Source: Cavenderia fasciculata (lineage: Eukaryota > Evosea > Eumycetozoa > Acytosteliales > Cavenderiaceae). Taken from it: a DNA stretch of 64,000 bases. Below the pieces are notes generated by a model, which did no database searches, had not been told where the DNA came from, and worked only from the letters and a program-made list of their open reading frames with translations. Position numbers and translations under genes: made by a program. Positions 1-64,000 of the stretch are shown piece by piece. Within the stretch, counting starts at the first letter, position 1. Each line of letters starts with the position of its first letter. Location: NCBI RefSeq assembly GCF_000203815.1, contig NW_004457736.1, forward strand, positions 620,001-684,000. Reading direction: 5' to 3'.

Positions 1-538
1 CTTGTTGTTGTTGTTGTTGTTGTAAGAGTAAGAGTTGTTGTTGTTGCTGCTGCTCTTGAATTTGTTGTTGTCTTTGTTGATATCTATATTCTGGTACTGT
101 TACAAAAAGATAGACAATATCCTATAATTATGATTGATTGATTGGTAAGTATCATTGTTGTTGTTGTTGTTGTCATCAGAAGTTTAAACTAACTTACCAT
201 ATTTTTCAAGACATCTTTAATTTTATTATGTACAGGGATGTCGGAATGTTTGGAATCGTTTATCTTTAAGATCTGGAATTGCATGCTATATTGGCTTTCG
301 ATTTGCTTTTCCAAGACTATATAGTTAGAGAGTAGAGTAGAGTAGAGTTGTAGTGTAGAAAAGGGGATAATATGATTGATTAGTTATTGGCTGTATTGGA
401 ATGTCGTCCGTCGATGGTGAACTTACATTGCAATAGATCACTAATTCCAAGTGTTGAGTCTACACAGACTCTGAATCTATATAATCCGTAGACTTCAACA
501 ACAAGTTGAATGTTTTCATTGTTGTTCATCATCATCAT
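1..538 (-). CDS. 5' part of a Gln-rich protein with a ubiquitin-like N-terminal domain (runs off the window)
   Basis: Three exons join in one frame: 427-538, 198-316 and 1-121, with GTAAGT donors and TAG acceptors. The start is a run of four ATG codons (538-527) followed by Asn codons. The first ~90 residues alternate short hydrophobic strands with polar turns (IQLVVEVYGLYRFRV, then a helix-like DLLQFLEKQIE, then DIVYLFVTVPEY), which looks like a ubiquitin/coilin-N type fold; that is my reading of the pattern, not a search result. After YRYQQRQQQ the chain becomes a Gln tract with a short Leu run and leaves the window at base 1. The function is unknown. The exon structure and frame continuity across both introns make the gene itself convincing, while the fold is tentative. 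Confidence 0.7.
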
Positions 539-1727
539 TGTTGGCTAGTTAGTTGTTGTTGTTATTTGTTGTAGTAAAGATTGGAAATAAAAAGAATATA
601 GACTAAATTGCTGTTTGATTGAACTGAACTGGCTTGGCTTGGATACTGACTGCTGTCTGTCTGTCTGTCTGGCTGAATGAATAAATAGAATGGATGTGAA
701 TGTGGACAAAGACAAAGGTGTATAAAATTACAAAAGTGGGATAATGTACAGGGAGAGAAGCTTTACAACAACGTGCGTGTGCGTGTGTGTGTGTGTGGGT
801 GCGTGTGGGCGTGTTGTGCTTGTTGTGGGGGTGATCGCGTATGGGATTGATTGATTGATGACAATGGGGTTAAAAAAAAATGTAGTAAAAGTAGATGTGT
901 TACTAGGTGTAAGTGGTAATAATAATAATAATAATATTAATGGTACAATTGGGTGGGGGGTGGAATGAGATGAAGTGAAGTTGAACAGACAAGTATGAAT
1001 GAAAAGAAACAAAAAAGAGAGTGTAAAGTTATCGGTCAACAACAAAGACTAGAAAGTCAAAGGGAGAGAAGAAGGATTAAAAAAGAATTAATAATATTTA
1101 TAGGTTTTAGCCCAATTCAATCGGCGTCGACCACCTCGAAAACAACCCCCCATGATTATTAGTTAGCACCTCGACATTGTTTGATGGGCTATGGTGTCAG
1201 ACTGATGGTTTGGTGAGACCTTGAAATATCTCTCATTGGAACCTTTTTTTGACGGGCGTCTCCCAGATTCGAGCAAATCAAACAAACAATCTTTCGTAAA
1301 AACTTATCTTTTTTTAGAATTTATTGATTTGTTGCCTGCGACATTCACTTAAAATGCAACAGGGCAAAGAGATGGCATCACGAGTCTTTTTCGTGTCACC
1401 TTGGGCTGGTTGGCTGTATACCCCCACACGCACAACACTGTGATCCCTGAAAACTGAACGGTTTGGTTATCGTCGCCCTCGCCTCGTCTTGCCCATATCA
1501 CACATACGATCACACAACACAAAAAGGATAAATATGATTTTCTTTGATCAATTTATCTGTTCAATGATTCTATATTTATGATATAATAACTGTTGTACAA
1601 TAATCATAGGTTGTTTGAAATCTCAAGATCTTCTTCTTTTAATATCTCCCATTGTTTATCATATCATATTATTCACAGATCCATCAGTTACTTTAAATAC
1701 CCTCTGTTGGTTCAAGCCAAAAGACAC
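539..1727. other. Gene-free upstream region with GT-rich tract
   Basis: No supportable gene on either strand. It lies upstream of the minus-strand gene ending at 538 and probably holds its promoter. It contains TGTC and TAA micro-repeats, a (GT)n/GGGTG tract at 772-818 and a less AT-rich patch at about 1110-1500 without an open frame. I looked for tRNA arms and found none. Confidence 0.5.
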
Positions 1728-1889
1728 ATGCGTAAATGAAACGTGTCATTGTTGTTGTTCATTTAATTTGTAAATTGCAAGTAAAGGTTTATTATTATTA
1801 CATGTTTGAACAAAGAGCAATACTGGTTTGTTGTTTATCATTTCAAGATATTTGTTGTCTTTCTCTCTAAAGGTGGGTTGGGAAACAAG

Positions 1890-2089
1890 TAGTACCTTTG
1901 CATCTTTGCAGATTCTTCTTTGTGAAGTTGGAAATTTTAAACCCCACAAAACGGGCAACGAGCAAGAAGAAGTATCACCAGAACCAGGTCGTTGTTGACG
2001 ATGAACAAAAGGACAAAGGGTTTGTGGTTGCCTACACCAAAAGAAGAAGATTCATGAAGAGTTTATCTGTTAAAGCCAAAAAGGTTTAA
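1890..2089 (+). CDS. possible small basic protein (terminal exon), unrecognised
   Basis: An open stretch ends in TAA at 2089 and encodes a Lys/Arg-rich tail (NPTKRATSKKKYHQ ... YTKRRRFMKSL). It has no ATG of its own. A tiny first exon, ATG-C at 1728-1731 before a GTAAAT donor, would splice in frame to an AG at 1888-1889 and give a 67-aa protein; very short first exons do occur in dictyostelid genes for small basic proteins. I do not recognise the family. Codon choice looks like coding DNA, but the gene model is weak and the ORF could be chance. Confidence 0.25.
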
Positions 2090-2309
2090 TCTTTTTATCT
2101 TTGCATCTTGAAAATAGTTATCTTTTTTTTTTGTTTTTTTGATGTTGTGCAAGTCAATTTTAGGTCAAGCTAAGACTTTGGGTATCCAAATCTCTGTTGG
2201 TTGACATTATCTTTTGAATACTAAAAAGTGAGTTTAATACTTTGGTTGAATACATCATCTATATAGGTCTGTTCTATTGGAAATCTCTCACCGTGTCGTA
2301 ATTGATTGA

Positions 2310-3113
2310 TTATCTGGTTCTTGACATTGGCTGGAATGGATGGATATCAAGTCCTTTTCTAATATTAAACTCTGTATATGATTTGTCACATGCTGACTTG
2401 ACTCTTTTAAAGAATTGTTTAAGTCGGCCTTGTATCTTGGTTATCTTTGTTGATAGCGACGATCGGGTATCGACAATCTCAGGATCTGGAGAGCTACTAC
2501 TGCTATTATTAATAGCATCGTTTAGACAAGCATCGTACTCATCAATGAGGATATAGAGTTTACTGTTACAAACAGTACTCCTCAATCTCTCAAAACTAGT
2601 CAAACAATTGTCAGGCGATATCTCCAAGGTTTTGTTGTAGGTATTCTTAAATTTCTCAATCGACAAGTTTACCTTTTCATTGAAATCCTTTTCAAATAGC
2701 TTGCTATCTATAAATATTAATTAATTAATTAATAAAGTTGGTTTGGATATAAAAATTTTTTTTTTTAATACACATACATCAAAAGTAGAAGTATCGAGTC
2801 CAGAAAAGTCAAGATGGAGTACCATGAATTCATTCTTTAAAGGAGTTGGTTTCTTACCAATGGAGAGGTGACCAAACAATTTATCGGGTCTATCAGAGGT
2901 TATATCATCAAAGGTTTTCCTGTTTTTACAGTCATAGTATTGGTGGAGCATGTCTAGGAATAAAGTCTTTCCAAAGCCATGAGGACGAAGAGAGACTATA
3001 ACTTTGGCATTTAAATCTTCAATATATCGAATATAGTTGCTGTTATCAATATAAAAGGAGGAGGAAGAGGGAGGAGGATTGACAATAAACCTTTTCAAAG
3101 TTTCCTCCACCAT
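2310..3113 (-). CDS. Short AAA-ATPase-like (DUF/AAA 'RPxxFGK' family) protein
   Basis: Two exons, 2774-3113 and 2310-2707, give 245 aa from the ATG at 3113; the join through a GTGTAT donor reads FDV-Y-SKLFEKDF. Residues around 40-60 carry a P-loop variant, LRPHGFGKTLFLDML, matching the RPRRFGKS motif of the 'predicted AAA-ATPase' family. Downstream, LYILIDEYDACLND is the Walker B motif. Family members usually run on to a C-terminal PD-(D/E)XK-like part, but this one stops shortly after the AAA core (FNIRKGLDIHPFQP), so it is either a short form or a truncated copy. The presumed role is an NTPase of unknown substrate. A Ser run after Walker B is a normal dictyostelid insertion. The upstream leader ORF is described separately. 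Confidence 0.6.
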
Positions 3114-3405
3114 TTATAAACTTGGAAGGTACTTTTACATTATCTTTTTCGTTGGTTGTTGTTATTGTTGTTGGTGTTGTTGTAATAGTAGAGTAAGTAC
3201 GAATACATGAATGGGAATAAAACCCATTGTGACCAAAAGTTGAAGAGAAATTAAAAGTAGATGATTGGGGAGGTTGATGATGATCATCAAAACAACTTTG
3301 AGAAGAGTTGGATCTAACAACACGACTATTTGGACCACGTATAATTTGAAATGGTTGTATACACTTTGATGTGACAAAAGATAATGTACAAAATTTAGAT
3401 AGCAT
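3047..3405 (-). other. Upstream leader ORF in a different frame from the AAA gene
   Basis: An ATG at 3405 opens a frame that looks like a mitochondrial presequence: Arg/Ser-rich, few acids, with IRTYSTITTTP near residue 70. It stays open through KVPSKF and then overlaps the AAA frame, which starts at its own ATG (3113) in another frame. I found no usable GT-AG intron to join them. It could be an N-terminal extension lost by a one-base shift, or an upstream ORF. Confidence 0.35.
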
Positions 3406-3818
3406 TCTTCTAAAAGTAATATATTATTATATATTAAAGAGAGGAGAAAGAAGATGAAGATAAACCATCCATTTTTTAATCCTTGTCTACATAACAACTT
3501 GTTATATCAATAATATTAACAGATGACTGACAGATATAATAATATATAAAGATATCTCATCGACTATCTTGGGATTATGTATGCTTTAACATAGGTCATT
3601 GAAAATCAATGAAAAGTTTGTAGCTGAAAAAAACAATTTTAATATTTTTTTTGAATAAAATCAGTTTTTTAGTTGAATGGGGCAGCGCATGATAGATAGT
3701 TTCCGGATTCAAACAGATTTATTGAGTATTCAAAGACACTGCTTTGCTATCGATAGAACAACCCAACCCAAGACACATATTTTACAATCTAACAAATATC
3801 ATCATAGTAGTAAAAGGA

Positions 3819-3858
<40 letters not shown>

Positions 3859-4008
3859 AACATAAATTAAATATAGCAAAGAGGAAGTTAGTTTATCGTA
3901 GCATTGTTGTTGTTGTAATATTAGAATAGATTGTATCATCAGAGTAAAGAAAGTAAAGACAATAACAAGTAGATAGTGTCTATATATTTATATATTAGAT
4001 TATATTAG
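3406..4008. other. Intergenic spacer between divergent genes
   Basis: The spacer separates the minus-strand AAA-like gene from the plus-strand BAR gene, so it probably serves both promoters. It is AT-rich with no credible coding frame. A GAAA tract lies near its downstream end. Confidence 0.6.
3817..3860. repeat. (GAAA)n microsatellite
   Basis: About eleven uninterrupted GAAA units in the 5' flank of the BAR gene. Confidence 0.95.
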
Positions 4009-6339
4009 ATGAGTGGAAAAATGTTCTCATCATTGTTAAGAAAGAGTGGGTCGTTGGCAAATATAGGTGGTAGTCCAGACAAGGACGGGTCGCATTCAAC
4101 ACCCTATGGAGATGTCATTAGCGAGGTCGTCGTCGAACCAGAAGAGATTAAACAATCAGAAAGAAACTTGAATGACATTAAGCAGTTGTTGAGCGATCTC
4201 ATCAAAGCACAACGAGCATGGACTGAAAAGGGTGACAAATTGGCCAAGACACATGTACTATGGGCACAATCATTCTCCAAAGACCACGAAAAGAATGTAC
4301 AAACCAGTTCATCAAACTCACACATTACCAGTCAATACGCCATCCAACAACAAGCTGAAGGTGGAGGCAGTGAAAATAACATTGGTTTTACAAGAGCAAT
4401 GGAACAATTCACTGTATCAATGACTAAATCTTCAAATTTTGATACTGAATTTGTAAGTAGTAAACAAAGAAACAAAAAAACAAATACAAATAATGATTAA
4501 CAATTTATTATTTAAATAGGTAACAAGTGTAAATGAAGGATTTATTAAACCAATTCAAACATTGATTAGTGTAATCGAAGAGAAAAAGGTTTATAGAAAG
4601 AAATACGATAAAGCATCAAATGAATATGAAACATTGATTGGTAAAATTAAAACTATTCAAACAAAGAAAGTTGAACAATCTCATATTTTGAAATTATATA
4701 CTGTAAATATTAAAAATCAAATAATAATAATATATTAATAATAATATATAATAATTGTTAATTCCTTCTTTTTATTTTTGTTTATAGTATGAAAGAGAAA
4801 AAACCAAAGCAAAATTAAACTTTGATGCTGCTAAACATGAATATATAACATATTTAAATGATACTCAAGTATGTTCAAAAAGGAATATATGAATAATATA
4901 TATATTATGTATATTGACTAATATGATTATTTATTATTTTTTAGAATCGAATGCATACAGAATTTATTGAAATATTAATTAGACATTATGAATCAATGTC
5001 AACTACAGCTGGTAATTCATACTCTGAGTATGCTGGCATTAAATCATATGTCGATAGTTTGAGAACATGGTGTTTGTCAGAACAAGATTATTTCCTCAAA
5101 GATATTGTTGAACGTGAACAAAAGAGAGCCGTTGAATTATCAAATGAATTGGATGCTAAATTCCAACCATTTATTGATGTACGTACAATAATAATAACAA
5201 TTAATAGTAATGTTGGTTATATTCTAACTTTTATTGATTCTATTTTCTATTTTATTTTATTTTCATAGTTATTAACAACACCAGCATTTAATTTATGGTA
5301 TGGATTTGCAGAAGTTAGAAAGAATGAACTTTACCCACCACCTCCTCCACCAGGTGGTCAACCGGTTTTACCAGCAACCAATCCAATCAACTTTATACCA
5401 CATCTTGTTCGTGTGTTGGATATGCGCGGACAGATGAGCGAACTATTGTCACACATGGTTCGTAGTGATTTGGTGAATCAACACGCATCAAGCTTGGGTA
5501 ATGTCTTTATCAACCAACCCATCTGGTGCGAGATGGTGGAGGAGTGCGCCGTCCACCTCGCCATCCCCTACTTGAAATATCTCTTTGATCAATCCATCAC
5601 CACTATTGTCGGATACCCAGAACGGTTCCGTCCACACACACCCGAAGGCATTCAATCATTTATCGGTGAGTTTCAAAACATCTTGACCAACTTTGCCACA
5701 TCGCAACAGTATCTCCCTCCACCATTCAAACGCGCATCTATGGAGATTGACGCTGTTAAGCGTGAGAAGAGTGTCCAACACCCACCATCCGGATGTCTCT
5801 TGTTTGCACGTGTCTTTGCTCCATTCATTGCACGTCCCCATCTCCGCGGTCTCTTTAATGTCGTCCCTTCCGACGGTGCACTTGAATCACTTGGTTTTTT
5901 CGCAACCATGTTTTCTCATGCCGGTACCAACCAGACCTTTTTAGCTTCACAAACCGACTACCAGCAGCTCAATGAAGCACTCGCCAGTGCACGTCCCAAA
6001 ATCATTGACTTTTTTGGCAATATTGGTGATACCACCGAATGGGCATCGTCGGTGGAACTAATCGAAACCTACTACGCAGACATCCCCATTGTCCAAGCCT
6101 TTGCCAAGCAGCACTACTCTAATGTTGCCAACACCATGTCGACTCGTGGAGAGCGCGAGCTTGCACAAACTTTTTTATCCGCGCTTGGTCAACTCGAGGC
6201 CAACGAAGACTTTGACAAAGGTCACTCTAAAAAGGCTTCCCAATCTGTCAATGGGGTCATCTCTTCTCCCATGGTCATATCTCCTCCTCTATCACCTGTT
6301 GATGAGGCTCAACAACAACAACACTCACAAGAAGAATAA
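4009..6339 (+). CDS. BAR-domain protein with RasGAP-like C-terminal domain
   Basis: Five exons (4009-4452, 4520-4702, 4788-4868, 4945-5178, 5269-6339), all joined in phase 0, give 670 aa. Residues ~30-330 form long amphipathic helices: EIKQSERNLNDIKQLLSDL, a Ser/Gln linker, then VIEEKKVYRKKYDKASNEYE and further coiled coil. This is a BAR-type membrane-curvature module. A proline run (PPPPPPGG) leads into a helical domain containing MVEECAVHLAIPYLKYLF and GCLLFARVFAPFIARP, which resembles the FLR..NPAIxxP core of Ras-GAP domains. The expected role is Ras or Rap GTPase control at curved or endocytic membranes. I do not see a clear FLR arginine finger, so GAP activity is uncertain. The tail is Ser/Pro/Gln-rich and probably disordered. 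BAR confidence is higher than RasGAP confidence. Confidence 0.8.
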
Positions 6340-7181
6340 GAGTGAAAGCTAGATAGATAAAAAAACAAACAAAAAATCAAAATAATCAAATAATAATAAC
6401 AACCAACACAATGTAATTTAGTATTAATAATAATAATAATAATACAAATCAAATCAAATCAAATCACCAAATTAATTTCATTAGATTGCCCCAATCCAAT
6501 CCAATTCCCAAAACCACCCAAATAAATCATGTATTTTATTTTTAAACTATAAATGTGTTATATAAACAGTGGGGTGTGTTGTGTAGATTTGGTTAGTGAT
6601 GAGTGAGATGATGTTATAAAGGATGGAGATCTCAAAAACAAAAAACCAAAAGCAAGATTGTTGGTGATTAAAGTTGTATCCAAGACGAGCATGCGTGGAT
6701 GAACCATTGAAAGAACCACCATCCAAATTTGTTGACAAAAAAAATAAAAAAGTGTGTGGTGAGGGACCAACAAAAAGTCTATTATCACAACACAACACAT
6801 ACAAGCAAAACTATATATAATTACATATATCTACATAATAGTAGTCAAAACAACAACATAAAAGATAAATAGATTAGATCGCGAGATTAGAATAAGTAAA
6901 AACAAAGAAAGAACATACACATTACATAAACATTGACAGATTAGAAGACCATTTTATGAATATACAAATAGAAAGGAAGATAGATAGATAGATAGATAGA
7001 TATACATAAAGAACAACTATACTACAAATAGATATATTTTAAGATACATAGAACGATCGTTTTCATCAATCGCAATCAATCGCAGTCAATCAATCAATCG
7101 TCATCTCTATCAATCATTGATCGATAGGATCAACAACAATAACAACAATCAATACAGCAACAATAGTGTAGTAACCAAATC
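6340..7181. other. Intergenic region
   Basis: It holds the 3' flank of the BAR gene and the promoter of the kinase. It contains TAA, GATA (about 6981-7002) and ATCA repeats and no credible gene. Open stretches on the minus strand at 6547-6804 lack coding character. Confidence 0.6.
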
Positions 7182-8527
<1,346 letters not shown>

Positions 8528-9438
8528 TCAATCAATATGAAAAATAATAATCAAAAACAATAATAATAATAATAATAATATTTAAATAATAATCTATGAT
8601 AATAATTAACTCTAGATTAATTCCCCAACTCAAGACTTGTGAATAATACAACCACCCGAACTATCTCTCTATTATTTCATCCACCATTCCCTCCATTTCT
8701 ATTCCATTCATCTCAACGTTATCTTTCTAAAAATATTCAATCATCATCATCATCATCAAATGTAACTTATTCGTTATTGTTGGTTATTACACAAACAAAC
8801 ACAACAATCAAAACACATAGCCCTCTACTCACCCAACAAACTCTACTAATAACCTAAACTCTCTCTGAGATCAATCACAATCATCATCATCATCATTGGA
8901 TCCATCACGACGGACTCCTTCGAGACCTCAAAAGAAGTTTAGTTTAATAATAAACAATAAACCCAGTAATCTTTTAAAGTGTGCCAATGCATACCTTAGT
9001 AGATTACATCTATTCAATCTTTTAAAAACATCTGTCAAGTCAAGATTTACAGTCCAATTAATCTCTCAAGATCTTAAATTAATTAATTAATTGATTGATT
9101 TAAGGTTGAATAGATCAAAATTTTTATAGGATTGCGAGCAATGGTCAAAAAGCGTATGATTTCATTGAAAGAAAGATTTTTTGGTTTTTTCTTGTTTTTG
9201 GGAAAGGGTGATGACTGTTGCAAACAAGTAGCATTGTAAAAAATCATTCATTTTAACCATCATTATTTTGTAAAAAAAAAACAAAGAGACATACAGATAG
9301 ATAGATAGAAAAGTCATAGTAGTATAAATAAATAAATAAATAAATCACAGTATAAACACAACCAATAATCGCCGCGATACTATAAATATATCACACAGTC
9401 ATCCAATAGGCAATATAATAGGTAAGGTTCATTTACAC

Positions 9439-9464
9439 ACTATACTAGTCGCGACAAGTATAGT
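9439..9464. promoter_or_regulatory. 26-bp near-perfect palindrome centred on GTCGCGAC
   Basis: The arms ACTATACT and AGTATAGT flank a perfect GTCGCGAC core, with a single A on each side as the only mismatch. It lies 1.3 kb upstream of the IP6K start in otherwise CG-poor DNA. The symmetry suggests a dimeric-protein site, but no factor can be named. Confidence 0.4.
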
Positions 9465-9661
9465 AAATTCACTCACTACTCCTATCTACTACTCTCGCAT
9501 CACTCACTCACTCTCGAGATAGAGTTGATTTTACAACTTCAATCATATGAATCTCCGCTCTCTTGTCTCTCATCATTCATTCATTCATTCTATCCAAATT
9601 TAATATGATGTTTAATAATGATAATAATAATACAATAAACATTACATCAGAATCACCGTGT

Positions 9662-9703
9662 GTGTGTGGGGGTTTAATTAATCACTCTCAAACCCCAACA
9701 CAC
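9662..9703. promoter_or_regulatory. Inverted repeat with GT/G-rich arm
   Basis: Two 14-bp arms (9662-9675 and 9690-9703) pair with one mismatch around a 14-bp loop. The left arm extends a GTGTGTG tract into GGGGGTTT, which resembles the G-boxes recognised by GBF in Dictyostelium promoters. A regulatory role is inference. Confidence 0.35.
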
Positions 9704-10172
9704 TGTTTTTAGTAGTGTAAATCGAAATTGAACCACTTGGTGTTATTGAAATTTATATAACAACAACAATAACCAAAGAAACAAAGGGTCACACATTCCA
9801 TTTCAATTTCTTTTAACACCATAGGACAACTACTATTCCCATCTTTTCTTTTTTCATTTTTATACACATATAAATTATATTATATTATATATAATTAATT
9901 AATTAACCATAACAACAAAAAGAAATATATATATATAAAAACAAAAATGTACAGTTTTCTCTAAACAAATAAATAAAACCTTATTTATTTTTTTACTACT
10001 CTCCTCTCTTTCATTTCTTTTCCTCTATCCCTAACAAACAAACAAACAAACGATAAAACAAGAAAGATATACCTATATATATATTTAATTATCTGCTTGT
10101 TCTATCTATCTTTATCTATCTATTCCTTCCTTTTATTCTTTTATTCTTTACAAAAAATTCGATTGATTTTTC

Positions 10173-10188
10173 AACTCTCATGAGAGTT
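10173..10188. promoter_or_regulatory. 16-bp perfect palindrome
   Basis: AACTCTCATGAGAGTT reads the same on both strands, about 590 bp upstream of the IP6K start. The function is unknown. Confidence 0.3.
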
Positions 10189-10776
10189 TGGGAATTCTCT
10201 AAAGTTGGGATGATCAATAAAATATACAACTGAAATTAAAATTTTTATATTAATAATTCATAATTTATTCTCATACATCTACCCCTCTCTCTTTCTCTCT
10301 CTTTCTCTTTCTTTCATTCCCATCTCTAATTCATTCCCATCTCTATGTATTATTATTTATATTATCATTACCATTATATTAGATACAACAACAATTGTAA
10401 AATTATTTATTAGTATTAGATTAGAGAAACAACTATAGAGATATAACAATAATTATTTCATAGTTGTAGATTGTCAACACCACCACCAACCCAACACTAA
10501 CACCACCAAACAAACAAACAAACATTAGTACATTAGAAACACGACACACTAACTAGTTGAACACCAACAACAAATAATAATAATAATACAACACATTTAA
10601 GAAGAATCGCTCTCTTAAATATTCAACCAACAAATTATTATTATTATTTATTTAGAACATCAATCATCATTGAATGTATAGTAGGATAATCCAACTACCT
10701 TACAGTAATAGAACCAATAACAATCATAGTAGTACATCATCATCAACATCATCAAAAATATTATCAATCCAACAAA

Positions 10777-12818
10777 ATGATACCATCATCCCCAATTATA
10801 CAACAACCTCAGCAGCAACAAGAGACATTGACATCCATCAACAATGATTTATTAAATTCAAAAGTCAGTTTATTAAATATCCAAGACAATTATGACAACG
10901 ATGAATTATCTTCACATCATGATGTGATGCCTTGTCGATCCATTCCGTCATCTTCTATGGCTTCATCTACCAATGGTTGTGGATTTAAATACCCAGAAGA
11001 AGAGGTGATTAGAGGACAAAAGGAACAAGAAGAGGAAGAGGAGGATATATTAATTGAAGAAGAGGATGCAGATTCATCATCTTCTACAACTAGTAGTTGC
11101 AGTTCATTGCCATACACAAGTGTAGTATTGCAATCCAACAACAACAACAATAATAATAATAATCCATTGTCAGCATCTTCATCTTCAATATCAAATAATA
11201 ATAATAACAAATCAACTCCACCAATGAATATATTGGCACCCAACTCTTTATACCAAGTTTGTAATACAAAGAGAAATTTAATATCAACTTCTCCAATTCT
11301 CTTTTCAATGTTTGAACAACCAAATAATAATAATAATCAACAAAATAACAATAATCAAAATAATAATAATAATAGTGATAAAACAAAATGAAAGTTATTC
11401 AAATCATTCAACACCACAAACACCATTACTATTATCACAACAATTAACTTTACCACCAACTGTCACAATAACTTCCCCCAGCAATAATAACAATAACAAT
11501 ATTAATACACCGACACCTACATCAACTATACCAAACAAACTTGTACATTCTACTAGTAGTGATGATGAAAGTGTTGGATTCATCAACCATCAAAATCAAT
11601 TGGATTCATCATTTACAGATGAAGATGATTTATTAGACAATACTAGTAGTAATGGTGGTGATAGTGATCAAGATGACGATGGAGGAGATGAAGTTTCAGG
11701 ATTATTGGTAGTACCAACCACTCCATCTTCATCTTCCAACTTGTCATTATCATCATCAGAGATTAGAAAACGAAGTATATCGATAACATTTCCAGATTTA
11801 ACTCTGTTATCTCACCAGGTGGCAGGTCAGTGCCCCCTACTTAAACTACCAGATGGAAAGGTTTTAAAGCCTTTGGTGCCAACAGAATACCAATTCTACA
11901 AATCGTTGGAACATCATTCAGAATTTATTGATTTCACACCCAAATTCTTTGGTATCGATCATTTTGGTTTGGATCATGAGTATTTGGAACAATCCTGTAA
12001 TAAACAATCAACTATATTTAATTATGCTCATTGGAGAAACAAAATAATTAAATTACCAAAAGAAAATCAAAATTGTAAGAGACAGAAAAATAGAAAAAAA
12101 AGAAAAATAGAAGCATAGAGTATTAATTTAATTTCTTTTTTATTTAGTGTATATAAAAATAGAGGATTTAACATTCTCATGTAAATATCCATGTATACTT
12201 GACCTTAAAATGGGAGTTAGACAACACGGTAGGGAAGCACCAGCTGAAAAGGTTAAAAAGATGGTGGAAAAATGTAAAGCGACGACATCGTCATCGTTGG
12301 GTTTTAGAGTATGTGGACTCAAGGTTTATAACCTACCAAATGGGGAATACTCGACATATGACAAATACTATGGACGTAGTTTGACCGACCAAGACATACC
12401 TCTTGTATTGTGCAGGTATTTGGATAACGGTCTTAGAAGTCGTCTCGAGTTGCTACCATTGATCGCCAAACGATTGGGACAAATCATTTCATTGTTTGAA
12501 CAACAACAATGTTACAAATTCTATGGAGGTTCTTTATTATTTATTTACGATGGTCAAAGTACCAACGCTGCAGACGCAAAATTAAATATTAGAATGGTTG
12601 ATTTTGCTCATGCTCATCCAACTTCAACTTCAAATATTAATCATAAAAATAACAATAATAATAATAGTAACAGCAACAACAAAAATCAACCGCCTCCAAT
12701 CGATGATGAGGATTCAGTTTTGGATGAAGGCTATTTATTTGGTCTTCGTAATCTATTAAAATTGATAAATACTCTTATCCAAGTTTCAAATAATGCAAAT
12801 AATTTAAATACTATTTAA
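10777..12818 (+). CDS. i6kA: Inositol hexakisphosphate kinase (IP6K), with an apparent 1-nt frame break in the N-terminal low-complexity part
   Basis: The kinase part spans exon 1 up to 12074 and exon 2 (12148-12818). Signature motifs are PCILDLKMGVRQHG (the PxxxDxKxG box of the inositol polyphosphate kinase family), SLLFIYDG, the metal-binding IRMVDFAHA and DEGYLFGLRNL. The enzyme adds a pyrophosphate to InsP6, giving InsP7. The N-terminal ~200 residues are Asn/Ser/Glu-rich. From the ATG at 10777 the frame runs to a stop just after 11388, whereas the frame that leads into the kinase is open from before 11312. One base fewer in the A runs at 11380-11388 would connect them into about 655 aa. 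I found no intron there. A sequencing or assembly slip in a homopolymer is the likeliest reason; a true lesion or slippage is possible. The Asn-rich insert before DEGYLFG is typical for the clade. The symbol follows the single D. discoideum IP6K. Confidence 0.85.
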
Positions 12819-13136
12819 ACAAACAAAAGGATAACAAAGACAAATCAACTAACCAAAATACACACCCCATCACACCCCTATTTATTAAAACTTTTTCCCA
12901 ACAAACAAACAAAAAGAAGGCAAATAATAATTCTAAAAAAAAGAATGAATAAAAAATACAAACATATATTTATATATGATTGTTTTATCCCCCTCTAAAT
13001 TGTCTTATACATATTATTATTATTAATATTGTTTATCCCGTTGAAATATCCATTTTTTTTTTGTTCATCCACACAAACATCAAACTTTCAAATTTGATAT
13101 TTACAGTTCATTTGCAATTGTACATACATATATATT
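12819..13136. other. Short intergenic spacer
   Basis: AT-rich spacer between two plus-strand genes. It must hold the IP6K terminator and the next promoter. Nothing else was seen. Confidence 0.5.
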
Positions 13137-14981
13137 ATGAGTAATAATCAACAAACAACACCTCCACAACAACAACCTTCTTCTTCTTCTTCATCTTCAT
13201 CAAATCAAAGACCAAATAATATATTTGTACAAAATGTAAAAGAACAAGGTCTAGGATTAGGTGCATTAAACTTGAATACTTCATCAGCTCCTTCTTCACC
13301 TTCAAATCACAACTCTTCATTTATGAATAGATCACAGTCATATAATCAGATTGCTAGTACTTCTACGCCTACTACTACATCACCACTACGAGATGATCAT
13401 CATAGAGCATCAACAAATTCATTATCAAATTCAATCGATTTTGGTAGTAGTCCATTACATCTTCCAACAGCTCAATCATCATCAACATCATCTTTAATGT
13501 CATCAGCAAGCATTATACAGCCACATCATCCACAAGGAGGAAATAATAATAATAATCCAGAGTTACCTTATGTATATTCATCATCAAATGTTCAAGGTTT
13601 AACAGGTGATGAAGCTACACTTAAAAGATTAATTGTTTGTATCTTCTTACATTGATTAAAACAACAAACATATTAATATTAATATATTCTATTTATCAAT
13701 TCTTTTTAGAGAGTTGGAAATTGGAATAATGTATTTAAAGTAGCAGATATGTGTATTGCAGGTACAAATAATCCATTGTTGATCTTACAATATAAACAAT
13801 GTCGTATAGTAGCGCATGTAAGGATGAGAAACTATAAGATTGCATACGATGAAATACAAGGAATTGGTGATGTACGTGATCTTGTCAATTGTTATGAAGC
13901 CTATCCAGCACTCTTTCCCAACAAAAAGGGTACAATGGTACCTTTTTCAATGCGAGTCATCAAGGCTGAATTGGCATGTCACTTGGGATTGGAGAAATAT
14001 CAACTCGACGCATTGTATGCATTGTTGTCAACTTGTAAACGTGAAATACTCAATCTCGAACAACAAGAATTCAATCGTCAAAACAATGGATTTGGTGGTG
14101 GCAACTCTATGATGGGTAGTTCATTGGATCAACAACAAATATTTTTATCACAAGTAGATGCTGCAACAACCTCTCTACTTACACCAACAACTACATCTCC
14201 TATTACAGGACAAACACCATCTTCTTCACCTCCAACTTCATCACAACTTCATCTTAGTGTTCATGTTGATGAATTATTTGAAAATCAAGATCAAACTAAT
14301 ACTAATGGTTGTATGTATCATAAAAAAAAAACAAATATGGATTGAAATTAAACAATCGATTAATTAATTATTTACATAGTGATAACATGGAGATTAAGAG
14401 AAAGAAGAATTGTATTTTCAATTGTAACATTTATTATTCAAAAGAATAAGGATTATTTATTGGCAGTTAAAATCATAGAAGATTTAATTCAAAGACAACA
14501 AGCTGATCAATGGACACTATCGGCATTGGGTAGAATACATTTACAAATGGGTAATGTCAGTCAGGCAGAGACAATATTTAAGGTGACCGATCGGTTGATT
14601 CCAGAACCAGAGATTTCGGTACTTTCACATATGAACAAGGGTTTCTTGGCAATTGCTTTGGATCAGTATGGAGCGGCAATAGGTCACTTTGATAAGGTTA
14701 TTCAGTTGGATCCTACAAACATCCCAGCATCCAACAACAAATGTATAGCAATGTTGTACACATGTGATCTCTCTGGTGCAGTTCATGCACTCGAACAATT
14801 GATGAACAAGGAAAAGGAAAAGACAATTGACGAGACCTTAATCTTTAACATTTGTTCACTCTACGAACTGTCAAGTGAAAAGAGTAATGAAAAGAAAAAA
14901 GCAATCATGGGTGATATTGCTCGTCGTGCTCCCGATAACTTTGACTTTAAAGTATTCAAAATTACAAATACTCAAAATTAA
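13137..14981 (+). CDS. trappc12: TRAPPC12-like trafficking protein (TPR)
   Basis: Three exons (13137-13634, 13710-14310, 14380-14981) give 566 aa. The first ~160 residues are Ser/Pro/Gln/Asn-rich and disordered. The conserved part starts with NWNNVFKVADMC, continues through a helical block including AYPALFPNKKGTMVPFSMRV, and ends in TPR-type helices (WTLSALGRIHLQMGNVSQAE, then AAIGHFDKVIQLDPTNIPA). The C-terminal ETLIFNICSLYELSSE matches the typical FNLxTxYELES end of TRAPPC12. The role in the family is as a subunit of the TRAPPIII tethering complex in ER-Golgi or autophagosome traffic. A low-complexity insert (Thr/Ser/Pro) splits the conserved region. The exon 2 donor was chosen at GTATGT (14311) because it keeps the frame. 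Confidence 0.85.
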
Positions 14982-15053
14982 AACAATTAAAAAATAAATA
15001 ATAAATAAATTGGTATTTCCTTTTCTTTTGTAAATTAATAATAATTATTTAAT

Positions 15054-18000
15054 TTAAAGTTTAATTTCTTCTAATCTTTTAACACAATGTTGACAAAGGG
15101 TTGCTTCCTTTTCACTTTGATGTCTCCAACATCTTGGACATTTGTGTTGGGTAGACTTTTGACATGTGATTTGGAATCTTGCAACCTTGTCAATACCACC
15201 ATTGAGTTGGTAGAGAGTTTGACCACCATGTGGGTTGGTGATGAGAACATCAGATGTCATGGCAGCTTCACCTTCTAGTTGTGGAGGTGCGTTGTATGGT
15301 TCGACAATGACACCACTGACACAAAAGATGTCTTCCAGTTGTGATTGGAGTGAAGTGAGATGAGTGTAGAGTGGTACTTGGTCGTTGGTAACCATAATGG
15401 TAATGGTTGCTTCGTCTGGACGACCAATGACACCCTTGTCACGAACGATTTGCAAAAGACGGTTCACTTCATTTCTAAGAGTAATAATGTGATTCCATTT
15501 CTCAAAGAGTTCTGGGTTGTACCATTGTTCTTCAAATTTACACCATCCTTGAGTAAATACTGATTCCTTTGGACTACGATATTTAAATTGATGATTATAA
15601 ATATCTTCTGATGTATGTACTGTAACTGGTGCTAAAATCTTATTAACAACATCTAACATCTAAATGAGGAAATAAAATAAATAAATAAAACATATAAAAT
15701 AATTAATTGATTTCTTTTGTTTTTTTTTTAGTGTTTTCATACATGGAATAAAACAGTTTGAGAACTTCTTCTTAGGATATTATCTTTTGACTCTACATAA
15801 AGTCTTTGTTTGATGACATCAAAATAAAATGAAGAGATTTCATTTACAAATATATTTAATTCTTGCATTGCTTTGCTGTACTGGAATTGATCATAATATT
15901 TTGATGCATTTTGTTCCAATAAAAATACTTTATGAAGTGCAAATTTATCCAACTAAATAAATTAATTAATTAATTAATAAAAACAAACATTATATATTTT
16001 GGTTGTTTTTAAACTTACATCAGATAATTGATTATAATCAATTTGATTTAATTCTGGATTAAAATCAAAGTTTGAACCCAACATGAATTTAACAGTATTT
16101 CTAATTTTCTTGATGTTTTCCAATAGTTTGATAAGAATGTTTGGACCAATGGAGATATCACGACTATAGTCGCTACTGGCAACCCACATACGTAACATAT
16201 CTACACCATAGGCTGGGTTTTCAGTTTTGTTTGGTCCACCACTGACAATGAGGTTTGGAGCCATAGTGTTTCCGAGAGACTTTGACATTTTCATTCCCTT
16301 TTCATCGAGAAGGAAACCATGTGTAACGACGTTGCGGTATGGAGCAATACCACGAGCACAAACAGAGGTCAAGAGTGAGCTTTGGAACCATCCACGATGT
16401 TGATCACTACCTTCTAGGTAGATATCTGCTACACCATCCTCTTTGGAAATGATTCCTCTTTGTACGAGGACACCACGCCATGAAGTACCACTGTCAAACC
16501 ATACGTCCATGGTATCGCTACCCTTGACATACTTGTGACTCTCGGATCTGTATTTCTCGGGAAGGAGATCAGCTACGTCACGTTCAAACCAGCTGTCTGC
16601 ACCACCATGCTTTCTAAATACCTCGAGAATGTGTTGGATGGTTTCGTCATTGATAAGTGCTTCGCCAGTCTCTTTTTCGTAAAAGACGGGGATGGGTACA
16701 CCCCAGAAACGTTGTCTCGAGATACACCAATCTGAACGACGTCCAACCATACTCGACAGACGGTTAGAACCCGATGGAGGTACCATGTTGACGGCGTTGA
16801 TGGCTTGAATAGCCGATTGATGCACGTCGGTGAGATCGACAAACCACTGACGGGTGGTACGGATGAGAATGGGTTTCTTTGTACGCCAGTCGTATGGATA
16901 CTTGTGAGTGTACTTTTCTTGGTGTAATAAACACCCGAGTTGAGAGAGGTCTTCAATAACGGCTGTATTACCTCCGCCAAGCACCTCCATACCGACAAAC
17001 TTGTCACCTACCTCCTTGGTGAAACGACCTTCGTCATCGACTGGCGACAAGACTGCGATATTGTGTTGAGCACAGATGGCAAAATCCTCCATACCGTGTC
17101 CTGGGGCAGTGTGTACCAAACCAGAACCAGAGCCAGCGACAACATGGTCGCCGAGAAGAACTGGTGATGGACGGTTGTATTGTGGGTGGACTGTTTGAGT
17201 TCCTTCAAGTTGTGCACCTGTAAATGTTGCAACGACCTCTAAATCCAATCCAAATGCTGATCTGAGCGATGCAAGACGTTCAGATGACACGATGAGTAGG
17301 TGGTTGTCGATCTTGTCATGTTTGACAAGCGAGTATTCCAACTGGGCATTGACACAGATTGCTTGGTTGGCTGGAATGGTCCATGGCGTGGTGGTCCAGA
17401 TGACAGCATGAACCTTGTCACCACGACTCATAGCAGCGAGGATGTGAGCGTTGGAAGACTGTGTCACTGCAAACTTGACAAAGATGGATTGCGAGACATG
17501 GTTGTCATTGTACTCGAGCTCGGCGTCAGCTAATGCAGTACGACTTGACGGTGACCAGTGAACGGGCTTGATACCGCGATAAACGTATCCACGCTTATAC
17601 ATATCGTAAAAGGTTTCGAGTTGAGCTACCTCATAGTCTGGTGCCATTGTGATATAAGGTGCTTCCCAGTCACCCATAATACCCCATGATCTAAAAGATG
17701 CCATCTGCTTGCGTATCTCCTTTTCAGCGTATGCTTTGGCCGTCTTTCTAATCTCTACAGGTGTCATGCGATCACTCTTTTCACGACGGATCGATTCGAA
17801 TGCCTTACTTTCAATAGGCAGACCGTGACAGTCCCACCCGGGGATATAGTTGACACGGTGACCACGAAGCATCTTGTAACGGTTGGTAATGTCCTTTAGA
17901 ATCTTGTTGAGTGCGTGACCGAGATGCAAGTCTCCGTTTGCGTAGGGTGGACCGTCGTGAAACACCCATGTCTTGCCACCCTCTACATTATTCGTTTCTT

Positions 18001-18241
18001 GCCACTTGTACAATTGGTATGCGTCTTTGAGTAGAGTTGGTTCTCGTTGTTGTGCATTTGCTTTCATCGAGAATGATGTCTTTGGTAGATTAAGTGTTGC
18101 ACTGTATGAATGATCATTGTCTGCTCCACCGCCACCACTACTAGCACTACTAAACGATTGTCTAATCAAAGACGAAGATAGTAAAGTGTCTTTAAAGATG
18201 GTCGTCGATTTACTACCACTATGTCGTAATAAATTGATCAT
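15054..18241 (-). CDS. mileS: Isoleucyl-tRNA synthetase, mitochondrial (bacterial type)
   Basis: Three exons (16019-18241, 15743-15952, 15054-15659) join in phase 0 and give 1012 aa, close to bacterial and organellar IleRS length. The N-terminus (MINLLRHSGSKSTT...SSSLIRQSFSS) is Arg/Ser-rich without early acids, a likely mitochondrial presequence. The HIGH motif is HLGH (106-109) after PPYANGD, the KMSKS motif reads KMSKS near residue 650, and the editing domain is present (TTTPWTIPANQA). The extreme C-terminus keeps a zinc-binding CPRCWRH...CQHC, as in eubacterial IleRS, showing a bacterial-type rather than cytosolic enzyme. It charges mitochondrial tRNA-Ile. It lies convergent with the TRAPPC12-like gene, 70 bp apart. 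The symbol uses the dictyostelid convention for the mitochondrial form. Confidence 0.93.
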
Positions 18242-18550
18242 CTCTCTTTCTTTCTAAATACTTATATAAGTATATATATATGCAAACTAACTAAGTAATC
18301 TTATAGCCAAGATAAGAGGTATGTATTGATGATGTCAATGTGTTTGAGAAATTGTAAAAAAACGATGATCAGATTGTTAGAGAATGAAGGTCATGAGATA
18401 TTTATTGAATATCTGTTTCTATCTATCTTTGGTAACCAAATGAATACTTGCAAAGACAAAAGAGTAAACCAACTTTTACTCCCGTTATGTACATACACAT
18501 TATTATTATTCATTTTTTATTATTAATATATTTTTGAGCATTAGGCAATG
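18242..18550. other. Spacer between mileS and the transposon cluster
   Basis: It contains the mileS promoter. A 66-codon open stretch (18326-18526, plus) begins MMMSMCLRNCKK but matches nothing I recognise, and I do not count it as a gene. Confidence 0.45.
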
Positions 18551-19350
18551 TATGGATGAACATCACATCACCATTTTTGGTGGTTTGTATTTTTTTGTAG
18601 ATAGACCATACATTAATTACATTACTGTAGTACTCGTTGTTGGCTACAATGAGTAAAAGAAAAGATAGAGATGGAGAGATGATAGATTTTGAATCAACAA
18701 AAACATTGAAAAGAATCAAAATGATGCAAAAACAACAACAACAAGAAACAAAAATAATAATAATAAGAAAGGTGGAGGATTTGTACCTATTGAATTAAAG
18801 GATATATGGGAGTTCTTGGCCACTAGATATACGATAAGTGTCAATCGCACTTCTGACTTTTCAAATTATCACCAATACTCGGTACGCTTTGCCGTTCTTT
18901 CATTGATGGTACAAGACAAATACTTGGCCTTTGAGAAAGCATTTTCATTGTCAGAAGAATCAATACATCAACTTTGTCAAGAAATGTCTATAAATGCAAG
19001 TGAATTGGTAAAAGGATTCAAATCTGGATGATCACATGGAAAGATGAAATTTGAATGCAATATTGTAGAAAAGACTTATGAGTATTATGGAATAACTGAC
19101 AAAAAGCAACAAAAAGTGTACAAGGATGATTCAAAAAAGGTATCACTAACTGGTACTCATATTCGTCGTAAGGAGTAGTAATAATAATAATAATAATACA
19201 AAAAAAAAAGATTATATTAATATTTATTTTTAAATTCGTTGGTAGTTGGGAACGATTAAATTTTGGTGTACCATTTATTGCTGATTGGTTTCCTCATCTC
19301 ACTAACAAAAATGATGATGATGATGATGATGATGATACTATTTCTAGAAA
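18551..19350 (+). mobile_element. Copy C: internally deleted piggyBac-like unit
   Basis: This is a relative of copies A and B. It keeps their leader (ACCATACATTAATTACAT, GTAGTACTCGTTG) and the MSKRKDRDGEMID start at 18648, then jumps straight to the INKNIEKN region, so roughly 85 codons of the N-terminal domain are missing. It continues with PIELKDIWEFLATRYT, YLAFEKAFSLSEESIHQL and MSINASELVKGF, then a stop, and later the VPFIADWFPHL exon. Several stops and the deletion make it non-coding as a whole. Homology fades near 19350, where GC-richer unrelated DNA begins. A TGAACATCAC end-like motif lies at its left edge (about 18558). Confidence 0.65.
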
Positions 19351-19914
19351 TTGTCATGGGGATCGCCAAGCCCTAAACCTGCTTGACCAATTCTTGCAAC
19401 AAGGTAGACTCCACACTTCAACCGTTATTTTAGACAATCAAACCACGACACCCAACGGGCAGTAGTCAACCGTCTCATTATGGGAGCAGGCCATTCGGCA
19501 GCATTAAGATTTGATGAAAGCACCCGATCCCAAGCCCGATTCCATAATATGCTCCGAGATCCCATCATCCGATTGGCCACAAAACTAAACATCGATCTAC
19601 AAATGATGCAGGACACTCTTCGCAACCTCATTACAATACAGCTCAACAATACGATAAGTGGTCGTTCGGATCCATCTGATCATGTTGTGCTTGGATACAA
19701 AAGTAGTACGAACTTGACACCCCAACAAAAAGAATTGTACAATAGATCAGTTGCCCAAGAACGAAACAGATTAAAAGATTTGGCTGCGAGATTGCATTTG
19801 GTTGACTTTAACCTCCCTAACACAGTGCCATTTTCACCTCGACAATATTTCTCCCGTACTGAAATCGCTGAGTTGAAAAATGATCAACATGCTGTATTTA
19901 TCAAATATACATAG
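19351..19914 (+). mobile_element. Fossil fragment of an unassigned element, possibly DIRS-like gag region
   Basis: A compact block is markedly richer in GC and in C-ending codons than its neighbours. It interrupts the homology of copy C to its relatives. Its longest open part encodes Arg-rich helical protein (DESTRSQARFHNMLRDP, LKDLAARLHLVDF). The style recalls capsid-like proteins of DIRS-type retroelements, but I cannot confirm this. It looks broken and old, with at least one break; no terminal repeats were found. Confidence 0.35.
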
Positions 19915-20169
19915 ATCAAACAAATAGTATTAAGAATTGCCAATAATAATAAAAATAATAATAATAATCAACCAAATATTAATTAATTTTTGGTAGAGAG
20001 AAACAAAACATGACTTCAATATTTTAATAGATGATTACACTATAGATGGCATTCATCTAGACAACAATTATGTGTATAGTCTTCCAGAGTTGTGAGTGAT
20101 GGGAATTTTAAGTGTATTATTATTTACAATTCTTTTGATTTACAGTAGATGCTATGTACAATTATTATT
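19915..20169. other. Spacer with one orphan exon-like stretch
   Basis: AT-rich sequence. After a TTTTTGGTAG acceptor-like site, bases around 20000-20094 read DFNILIDDYTIDGIHLDNN and end in TGA; this looks coding but I cannot attach it to a gene. Confidence 0.3.
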
Positions 20170-21664
20170 GTGATGTTCATTTGGTTGAAAAAAAATTCAT
20201 AATGTTCTGTTTTGATTGTTTACTACGAGTATGAGTAGGAGTAGAAGGACGGTTTGGATATAAATCAGATTTGGATGAATTAAATAGAAAAGATTTTAAA
20301 TCTCTAATGAATTCAATGTGTGGTTTGGTGGAGGCAAGTGTATATAGTCTGACAATAGAATATAGATTGCTAAAGAAACTGTCCATCAAATTGAGAACAA
20401 ACGATGCATTCCTATCTGCCACAACAGAAAGTGGATACAAAAATTTGTTTACATCATCCATATGCTTTTCTGTTGCATCAAACTGATTAATCTTTTTCAA
20501 AAAAGAGTCAAAATTAAAGTATTCTATTTCACGAGACGATGCTGGATCTTTTGGAAAATAAATAAATAATGATTAATAAATAATATTTTATAGAAAAAAT
20601 AATAAAATCACAAAACAACTTACTTCTTAAATTACAGCCACTAAATGTTGGTTCATATACGTTGGTTATGTACATTGAATCTTTGATATCACTTTGCTCA
20701 AAGTCCTCGAGGTCGGTAACTTTTGATTCAACTATCACAAGCAGATTTGAATTCGCATTGATAGCCGACACCTTTTGATCGTTGCCATCTTTAGCACCAT
20801 CAACTAAAATACGATAAACATCTGGAAATGTCCGAGGTGATGATTTGACAATAAATTTGAGTCCATTGTCATTCATATAATCAATAGTTGTTCTATTTTG
20901 AATTTTACTTTTGGAAATAACAAACATCTTTTTGTTTTCCATAAATTTCAACAATTTATCATCATCTTTATCATCAACATTATTATTATTATCATCATCA
21001 TCAGCACTTTTCTTCTTGTTATTATCTAGATGAGGAAACCAATCTATAATAAAAGGTAATCCAGAATGTGATTCTGGATAAAAATGGTTGGGAATTCCAA
21101 CTTTGATTTAAAATGTATAGTTAGTATTTGATAAACTTTTTCCTTTCCTTCCTTTCCTTTCCTTTCTTTTCTTTTCTTTTCTTTTTAAATAGTTAGTACT
21201 ACTTACGACGAATATGAGTACCAGTAAGTGATACTTGCTTTGAATCATCTTTGTACTTTTTTACCTTTTTCTGTTCTTTTTCCCTGACATAATCACCATT
21301 TAGCTGATGAAAGAAAGCTGTAATTCTATCTACTACAAACTGATCTTCCAATACAATATCCCATTCAAATTTCATCTTTCCATGTGATATGCCCGACTCG
21401 AATCCTTTTACCAATTCACTTGCATTTATAGACATTTCTTGACAAAGTTGATGTATTGATTCTTCTGACAATGAAAATGCTTGTTCAATGACCAAGTATT
21501 TGTCTTGTGCCATGAATGTTTGAGCATCAAAGTATATTGAATACTCTGAATAGGTTGTAAAAATTAGAACTATGGTACAAACACAATGTGTATCTTGTTG
21601 CCAAGAAATCCCATATATCCTTTAATTCAATAGGTCCAATTGCAGTTCCACCACTTTGTTTCTT

Positions 21665-21697
<33 letters not shown>

Positions 21698-22145
21698 GTT
21701 GTTGTTACCTTTTCCTCCAACCTTTTTATTCTTTTCAATGCTTTTGTTGATTTCATTCAATAGTAAGTTCCAAAACTGTTCACTAAACAGAGTTGAAAAT
21801 GCCTCTTTCAATGGTACCTTTACATCTCTTCCTAGTTTAGCCAGAGTTGTTGATCGCACTATACCATCAAATTGAATAGTAGGTTTGATATCACCCAAGT
21901 GACATCTCCATCCATCCTTTGCAAGTCGAATCAAATCTTCATCGTTGTATCCTCCTCCTTCCTTCTTCTTCTACAAAAATGATAAATGGTTAGTTAATGA
22001 TTGCTCGTTGGTGACCATCAAATTGAATAATATTGCAATATTACATTACATACACTTCCCTTTCCCTTTTCCCTTTCTCATCTACATCTATCAACTCTGC
22101 ATCTACATCTATCATCTCTCCATCTCTATCTTTTCTTTTACTCAT
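20170..22145 (-). pseudogene. Copy A: piggyBac-like transposase unit with a frame break
   Basis: It is the inverted partner of copy B with the same exon plan. The start is MSKRKDRDGEMIDVDAEL (22145), an intron follows after GAA at 22056, and exon 2 begins at 21970. Relative to copy B there is one extra A/T in a five-base run at 21559-21563, which breaks the frame after YHSSNF. The later exons are open: MAQDKYLVIEQ from 21513, the FYPESHSG-IIDWFPHL exon, KLLKFMENKKMF, and a last exon ending NIMNFFSTK at 20177. Homology to B stops exactly after TGAACATCAC past the stop codon, marking the element end at 20170. The remainder shows mainly substitutions and repeat-length changes, so the copies separated fairly recently. 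The family call is as for copy B. Confidence 0.6.
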
Positions 22146-22376
22146 TGTAACCAAGTACTACATCTATTCAAGACATAATGTAATGTATGGTCTATCTATC
22201 TGTCTATCTATTTATCTGTACTACTCTATTAATCAAAAACCAAGACTGAGAATAAAATTAAATTAAAAATCAAATTTAAATGATGTTCACCATTCTCCTT
22301 TTTTGTATTTAGACAGGTAGAAATAAATATACATAATATATCATACATTAATTACATGTAGTACTCGTTGGTTGCA

Positions 22377-23277
22377 ATGAGTAAAAGAAAAGATAGAGAT
22401 GGAGAGATGATAGATGTAGATGCAGAGTTGATTGATGAAAAAGGAAGGGTATGTATAGTTTACAAAATGATATGAAATATTCAGTATCTTTATATTAACA
22501 TTTAATATCTTTGTTGTTGTTGTTGTTGATGATGTACGAGAAGAAGAGGGAAGAAGGATATAATGATGAAGATTTGATTCAATTTGCAAAGGATGGATGG
22601 AGATGTCACTTGGGTGATATCAAACCTACTATTCAATTTGATGGTATAGTGCGATCAACAACTCTTGGTAAACTCGGTAGAGATGTAAAGTCACCATTGA
22701 AAGAAGCATTTGTAATTCTGTTTCGTGAACAGTTTTGGAACATACTATTGGATTCAATCAACAAAAACATTGAAAAGAATAAAAAGGCTGGGGGAAAGGG
22801 CAACAACAATAATAATAATAACAAAAAGAAACTAAGCGGTGGAACTGCAATTGGACCTATTGAATTAAAGGATATATGGGATTTCTTGGCAACAAGATAC
22901 ACATTGTGTTTGTACCATAGTTCTAATTTTACAACCTATTCAGAGTATTCAATATACTTTGATGCTCAAACATTCATGGCACAAGACAAATACTTGGTCA
23001 TTGAACAAGCATTTTCATTGTCAGAAGAATCAATACATCAACTTTGTCAAGAAATGTCTATAAATGCAAGTGAATTGGTAAAAGGATTCGAGTCTGGTTT
23101 ATCACACAACAAGGTTAAATTTGAATGGAATGTTGTATTTGAAGAGCAGTCTGTAGATTATAGATTGTCATCTTTCTTTGATGGACATCATGTCAGGGAA
23201 AAGAAGAAGGTAAAAAAGTGCAAAGATGATTCAAAGCAAGTATCACTTACTGGTACTCATATTCGTCGTATGTATAC

Positions 23278-23342
<65 letters not shown>

Positions 23343-24293
23343 TCAAAAGAAAGAACTAAACTTATAATTAACCTTTCATTTTAACAAAAGTTGGAAGTTT
23401 TTATCCACAAACACAATTTGGAGCACCATTTATTATAGATTGGTTTCCTCATCTAGATAATAATAATAATAATAATAATAACAAGAAGAAAGGTGATAAT
23501 AATAATAATGTTGATGATGATGATAAATTGATGAAATTTATGGAAAACAAAAAGATGTTTGTGATTTCCAAAAGTACAATTCAAAATAGAACAACCATTG
23601 ATTATATGAATGACAATGGACTCAAATTTATTGTCAAATCATCACCTCAAACATTTCCAGATGAATATCGTATTTTGGTTGATGGTGTTAAAGATGGCGA
23701 TGATGGAAAGGTATCGGCTATCAATTTAAATACAAAACTGCTTGTTTTAGTTGATAAAGATACAATGTATATAACCAATGTATACGAACCATCATTTCGT
23801 AGAAAGAGTTTAAGTAGTAAGTTTATTTATTATTTACTATTTATTATTTATTAATGGACAATTATTATTATTATTATTATTCCAAAACTATTCTATTATA
23901 GATCCAGCATCAAATCCATATACTACTAGTGAGATTGAAGACTTTTATTTTGAATCTTTTTGGAACAAGATTCATCAGTTTGATGCTACAGAAAAGCATA
24001 TGAATGATTTAAACAAACTTTTGTATCCACTCTCTGTGGCCGATAGGAATGCTGCATTTGTTCTCAATTTGATGGACAGTTTCTTTGGCAATCTATATTC
24101 CATTGTCAGACTACTCAATCCCACCAAAATGTACAATGAATTCATTAGGGATTTGAAATCTTTTCTATTTAATTCATCCAAATCTGATTTGTATCCAGAC
24201 ACTCCTTCTACTCCTACTCATACTCGTAGTAAACAATCAAAAACAAGAGAAAAAAAGAAACTAAATATAGCCGATTTTTTTGCCACCAAATGA
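22377..24293 (+). CDS. piggyBac-like transposase-derived protein (copy B, intact)
   Basis: Four exons (22377-22448, 22541-23267, 23391-23816, 23902-24293) join cleanly into 538 aa. The order of blocks follows the DDE_Tnp_1_7 (piggyBac) fold. There is LKEAFVILFREQFWNILLDSIN, then PIELKDIWDFLATRYT and FMAQDKYLVIEQAFSLS (cf. the M.RxRFxxIxxxLHF segment). Next comes MSINASELVKGF where piggyBac has SIDExMxxFKGR, then APFIIDWF (cf. DNFF), and VLVDKDTMYITNVYE (cf. WxDxxxVxxLST). A helical EKHMNDLNKLLYPL...LNLMDSFFGNLYSI follows. The first catalytic Asp would thus be Asn. There is no Cys-rich C-terminal domain; instead the tail ends KLNIADFFATK. The family assignment rests on motif order alone. It could be active, domesticated or inactive. 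Confidence 0.6.
23281..23341. repeat. (TAA)n microsatellite in intron
   Basis: About 20 TAA units inside the second intron of the copy B gene. Confidence 0.95.
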
Positions 24294-24508
24294 ACATCAC
24301 CAATTTAATTTAATTATACTACTTGTATTGTAAATAAATAAATAAATAAATAAAAGAATTCTTTTGTAAATAATTCCAAGGTTGTCCTTGGAAAAGCCAA
24401 CAATAAAAATCTTTGATTTGTTTTTCCTTCGTTTTTTTGTTTCTTTCAATGCATGATGATCATTCTTGTTTCGTATTCAATTGAGATAGAGAAATAGATA
24501 GAGAGAGA

Positions 24509-26486
24509 ATGATTCTCATAAGAAAGTCGGCTATGAACCTGACCACTGCTGGGTCTAGTACAAGTCGATTGCTTGTATCATCATTATTCAAACATGCTAT
24601 TGCAACATCATCATCATCATCATCACCACCAAATAATAGATATTATTGTTCAAATGCAGATTCAAACAATACTACAGCTACTACTACTAATACGAATCCA
24701 ACAACATCATGCAATCATCAACATAGTCATTCAAAGAAGATTGGAGATCATGTCAGAGTTAGATATGCACCAAGTCCAACAGGCAGTCTTCATCTAGGAG
24801 GATTGAGAACTGCCTTGTACAACTACTTGTTTGCAAGAAAGGAAGGAGGTACATTTATATTGCGTATCGAAGACACTGACCGCACTCGTTTTGTAGAGGG
24901 ATCGGCAAAGAACCTCGAGAATTGTCTAGAGTGGGCTGGCATACCCTATGATGAGGGACCTGCTCGTCCACGTATCGAATTTGCTCCCTATGTTCAATCT
25001 GAAAGATTACCTCTTTATAAACAACATGCTGATGAACTTGTCAAGGTATGATCATAGAAAATGATTCAACAAAGATCGTCTATTAAATGAGTCATATTAA
25101 TTATTATTATTATTATTATTGTTTCTAGAAAGGATCAGCATATTATTGTTTCTGTACAAGTGAAAGATTAGAAGTATTAAAGGCAAATACAATGGGAAAG
25201 CAATCAGTTTCGATATACGATCGTAACTGTCTCAGATTATCAAAAGAAGAGATTGAAAAGAGATTGGCCAATGGCATGTCACACACGATTCGACTCAAGA
25301 TTCCACATACAACGCCATTCACCAAATTCAACGATATTGTAAAGGGAAGTGTTCAATTTGCAAATTCAATGATTGATGACCAAATCCTCCTAAAGAGTGA
25401 TGGATTCCCAACCTACCATTTGGCATCGGTCGTAGACGATCATCACATGAAGATTACGCATATCATCAGAGGTGAAGAATGGATCAGTAGTACACCAAAA
25501 CATGTCATTCTCTATGAAGCATTTGGTTGGACACCACCAACATTTGCTCATGTACCATTACTCTTGAACAAAGATAAATCAAAATTATCAAAAAGACAAG
25601 GTGATGTTTCTGTTGATGCATATATTGTAAGTAAAAAACATTAAATTAATTAAACAAACCATAATATTAATATAATTATATTTATGTTTTAATTTAGAAC
25701 AAAGGATATTTACCTGAAGCATTGGTTAACTTTGTTGCATTTTTGGGATGGGCACCAAGTGAAACTACCAAAGAAGTATTTACATTAAAGGAATTAATTA
25801 ATAGTGTAAGATTAAATTCATTCATTCTTTAATTTGTCTATTTATTAATAATATTTGATTTGATTTAGTTTTCATTAGAAGGAATTAATAAATCTGGAAG
25901 TGTAGTTGATTTGGATAAATTGGATTGGTTAAATGTTCAACATATTAGATTACAAATTGATAATGGTGGACCAGGTATGATGGACATTGTCAAACAAGTC
26001 AAAGAGAATTTGAAACGAGATTTGGCAATTGATTCCGAGGAGGATGAAAAGTTTTTGATCGATGCTATTAAATGTGTAAAGGATAGAATACACAAGGTTA
26101 TTGATTTTAATCAACTTTTGAAACCATTTTATTTGGAACCTGATCTTACTACGGAAGAAGCAATTAAAATGAAGGCAAAGGTTTGGAACAAGGATAATGT
26201 CACTGTTGGTGTACCACTCTTTCTCAAAAAGTTGGCTGCTATTGACAATGCCGAATTTAAAACTGACACTATCTACTCTACACTTCAAAACACAGTTCGT
26301 GAAATGAACCAATCACAACAACTAACAGACAAAGAGTTATCAACTAAAACCAATCAACTCATGTCTGTCATTCGATACATATTGTTGGGTGCACCAACTG
26401 GTGGTGGCATCCCTGCAACCATTGCAATCCTCGGTAAAGATAAAACAATTAATAGAATTAATTCAAATTTAAATTCTTCCATTTAA
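24509..26486 (+). CDS. Glutamyl-tRNA synthetase, mitochondrial (bacterial type)
   Basis: Four exons (24509-25045, 25129-25626, 25698-25805, 25869-26486), all phase 0, give 586 aa. The N-terminal ~75 residues ([15 protein letters not shown]... plus Ser/Thr/Asn-rich stretch) look like a mitochondrial presequence and linker. The catalytic core has the class I HIGH-type motif SLHLGG (93-98) in [29 protein letters not shown], and a KMSKS-type KLSKR (331-335) before QGDVSV. The C-terminal half is the helical anticodon-binding domain of discriminating/nondiscriminating bacterial GluRS. It attaches Glu to mitochondrial tRNA. It is plus-strand, 209 bp after copy B. Its partner gene for Ile lies on the other side of the transposon cluster, which is probably coincidence. 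Confidence 0.92.
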
Positions 26487-26578
26487 ATAAATAAATAACA
26501 AGAGAGAAGAGTTCAAAAGGTCTATTTAAAAGTATAATATTACTTGGTTACTTGGTTTGTTGTTAGTATTTATTTTTT

Positions 26579-27815
26579 TTAATGATGATAATAATAATAT
26601 TTTGGACCAGTCATTGGTTTAACAGTTAATTCTCCACGTAAATCCTTTTCCATTAATTGTCTGACTTGTTCGGTTGGCAGACCAATACTGAGTAGCCAAC
26701 CGAGTTTGGTGGCAGCTGCTTCGACTGTCATGTCCATACCAGAGACGGCACCTGCATCCAAAAGACTCTTGCCAGTCTCATAGTATTTGAGATTGACGGT
26801 TCCACGAACACATTGGCTGCAGACAACAACGACAACACCTCTCTTGACGGCAGTGACAATGTGGTCGAGGAACGCACGCTTCTTGGCAGGTGCATTACCC
26901 GATCCGTACGATTGGATAATCAGTCCCTCCAAAGGTGGCTTGAGGAGATTCTCTACACATTCATCACTAAATCCTGGTACAAGATGAAGGACGGCAACAT
27001 TCTTGCTCATGTTTTCGTATAGTCTGAAACGTCCCTTTGGTTGATTGAGTACGACATCACTATTTACCTTGATCTCCATACCCAACGTAGCCAATGGTAG
27101 ACAGTTGGGTGACTCGAATGCAGCCAACGACCAAGAATCAATCTTTCTCGATCTACATCCACGAATCAATTGGTTGTTGAAAAATATACAGACTTCTGGG
27201 ATATCAATCTTGCCAGCAAACATGATGGCCGTGATAAGGTTACGACGTGCATCGTTGATAATATCACCAAATGGGATTTGTGACCCCGTCAACACAATCG
27301 GTTTACCCAAATTCTCCAACATGAATGCAAGTGCACTCGCAGTATATGCCATTGTATCAGTACCATGAATCACCACAAATCCATCATAATCATAATAATT
27401 CTTTTCAACCAATCTTGCAATCTTTATCCAATCATCATGATCCATATCACTTGAATCAACTGGATGTTCAAACTATCAAAAAATAAAGGTTAATAAAGAT
27501 AGAGATATAATAATAATGATTATTCTTTTTTAGACATACTTCATATAATGTATATCTTGGCATATCTGGAGACTTCATTTCTTGTAGAGATGCTAATTGT
27601 TCATTTAAAAAGTTTGGTTCTGGTCTGAGTGCTTGGGTAATGGGATCACGTTTCATACCCAATGTACCACCTGTATAGATTATGAATACACTTGGTTGTC
27701 GTATCGTACGATTCTTAGGTGCACCTGCAACTGATCCTCTTAATGAGAATGTCTCTATATGTACTTTATTGTCATCTTCACTATGACTATTATGTAATAC
27801 TTGTTCTGTTATCAT
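26579..27815 (-). CDS. Type I (cytosolic-type) L-asparaginase
   Basis: Two exons (27540-27815, 26579-27472) give 389 aa. The first catalytic threonine motif is IIYTGGTLGM (TGGT at 48-51) and the second is VIHGTDTMAYTASAL (TDT at 130-132). Further family blocks are VLTGSQIPF, DARRNLITA and IQSYGSGNAP. The C-terminus (MDMTVEAAATKLGWLLS, then LMEKDLRGELT) matches AnsA/type I enzymes, which hydrolyse Asn to Asp and ammonia. There is no signal peptide and no ankyrin extension, unlike the mammalian 60-kDa form. It faces away from the next gene across a 1.8-kb divergent spacer. Confidence 0.92.
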
Positions 27816-29627
27816 TGTTTATATAAAGGTATAAATATATATATATATATATATATATAGATGAGATGTGTTGTTATATATTATAAATGTAAATGTACTA
27901 ATACACTATTGTGGACAAGACAAGAAGACGATAAAATGAAGCCAATTAATGATAAGCTAATTATTATTATTTCTTTTTCGTGTTCAATTTCATAACACCT
28001 CAAGATTTTAATTAAATTTTTTTTTTTTTTTCCTTTTTAGATTCATTCATTCTCCACAAGATAGATAAATAGATAAATATACATATATATATATATATAT
28101 ACACTCTTCTTTTCTATTTTGTGGTAGTTTAATTTGTTATTTGTTATGATACCGAGATGATGATCACATCTCCTTAACTTTTTTCATTCATATTACTGTT
28201 TGCATTCACCGAAAGATATTTATTAAATCAAGCGAAGCGAAGCGTTGTTTATGAAAGAGAGAGATGTGGGAAAAGACAGAAAGTCTATTCATTCATTCCA
28301 ATACATTCTGTGCATCGTCGCAATGATTAGTATATATCTAGATTGTTAACATGTAATGATGAGTGCGTTGCTGATTCGAATCACTGGTGGTATGGCATAG
28401 ACATAATGATGAATGCAATCGAACAAACAGGAGCCAACTGACGATTTGAAAACAAAACACAAAAAACAAGGGTCCTTGTTGTCAACAATCGAACAAAAAC
28501 GAACGGTTTTCAAAGCTCCTTGTTTAACAAAAGACCCCCCTTAAAAATCAAAGAGACAAATTTCATTTTTCGTGGATTGGTTTGTCTAGATTTGGCACCT
28601 GAAAGGCAAGGCTGATGACCACATATAACGTTCAATTGGGAAGATGTCTCACGATCGATGAGTCAACTTGGAACCACACTCTCTAAATGAAATTGAATTT
28701 AATACTTTTAAAAAAAAGTAGACTTGCTTACATGCAAGCCCCAATATCCTCATAGGAATATTATTCGTCTCTCTCTCTTGAAGAATTGGGACCTTACATT
28801 TATTATCACTTTATCTGGTTATTATTATTATTTATATATTTAAACAACCCACTGGCACCCCAAGCACCTCATATTATATATATAAATATCCCTCAATTTA
28901 AAAATACATTTTTCCTCCTCATTGTTCACATACATTCTAGAACCATACTCCACCTCGATCCTTATCTTCACCTATATACAAAAATAATAGAATAATAATA
29001 TCTTTTTTTTTTTTTTAAACCATATGAAAAATAATAGTAGATTAAAAAAATATCAATTTAATTTAATTTAATTTTTTTTTTTGTATTTAATAATTCATTC
29101 TTTAACTATCGATTTTTTTTCACTATCCATTTTAAGATTAATGACGGTTTTAATTTAATTTTGACTACCACAATTTACACACACACACGCTTATATATTC
29201 ATTTTAAAAATAACACACTTTTAATTATTATATTGCAACAGAAGACTAGAGAGAGACCCATCATTGCTTGTTGTAATACATCACCTATCCCTTCCCATCC
29301 ATCCATCTCATCCATCCATCCATCCAACAATCGAAAACTATAAATAAAATTTTGTTTTGGTTTTTGAACCACCATCATCTGTAACTCGCTTAATTCACAC
29401 AGTTCTGAAACGACAGTTCACCCTCAACCCTAACACTCCTCTTTATCTTCATCCAATCATATTTTATCAATTTACACAAAACAACCCTAATTTAATATTT
29501 AAAATTGGATTAATCTGTATATTTGGTGTGGAGAGTAGTATAGTATTGTATTGTATTGTATTGCTGCTTGCCAAATTTATATACAGCAATCCAATTTATC
29601 TCTCTCATCATAAATTAAAAAAAGTGA
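27816..29627. other. Long divergent intergenic region
   Basis: About 1.8 kb between the asparaginase and the membrane-transferase genes, both transcribed outward. A less AT-rich patch at about 28200-28690 contains GCGAA tandem units (near 28231), a TGATTCGAATCA palindrome (28372-28383) and AACAAGG-GT-CCTTGTT (28465-28480). Open stretches from 28786 onward are AT-biased and unconvincing. No tRNA fits. Confidence 0.55.
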
Positions 29628-32600
29628 ATGGTTAATATTAACATTCCTAGTCAAAGTATCAGCAGCAACAGCAGCAGCAGCAGTGCAGCAGTCAGTAGTA
29701 GCGGAAACATCATCCGTCGACGAGACAACCAACAACAGTCCTTTTTAACCCTATTAAGTGATTTAAAAAATTATCTAAAGGGTATCAACTGGAAACAAAA
29801 TTTATATTCCTATTTATTATTTTCAAGTAGTGGTGGATTAAATAATAATAACAGTAATAATAATAATAGTAATAACAACAATAATAATAATTATTTTTTA
29901 AAAAATACTAAATTAAGTCAACAACAAAATTTTACAACAAAAAAGAAATTAAATAATAATAATCATAATAATATATACACCATCCATAATAATACCTATA
30001 ATTTTAACAATAATAATAATAATACCAATAGTAATAATAGTAACAATAATAATAATCGATACCGATTATATATAAATAATAGTAATAATAATATGACAAT
30101 AAATCAAGATAGTGAAATTAGTAGTAGTCACAGTAACAATAATAATAATAGTAATAATAATAATAATAGTTTAAATAATGTTGATGATGATGATTCAGAT
30201 TCAGAACTTGGAGAAGGAATTAGTATGATATCAATGAATCATAAAGAAGATGGACATGATTTGAATATTAAATGTTGTACTGGAACTCGATGGTCAACCT
30301 TTAACAAATACAAAAAATGGGGTTGTCGAATATGTCAATCCTATGCAATGCAACGATTGATTACCTTTTTACAAGTGGCAATGATCATTTATCTAATGTC
30401 ACAAGCAGTCATTAAATTTCAAATGTTGGATAGTAAAACGACGGTTGATACCTTTCAAAACACTGAATGTCAATTGGCAGCTGGAAAAGAATTGGCCAAA
30501 GAATGCATGTCTGGATACAAATTTAAAAAGGTTTTATTTTTCTATAATGATGGATTGGCAAGAGATTTATCAGATGATTTGGTCAGTATGATGTCTGATC
30601 ACGGCAATGTATTTAGAATTCAAAATGAAGGATTTCCAGCAAGTTATGCTGTTTTTACAAGTTATATGACTGGTGGTGCACCGACCAACTTTATGGGTGT
30701 CCCCATTGAAAACGATAATATAATGTATCAAATGACAAAGAATGCAGGTTTTATGATGCGATTTTATGGTACTCGAATGCCTGCCTATGACATTTTGGAG
30801 AAAGGTGAATTCTTTGAAAGAATTGCTATTGAACCAACTACACCAGACAGTCATCTCTATCAATCACTATTCAAATGTGATCAAGCCGCAACACCAAAAG
30901 ATTGTAGTAAAATATTCTTGGATTATCAAAAGAATGAATCGTCATCCATATTCTTTAGCGGTGATATTGTAGACGAACGTAATCATCAGACAGGCGATAA
31001 ATACGATCCAACCACACTCTCCATTATCTCTAGTTGGGTACAAGACATGGAAAATGTCAAACAATGGATTGACGATAATCCAGAGTACCTACTCGTCATT
31101 TTCAGTGACCACGGCGGTAAACTCAAAAGTGAGACTGCAGCACACGGCAAAAATGATGGTGGTAATGAAGCATTCCTTTTAATTTACAACCCAACCCTAA
31201 CTCCTTTACCACAAGATAAACAAGATAAATTTATTGATCAAGGTAATTAAATCTAAATTTGAATTAATTAATCATTCATTTATTCAATTCAAAATTTCTA
31301 ACTTAGCTTTTTTTCTTTTCTGTTTTTTTTTATTTTTGAATACTTTAGTTGATGTATGTTCAACGATTAGTCAATACTTTTTTGGATCAGGAGTTAGTTT
31401 ACCAGCAGAGAATATTGGAAAGATAGCAACTACACAACAAGATAGTGAATTGATTTATGATGCTTTGAAATTGAATGCAGATCAATTTAATAGACTTGGT
31501 AAACAATGGCATTATCGTATGAACCAAGCATCGTACAACAGGGCAATCGACGATAAGGAAGGTCATATTGACGAATCGATTCGTCTCTTTACAGAGTATA
31601 TCAATTCTCTAAAGACACCGTTTCTCAACCTACGAAGATTCCCATTGTTTGAAGTTGTCTTTTTCCCCATTGCCATTTCACTACTCATCATGTCATTGAT
31701 GAAGAAACAGTATGGAACACTATCAAACCTATTTAAAGAGTTTAAATCTAATTTCGAGTTGGTCATCATACCCTACATCATCATCTTTGGTTTGACAGCT
31801 CTCTTTTCAGGTTTTTGGGTATTGTATTGGCACGATGACAATGAATCGATTCATGTCTATATTGCATCACTTTTATCTGCCTTGGTTATGTATTATACAC
31901 CCAAAGCAACTATTATTCAAAGACGTAATCTTTTCAACAATAATAGTATCAACAACAAAAATATCAACAACCCAATGTACAGAAATCATAGAAAACACAA
32001 CAAATATATTTATCCAGGTGAACAACAATCTATCAACGACGATGATATTGATCATCATCATATGACTATGATAGATGATAATGATGACACTTTGGAAAAA
32101 GAAGAAGGTGGTAATGATTACAATACATCTACACCAACTAATCCAACAACACCAATTCTTCAATCATCATCACCTGTTAAAGTAGAAGATTACTCTGTAC
32201 CATACTATAGTGACAACAATACAACCACCACCAACTCGAATAATAATAATAACCAAACTCGATTCTCATTTGAATATAAACCACCCGGAGAATGGTTAAA
32301 GAAATATGCATTCTTTACATTTTTCATGGCTGTTTGTATTTATCTTTTAACAGTACCTTTGGAAGACCTATTTTTAGTTGTAAGTCAAAAAACAAAAACA
32401 AAGAAAAAAAGAAATAATATTAATATTATATTTATTTATTTATTATTTTAGCATCTTTATAAAGGATCATATATATTAGCAGTAATACTTTTAATGTTTG
32501 AATTTTATGTTCAACGTAGAAAGTTGTTGGCTCATTTGGTTGTGACTAGTGATTCAAGAAGGGGATTTTTAGGACCCCTGTACGTAAAGTTTACGGTTTA

Positions 32601-33881
32601 TCTAGTACTACTATATGCAATCTATACCTATGATTATGCGTTACGAGTGAATCATAAGGTCATGCCAAAGTTGGCATTTATCATCTACCTTGTTTTAGGT
32701 TTACATTCAATCGTTTTATTATTCTGTCCAAGATACATCCAATCTGATATCTTTTTACCATTCTCTACTATATTATTCTTTTTATCAAATGACAAAGTAT
32801 GTAAATGAAACAGAAAGAAAAGAAAAGAAAGAAATATTCATTTTATTAATTATTGTATTATTTATTTCTATTTATTTGTAGGAACGATTTTATTTATTAT
32901 TATTTGTAATACCACAATTTTATTGTATAAGTAATATGTTTTATTACAAATTATTTAATACATTTTATCCGATCATGATGAGATATAGAAAGAGAGGATT
33001 AAATAATATTGCTGGTGGTGGTAGTGGTGCAAGTGGAGCAGGTGACTTGGAATCATCGATTTACAATTTCAGTTTAAAAGATTTGGACTTTTTCTCTGGT
33101 ATCACTGATCATTTCTTACCTCTGGTCGTATTGTTAATGACCAGTACTGCATTGTCATGTTACAAATCAATGAAAATGAATTTCCAAATTGGTGATGTTG
33201 CCATCTATGTACCCGGTGTATTTGATCCTCCATCGATGCCAGTATTCTCTGGTTTCATCATGTCCTTTCATAAATTGGGTTACTTTTTCCTTTTAGGTTC
33301 ATTTTTAATTAAAATGGCTAATCCATGTCCTCCCGCCCTAATTCCAATGACTTGGTTTAATAATAGGTAAAATATATAATATATAATATAATCAAATCAA
33401 ATTCAAATACTTATTTATTTCTTTATTTGTTTTTAGATTTACATTTGGATTTAAAATTAAAAGTAATAGAGATTATAATAATATATTGGAGAATTTAAAT
33501 GTTCAGATTTGGGGATTCCTATTATTACTTTTATTATCTGGTATTTTCTTTTTCCATCTTGGTTATTATAATTTTATGATGACAAAGGTAAATATATCAC
33601 ACAACCTCAAAATAACCCAAAAATATTTAAACATTCATTCTCTAATATTTTATTTATTTCAATTCTATTTTTAGGCATTTGTATTTACAGTTACAATTAG
33701 TGTAATTGTTATATTTTATGGTGTCAGTTTAATTACATCATACATTGGATATTTGTTGTATGGATTGACTGATCTTAAATGTTGTGCCTTTTCAAGCTGG
33801 AGAATTGGTTCCAAAAAAACTACAACCTCTCCATTTTATAATGGAGGTGGTCTAAAATATAAAAAGGTTGTTTACCATTAA
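29628..33881 (+). CDS. Multi-pass ethanolamine-phosphate-transferase-like protein (PIG-O/PIG-G/PIG-N family)
   Basis: Six exons (29628-31242, 31349-32379, 32452-32796, 32882-33366, 33437-33587, 33675-33881) give 1277 aa. The N-terminal ~200 residues are Ser then Asn runs. One membrane helix (LITFLQVAMIIYLMSQ) precedes an alkaline-phosphatase-fold lumenal domain: VLFFYNDGLARDL, the nucleophile region PASYAVFTSYMTGGAP, DIVDERNHQTG, and FSDHGGKLKSETAAHGK. Then comes VCSTISQYFFGSGVSLPAENIG, the usual end of this domain in GPI ethanolamine phosphate transferases. The remainder is a chain of more than ten hydrophobic helices. The expected role is to add phosphoethanolamine to GPI mannose in the ER. 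It is divergent: where the family has DHxGH here stands DERNH. It may therefore be a lineage-specific relative rather than a true PIG-O. Confidence 0.75.
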
Positions 33882-34114
33882 AATTAATAAAGATGAATAA
33901 TAATAATGAATGATACACCCTAAAAAGAAACCAAAAAAAATATCTATTGAAAATGAACCCCTCTCTTTTTTTTACTCTTCTTCAATTTCGTGGTCTGTCT
34001 CTTTGACTTCTTTGCATAATATTATTATTGGTATTTTGAATTTCCATTAAATTATTAGAGGAGATAGATAGATAGATATAAAGATAGATATATATAGATA
34101 GATACTAGTTTTAT

Positions 34115-37100
34115 ATGACAAGTCCTCTATCATCATTAGCAATGAGTAGTGGTAATGGTGAAACCATTAATGTTGCTGTGCCTTCATCACCACCACAACA
34201 TGCATTCAATGATGACAATGGTTCGAATAGTAGTAACCATGGTGGTGGTGGTGGTAACCATCCTCCATCATCATCACTCAAAGAATATACAACAGGAGGA
34301 GGAACAAATAGTGGAAAGAAGGGTGGGACGATTAGTGGTCAAACGGCTACTGGTACAATGACACCTACACTAGTGACTGGTGGTATAAACAACTTTAGCA
34401 TGTTGGTAGAAGCAATAAAGAATGATGACAAGGACTATATATCAGAGTTTTGTAAAATGTTAAATAGTGATACTCCTCCTCTTCATCCTCTTCCTCCTCT
34501 TCTTCAAATTGGTGGTGGTAGTAGTCCATCACTTACATCTACATCAGGTGTAGTCACCACCACACCACCAACTACTTCTCCTACACTACAATCAGCTGTA
34601 CCAACTTTGACGACGACGACGACGACGGCACTTTCAACTTCTGTTCAGCCGACACCACCAAATATTCTTCAAAGAGGAGGTACAACAAAGACATTAAAGT
34701 TGGATTTTAGAGACTCTGATGGTAAATCTGCAATGCATTATTGTATAGAGTATGATGCGTTGGCTTCGTTGGATCTATTGTTGCAGAGTCCGTTGGCATC
34801 GGATGTGAATCATCGTGACAAGGACGATTGGACACCATTGCATTATGCAGCGTTGTTTGATCGTATAGAGTGTGCTCTTATCCTCATTCAACATAGTAGT
34901 GTCAATATCAATGCATTGACCAATGAGGGGTGGACACCACTCCACGTCTGTGCATGGCGTGGTCATTCGGATTTTGCCAACATGTTGGTTGAAAAGAATG
35001 CCAAGCTGTCCATCAAGAACAAGCAAGGTCAGACACCACTCCAACTCGCTCACAATAGTAATCACACCCAACTGGCTCAAGATATAAGTGAAGCCATTTT
35101 AAATAGAGACGATGATTTAAATCAACATCATCATCATCATCATCATCACTCAACTTCTCCAAAACCATCAACTATGATAAATAATAATAATAATAATGGT
35201 GGATTAGTAAATTCACCTTCATTTAGTGAAGAATTATCGACATTGTATCAAGATGTATTGTCGACTTTGCAGCGAGGTGAACCTGTTCATCATTTTGAAG
35301 AGGGTGTTAATTATAATGTGATTCGTGATATGAATGGAGCAACGGCACTTCACTTTAGTGCACTCAATGATATGGTGGATATGATCACGGTGTTGGTTGA
35401 AAAGCATCATATGAATGTCAACTTGTTGGATCAGTCTGGACGTACACCGCTGCATTATGCAAGCTATGCGGGCAAGATTGATGCGATGAAATCACTGATT
35501 GGACATGGCAGTCATGTCAACTATGGTATTGGTAGTCCGCTCAACGACCAACCCACCTCGGTCAACATGATCACGAGCAAGTCGAAAAAAGAGTATGGTA
35601 TTGCGGCGATCCACGAAGCAGCGGCATCAGGTGACGCCAAAGCAGTGTCGCTGCTGCTCTCGAGTAATGCTAATATTAATGCGCGGTCGTATTACGGCAC
35701 ACCGTTGCATTATGCGGCGAGTGTGGGTGCTGCAGATGTAGTACGCTATCTTCTCGGGCATGGTGCCGACGCACGCCTTAAAAACGATCAGGGTATGACG
35801 ACACTCCACGTGGCGTCGTTTCACGGACACGTGGCATCTGTCTCGGCACTGTTGTCGGCCGGTGCATGCGACCCTAATATCAAGTGTGAGGATGGTAGCA
35901 CGCCACTACTCAAAGCGGCACAGGGTGCGGCGACAACCGACAACTCTGACCAGTCTCTGCAGTGTGTACATGTATTATTAGAAAAGGGTGCTGATCCCAG
36001 CCTTGCCAACGAGCTGGCCGAGTCACCACTACACGTCGCGTCGAGTCACGGGCTTGTTGACATGGCACAGGTTCTGATTGGACGCGGTGCCAACCTCGAG
36101 GCCAAGGATCGGTGGGGAGAGACACCACTTCACAAGGCAGCCACCTCCAACAACACACGTGTCCTCGAGTTGTTGCTGGGTATGGGTGCCAAGGTCGACA
36201 GCGACAATCTCGAAGGAGAAACACCACTCCACGTATCTATCCGACGTGGTGCAACCGAATGCGCAATCTCACTCATCACCCGTGCGACTACACGATCATC
36301 ACTCGACACAACCAACAAGTATGGCGAGACACCCCTCCACTATGCATGTTCATCGGGATCGATTGAATTGGCCATGCTACTCTTGGAAAAGGGTGCAAAA
36401 GCACATGAACAAGACTCACAAGGTGACATACCACTCATGGTTGCTCTTCGAAAAGGGTCAACTGAAATTGCATTAGCACTCGTTCGTTGGGGTGTTCAAG
36501 GTGGTCAACTTCATCCATCTTCCTCTACCACAGGACTGGTTGCGTCAGTACCATTATCACAATCAATGGATAAATCAGTTGAAGGTGGAAGTACAACAAC
36601 AACTGGAACAACGACAGGATCATCATTTTTTAGAGAGGATATTGGAAATAGTCCATTTATAACACCAATGTTACAAACCAATAATTATTATGAAAGGGCA
36701 TTACATGCAGCAGCTCTATCAGGATACAGTGACTGTGTATTAGCGTTGCTTGGAGTCGGGGCAGATATCAATGATGCCGAATGTTTTGGAAACACTCCAC
36801 TTCATGGAGCTGCCTACTCTGGAAACTCGGATCTCGTCGATATGATGATCACGATGGGAGCAGATGTACACCGAACCAACAAAGATCAAGTCACACCATT
36901 ACACGTAGCAGCTCTATCTGGTCACCCTAGAGTCGTCGACTTGCTCGTCGCAAGAAATGCCAATTGCGCCAAATGTGATCGAAATGGCAATACCCCATTG
37001 CACTGTGCCGCACTTGCCGGGGATGTAAATTCTATAAACCTAATGTTATCTACTAATCAACTTTCCATTGATATTAAAAATGCTAATCAATGGACTCCTC

Positions 37101-37355
37101 TTCATATGGCTGCTTCTGCTGGTCATTTAAAGTAAATACAAATATATCAAACAAACAAACAATTAATAATAATTAATATTTATTTATTTATTTAGTTGTA
37201 CAAGATTTTTAATTAATAATGGAGCTAATCCAAATGTAAAGGATATATCAGGTGATATACCTTATGATACAGCCATGTCAAATGGTAATTTAGATACTGC
37301 TGCATATCTTAAAAACATTAAGCCTAAAAAATCATTAAAACTTTGGAATAACTAA
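34115..37355 (+). CDS. Ankyrin-repeat protein
   Basis: Two exons (34115-37131 and 37196-37355) give 1058 aa. After ~230 Ser/Thr/Pro/Gly-rich residues there are about twenty ankyrin repeats, recognisable by repeated TPLHYAA, TPLHVAA and DxxGxTPLH cores, broken by His, Asn and Thr tracts. The final repeat is completed by exon 2 (NGANPNVKD...GDIPYDTA). No kinase, SAM or other catalytic domain was seen, so it is probably a scaffold. Codon use in the repeat core (35600-36400) is clearly richer in GC than the flanks, which is common in dictyostelid ankyrin genes. The target is unknown. Confidence 0.88.
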
Positions 37356-37461
37356 AGAAAATTATTATTATTATTACTTTGGTCATTAAAAATCGGCACA
37401 CCTGTCATTGTACAACTATTATTTATTTGCTTATTTGTTGAAGATTAGTATTTGATCATAG

Positions 37462-38286
37462 ATGATATTACATATTTTAGAATATTTAAATCAATTAGAG
37501 ATTGTGTTGGCATCAGGATCACCTAGAAGAGTAGAGTATCTGGGTAAATTGGGATTAAAGTTTAAAGTTGTAACATCAAACTTTGCAGAGGATCTTGACA
37601 AGAGTCTATACAAAACACCATCAGACTATGCATGTGCAAATGCTACTATCAAAGCAAGAGAGGTTTATAATCAGTTGATGAAACAATACAACGACAATGA
37701 CAACAACAACAACAACAATGGTGAAAAGAAGAAACCAAATATAGTTATAGGTGCAGATAGTATAGTTGTATTGGGTGATACCATCTTGGAGAAACCAAAA
37801 GATCGTGATCATGCTATTGAAATGTTATCAAATCTATCTGGTAAAAAGCATAAAGGTATAGATTGACAAGAAGAAGAAGAAGGAATATAGAAAGAGAGAG
37901 ATTGATTGTGTGAGACTAATATGTGATTGCATTACTATGATACTACTACTACTCTGACTACGACAGTATATACAGGAATAAGTATATTGACAAGAAAACA
38001 AGGAGATAATAATAATAATAATAATAATGAACAGGAACAACCAACAGTTGAATCAACATTTTATGAAGAGACAACAGTTGAATTTGATCAAATCGATCAA
38101 GCATCGATTGCCTACTATGTCGACCACTACCGTCCTTTTGACAAGGCTGGTAGTTATGGAATACAAGAAATAGCAGCTGCATCCTTTATTCGATCGATAC
38201 AAGGTGACTTTTACAATGTTACTGGAATGCCAATCCATAAGATATCCAAACATCTTTTGGAACTTTACAATAATAAATTGATTTAA
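37462..38286 (+). CDS. Maf-family nucleoside triphosphate pyrophosphatase
   Basis: Two exons (37462-37855 and 37967-38286) give 237 aa. Motifs are VLASGSPRRVEYL (the SxSPRR signature), IVIGADSIVVLGDTILEKPKD, HKVYTG created exactly at the splice joint, AGSYGIQ and GDFYNVTGMPI. Maf/ASMTL-type enzymes hydrolyse non-canonical or modified NTPs to monophosphates. An Asn tract splits the first half and another Asn/Glu insert follows the splice site. The acceptor CGACAG at 37966 was chosen because it restores the conserved VYTG. Confidence 0.9.
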
Positions 38287-38627
38287 ATCTTAAATGAAGC
38301 AAAGTATCTTTTTATCTAGATTGAATCAATCTAAATTGAATTGGAACTACTAATCCGATTCCGTCGGTTGATGACGTGACGAACAACACATTAAAGTGAT
38401 TCAAAGAAATCTCTTAGATTCTTGACCTTGTTCCATGTTCCTCAGTTATCAACATTCTGAGGAATCATCTAAATACTTTTCTTTCTCAAACTCACTGAAA
38501 TCTGGGGACTGTTTTTTTTTGAATTTTTTTTTTTTATGTAGGCGAGCGATGCTTGCTTGTTTTGATCCATCCGAGTGACACTTGTTTATTTTTTATTACA
38601 TACTCTACTACTTTTAAAAACAAAGAC
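38287..38627. other. Promoter region of the CfaD-like gene
   Basis: No gene. It holds a TGACGTGACG element near 38373 and a long T run (about 38511-38535) close to the next start, typical for a dictyostelid core promoter. Confidence 0.5.
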
Positions 38628-40512
38628 ATGTTTAAGCAATCTTTAGTTTTATTTGCTGTTGTTGCAGCTGTTGCATATGCTGTCCCAAGCATCCCAAATC
38701 CATCTCAAGTAAGAACACAAACCAAAACATACGACTGACCGACCGAAACAAATACTGACATTCATTCTTTTGTTACATTTGTTATTAATTTATTTATAGT
38801 ATTATATGAGTGGAACTTTTAGCATTCCATACTTTAACATTGTTGAACCAATCGAATTAATTTATGATGGTGTCAACAACCGTCAATACATTTCATACTA
38901 CAATGGAATGGATATTACTCTCAACCTTTTCGAACAAAATATTTCATACTCTATTGGTAAGAAGTTTCAACTCAAAAGATCTTGACAGACTGTCTTGTCT
39001 CTTCACAATCTTTCTAAACAAAAAAAAGATAGAGAGAAAAAGAAGAGAGAGATAGAACAATTCAGTTTCAATCTTGTGAAATTTAACACACCAACACACA
39101 CACAATTACTAACCAACCCACCACTTTTCTTTCTTTTTTTCTATTTTCTATTTTCTTTAGGCCCACAAGTTAATACTTTAATTTGTCAAACCATCCCAGG
39201 TAACGGTTCATTGATCACTGTTTTACCACCAATCCCATCTGAATGGTCATTCAACGGAACCAGCACTGTCAACGGTATCGATGTCTTTTCCTACACCCAA
39301 AAGGTTGTCAACTATGGCAAGGCTGCCTATTACACCTTTTACGTCAACTCTGATGGTACCCCAGTCCAATTCTACTTGAACGGTGTCGACTTTATCTTTG
39401 ACTCACATCCCGATGTCTACATTCTCGACTTTACCACCTGGACTACCGACATTTCCCAATACGGATCGATCTGGGAGGTCCCAGCCCTCTGCAACAACGC
39501 CGAGGAAGCCACCCACGCCCAATTCGACCAATTCGAAGAGATCTTTGGTCACATTGACTCTTCCAACAAAAAGATGGACTCCTCCTTCGACCAATTCAAG
39601 AAGCAATTTGGCAAGACCTACGAAAACACCCTCGAACACAACACCCGTTTCGCCACCTACAAGCAAATGCTCCACCGTGTTGCCACCCACAACGCCCACA
39701 ACTCTGAATCCACCTACAAGCTCGCCATGAACCACTTTGGTGATATGTCTGACGAAGAGTTCCGTAAGTTCATCATCCCACACGTCGATCGTGACGAAAA
39801 CAACGGTGCCTCTGAAGTCCACGACAATGAAGATGTCTCTGCTCTCCCAGCCTCCCTCGATTGGAGAACCTCTGGTTGTGTCACCCCAGTCAAGGATCAA
39901 GGTGTATGCGGTTCATGCTGGACATTCGGTTCTTTGGCCTCACTCGAGACTGTCGCCTGTTTGAAGCACAACAAGGACTTGATCTCACTCTCTGAACAAG
40001 AGTTGGTCGACTGTGCCTACGTTGGTCAATCGATGGGTTGCAACGGTGGTTTCGCCTCCAACGCCTACCAATACATCATGAATGCCGGAGGTATTGCCAC
40101 CGAGTCTGACTACCCATACTTGATGCAAAACGCTTACTGCAAGGCCTCAACTGTCCAAAACTCTGGCGTCCGTGTCCAATCCTACGTCAACGTTACCGCC
40201 TTTTCTGAAGCTGCCCTCCAAAATGCCGTCGCTACCGTCGGTGTTGTTGCTGTTGCCATCGATGCCTCTGCCCCAGATTTCCGTTACTACTCTTCCGGTG
40301 TCTACTACTCTACCGTCTGTCAAAGCGGTTTGGACTACCTTGATCACGAAGTCGCCGTCCTCGGTTACGGAACTGATAACGGTCAACAATACTGGATCGT
40401 CAAGAACTCCTGGAGCACATATTATGGAAATGAAGGAATTGTATGGATGGCCATGAACCGTGACAACAACTGTGGTATCGCTTCCCAAGCCACTTACCCA
40501 ATTGCTGTTTAA
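38628..40512 (+). CDS. cfaD: Secreted papain-fold protein, counting-factor-associated protein D-like
   Basis: Three exons (38628-38708, 38800-38956, 39161-40512) give 529 aa. A signal peptide ([18 protein letters not shown]) is followed by a ~170-residue domain of beta character ([20 protein letters not shown]...). Next is an I29-type propeptide ([14 protein letters not shown] ... [12 protein letters not shown]) and a complete C1A peptidase unit. Catalytic residues are present: Cys332 in [11 protein letters not shown], His475 in [10 protein letters not shown], Asn495 in KNSWS. Length and architecture match Dictyostelium CfaD, a secreted cathepsin-like protein that with AprA slows proliferation. 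The third positions are strongly C-biased, implying high expression. A plain cysteine protease with an N-terminal extension is the alternative. Confidence 0.82.
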
Positions 40513-40581
40513 ATATTAAACCATAAAAGTATAATAAATAAATAAAAATTCATTTTTTTAAATATATAATTGAAAATATGG

Positions 40582-40653
40582 ATGGAAATGAAGGAATTGT
40601 ATGGATGGCCATGAACCGTGACAACAACTGTGGCATCGCTTCTCAAGCAACTT
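40582..40653 (+). pseudogene. Duplicated 3'-end fragment of the CfaD-like gene
   Basis: Seventy-two bases repeat 40424-40495 of the preceding gene with three differences. All three fall at third codon positions and keep the amino acids (Gly, Ser, Ala). It lies 70 bp past the stop and is not attached to any start. It is probably the last remnant of a second tandem copy. Confidence 0.85.
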
Positions 40654-40698
40654 CTCATCAAGCTAAACAACAATTTATTATTATCCATACTATCATTA

Positions 40699-42930
40699 TT
40701 ATTTCATTTTATTTTTAAATTTATCAAGAAATGGTTGATCATTTTTAAAAAAGTATTTGATGATTGGAATGATTTGGAAATGTTTTCCATTTCTTTTAGA
40801 CCATTGAATAGTTGAAAGTAATCTAAGTCTAGTGAGATTGGGGTCGCATGGTGTTCCTTTTGAAAATGAAGAATGTTGTAGGTGTTGAATACAAGTAGCC
40901 AAAAAATGTGGATACAATGTGACAATATTGAAAAAATCGATTCCATTGTGTTCCAATACACCATGTTGCTCTAAATATTGTAAAACATCAAGTCTTGCAC
41001 TACTGATTGATAGTTGAACTGTTCTTTTCCAAAGGTAATCTTGTTTCTCTACACAATCAAGCCCAAAGTCGATAGCTCTTTGCATACGATTTAAACCATG
41101 AATACTTGGAATGAAATAGAAAAAATCTGAATGTAGAATATATTTGGTGTTACTACCATTGTATCTACTATTCTTTATCTCTTTTGCAATTTCATATTGT
41201 TCCGCATTTACAGCACACATGAATATTACATTATAAAAATTATTGGATTGATGAATAGACATGAATTTTTCAATGACATCCAATCTACCCAATTTAGCAG
41301 CTGCCTGTGCTAAAATAAACATTAAATGAGAAACTAGAGTATTGTAATCTGAATTGTCCTCATTTGTTTGTTTGTCGATAAATAGTAATCGAGTTTCAAC
41401 AGATTGGTAGAGTTGGTTAAAATGTACTAGTGGAGCTTGTGGAAGTTGGTTTGGGTAGTCAAAGTTAATTGGAATATGTTGGTAATGAGAATTGTAAAAG
41501 TTTAAAGCATAGTCAAATATCTCTACATTGTATTCCAACGACAAGAGTAAGATTTGCGTAAATTGTTTTAAATTTTTATCCAATACCAAATAACTTTTCA
41601 CCATTTCAACCGTTCCAAATTGAATAATCTGTTTAGTTGGTACAAAGTCAATGATGGAGTTTGTCACTGTTGGTATATCGAGTCTGAGCAATGATTCAAA
41701 ACTAGTAGCTATACTACTTTGATTAAATTCCAAAAATATAACAAGTAATCGCAATAGATTGTTGTTCTTTTGATTGGGTTGTTGTTGGATGTTGAATTGT
41801 AGTTCATTGAGTCTATGTTGAATAAATTGTTGAGATGTCATGCTGTACATAAGTTCAATACAAGTTCCATAATACCATTCAACCATTTCCATGTGTTGAT
41901 TGTCCACTAGTAAATTTGGTTTCCCATGTTTATGGATTAACAATGAAATAAATGAATAGACAGCTTGATCCTTGTATTTTGATGTTGGAGGTGTTATTTT
42001 GAATTGATCAACAATACTTTTGTCTCCCGTTGCCAATAGATAGTGTTCAACTTTATATCTATTTAGCTCGACAATGGTTGGATGGAAGATCAATAGTTGT
42101 TGGATAAACGTGACATTTCGGGATTTGGCAACACTATAATAAACCTTTTCTAGTATACCCTTGGTGACGAGTGGCAAGAGGATGTGGGCGACTTGATGGA
42201 ATCCATGCTTGGCAGCTACTTTGATGGCGGTATAGACTGCATGAGGAGATGAACGGAAATTGAGATTGTTTTCAACGAGGTACTCGGCCACTGGTAAATT
42301 CATCGATGACATTGCCCAAGTTGGTACCATATCATACTTGTGATTGATAATGGGTGGTTGAATGAGACTGACAACACGTTTAAACCGATCCAAATCTAAT
42401 CCCTTGGCTAGAGCTTCGACAGCCCAAGCAAATGATTGTTCTCCATAACCAACACGATTAATATGGGCTTGTAACTGTCCATTCATGTTAAAGAATGTAT
42501 TTAATTGGGTGTTGAGCAAATCATCATTTCTTTTCTTGATAAATGGAAGTTGTTTTGGATGAATGTTGTATCTAAACGCTTCGTCTTGGTAGAAAGGGTC
42601 GTCTTGACCATTGTCCAATAGTGTCAAGATATCACCGATGAATCTTGGTGATCCGTATCTAGTGCAAGATGAAACGGTCGAGTCAAAATACTTGATGTAT
42701 AGTAGATGAGGTGACGCACATCCATTTATTTTAGTTGCATAATGTGGATACTCTGGTTGTTGATCTTTGGCAGCTGTAGCAGTCAACCATCTATTAATAT
42801 CATGTACATGATAAAATACTATTCTTTTGATAAAAGTATTACAAAATACCAATCTAAACAAATCTTGAATATTATTATTATTATTTATCTCTTTGTTGTT
42901 ATTATTATTTGTTGTAACCATCACATGCAT
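40699..42930 (-). CDS. Dictyostelid ankyrin-like protein
   Basis: A single exon encodes 743 aa. It begins with an Asn run and then IQDLFRLVFCNTFIKRIVFYHV, the usual opening of a large dictyostelid family whose members combine this head with degenerate ankyrin-like helical pairs. Later segments fit that pattern: MNLPVAEYLVENNLNF, AIKVAAKHGFHQVAHILLP, ARLDVLQYLEQHGV. No catalytic motif is visible. The function is unknown and probably lies in protein binding. The gene ends only 46 bp from the duplicated CfaD-like fragment on the other strand. Confidence 0.8.
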   Translation of the reverse strand: MHVMVTTNNNNNKEINNNNNIQDLFRLVFCNTFIKRIVFYHVHDINRWLTATAAKDQQPEYPHYATKINGCASPHLLYIKYFDSTVSSCTRYGSPRFIGDILTLLDNGQDDPFYQDEAFRYNIHPKQLPFIKKRNDDLLNTQLNTFFNMNGQLQAHINRVGYGEQSFAWAVEALAKGLDLDRFKRVVSLIQPPIINHKYDMVPTWAMSSMNLPVAEYLVENNLNFRSSPHAVYTAIKVAAKHGFHQVAHILLPLVTKGILEKVYYSVAKSRNVTFIQQLLIFHPTIVELNRYKVEHYLLATGDKSIVDQFKITPPTSKYKDQAVYSFISLLIHKHGKPNLLVDNQHMEMVEWYYGTCIELMYSMTSQQFIQHRLNELQFNIQQQPNQKNNNLLRLLVIFLEFNQSSIATSFESLLRLDIPTVTNSIIDFVPTKQIIQFGTVEMVKSYLVLDKNLKQFTQILLLSLEYNVEIFDYALNFYNSHYQHIPINFDYPNQLPQAPLVHFNQLYQSVETRLLFIDKQTNEDNSDYNTLVSHLMFILAQAAAKLGRLDVIEKFMSIHQSNNFYNVIFMCAVNAEQYEIAKEIKNSRYNGSNTKYILHSDFFYFIPSIHGLNRMQRAIDFGLDCVEKQDYLWKRTVQLSISSARLDVLQYLEQHGVLEHNGIDFFNIVTLYPHFLATCIQHLQHSSFSKGTPCDPNLTRLRLLSTIQWSKRNGKHFQIIPIIKYFFKNDQPFLDKFKNKMK

Positions 42931-43774
42931 GTATGTATTGGTGAATGAATCGATTTCTGTAAAAACAATGATTACATAGTTTCTTTGCTGCTCTCAGAGA
43001 AATTAATCAGAAAAGAAAAGTTTCACAAATCACATCTGATTTTTGTATAATTATTATTATTATTTTGTTCTATCTATCTATCTATTTATCTGTATGATTA
43101 TACTAAAGAAAGAGAGAGTGAGTGATGGTGAGAGTGAGAGGGTCTAAAGATCAGAATTCTCTTTGCAAAGATCATGATTTCAGACCCATTGCGAATAAAA
43201 ATTAATTTGGTGAAGTTGGGAGTAGGAGTGGAAGGAGGGGAATGACGATGACTTTTCATTCACTCATTGCCACGCACACAAAAAACGATAAAGGTTGAGT
43301 AGAGAACACATACACACAAAGATTAGATCGATAGATAGAGTAATAACAATAATAACGAGGTGAACTATTAGGTTGAAACACCAATAACAACAACAACACC
43401 ACACCACCAACACACCTCTTTGTTCAAGAAAAAAGATTTATTATTATTATTAATAATTTAAATTTTTTGAGACATACCACTCCATTGAGTTTCTTTATTA
43501 TTATTATTGTAAATATAGTATAATATACACAACACAGCAGCAACAACAGCATATGTGCACATACAACACATATTGACATTTCATTCAACAACAAAAACAA
43601 AAGATTTGAATGATTAATCAATATAATCATCTTTATCTTTATTATCATCATCATCAACATCTTCAATATTATTTGGACAATACAAGAGAGAAACAATAGA
43701 AAGAAATTAATATATTATATATATACATATTCTATTCATTTAATTCATAGAAAGGAAAAAACACAACAACAACA
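42931..43774. other. Divergent intergenic region
   Basis: No gene. ATCT, TAT and CAA tracts, and a purine-rich stretch (GAGAGTGAGTGATGGTGAG, about 43111-43141). It serves the promoters of the ankyrin-like gene and the NHE gene. Confidence 0.6.
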
Positions 43775-45945
43775 ATGAAACCAAGAAAGAATGGATTCTT
43801 TAGAAATATCTCAATCCTATCAATCATTACTTTAATCATCTTGGTTGTATTAACATTTAATGTTGATACGTCGGATGCTAGAAGGGGAGGAAGATCAGTT
43901 TCGACAAGTTCATGGCTAATACCAAAATCAACCAATGAATTGACAAATCAATCATCCGATTCATCTGGTTCATCTTCTTCTTCTGCTTCCCTTGACGATT
44001 CTTCAACTGAAAAAGAGATTCAAGAAAACCAACAAGATGCAAATATTGTTGTTTTATTATTCTTGATCATGCTTACTGGTGCAGTATTGGTGGTCTACAT
44101 TACAGTCTCCCTTAAAATACCATTCATCCCAGAGTCAATCGTCATTGTTTTATATGGAATCATCATTGGTGTCGTCGTTAGAAATACCAATAGTGATTTG
44201 GTTCACCACGTAGTCACATTTGACCCAGAAAAGTTCTTTTTATTTATTTTACCTTGTATCATTTTTGAAACTGGTTTCTCTTTACCAAAGGTATTTAAAC
44301 AACAAACAATTTAATTAATGAAATAATTATAAGTACTTATATATATTTTATTTATTATTTTGTTTTGTAGACTGATTTTTTCAAACATTTTGTACCAATT
44401 GTTTGTTTTGCAGTTTTAGGTACACTTATATCATTTTTTATTACTGGTGGAGGAATATATCTTGTTGGTAAACTTGGATGGTCTCTTTATTTACCAGCTC
44501 AAGATTCCTTTATCTTTGGAGCCATCATTTCATCGACAGATCCAGTGGCAACATTGGCCATCTTCCAAGCCCTCAATGTCGATCCCACTCTATACATGTT
44601 GGTTTTGGGTGAAAGTATCTTGAATGATGCCACCGCTATCATGTTGTATCGAACAGTCTCCATTTTTGAACCAAGTAAAATTTGGTTTTATATTATCGAT
44701 TTCCTTTTAATTGCACTTGGTAGTGTTGGTTTAGGTGTTGCAATGGCAATTTTATTATCATTGGTAAAAATATTAAATAATAATAATAATTTAAAAGTTA
44801 TATATATCTAATCATTTTTAATTTTTTTTTTTTTAGATGTTAAAATATATAAATATTGGTAGATTCCCAGCATTAGAGACTATATTTATGATTATGTTTT
44901 CTTACATGTCATATGTATTGGCCAATTCACTAGAGATTTCTGGTATTTTGGCAGTATTCTTTTGTGGTATCACATTTAATCAATATGGTAGCTACAGTTT
45001 ATCACCCTACACCAAGTTGACATCGAGACAATTATTTAGAACTGCCGCCTTTATTTGTGAAACTTCTGTATTTATTTATATTGGTATTTCAAGTTCTTTC
45101 CATAGTTTTTCTTTCCATGCAGGTTTATTAACTTGGAGTATTGTATGTTAAAAAAGACAAACAAAAAGAATTATTTAATTTTAATTTATTAATTTTACTT
45201 TTTATTTGTTTAGTTTTTCACATGTTTATCAAGAGCAATTGCAGTATTTTCAATTTGTTTTGTTTTAAACAAATTTTTAAAAAACAAGATTGAATTGCCA
45301 ATTCAAGCAGCTATTTGGGTGGCAGGGTTAAGAGGTGCAATTTCCTTTTCACTCAGTCTCGATTACAGATCACCCTATGCACATTACATTCTCACCGACA
45401 CCTTGTTGATTGTTATCTTTACACTTTTTGTCTTTGGTATTGGTACATACCCAATCCTCAAGGTTTTGGGCATCAAGACTGCATCGTCTGATCAAAGTCT
45501 TGATAATATCACCCGTGTGATGAACAAAAAGTCAAAGGCAAAGGAAAAAACGTCGCTCTATCAAAACTGTGACGAAAAGTACTTTAAGCGATGGTTTAGA
45601 AAACAGGTACCACCCTTGGCAACAGAGGCTGTCGAAATCTTTGAGAAATTGGTCAACCAATCCTCCGAGGAACAACAACAAGAAGCACAAATTTTACAAA
45701 AAAGAAAGACTGGTAGAGTTAATACTGGCGACAGTTCATCAAACAACTTGACAACTACAGTACAAATTGATTCTCTATCGAGTGAGAGTCAAAATCCAAG
45801 TACTGGTATTAATATGGATGATCTCAGTATGCATTTCAATAATAACAACAACAACAATAACAATAATAACCATATGAATCATTTCGATGATGATGACGAT
45901 GGTTTTAATGATAATGTTGATCCTACCTCTCCTTTAATCCAATAA
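43775..45945 (+). CDS. Na+/H+ exchanger (NHE/CPA1 family)
   Basis: Four exons (43775-44290, 44371-44763, 44837-45142, 45214-45945) give 648 aa. A cleavable or anchor hydrophobic N-terminus (ISILSIITLIILVVL) is followed by a Ser-rich lumenal segment and about twelve membrane helices. The ion-binding ND pair is Asn257-Asp258 in GESILNDATAI, and DPVATLA (Asp229) is the matching loop in helix 5. GLRGAISFSLSL near the end is the conserved NHE arginine helix. The cytosolic tail is Gln/Asn/Asp-rich. The layout fits intracellular NHE6/8-like exchangers, which swap Na+ or K+ for H+ in endosome, Golgi or contractile-vacuole membranes. The location is inference. Confidence 0.92.
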
Positions 45946-46325
45946 TCCAATAACTCAAATAACAATTCCACAACAACATTTACAATCAAACAAAACAAAC
46001 AAAAAAAAAAACTATATACATTTCAGCCCTGGACTGAAACACAATAATCATTCATTTAAAACTATAGATCATAGAATCAATAAAAGATTATTTATAAAAT
46101 TGTTATTTTTCTCTCTTACTCTCAAAACAAAACAAAACAAAAAAAGTATTGGCGTAGTAATATTATCACTATTGTTTTTTTATTAATTGTTATTATATAG
46201 ATTGGACTTCAATCATAGTGAACATGGATTAACCCTTTTGGAAAAATGTTAGGGAGATTAGAGAGGGGCGGAACGTAAATTTTGATACTTTTTAATTATT
46301 AATATTATTTCTTATTATTTCTTTT
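45946..46325. other. Convergent 3' spacer
   Basis: It separates the 3' ends of the NHE gene and the carrier gene. A quasi-palindrome TTTCAGCCCTGGACTGAAA lies at 46021-46039. No gene. Confidence 0.5.
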
Positions 46326-47402
46326 CTACTTTGTTAATAATTTAATACCATCATAAATCATAAATTGAATTGTGACTAGGGTAGTAACCATTACACATCT
46401 GGCTTCAACACCCAAGAATAAACCCCTGACACCTAAACGCTTGACAATGTTACCAATTGCTTTGGTAACACCACCATCTGTCTTTTCTTGGTTAATCTTG
46501 GAGAGAATGGTATCGGCTGGATGTGAAGCAATCGAAGCAACAACACCAGACACAGCACCAGTTGATAAAATGATACCAAATTGTTGGAGATCGCTAAGAT
46601 TCTTCTTTTCAATACCATGCTTTTGACGTAAATACTTGTAGAGATATTCATTTGTTAATTCATATGTAACAAATTGAGATACAGTATATGGAACTTGTTT
46701 TAAAATAATTGGTGTTAAACCTTTGTATAAACTATAATCAAACAAACAAATGAATCATATTAATATTATAATGGATTGGTTCATATATATATTACTTTGC
46801 TTACCCCTTGAAACCTTCAGCTTGATGAATCTTTGAAAGTGCCATTGTCATGGATGAAGCAAACTTTGGATCAGATACTTGTCTGATACGGGCTGCTTCA
46901 AATGGACAGAGTGCAATATCACCAATGATTTCAGCAGCTGCTGATGAAGCAATGTAGATGGGGATTCTGTAGGTGGAGGCTTCTTCGGCAGTGAAAAGTC
47001 CCGATGCCTTCTTTTTGAATAACTCATATAAACCAAACTTGAAGAAACCTTGAACAGCATAACCAAACTAAACAATTTGAATTAAACAAATGATCATTTG
47101 TCAGTCAATCATATGATTAGAACATTGTCAAATTTCAAACTACTTACACCAGTAGCACCAAAACCTGTCAAGAGCATACCAGAACCCTCTTCCTTGATAA
47201 TAGTCTTCATTCCTTCAACCATACCTCTGTTGTACTTGACCGGGTCAGTTTGAAGACGAGTCTTGACGACATCCAATGGAATGACTACAATGTGAGTAAA
47301 CGAGCATCCCAATGCACCTCCTAAACCACACTTTATGAAATGTTGTAATGACATTCCACTATTGTTATTTGATGTAGTCGAAGCAGTAGTTGTTGATGAC
47401 AT
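46326..47402 (-). CDS. Mitochondrial carrier, phosphate-carrier-like (SLC25A3 type)
   Basis: Three exons (47148-47402, 46805-47067, 46326-46731) give 307 aa, the standard carrier length. The three repeats each carry a PX[DE] motif: PLDVVKTRLQTDP, PFEAARIRQVSDP and PADTILSKINQ. The first repeat (CGLGGALGCSFTH...) and GFGATGFGYAVQGFFKFGLYE with YELFKKKA are characteristic of the phosphate carrier, which imports Pi with H+ across the inner membrane. Its N-terminus is short and Ser/Thr-rich without a clear presequence. Confidence 0.88.
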
Positions 47403-47785
47403 TGTTAACTATATTTGTTAAATAATACTATATACTGTTGTACTATATTTGAATTTGATAATGATTCAATTCTTTGTTTATGCTGCCTCTAACAAACTGA
47501 TAAAACTAACTAATATCAATTTTAACAGATATTTATTTGTGTGTATTCGTGTGTGTGTGTGTGAGTGTATAACAATGTCGTGTCACTAATATGATCAAGC
47601 ACTATCTCCACCATGGTTCGACTGCATCGTTGATGATGTTTAATTTTTTTTTTAATCGGCTCTGATGGTGTCATCCCAAAACGAAATGGAGCTAAGCAAA
47701 GCCCTTCAAAAAGCCGACCAAATGAACCATCAATTAATTAATTTAACAATTTTTCGAGGTGTAAAAGACACTTCTGATCGTTTAT
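47403..47785. other. Spacer upstream of the carrier gene
   Basis: It contains a (GT)n tract at about 47537-47562 and a less AT-rich patch at 47600-47720. No gene was seen. Confidence 0.5.
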
Positions 47786-49066
47786 TTATTTTTTTAGTAA
47801 AGTTAATAGTCTATCGATTAAACCAGGGGAATTAGTAGTACTTTTCTTATTATCTTTTTGGTCATTATTATTATTATTATTATTATTATTAATATTATTA
47901 TTATTTAATTCAAATTCCTTTCTTTCATCAAGTAATTGTTGTAATCTGATAGTTTGGGTATCATCAATTTCAATGTTTTCACCATATGATACTTTGACAA
48001 GTGTTAGAGGATAGGCTGGCGCCGTTGCTGGTGCAAGTGTTCTATCTCTACCCTTCATAATCTCTTTTAAATTGTCGAGTGTCATATGACCCCTTCCAAT
48101 CTCTGCCAAACACGATGACATGATCCTAACTTGATTATGTAGAAATGATCTACCTTTAATTTCTAATCCAATGTATTGTATTTTCCTATTATTATTAAAA
48201 TCATCATTAGTTTCTAGATAATAAATTAATATTATTTGTTACAATGATACATACGGTGGAGTCGAATCATCATTATTATACCTCCAAATATCAGGTAGAG
48301 GTAGATCTATTATTTTAATATGAGATATGGATCGTATTGGTGACTTTGCTTGACACTTTGCACTACGAAGACTATCAAAGTCGTGTAGACCTTGTAAAAA
48401 TGATGCAGTCTCTTTCATTTGATCAATATCTAGTGTCTCCCAGATGGGCCACACCTTGTTCTTGAGCTCGAGTGGGACTTCTGTTGGGCGTACTCCTGTC
48501 ATGATCTTGTAGAGGTAGGTGCGAGAGGTGGCATTGTAACGAGAGTGAAACTCATTGTCTACCTTTTCGACCGATACAATACGAATGTCGTGATTGTGTC
48601 TCTTGAGTTGTTGATTCAATGCAATCTTGATGATGGATGGTGTGAGTTGTTCTTGTTCGATCGTTCCTTTCTTGTCGTATCGTTGATTAGGTAGATCGCA
48701 ATGTGCCACCTGACAGAGTGAGTTGACTCCCGAGTCTGTTCTACTCGACCCGACAATTTGTATTCTTTGTCGCATAATATGTGATAATCCATGTTCAATT
48801 GCATATTGTATTGATCTTCCATTCTCTCTTGGTCCTACTTTCTTTTCATCATCTAGTTCCTCTTCATCTCTATATTTATTGTATTTGTTGTATTTGTTGT
48901 ATTTATATTTATATTCTTGTTTTTTTGTTGAATCATTCACAGGTGACCCATCAATTGTTGTTGTTGTTGTTGTTGTAGAAGTCTTTGAAATAGATAGTCT
49001 TTGCCAACCTGTGTATGTTTGTCCAATGTATTCACATACTATCTTGTATCGAGATAATGATGACAT
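47786..49066 (-). CDS. tRNA pseudouridine synthase, TruA/PUS1 family
   Basis: Two exons (48255-49066 and 47786-48185) give 403 aa. The ATG at 49066 (MSSLSRYKIVCEY) was chosen because the frame upstream has no ATG. The catalytic aspartate is Asp111 in SSRTDSGVNS, the GRTDxGVHA motif of TruA. EFHSRYNATSRTYLYKI and, after the intron, GRSFLHNQVRIM complete the family pattern. It isomerises uridines in the tRNA anticodon stem-loop. A Lys/Tyr/Asn repeat (KYNKYNKYNKY) and an Asn-rich tail are clade-typical insertions. There is no obvious mitochondrial leader. Confidence 0.9.
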
Positions 49067-49183
49067 TAATGAATGTAACAACCAATGATTAAATTTAAAA
49101 TATACAATCTAAAGTTTGTCTCTTTTTTTTTGATGATGAAATATTAATATTTATTTCTTAATTTATTTATTTATTAATTTCTA

Positions 49184-52100
49184 TTAACCTGAAGAAGGAG
49201 TTTTAGAATTGGTCGAACTTGAAGCGGAACCTAATTTCTTCATTCCAATGACTTGTTTAATACTCGACAAAGTTCCTTGTTTGTAAGCATACAAGAGTGC
49301 AAAGATTGGTGCAATTTCGGTGATTAAAAGACCAACAAATGTGAATACGATATTGCTTGGTTCAGCAGCTACCAACACCAATACAAACACACAATGAAGC
49401 ATAAATCCAATCGAACAGACCAATGTGACCATCGACACCTTCTTTTGTTGTTCACCTCTCTTTTCTTCACTCAAAGCAACCTTTCTATTTCGAACCATAA
49501 AGAAGAGTGTCAAACCAAGGTATGCAAATGCTGAACCGATAATCAATGATATAACAGCTTGTACAACTGCATAAACAATTGAAACGACTCTTTGTGGAGT
49601 TGTTGTACTTGGTTCTAATGGAATACGACCACCACAATCACCATTGTTATCTTCTTTTTGTGTAAAGTGGAATACCAATACAATGATGATAAACAACACG
49701 TATAGAACACCATTGATCGTTGTAATCATCAATCTAATTCGTTTAAAGAATGAACCAGTGTATGCCTTTACAAGCATATACCAAATGACAATGATAATCG
49801 TAAAACATGTGAAATAGATAAACGTAGGTAATACAACCAAAATATAATCTCCAACTGAACTAATCATTTTAGTTGGTAATATAAAGAAATAAATTGCTCT
49901 AACTATTAAAATAAATAAGTAAAATATGATTAATAGACTATACATTATTATTATTAATATTTTTTAAATTAATTTACATACTCAACATAAATATAGTGAT
50001 TGAAATGGTTAGAGCATGAATTAATCTTGGTTCGTCCAACTTTTTGTAAATCTTGAATGCTGAAACAATCAATTGTAATGCACCCCATGCTGCATTGAAA
50101 AGGAATATAGCTGCCAATGTGTATAAGAGTCCAGTTGCTTCCTTGTCAAATAATTCCTTTTCTAAATCTTGATAATCTTCAACACGAGAAACAAGGAAAT
50201 ATGTGGCTGTTTCAGCAATTGATGGTATTTCTGAACAATAATAACTTTCTTGGGTGATTGGGTCGGTTGTTTGGAAAATATTGACATTCAAAATAACCAT
50301 TGATTGAGATGTATGGTGTGGATTGGACGATGTTTCATCTTCTTGAATTTCAACAGCAATATCGAGAATTGGATAGGATGAAGAATGTTCAAGATCGACC
50401 GACTCTGACGAATAGCAAATTGTGAATAGATCGACACCTGGTGAATGTAATTTGACACCATCAGTCAACAATACACCAATAGCAGCATCATTGTCATTAT
50501 AGATTGCAAAACTATCAACCTTTTTGTAAGATACAAAGTTGGAAGACAATGATTCGGTTTGTGATGACTTGAATAATAATTTGGAGAGTTGAGAGACAAC
50601 TACATTGGTACAAGCTTGTGGTACAGAAGAATTAGAGAACATAATTTTTCCATAAGAGAATTTAAATTCAGATTCTTCTTTTGAACATGGATAACTTTGA
50701 CCAAGAACCAAAGAACTACTTGTGAAACATTGTGCTCCCCCAGGTCCACCACACGAGCAAGAAATTGAATGGAGACTGTCTTCAATACGTTCCATACGAC
50801 ACAGTGAAGAGGATCTTAGCAGATCGGATATATGGGTTTGGTAAGCTTCATCGAGGACATTTGAGAATAACATATTGTCAAGTACTGGTTTTAGGAAACC
50901 CAACTGTTGGAATTGTGGTTTCATCCAAGTAGGTTTGATTGGAATACCTGGAATCCAGTGGTTGGGTTTCCAAGTAAACATATTTGTCCATTCGTGATAA
51001 CTCTGGTCGACGCGACATGCTTCACAAGCAGTTTGATTCATTTCATTGAATCTAAAGTTGTTTGGGAGGTTATAAGGTGATTGATCGATGATTTTACAAC
51101 CCATCTGTGCAAGACATTCATCTTTACCAATTGTTGCAGCCCACCATTTATATTCAGGACCGAGTGCCAAACAAGCTTGTTCAGTGAGGACTTGTGGAGT
51201 AGAGTTGAAACATCCTTTTGGAGAATCATGCTCGTTTGGATAGTTACAAGATGGTTGCCACATGATTCCAGAATAATAATCGTGTCCGCGTACACATTTG
51301 CCATAAAGAACTGGGTAGTTGGGGGTGTTGATAGGATTGAAATAGAATTCATCCGAACACGCTCCATAATTCTCACACTCTTGCTTGTTTTGACAATTTA
51401 TGGGAGCCACAGAGCAAATACTCATCGATCCAAAGTTTGCATAACACTCGGATACTGGTTTGGTTGAGCAGTTGGTCCACACTGCATTGGTAATGAGTTG
51501 ACATGTTTGGATTGCCGTTACATCTGGCCTGGTACACAATGAATAGGAAGCAGACCACACTCCACTTTGTGCCGAGCAGTCGGTTTGGGTTTCAACTAAT
51601 GGCAGAACACATCCTGTGTATACACCAGAACACTGGTATCCACAGTATGAAGAACAAATTCCAATACTTTTACACTCCTCGTCGGTATATCCAATTCCGT
51701 ATTGTCCAGAGACGGCACATATAGTGTCAGTTGCATTACACTGTGCTTCATCAAGTTGTCTAATACTGTAGCAAACAGAGTTGTTGTTTCTGCAATACCC
51801 ACAGAAATTTGGTCGAGCCAAGCAATCTGTGTGACAGGTGCTGTTATGAGTGTTATGTTGACATGATTGATCAGAGCACACACCAATCTCGGGACATAGG
51901 TCGACAAAATCGGTTTCTACAAAACTGAATCCCGTTTCCAGTTGGTAACAAACATCAGAGACTGTTAAACAACTGGCATCATAACACCTGGTGGCTGGGT
52001 AACAAACATCAGAGTTTGTTATCCATTTGTAGTATTTTCGATAAAGTAGGCCACCTGTACTACTAGTGCAATCATTATCAACAAAATTGCTAAACAATTC

Positions 52101-54495
52101 TTGATTAAATTGAGGAGTATTGATTTCATAAGCAATATTATATCTTGATTGAAGATAATATAATACTTTTGGACTTAATCCATTCATTACACACTAAAAT
52201 GATCGAGGATGATTAGAAGTTAGGATTAATATTTCTTTTTTTCATATTTCTTTTTTCTTTTTTGTTTGTTTTTTGACATACATTAAAAAATTGATTATCT
52301 TGTATTTCTGGTGGTACTTGACATTGTCTTGTATAATAATCACATATATATGGTGCACACATTGTGTCATTATCACAATCGATCATGTCATAGGCAGTTC
52401 GACAATTTCTTAGTGTTGTGTAAATGTCAAGTTGGTAATCTGAGAAACTTGAATAGGTCAATTCACATTCACTTGCCATGGTTGATGTTGCATTGAAATA
52501 ATCTTGAAGAATACTGGCTGTGCAGTCTGGTGATGAACATTGATCTTCCACTAGACTTTTTTGTACACCCGAATAAGTGGTTTGTGGTATCTCTTGTAAA
52601 TGTGGAATACAACATTGGAAATAATTTTGTTCTGGACTACAGCAAGGATCAGTGTAGTATCGATTATCCAACGATGAATATTGACATTTAGTTGCATTTG
52701 CAGTGATATTGACAGTGTTGGTTTCCAAAAGACTATCTGCTAATGCCTGACATCCAACCCAGGTGTCTTCAGCCGTCAATATATCAATTGCAAATCGAAT
52801 ATTTGATACTTCTTGGAATCCAGATGCTGTGAATAGTTGACTTTCAAGTTGATCTAATTGAATCTTGATTGAATCCAATTCAGAGTATTCACATTCTGGT
52901 GTTGTGACATTCAAGTCAAGTGCCTCGTTCAACAATGGGTTACCGTCACTGTCGACCAAGTAACCGAGTAGTACGAGTTGTGCCGATAATAAAGATTGTA
53001 ATGGCAGGTAGACTTGAGACCCCTTTTTGATGATAATAGCTGACTGGAAGCTATTTGGTTTGGGAGGGTTGTCAAATGCGAATTGGTCATAGTCGATGTT
53101 TTCGAAAAAGCTAATGTGCTTGTCTTCCTCTTTGAGTGATCTGGGGATTGGCCAAAGTGGGTTTTGGGATTGTCGAGGAAAGTTGAAAAAGTAAAAGGAT
53201 GATATGAAAATCTCTCCCTTTATCTTTAGAGCAGAGGTTCCATAAAATAAATAGGAAGCTCCCAGTGGAAAGTTTTGAGTGATTGGACGGAGGATGGGTA
53301 CAGTGTGAGTTGTAAATGTGCACGTATAGTTGGCCTTAAAGAAATTCAAAATACCAACAAAGATTGTTGAGCTTGTTGTCATACTAAGGTATGCATCACC
53401 GCCTAAATTTTAAATAATAATTGATTGATTGATTAATATAAATAAAAAAAAATATTATTTGTTTCATATATGACACTTACCAAAATTGTAAACAGACCAA
53501 CCATAAGCTGAAGCAGAGGGGTAAAAGACATTTGGAGATGCAAAAACTTGAATGTTTTCATTTAAAAGAGGGCATCTCATAGCCACCTTGGTCGTACGAT
53601 TAATGGGCATATAGTAGTACTGTTGGACAGCATTGCTTTGAATGGATCCTCCATTGGGAAGACAAGTATGGTTCATGGATGTATTGGGACATGGTGGCTG
53701 GGTCACTTGTTTTGGTACCTCTGCCGAGTAGGCAATAAATGAAAATGCAACCTTGTCAGATTCAGGTTTGATTGAAACGAAATAAGTATTGTTGGTCCAC
53801 ACACCACGACTTAATCCAATATCACTTGGACATAGACCAAGATGTAAAGCCTAAAAATAAAAAATAAAAATAATAACAATTAATATGTATAATTATTTAA
53901 TATAATTAATATATATGTGTTGATTAATACATACATTGCTATAAACATTACGATTTGCGTTGGTTGCATTGTCGTTTACATATAATCTGATATTACCAAG
54001 TTTCTGAGAAGCGTAGAACCGAAGTCCTTGACAAATCGATGCATTGGCCTTGAGACGTAAATAGATAATGGATCCAGTCGATTCGAAATAGTATTCCTTG
54101 CCAATTGTAACAGTGGTCCAGTTGTAACCAGGGTTGCATTCAGTGGTGATAGTTCCATTTTGAAGTATTTGAGTGAGTGGACATGGAGGACAAGAGCTGC
54201 CCGATGGTGATTTTGGGCAATCTAGAGGATCACTATAATCACATGTGCAATCGATGCCACCTGGTTGAACGACATTTGGACATGTGAAGTTGGGACACAC
54301 AACATCCATGTGTGAAAATATTGGTCTATCAGTCTCTACATTAATATATCCAATATCTAGGTCTGTACCCAATACATTCAATTTCTTATATGTCAATGTA
54401 CTAGATGTGATATTGAATGAATCAACAACAATCAAACAATATCCACTCACTAGCAGTATGAACAGCAGTGATATCAGTGTAGACAGTCGTTTCAT
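49184..54495 (-). CDS. Large Cys-rich ectodomain fused to seven-helix THH1/TOM1/TOM3-like domain (tandem copy 1)
   Basis: Five exons (53935-54495, 53481-53850, 52282-53402, 49982-52193, 49184-49902) give 1660 aa with all frames closed. A signal peptide (LSTLISLLFILLVSGYCLIV) opens a ~1370-residue ectodomain rich in Cys and N-glycosylation sites, with repeated Cys spacing such as CSDQSC, CQNKQECENYGACSDE and CSCGGPGGAQC. The last ~270 residues have seven hydrophobic helices: LYTLAAIFLFNAAWG, ALTISITIFMLIRAIYFFIL, YILVVLPTFIYFTCFT, and four more. LPTFIYFTCFTIIIVIW with the arrangement of helices resembles the plant THH1/TOM1/TOM3 domain. The likely topology is a receptor-like surface protein. 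The ligand is unknown, and no GPCR signature motif is evident. Confidence 0.8.
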
Positions 54496-54961
54496 TTCCT
54501 ATATGCTATGAATATTAAAGACGAGAAGGCTATTAGATCTTTTAATCCCAATGTAATAATATCGATATCTTACAGTTAACACTTACACATTACACGTCTC
54601 TGTTCTTATAAATATGTGAAACATAACGATGTGGAGAGAGCATTCTATTGATGAACAATGTCATCAAAGACATCGAGCGAAAAACAAAAGATAGATATTT
54701 ATATCTTTCTTCTTCTTTGAAACCGAGACACTTTCCGACTTCTAAAGTCACCCCAAATATCTTATCTATCTCTGTCATAGAATATCTCTTTTGTTATTGC
54801 CGACATGTGGTCTATACAAATAATAATAAAGTAACTTATGATATTAATATTATGATCGCACTGACCACAAGAATGAACATCACATTTTATTTTTTTTAAT
54901 ATTTTTTTTATCTTACAGATACCAAGAGAGTTTTAATAAGTTATTATATTTATTTATTTCT

Positions 54962-55032
<71 letters not shown>

Positions 55033-55033
55033 T
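54496..55033. other. Spacer between the tandem receptor-like genes
   Basis: About 540 bp holding the promoter of copy 1 and the 3' end of copy 2. An open stretch at 54590-54778 has no support. A long ATTT repeat abuts the copy 2 stop codon. Confidence 0.6.
54950..55033. repeat. (ATTT)n microsatellite
   Basis: About twenty TTTA units end directly at the copy 2 stop codon. Confidence 0.95.
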
Positions 55034-58000
55034 TCAAGAAGAAGGAGTTTTAGAATTTGTTGAACTTGAAGCGGAACCTAATTTCTTCATTCCAATGACT
55101 TGTTTAATACTTGACAAAGTTCCTTGTTTGTAGGCATACAAGAGTGCAAAGATTGGTGCAATTTCGGTGATTAAAAGACCAACAAATGTGAATACGATAT
55201 TGCTTGGTTCAGCAGCTACCAACACCAATACAAACACACAATGAAGCATAAATCCAATCGAACAGACCAATGTGACCATCGACACCTTCTTTTGTTGTTC
55301 ACCTCTCTTTTCTTCACTCAAAGCAACCTTTCTATTTCGAACCATAAAGAAGAGTGTCAAACCAAGGTATGCAAATGCTGAACCGATAATCAATGATATA
55401 ACAGCTTGTACAACTGCATAAACAATTGAAACGACTCTTTGTGGAGTTGTTGTACTTGGTTCTAATGGAATACGACCACCACAATCACCATTGTTATCTT
55501 CTTTTTGTGTAAAGTGGAATACCAATACAATGATGATAAACAACACGTATAGAACACCATTGATCGTTGTAATCATCAATCTAATTCGTTTAAAGAATGA
55601 ACCAGTGTATGCCTTTACAAGCATATACCAAATGACAATGATAATCGTAAAACATGTGAAATAGATAAACGTAGGTAATACAACCAAAATATAATCTCCA
55701 ACTGAACTAATCATTTTAGTTGGTAATATAAAGAAATAAATTGCTCTAACTAAATAATAATAATTATTGTTAATATTATTTAAATTATTAATATTAATTT
55801 TTTTTTTTTTTTACATACTCAACATAAATATAGTGATTGAAATGGTTAGAGCATGAATCAGTCTTGGTTCGTCCAACTTTTTGTAAATCTTGAATGCTGA
55901 AACAATCAATTGTAATGCACCCCATGCTGCATTGAAAATGAATATAGCTGCCAATGTGTATAAGAGTCCAGTTGCTTCTTTGTCAAATAATTCCTTTTCT
56001 AAATCTTGATAATCTTCAACACGAGAAACAAGGAAATATGTGGCTGTTTCGGCAATTGATGGTATCTCTGAGCAATAGTAGCTTTCTTTTGTGACTTGGT
56101 CGGTTGTTTGGAAAATATCGACATTCAATACTACCATTATTTTTTCTGGATCCATTTCAGCAACAATATCGAGAATTGGATAGGATGAAGAATGTTCGAG
56201 ACTGATCGATTGTGATGAATAGCAAATTGTGAATAGATCGACACCTGGAGATTGTAATTTGACACCATCAGTCAACAATACACCAATAGCAGCATCATTG
56301 TCATTATAGATTGCAAAACTATCAACCTTTTTGTACGATACAAAGCTGGAAGACAATGATTCGGTTTGTGATGACTTGAACAATAATTTGGAGAGTTGAG
56401 AGACAACTACATTGGTACAAGCTTGTGGTACAGAAGAATTAGAGAACATAATTTTTCCATAAGAGAATTTAAATTCAGATTCTTCTTTTGAACATGGATA
56501 ACTTTGACCAAGAACCAAAGAACTACTTGTGAAACATTGTGCTCCCCCAGGTCCACCACACGAGCAAGAAATTGAATGGAGACTGTCTTCAATACGTTCC
56601 AATCTACAGAGTGAAGAGGATCTTAGCAGATCGGATATATGGGTTTGGTAAGCTTCATCGAGGACATTTGAGAATAACCTATTATCGAGTAAGGGTTTGA
56701 CAATACCCAAATTGAAGAATTGTGGTTTCATCCAAGTAGGTTTGATTGGAATACCTGGGATCCAGCGGTTGCGTTCCCAAGTAAACATATTTGTCCATTC
56801 ATGATAACTCTTGTCAACATGACAAGCTTCACAAGCAGTTTGATTCATTTCATTGAATCTAAAGTTGTTTGGGAGGTTAAAAGATGATTGATCGATGATC
56901 TTGCATCCCATCTGTGCAAGACATTCATCTTTACCAACTGTTGCAGCCCACCATTTATATTCAGGACCGAGTGCCAAACAATCCTGTTTGGTGAATACTT
57001 GTGGAGTAGAGTTGAAACATCCTTTTGGCGAATCATTCTCGGTTTGAAAGCTACAAGATGGCACTTGACCAATTCCAGCATAATTACCATGTCCACGTAC
57101 ACATTTACCTAATAGAACTGGGTAGTCTGGGGTGTTTACAGGATTGAAATAGTATTCGTCTGAGCACGCTCCAAAATTCTCACACTCTTGCTTGGTTTGG
57201 CAACTAACCTCAGACACATAGCAAATACTTCCCGTTCCAAAGGTTGTGTGACACTCGGATACTGGTTTGGTTGAACAGTTGATCCATACTGAATTGGGAA
57301 TGAGTTGGCATGTTTGGATTGTAGCATCCTCTTTAACGCATACGGAAATAGATGGTGCCCATGATCCACTTTGTGCAAAGCATTCAGTTTGGGTTTTGAT
57401 CAATGGCAGAACGCATCCTGTATAGCCACCAGAGCACTTGTATCCACAGTCTGAAGAGCAAATGCCTTTATTTTCACATTCCTCTTCAGATATTCCAGTT
57501 ATGTATTGACTGCCAAAGGTGCACACACTGGAACTAGAGTTCAGACATTCTGATTGATCCAACACTTGAAAATTGATATTTGTAAAATTGTTTCTTGAAT
57601 AGCCACAGAAATTAGGACGTTTTAGGCAATCTACTTGACAAGTGCTGTTTAAAGATGTTTGTTGGCATGATTCGTCTGAGCATATTCCAGCTATGGGGCA
57701 AATCCCTACATTGGAAGCTCTAAAGAACCGGTATCCCGATTCAAACTGGAAACAAACATCAGAGACTGTTAAACAACTGGCATCCTTGCACTTTGGAGAT
57801 GGATAACAAAATTTTTCTGGATTAGATAGTTGATAATAATACCATTTTCTTAAAATTGAGCCTCTTGAAGAGGTGGCACAATCAGGAACCTGGAAATTGT
57901 TAAACAATTCTAGATTAAATTGAGGAGTATTGATTTCATAGGCAATATTATATCTTGATTGAAGATAATATAATACTTTTGGACTTAATCCATTCATTAC

Positions 58001-60280
58001 ACACTAAAATGATCGAGGATGATTATTAATATTTTTCTTTTTTGCTTCATTTTTGTTTTTTGACATACATTAAAAAATTGATTATCTTGTATTTCTGGTG
58101 GTATAAGACATTCTCTTGCAAAATAATCACAAAGATATGGTGCACACATTGTGTCATTGTCACAATCGATCATGTCATAGGCAGTCTTACAATTTCTTAG
58201 TGTTGTGTAAATGTCAAGTTGGTAATCTGAGAAACTTGAATATGTCAATTCACATTCACTTGCCATGGTTGATGTTGCATTGAAATAATCTTGAAGAATA
58301 CTGGCTGTGCAGTCTGGTGATGAACATTGATCTTCCACTAGACTTTTTTGTACACCCGAATAAGTGGTTTGTGGTATCTCTTGTAAATGTGGAATACAAC
58401 ACTGGTAAAAACTTTGTTCTGGACTACAACAAGGATCAGTGTAGTACGAGGTGTCAAAAGGTGAAAATTGACATTTAGTTGCATTTGCAGTGATATTGAC
58501 AGTGTTGGTTTCCAAAAGACTATCTGCCAATGCCTGACACCCAACCCATGTATCTTCAGCCGTCAATATATCAATTGCAAATCGAATATTTGATACTTCT
58601 TGGAATCCAGACGCTGTGAATAGTTGACTTTCGAGTTGGTCCAACTGACTCTTGATTGAATCCAATTCAGAGTATTCACATTGAGGAGTGGTCACATTGA
58701 GTGAAACTTTATCCAAATAAAGAGGATTGCCGTCTATATCAACAAAATCTCCCCGGAGAGCAAGTTGTGCCGATAATAAAGAATCCAGTGGGATAAATGC
58801 ACGTGCACCCATTTTCAAGATAACAGCAGCTTGGAAGTTATTTGGTTTGGGAGGGTTGTCACTTGCGAATTGGTCATAGTCGATATCTTGGAAAAAATCC
58901 ATGTGTGAGTCTTGATCGAGGATTAAATTTGGAACTGGCCAAAGAGGGTTTTGGGATTGACGAGGAAAGTTGAAAAAGATTTCATGAGTGCGAAGGGTCA
59001 CATTCTCTGTCTTGAGGGCTGTTGAATCGAAGAATAAATAGGAAGCTCCAAGTGGATAGTTTTGAGTGATTGGACGGAGGATGGGTACAGTGTGAGTTGT
59101 AAATGTACATGAATAATCAAACTCAAAGTAATTTCTAATTGTGACAAACAGGTACTTTTCTTGAAAAATGTTAATCGTAAGATATGAATCACCACCTTTT
59201 TAAAAAAAATAAATAATAATAAGTCAATATTTTAATCAAATCAATTCATCCAATTTCAGTTCTAAAAATATACATACCATTGTTGTATTGGTACCAATCA
59301 TTCAGACTTTGAGAAGGGAAATGAGTACTTGTGGAGAGATAAAGTTGTGGGGCTCCAGGAGAAATATTAGGACATCTGATGGAGAGCTTGCTTGGACCAG
59401 TCAATGGCATATAATAATACAATAGAGCAGCATTGTTTTCGATGATTCCTCCGTTTGAAATACAAGTCTGATTTGATGTGTTTTGACAAGGTGGTTGGGT
59501 CACTTGTTTTGGTACCTCTGCCGAGTAGGCTATAAATGAAAATGCAACCTTTTCGGATTTTGGTGTGACTTGAATGAAATATGTATTGTTGGTCCAAAAA
59601 TCATACCCAAAATAATCACCAGGGCAAAAACCTAGATGTAATAACTTTTAAAAAATAATAATGAATTAAAGTTAGATTATAATATATTGTTTAGAATTAT
59701 TGTTTTAAAATTATCATACACCTCTATTTGCACCCCGATAAAAACCCTTTTCTTGTATTCCTGAATAGACAGAGATTTCGCCATATTTTTGAGAAGTGTA
59801 GAAACGAAGTCCTTGACAAATCGATGCATTGGCTTTGAGACGTAAATAGACAATGGATCCAGTCGATTCGAAATAGTATTCCTTGCCAATTGTAACGGTG
59901 GTCCAGTTGTAACCAGGGTTGCATTCAGTGGCGATAGTTCCATTTAGAAGTGTTTGAGTGAGTGGACATGGAGGACAAGAGCTTCCTGATGGTGATTTTG
60001 GGCAATCTAGAGGATCACTATAATCACATGTGCAATCGATGCCACCTGGTTGAACGACATTTGGACATGTGAAGTTGGGACACACAACATCCATGTGTGA
60101 AAATATTGGTCTATCAGTCTCTACATTAATATATCCAATATCTAGGTCTGTACACAATAAATTCAATTTCTTGAGTGTCAATGTACTAGATGTATAATTG
60201 AATGAATCAACAACAATCAAACAATATCCACTCACTAGTATCACTAGCAGTGATATCAACAATTGATATTGTTGAAACAT
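55034..60280 (-). CDS. Large Cys-rich ectodomain fused to seven-helix THH1/TOM1/TOM3-like domain (tandem copy 2)
   Basis: It has the same five-exon plan and intron phases as copy 1 (59720-60280, 59278-59644, 58069-59195, 55819-58003, 55034-55749), giving 1651 aa. Exon 1 is 561 bp in both. The membrane exon encodes the same protein as copy 1 apart from the last residue, and the block from CSCGGPGG to the first helix is nearly the same. By contrast the start, the whole of exon 2, the first part of exon 3 and the first half of exon 4 differ strongly while keeping the cysteines. An acidic/Ser insert near the end of the copy 1 ectodomain (SNPHHTSQS) is missing here. All frames are open, so both copies look functional. 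Confidence 0.8.
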
Positions 60281-60591
60281 TCTAATTATAAACTACTGTA
60301 TATATCTTCTAAATCTATAAATATCTTCTAAATCTCTTGGTTTGTATTTATAATTAAAAGTAATAATAATTAAATTATAATAGTTGAATACTTTTATGTT
60401 ATAGGACCATTTGATGTGAGGTGATGTGAGGCTCGGTGGTTTTTGTTGAGATGAAAAATAATTGTTGTTCAACAATAGATATTTTCTTGACCTAAAAATC
60501 TGTACCCAATTTTTTTGTGAGACTAAGTTATATATATTATATATTTTGATATTTATTTTAATATTTACAAATGTGTAAAGAAATGGTAATT
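60281..60591. other. Spacer between copy 2 and the aldehyde dehydrogenase gene
   Basis: AT-rich, with direct repeats of TATCTTCTAAATCT at 60303-60337 and GGTGATGTGAGG-type repeats near 60416-60432. No gene. Confidence 0.5.
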
Positions 60592-62215
60592 TTAAGAGGA
60601 ATGGTTGATAGTGACAGCCTTGACAGAGATGAATTCTTGGAGAGCATATTCTGAAAGATCCTTTCCAAAACCAGATTGCTTGTAACCTCCAAATGGAATC
60701 AAGTGGTGTACATAGTTGTATTCGTTGACCCATACGGTACCGGCCTTGAGCTTCTTGGTGACTTGTAAAGCCTTTGAAATGTTTTGTGTCCAAATGCCGG
60801 CAGCGAGACCATAGGTAGTGTTGTTGGCACGCTTGATGACTTCGTCAGTGTCTGAGAACTTGAAAATGGATACGACAGGACCAAAGATTTCTTCCTTTGA
60901 AATACACATGTCGTCCTTGACGTCGGCAAAGACGGTTGGTTGGACAAAGAAACCCTTGTCGCCATGGGCACCACCACCAACCAACAACTTGGCACCTTCC
61001 TTCTTTCCAGCTTCGATGAAGCTCAATACACGGTCGTGGTGCTCTTTGGAGGCCAATGGTCCTTGGTCGACATCTTCAAATGGTGATCCAACCTTGAGTT
61101 CCTTTACCTTGGCAACATACTCTTCTACAAACTTGTCGTAAATGTCGTTGTGGACAAAGAGACGTGAGCCAGCACAACAGCATTGACCCATATTTGAAAA
61201 CAAAGCATTGACTGAACCAGTGACGGCTTTGGAGAGATCGGCATCGGCAAAGACAATGTTTGGACTCTTGCCACCGAGTTCAAGACTAACCTTTTTCAAG
61301 TTACCTTGTGCGGCAACCATAATTAAACGACCGACACGAGTAGAACCTGTAAAAGAGATCTTGTCGATATCATTGTGGTGTGACATGGCGTTTCCGACAG
61401 TATGACCAAACCCATTGACAAGGTTGACTACTCCCTTTGGGAATCCAGCTTCTTGCATCAATTCAAACATGACCAATGTAGTAAGTGGAGTGTGTTCTGA
61501 TTGTTTGAAAACACATGTATTACCAGCTGCCAAACATGGTCCAAGTTTCCATCTAAAAAAAAGAAAATAATTAATTAATTAATTAAATAAATAAATATAT
61601 ATTTATCTTTCTTTGTATCTTTGTACATACGCAGCAATCATGAATGGATAATTCCATGGAGTGATTAAACCTACGACACCGATTGGTTCATGACGAGTCA
61701 TGACGGTCAAATCATTGCTAACTGGGATAGTCTTGCCGTGGAGCTTGTCTGCCCAACCGGCAAAATAACGGATAGTAGCAGCAGCTTCTGCAACGTCGTC
61801 TCTCTTTGCAACGAGGAATGGTTTACCCATATCGATAGTCTCGAGACGTGCAATCTTGTCTGCATCTCTTTCGATCAAATCTGCAAGCTTAAAGAGTAAT
61901 CTAGCACGTTCAGTACCTGTAGTTTGTGACCATACAGTATCATATGCTTCTCTTGCTGCTTTAACTGCCTATAATAATAATAGATAAGAATAGAAAAAGA
62001 ATATAAAAGAGTAAGTAAGAGAGAATGAATGACACGTGATTGATAATGTGTTTACATACCAAATCAACATCAGCAGCATCACCTTCAGAGATTTCACAAA
62101 TGACAGATTCATCAGTTGGATTGATAGTCTTGAAAGTCTTTGGGACTACTGGGTCTACCCATTGACCGTTGATGAATAACTTTGTATGAGGTAAAATTGA
62201 TTTGATTGCTTCCAT
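60592..62215 (-). CDS. NAD(P)-dependent aldehyde dehydrogenase (ALDH1/2/9-like)
   Basis: Three exons (62060-62215, 61631-61968, 60592-61552) give 484 aa. The fold landmarks are all present: PWNYPFMIAAWKLGP (Asn for oxyanion), FTGSTRVG (cofactor), the general base in LELGGKSPNIVF and the nucleophile in MGQCCCAGSR. EEIFGPVV and the C-terminal PFGGYKQSGFGKDLSEYAL follow. There is no targeting peptide, so it is probably cytosolic. The C-terminal VNEYNYVHHLIPFGG context fits ALDH1/2-type or betaine-aldehyde-type enzymes; the substrate cannot be fixed. Codon bias (C/G third positions) suggests strong expression. Confidence 0.93.
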
Positions 62216-62736
62216 TTCTGTGTGTGTATGTATATATATAATTAATTATCTCTTTATAAATTGCTATAATTAAAAGGGATGTGATTGATGATACAATTAA
62301 AGTGAATGATATAAAAGTATGTTATAATTAATCAGCAAAAAAGAATAATGAATGAACCGTGAGAGGGTCCCTTTATTAAAAAAAAAAATCGAACATCCAA
62401 TTAAGATATTTTCAAGTTTTTTATGTTTTTGTTGTCCCAAACAACAACAGTTTCCTTTTTCGGAATTTTACCTTTCTAAATTTCAATTTATTTTTCTCGA
62501 ACGAGGCCAACAAAAACAGAAAACTATTGTTAAAAATTAATTTGTTATGAAAAGAAGAAGTTTTTTATTTTAAACATTGATATCAAAAAAAAAAAAAAAA
62601 AAATAGACAAGAGACGAATCAACACCATGAGCTTTTCGTTTTAGATGAGATTAAAATTAATAATATTATACTAATGCTTTGTAATATTATTATATTACAT
62701 TAATTCATTTTAATTACAAATTCCAAATGATGATTA
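62216..62736. other. Intergenic region
   Basis: Promoter of the aldehyde dehydrogenase gene plus AT-rich spacer with long A runs (62367-62379 and about 62585-62603). No gene. Confidence 0.55.
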
Positions 62737-63425
62737 TTAATATACCCAGCGATTTGTACGAAATATTTCCTGGATGGTATCGATTTGTTGTTTGAATAGT
62801 TTGTCAGTTATGATTTTTTCTTGGTTGGTAATCGATATGTAGTTTTCAACAAATTCCTGGGAATGTTCTTGTTCATCTTTTTGAATATATCATAATCATC
62901 AAAATTTTTTCTGATTTTCTCTAGAGTTAATATATAATTTCTCAGCAAAGATGTGATCTTTGGTAATTCGTCCAACGTTGATAGGGTCTTGAACATTGAC
63001 ATAATTTTTTAAAGCATATAGAATTGATCCACCAAATATTGGTAAATAACTATAAACATAATTTCCATCTGTACCATTTGCATTGTTCAAATTCTTTTGT
63101 TGTTCTCTTCCCTTGATAATGTCCATTGAACTTTCATAAAGCATTCTCGAGGTGTATGGATCTGATTCAATATCTTTTCCATTCACCTCTAATAGAGTCA
63201 TCAAGAGATAGGAAATACAACTCATAGAAAATAGGTATTCTATTGTTTTGTAAGGGTCTGAACCGTGCACAGATCTTTGATTAGATTCGAACATCCATAA
63301 CGATAGGTTCCCAAGATAACATTTACAAATTCATTAGGTACTACAACATCTTTATCCTCATCATCTTCATATTCATCCCAAAACACATCTTTATCATCAT
63401 CATAGTTGTTGTTGTTGTCTTGCAT
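62737..63425 (-). pseudogene. Broken unrecognised gene
   Basis: An ATG at 63425 starts an acidic head (MQDNNNNYDDDKDVFWDEY) leading to NEFVNVIL. From there the coding signal continues in another frame (GNLSLWMFESNQRSVHG...YLFSMSCISYLLMTLLE...SYLPIFGGSILYALKNYVNVQDP). It slips once more around 62885-62925 and ends EIFRTNRWVY at 62737. No GT-AG introns explain the shifts, so at least three frame changes are present over ~230 codons. The protein family is unknown to me; conserved-looking codons suggest a recently lost gene. Assembly errors are the alternative. Confidence 0.5.
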
Positions 63426-63645
63426 ACTTTTATAAATACATTCAATATTACAAATAAATAAATATACATAAATAAAATAATGAAATGAATATTTATTTTC
63501 CGAAAGTTTAGGGGTTTTGAATTATTGGTTGGGTGTGCCGCCTCAGAATCAATTAATAAAGCTGGAGACCGAAATAAAATCTAACTATCTACAACACCCA
63601 ATGGATACATCTTTTTACATAAATAATTTTGTTTGTTTTAATTAT

Positions 63646-64000
63646 TTATAATTTAATTGGAACCCAAGGGAAATCAAAAGTATTGGGAAGACCATCGTGA
63701 GGGATGTTCTCCCATCCGTTTGACCAAGAGAATGGAGGACAGTCTCCAGTGACTGGTGGACCGCTGATTGCAACACACTCGAGATTTGGAACAAGCGAGC
63801 TGGATGTGATCTTGCTGTCGATGGCGCCGTGGGCACCCTTGTAATACCAGTCCAGGATGGGTGGGCCGCCACCGAGGTCATACCGGGAGGCTATGGCATT
63901 ACCTGGATACCCGTCAGAGAAGGGATCGACACGATACATGTTGGAGGTCATGATGGCCTGCATGTCGGTGAGCGAGTAGACAGAGCTCTGGTCACGACGG
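63646..64000 (-). CDS. Phospholipase B-like protein, C-terminal part (runs off the window)
   Basis: The open frame enters at 64000 and ends at the stop at 63646, about 117 residues. YSLTDMQAIMTSNMYRVDPFS, GNAIASRYDLGGG, GAHGAIDSKITSS and ENIPHDGLPNTFDFPWV are the C-terminal signature of lamina-ancestor/PLBD phospholipase B-like proteins, which are secreted or lysosomal Ntn-hydrolases. Dictyostelids carry several paralogues (plbA-G), so no symbol is given. Codons are strongly GC-rich at third positions. Confidence 0.88.
   Translation of the reverse strand, partial: RRDQSSVYSLTDMQAIMTSNMYRVDPFSDGYPGNAIASRYDLGGGPPILDWYYKGAHGAIDSKITSSSLVPNLECVAISGPPVTGDCPPFSWSNGWENIPHDGLPNTFDFPWVPIKL

Follow-up and report, generated by a model that had tools for sequence, protein, structure and literature searches.

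Two neighbouring genes of the social amoeba Cavenderia fasciculata, here called A and B, are probably old tandem duplicates that have been patched by repeated ectopic gene conversion, a reading that comparison of the two sequences supports well. All comparisons were made within one genome, using paralogs as controls, and positions are those of the window, the whole stretch of 64,000 nucleotides that was analysed (contig NW_004457736.1, 620,001 to 684,000, forward strand).

Gene models and predicted products of A and B

Gene A (49184-54495, minus strand; exons 54495-53935, 53850-53481, 53402-52282, 52193-49982 and 49902-49184) and gene B (55034-60280, minus strand; exons 60280-59720, 59644-59278, 59195-58069, 58003-55819 and 55749-55034) are neighbours, arranged head-to-tail on the same strand. 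Their models are free of internal stops and encode products of 1,660 residues with 80 cysteines (A) and 1,651 residues with 79 cysteines (B). The B exons were recovered again by spliced alignment with A as the query, with intron phases 0, 1, 0, 1; gene models and spliced alignment thus agree on the common five-exon plan and phases described in an earlier note on this DNA. That cysteines are retained despite divergence, as the same note had reported, was also borne out, with 78 of 81 cysteine columns common to A and B and 3 unshared. Both products are predicted to be large cell-surface proteins with a signal peptide, a cysteine-rich ectodomain of approximately 1,370 residues (23 N-glycosylation sequons within residues 1-1,370 of A) and a membrane domain of the THH1/TOM1/TOM3 type, with seven helices.

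The THH1/TOM1/TOM3 domain (PF06454) of A covers residues 1372-1600 (49367..50132, minus strand; Pfam E 1.6e-7), spanning the end of exon 4 and exon 5 and interrupted by intron 4, and that of B covers residues 1365-1592 (E 1.8e-7). The scores, 31.5 bits for A and 31.3 bits for B, both exceed the curated cut-off of 25, as they did when the genome was searched with the PF06454 profile, and exon 5 of A searched alone against Pfam also matched this family (E 2.1e-9). Hydropathy peaks of A over residues 1372-1624 are compatible with seven helices, some peaks merging; judged by hydropathy and Pfam, exon 5 encodes about five of these putative helices. A PDB search with the membrane domain as query gave no hits.

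In Pfam searches at E up to 1, PF06454 was the sole match of whole A, and whole B added nothing to it but a PPC match below the cut-off. This PPC candidate (PF04151), located in a diverged part of the ectodomain (diverged zone 1, below), was rejected: a 252-residue piece of B scored 17.4 bits against a cut-off of 25.9 (E 0.0085) and whole B 13.5 bits (E 0.14), while whole A and the corresponding piece of the paralog C14b gave no match. A profile of eight members (alignment A3) matched PDB entries weakly, namely T-cell-receptor chains (E 0.007-0.035) and the metalloprotease chain 2luw (0.079), and as a guess from such sequence matches diverged zone 1 might adopt a beta-sandwich fold. AlphaFold2, run on exon 4 with an alignment of only two rows, returned a mean pLDDT of 29.

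Near-identical and diverged blocks alternate along the two genes

The mosaic similarity first described in the earlier note was recovered with its block positions right, and permutations placed the pattern beyond chance. Near-identical blocks occupy residues 41-161, 561-717, 1159-1285 and 1346-1660, and diverged blocks residues 162-213, 241-487 and 718-920. Following the genes from their start (all segments on the minus strand), a homogenised part of exon 1 (54005..54453; B 59790-60238; 18 of 449 bases differ) is followed by diverged zone 1, comprising the end of exon 1, exon 2 and early exon 3 (52896..54004; B 58683-59789), in which silent differences are clustered. Next come the homogenised core of exon 3 (52680..52895; B 58467-58682; 10/216) and a homogenised segment running from the end of exon 3 through intron 3 into the start of exon 4 (52084..52659; B 57894-58446; 21 of 488 coding bases). 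Diverged zone 2, the cysteine-rich first half of exon 4 (51516..52083; B 57320-57893), encloses an identical stretch of 34 bases as well as a segment that is intermediate in divergence; mid exon 4 is of intermediate divergence (50872..51512; B 56679-57319; 94/641). Late exon 4 is again homogenised (50410..50871; B 56217-56678; 9/462), as are the end of the ectodomain and the membrane domain (49190..50228; B 55037-56065), with differences at 10 of 960 aligned coding bases, yet the intron 4 enclosed in this segment is diverged. Borders are sharp, near-identical segments giving way to segments diverged by approximately 50%.

Diverged zone 1 also holds small near-identical islands that were missing from the first description. 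One of them (53246..53319, minus strand; B 59033-59106) differs at 2 of 74 bases, between flanks differing at 47% and 63%; of the 25 residues of A at this island, 24 agree with B, whereas five other family members share only 7-13 of them.

Silent sites separate the pair from its paralogs

Codons were scored where both genes encode the same amino acid and that amino acid is degenerate, which gave 1,276 scorable codons for A-B, 163 of them with a silent difference. The longest run without any silent difference was 210 codons (A residues 1409-1626; maximum of 10,000 permutations, 105), and the variance among 30-codon windows was 0.0176 (maximum of 5,000 permutations, 0.0085). By block, dS was 0.03-0.10 in homogenised vs 0.68-1.44 in diverged parts. 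Silent divergence along A-B is thus strongly heterogeneous, the opposite of the uniform divergence that the earlier note had named as fatal to its proposal. As in a tandem pair under conversion, silent divergence varies along A-B and is flat against outgroup paralogs: for A-C14b, B-C14b, A-C14a and A-C5a, dS was at least 0.61 in every block, often saturated, and at least 1.25 in exon 5, and window variance showed no significant rise in eight of eight other comparisons (p 0.08-0.52).

A second tandem pair, C14a-C14b, shows a weaker version of the pattern in the same 3' region as A-B. Its window variance was raised (none of 2,000 permutations reached it), and in the 3' region, picked after the block dS results had been seen, 77 of 243 scorable codons differed silently vs 278 of 538 elsewhere (Fisher 1.8e-7). 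In a tree of the pooled diverged blocks, A and B were sisters (100/100) with a summed branch of approximately 1.0 change per column, and in the homogenised 3' blocks, for which nine of ten members were used, that sum was approximately 0.011. Between the two block sets the branch sum therefore falls about 90-fold in A-B and about 3-fold in C14a-C14b, whose join, supported at 93/96 and 91/90, did not reach the level that the tool marks with a star.

These values bear on the simplest alternative, that the similar blocks are merely conserved protein and no conversion took place. Conservation within the family is indeed among the highest in the blocks of the membrane domain and of late exon 4, but A and B are near-identical there at silent sites, at which paralogs are strongly diverged in the same blocks, and the unequal fall in branch sums likewise goes against it. 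Contradicted by block dS and by the permutations of silent runs, conservation without conversion is scarcely credible. Silent divergence did correlate with family constraint over all 42 windows (rho 0.60), but outside the 3' region its relation to constraint was weak (rho 0.36, p 0.052; rounded values of 29 windows among the 42); the constraint measure came from five pairs among C14a, C14b, C5a and C3a and has C14b in common with the control pair A-C14b. Since this correlation is weak outside the 3' region, and the 74-base island is unconserved in the family, constraint by itself does not set the mosaic.

Introns and flanks indicate an old duplication

Homogenisation of A and B has bypassed introns 1 and 2, most of intron 4 and the flanks on either side. 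The 300 bases upstream of the two genes are dissimilar, and flank similarity is not clearly beyond that of shuffles (z -1.0 and 1.9), which argues that the duplication is old. This weighs on another reading, in which the tandem duplication was recent and blocks were later replaced from a diverged paralog or allele, or hit by targeted hypermutation. The sharp borders and the clustering of silent differences in diverged zone 1 are in its favour; however, replacement of coding blocks would not yield diverged flanks and introns, and no sampled member qualifies as donor, A being nearer to B than to eight other members in both large diverged blocks (0.56 and 0.59, the other eight reaching at most 0.33 and 0.43). 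More generally, among the nine members compared with A, B was the nearest in all 12 blocks, and together with the sister grouping this leaves no sign that variable blocks were imported from another member. We consider a recent duplication of this kind very unlikely.

Intron 3 was homogenised along with its exons, with 53 of 55 aligned bases identical (z 7.6) besides indels that include one of 10 and one of 13 bases. Intron 4 of A (49903..49981, minus strand, 79 nt; B 55750-55818, 69 nt) differs at 12 of 60 aligned bases and by indels, whereas in the adjoining exons one of 125 scorable codons differs silently (p 5.8e-6). A single DNA tract across intron 4 is therefore unlikely, and the pattern calls for separate tracts, for rapid turnover of introns or for an intermediate that had been spliced. 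In the last case coding parts would have been homogenised via a copy of the mRNA, which would spare intron 4 and the flanks. Identity does skip intron 4 and ends near the stop codon and approximately 40 bases past the start codon, and the automatic models of some members lack intron 4 (C14b, C3a, C2b) or intron 3 (C14a, C5a, C3a, C2b). Against this stand the joint homogenisation of intron 3 with its exons and the reasoning that such a tract would tend to remove the recipient's intron, and we give conversion through cDNA only a small chance.

Diverged blocks evolve with dN below dS

Between A and B, dN and dS were 0.59 and 0.68 in residues 162-213, 0.35 and 0.94 in residues 241-487, and 0.35 and 1.44 in residues 718-920 (diverged zone 2). 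Pooled over the three blocks, dN/dS was 0.35 (bootstrap 0.26-0.45); the short block 162-213 alone gave 0.88 (0.42-1.84), indistinguishable from 1. Positive selection on the diverged blocks was thus not seen, dN being below dS in each, in a comparison whose power is low as dS is near saturation. Of the earlier proposal of gene conversion plus local diversification, the first half is supported by the heterogeneity at silent sites; the second is not, in view of the pooled dN/dS and of introns and flanks that escaped homogenisation as well.

The same data weigh on the idea of a recognition pair, in which conversion would unify the signalling part and selection would keep blocks of the ectodomain distinct in the two proteins and variable among strains, as in allorecognition or immune receptors. 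Confinement of the diverged blocks to the predicted ectodomain, their retained cysteines, the weak explanation of the ectodomain mosaic by family constraint and the ratio in block 162-213 all agree with it; dN below dS in the pooled blocks and in both longer ones, the like escape of introns and flanks, where no such selection is expected, and the lack of a TIG match in A and B do not. We regard this explanation as unlikely, and its extension to the whole family as more doubtful still, namely that these would be contact receptors of dictyostelids, of a class not described so far, with very large and variable ectodomains joined to TOM1-type signalling modules; conversion would keep the module common to neighbouring copies and selection would keep recognition blocks apart and strain-variable, forming a second recognition system beside Tgr.

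A wider family in the genome

The family of A and B has at least ten loci in the C. fasciculata genome. C11, whose match is confined to the membrane part, was excluded from all comparisons, and C13, whose gene bears an inverted stretch, contributed exons 1-3 and the beginning of exon 4 and is absent from the 3' tree. Models of the other members are automatic spliced alignments, with doubtful exons in C2b, C5b, C3b and C13 and a doubtful end exon in C14a and C3a. The available passages of the literature on TOM1 or THH1 in Dictyostelium or Amoebozoa contain no description of this family, and among the titles that literature searches listed none concerned it.

Discussion

In the conversion scenario that we favour, an old tandem duplication of one gene for a large cell-surface protein would have given rise to A and B, and the parts spared by conversion (both flanks, the first two introns, intron 4 for the most part, exons 2-3a and 4a) have diverged to near saturation at silent sites. 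Conversion tracts between the neighbours, of approximately 70 bases to several hundred, would have repeatedly reset the remaining parts, in exon 1, in the core of exon 3 together with intron 3, in late exon 4 and in the membrane domain, and would persist mainly where both similarity and protein constraint are high. The two proteins might be sensors with one common signalling module and differing outer domains, for which bacteria, glycans or other cells are possible ligands.

In this pair, gene conversion between duplicates can be followed at the level of single exons, checked against paralogs and set beside a second tandem pair of this genome. The case warns that diverged blocks between paralogs do not amount to diversifying selection when introns and flanks are equally old. 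Moreover, it draws attention to the large surface proteins that these loci of a social amoeba encode, with their membrane domain of the TOM1 type; if they sense bacteria or other cells, they would constitute a receptor class of their own, serving feeding or multicellular development.

Comparison with known systems

The earlier note had likened the logic of the mosaic to that of tgrB1/tgrC1. Tgr proteins cross the membrane once. In the passages available, tgrB1/tgrC1 of Dictyostelium are adjacent membrane-protein genes with recombination inside the genes, and Tgr proteins bear TIG/IPT and E-set domains, tgrB and tgrC being divergent with one common promoter (PMC12324515). The likeness holds for adjacency and intragenic recombination, and fails for the TIG domain and the divergent arrangement: the membrane domain of A and B is of the TOM1 type, the two genes share a strand in head-to-tail order and differ in their upstream DNA, no TIG domain was found in exons 3-5 of A or exon 4 of B at E up to 10, and neither gene was among the 150 matches listed in a genome search for TIG (150 of 449 candidates scored). 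Membership of the Tgr family is rejected on domain content and gene order.

With their membrane domains above the PF06454 cut-off, A and B resemble THH1/TOM1/TOM3, to which GPR137 may be related. Passages of PMC11195488 and PMC2530877 discuss the THH1/TOM1/TOM3 family among GPCR-like proteins. Plant TOM1 is reported not to have bound the G-alpha subunit in one test, so that coupling of A and B to G proteins is not to be assumed. As far as the available text of PMC12716839 goes, RSF is a new GPCR class that includes amoebozoans, its structural link to THH1/TOM1/TOM3 is weakly supported, the proteome of C. fasciculata was in the sample, GPR137 has no domain outside its seven helices and RSF candidates have no additional domains; unlike these possible kin of THH1/TOM1/TOM3, A and B carry a cysteine-rich ectodomain of approximately 1,370 residues ahead of the membrane domain. 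A large extracellular part ahead of a seven-helix domain recalls adhesion GPCRs, but neither A nor B had a Pfam match to GAIN or 7tm_2 at E up to 1. Available passages of a survey of social-amoeba GPCRs describe family 2 receptors without additional N-terminal or GAIN domains, and neither TOM1 nor THH1 is mentioned in its main text (PMC10445921).

A further parallel to A and B is with tandem paralogs under ectopic gene conversion, the tandem arrays of Trypanosoma brucei reportedly being one example. We know of no essential difference between A/B and other such paralogs, although a mosaic this fine-grained, with a diverged intron amid identical exons, seems to our knowledge unusual. Tandem paralogs under conversion typically show patchy low silent divergence between neighbours, as A and B do.

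A tandem pair in a family with a TOM1-type membrane domain

The genome (30,995,898 bases in 21 contigs) was searched with two neighboring genes, A (window 49184–54495) and B (55034–60280, start at 60280), which lie head-to-tail on the minus strand of a window with ~34% G+C. Both gene models have five exons (561, 370, 1121, 2212, and 719 nt in A; 561, 367, 1127, 2185, and 716 nt in B) with intron phases 0, 1, 0, 1, and encode proteins of 1,660 and 1,651 residues containing 80 and 79 cysteines, 78 of them in common columns of the A-B alignment. Pfam scans identified PF06454 (THH1/TOM1/TOM3 domain) at residues 1372–1600 of A (E = 1.6e-7, over the curated cut-off), with no other match in the whole protein at E up to 1, and in whole B (E = 1.8e-7), which also had a sub-cut-off PPC match (E = 0.14; 0.0085 in a 252-residue piece). 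Hydropathy of A showed one signal-peptide-like peak and further peaks compatible with seven helices, and residues 1–1,370 carry 23 N-glycosylation sequons. By eye, an (ATTT)n simple repeat of ~75 bases (54960–55033) directly follows the B stop codon, and an open frame at 38986–40512 resembles a papain-type cysteine protease with an extended N-terminal part.

At least ten loci matched both ectodomain and membrane part: A, B, and paralogs named by contig (C14a, C14b, C5a, C3a, C2b, C5b, C3b, and C13), C14a and C14b forming a second tandem pair. The match at C11 was confined to the membrane part, and further PF06454 matches occurred, for example, on C5 near 631 kb, C10, and C18. Automatic models lacked intron 4 in C14b, C3a, and C2b and intron 3 in C14a, C5a, C3a, and C2b, the C3a model being almost one single exon. 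In the C13 member (C13:288500–298000), ectodomain and membrane pieces matched opposite strands, with a ~1.33 kb inverted stretch at about 293271–294604 whose borders were connected by none of the 13 inverted repeats in 291999–295999; this is either a real inversion or an assembly error. The open-licence literature searched, including the available portions of PMC10445921, PMC11195488, PMC2530877, and PMC12716839, yielded no description of a giant Cys-rich ectodomain followed by a membrane domain of TOM1 type, an architecture that may have been described elsewhere; gene conversion as a process is already known.

Silent divergence between A and B is mosaic

Over the whole comparison, dS was 0.33 and dN 0.13. 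The mosaic similarity described in the earlier note was borne out at silent sites, where dS, a check specified beforehand, was heterogeneous rather than uniform: along gene A it was 0.30 (residues 1–40), 0.06 (41–161), 0.68 (162–213), 0.31 (214–240), 0.94 (241–487), 0.34 (488–560), 0.10 (561–690), 0.07 (691–717), 1.44 (718–920), 0.36 (921–1120), 0.17 (1121–1158), 0.07 (1159–1285), 0.31 (1286–1345), 0.06 (1346–1427), and 0.03 (1428–1660). Silent differences affected 163 of 1,276 scorable codons (same degenerate amino acid in both copies), and the longest silent-identical run, 210 codons, exceeded all 10,000 permutations; two more spanned 79 (p = 0.002) and 71 codons (p = 0.006).

In the same blocks, A-C14b, B-C14b, A-C14a, and A-C5a had high, frequently saturated dS (minimum 0.61), and window variance showed no significant excess in any of the eight comparisons outside A-B and C14a-C14b (p = 0.08 to 0.52). 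For C14a-C14b it was raised (0 of 2,000 permutations as high), with silent differences in 77 of 243 scorable codons in the 3' region (residues 1159–1285 plus 1428 onward, picked after blockwise dS was seen) versus 278 of 538 elsewhere. Thus, the same 3' region is homogenized in two tandem pairs, more weakly in the C14 pair, whose dS in its two blocks was 0.98 and 0.84 and whose longest silent-identical run (13 codons) was not significant (p = 0.135).

Near-identical blocks in a probably old duplication

Similarity between A and B did not clearly exceed that of shuffles over 300 bases of upstream sequence (z = −1.0), 150 bases of downstream sequence (z = 1.9), or introns 1 and 2 (z = 0.8 and −0.6). 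The surrounding non-coding DNA is thus old, and near-identity is confined to exceptional blocks. In a tree of the diverged blocks A and B were sisters (100/100), separated by ~1.0 change per column, and in the homogenized 3' blocks by ~0.011; the corresponding drop for C14a-C14b, from ~1.77 to 0.54, is a rough gauge of ordinary constraint.

Homology is clear for intron 3, with 53 identities among 55 aligned bases, plus indels (z = 7.6). Intron 4 (A 49903–49981, B 55750–55818) is weakly similar (48 of 60 identical, z = 2.7), its 12 differences and indels contrasting with near-identical adjoining exons (a single silent difference among 125 scorable codons, residues 1369–1500; p = 5.8e-6). Diverged intron 4 might have stopped conversion tracts, or the intron might turn over fast; a spliced intermediate could also underlie its divergence, an explanation weakened by the homogenized intron 3.

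Constraint and probable conversion

The local diversification proposed earlier was not supported by the pooled diverged blocks, where dN/dS was 0.35 (bootstrap 0.26–0.45); residues 162–213 alone gave 0.88 (0.42–1.84). Across the whole gene, A-B silent divergence tracked family constraint, gauged on members other than A and B (rho = 0.60, 42 windows), consistently with conversion that would persist where the protein is constrained; the A-C14b control gave rho = 0.14, not significant.

Without the 3' region, the correlation dropped to rho = 0.36 (p = 0.052, 29 windows). Silent differences were clustered in diverged zone 1 (A 52896–54004; p = 0.0002 for window variance, p = 0.044 and 0.094 for the longest runs) but not in zone 2 (A 51516–52083; p = 0.26) or residues 921–1158 (p = 0.31). 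One island (A 53246–53319) has 2 differences in 74 bases between flanks differing by 47% and 63%, and 24 of its 25 residues are common to A and B, versus 7 to 13 with five other members. Given the weaker correlation, the zone 1 clustering, and this unconserved island, constraint leaves part of the mosaic unexplained; it seems that conversion also had to reach into diverged sequence in short tracts. Selection possibly holds the other blocks different.

Comparison with Tgr proteins

Scoring 150 of 449 candidates in a genome search with the TIG profile gave at least 150 matches, with none of those listed lying in A or B, and scanning each complete protein against Pfam likewise found no TIG match. 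Clusters of TIG matches at C9:289000–320000, C13:380000–442000, C17:737000–757500, and C7:736000–750200 are possibly Tgr-like or other TIG-protein loci.

According to the available part of PMC12324515, Tgr proteins have TIG/IPT and E-set domains, and tgrB/tgrC are divergent pairs with one common promoter, in a recombination hotspot and without strong signatures of selection. The suggested tgrB1/tgrC1 likeness thus fails for the TIG domain, without a match in A or B, and for orientation, head-to-tail rather than divergent. A and B might conceivably be recognition receptors; what they share with tgrB/tgrC is adjacency and recombination only.
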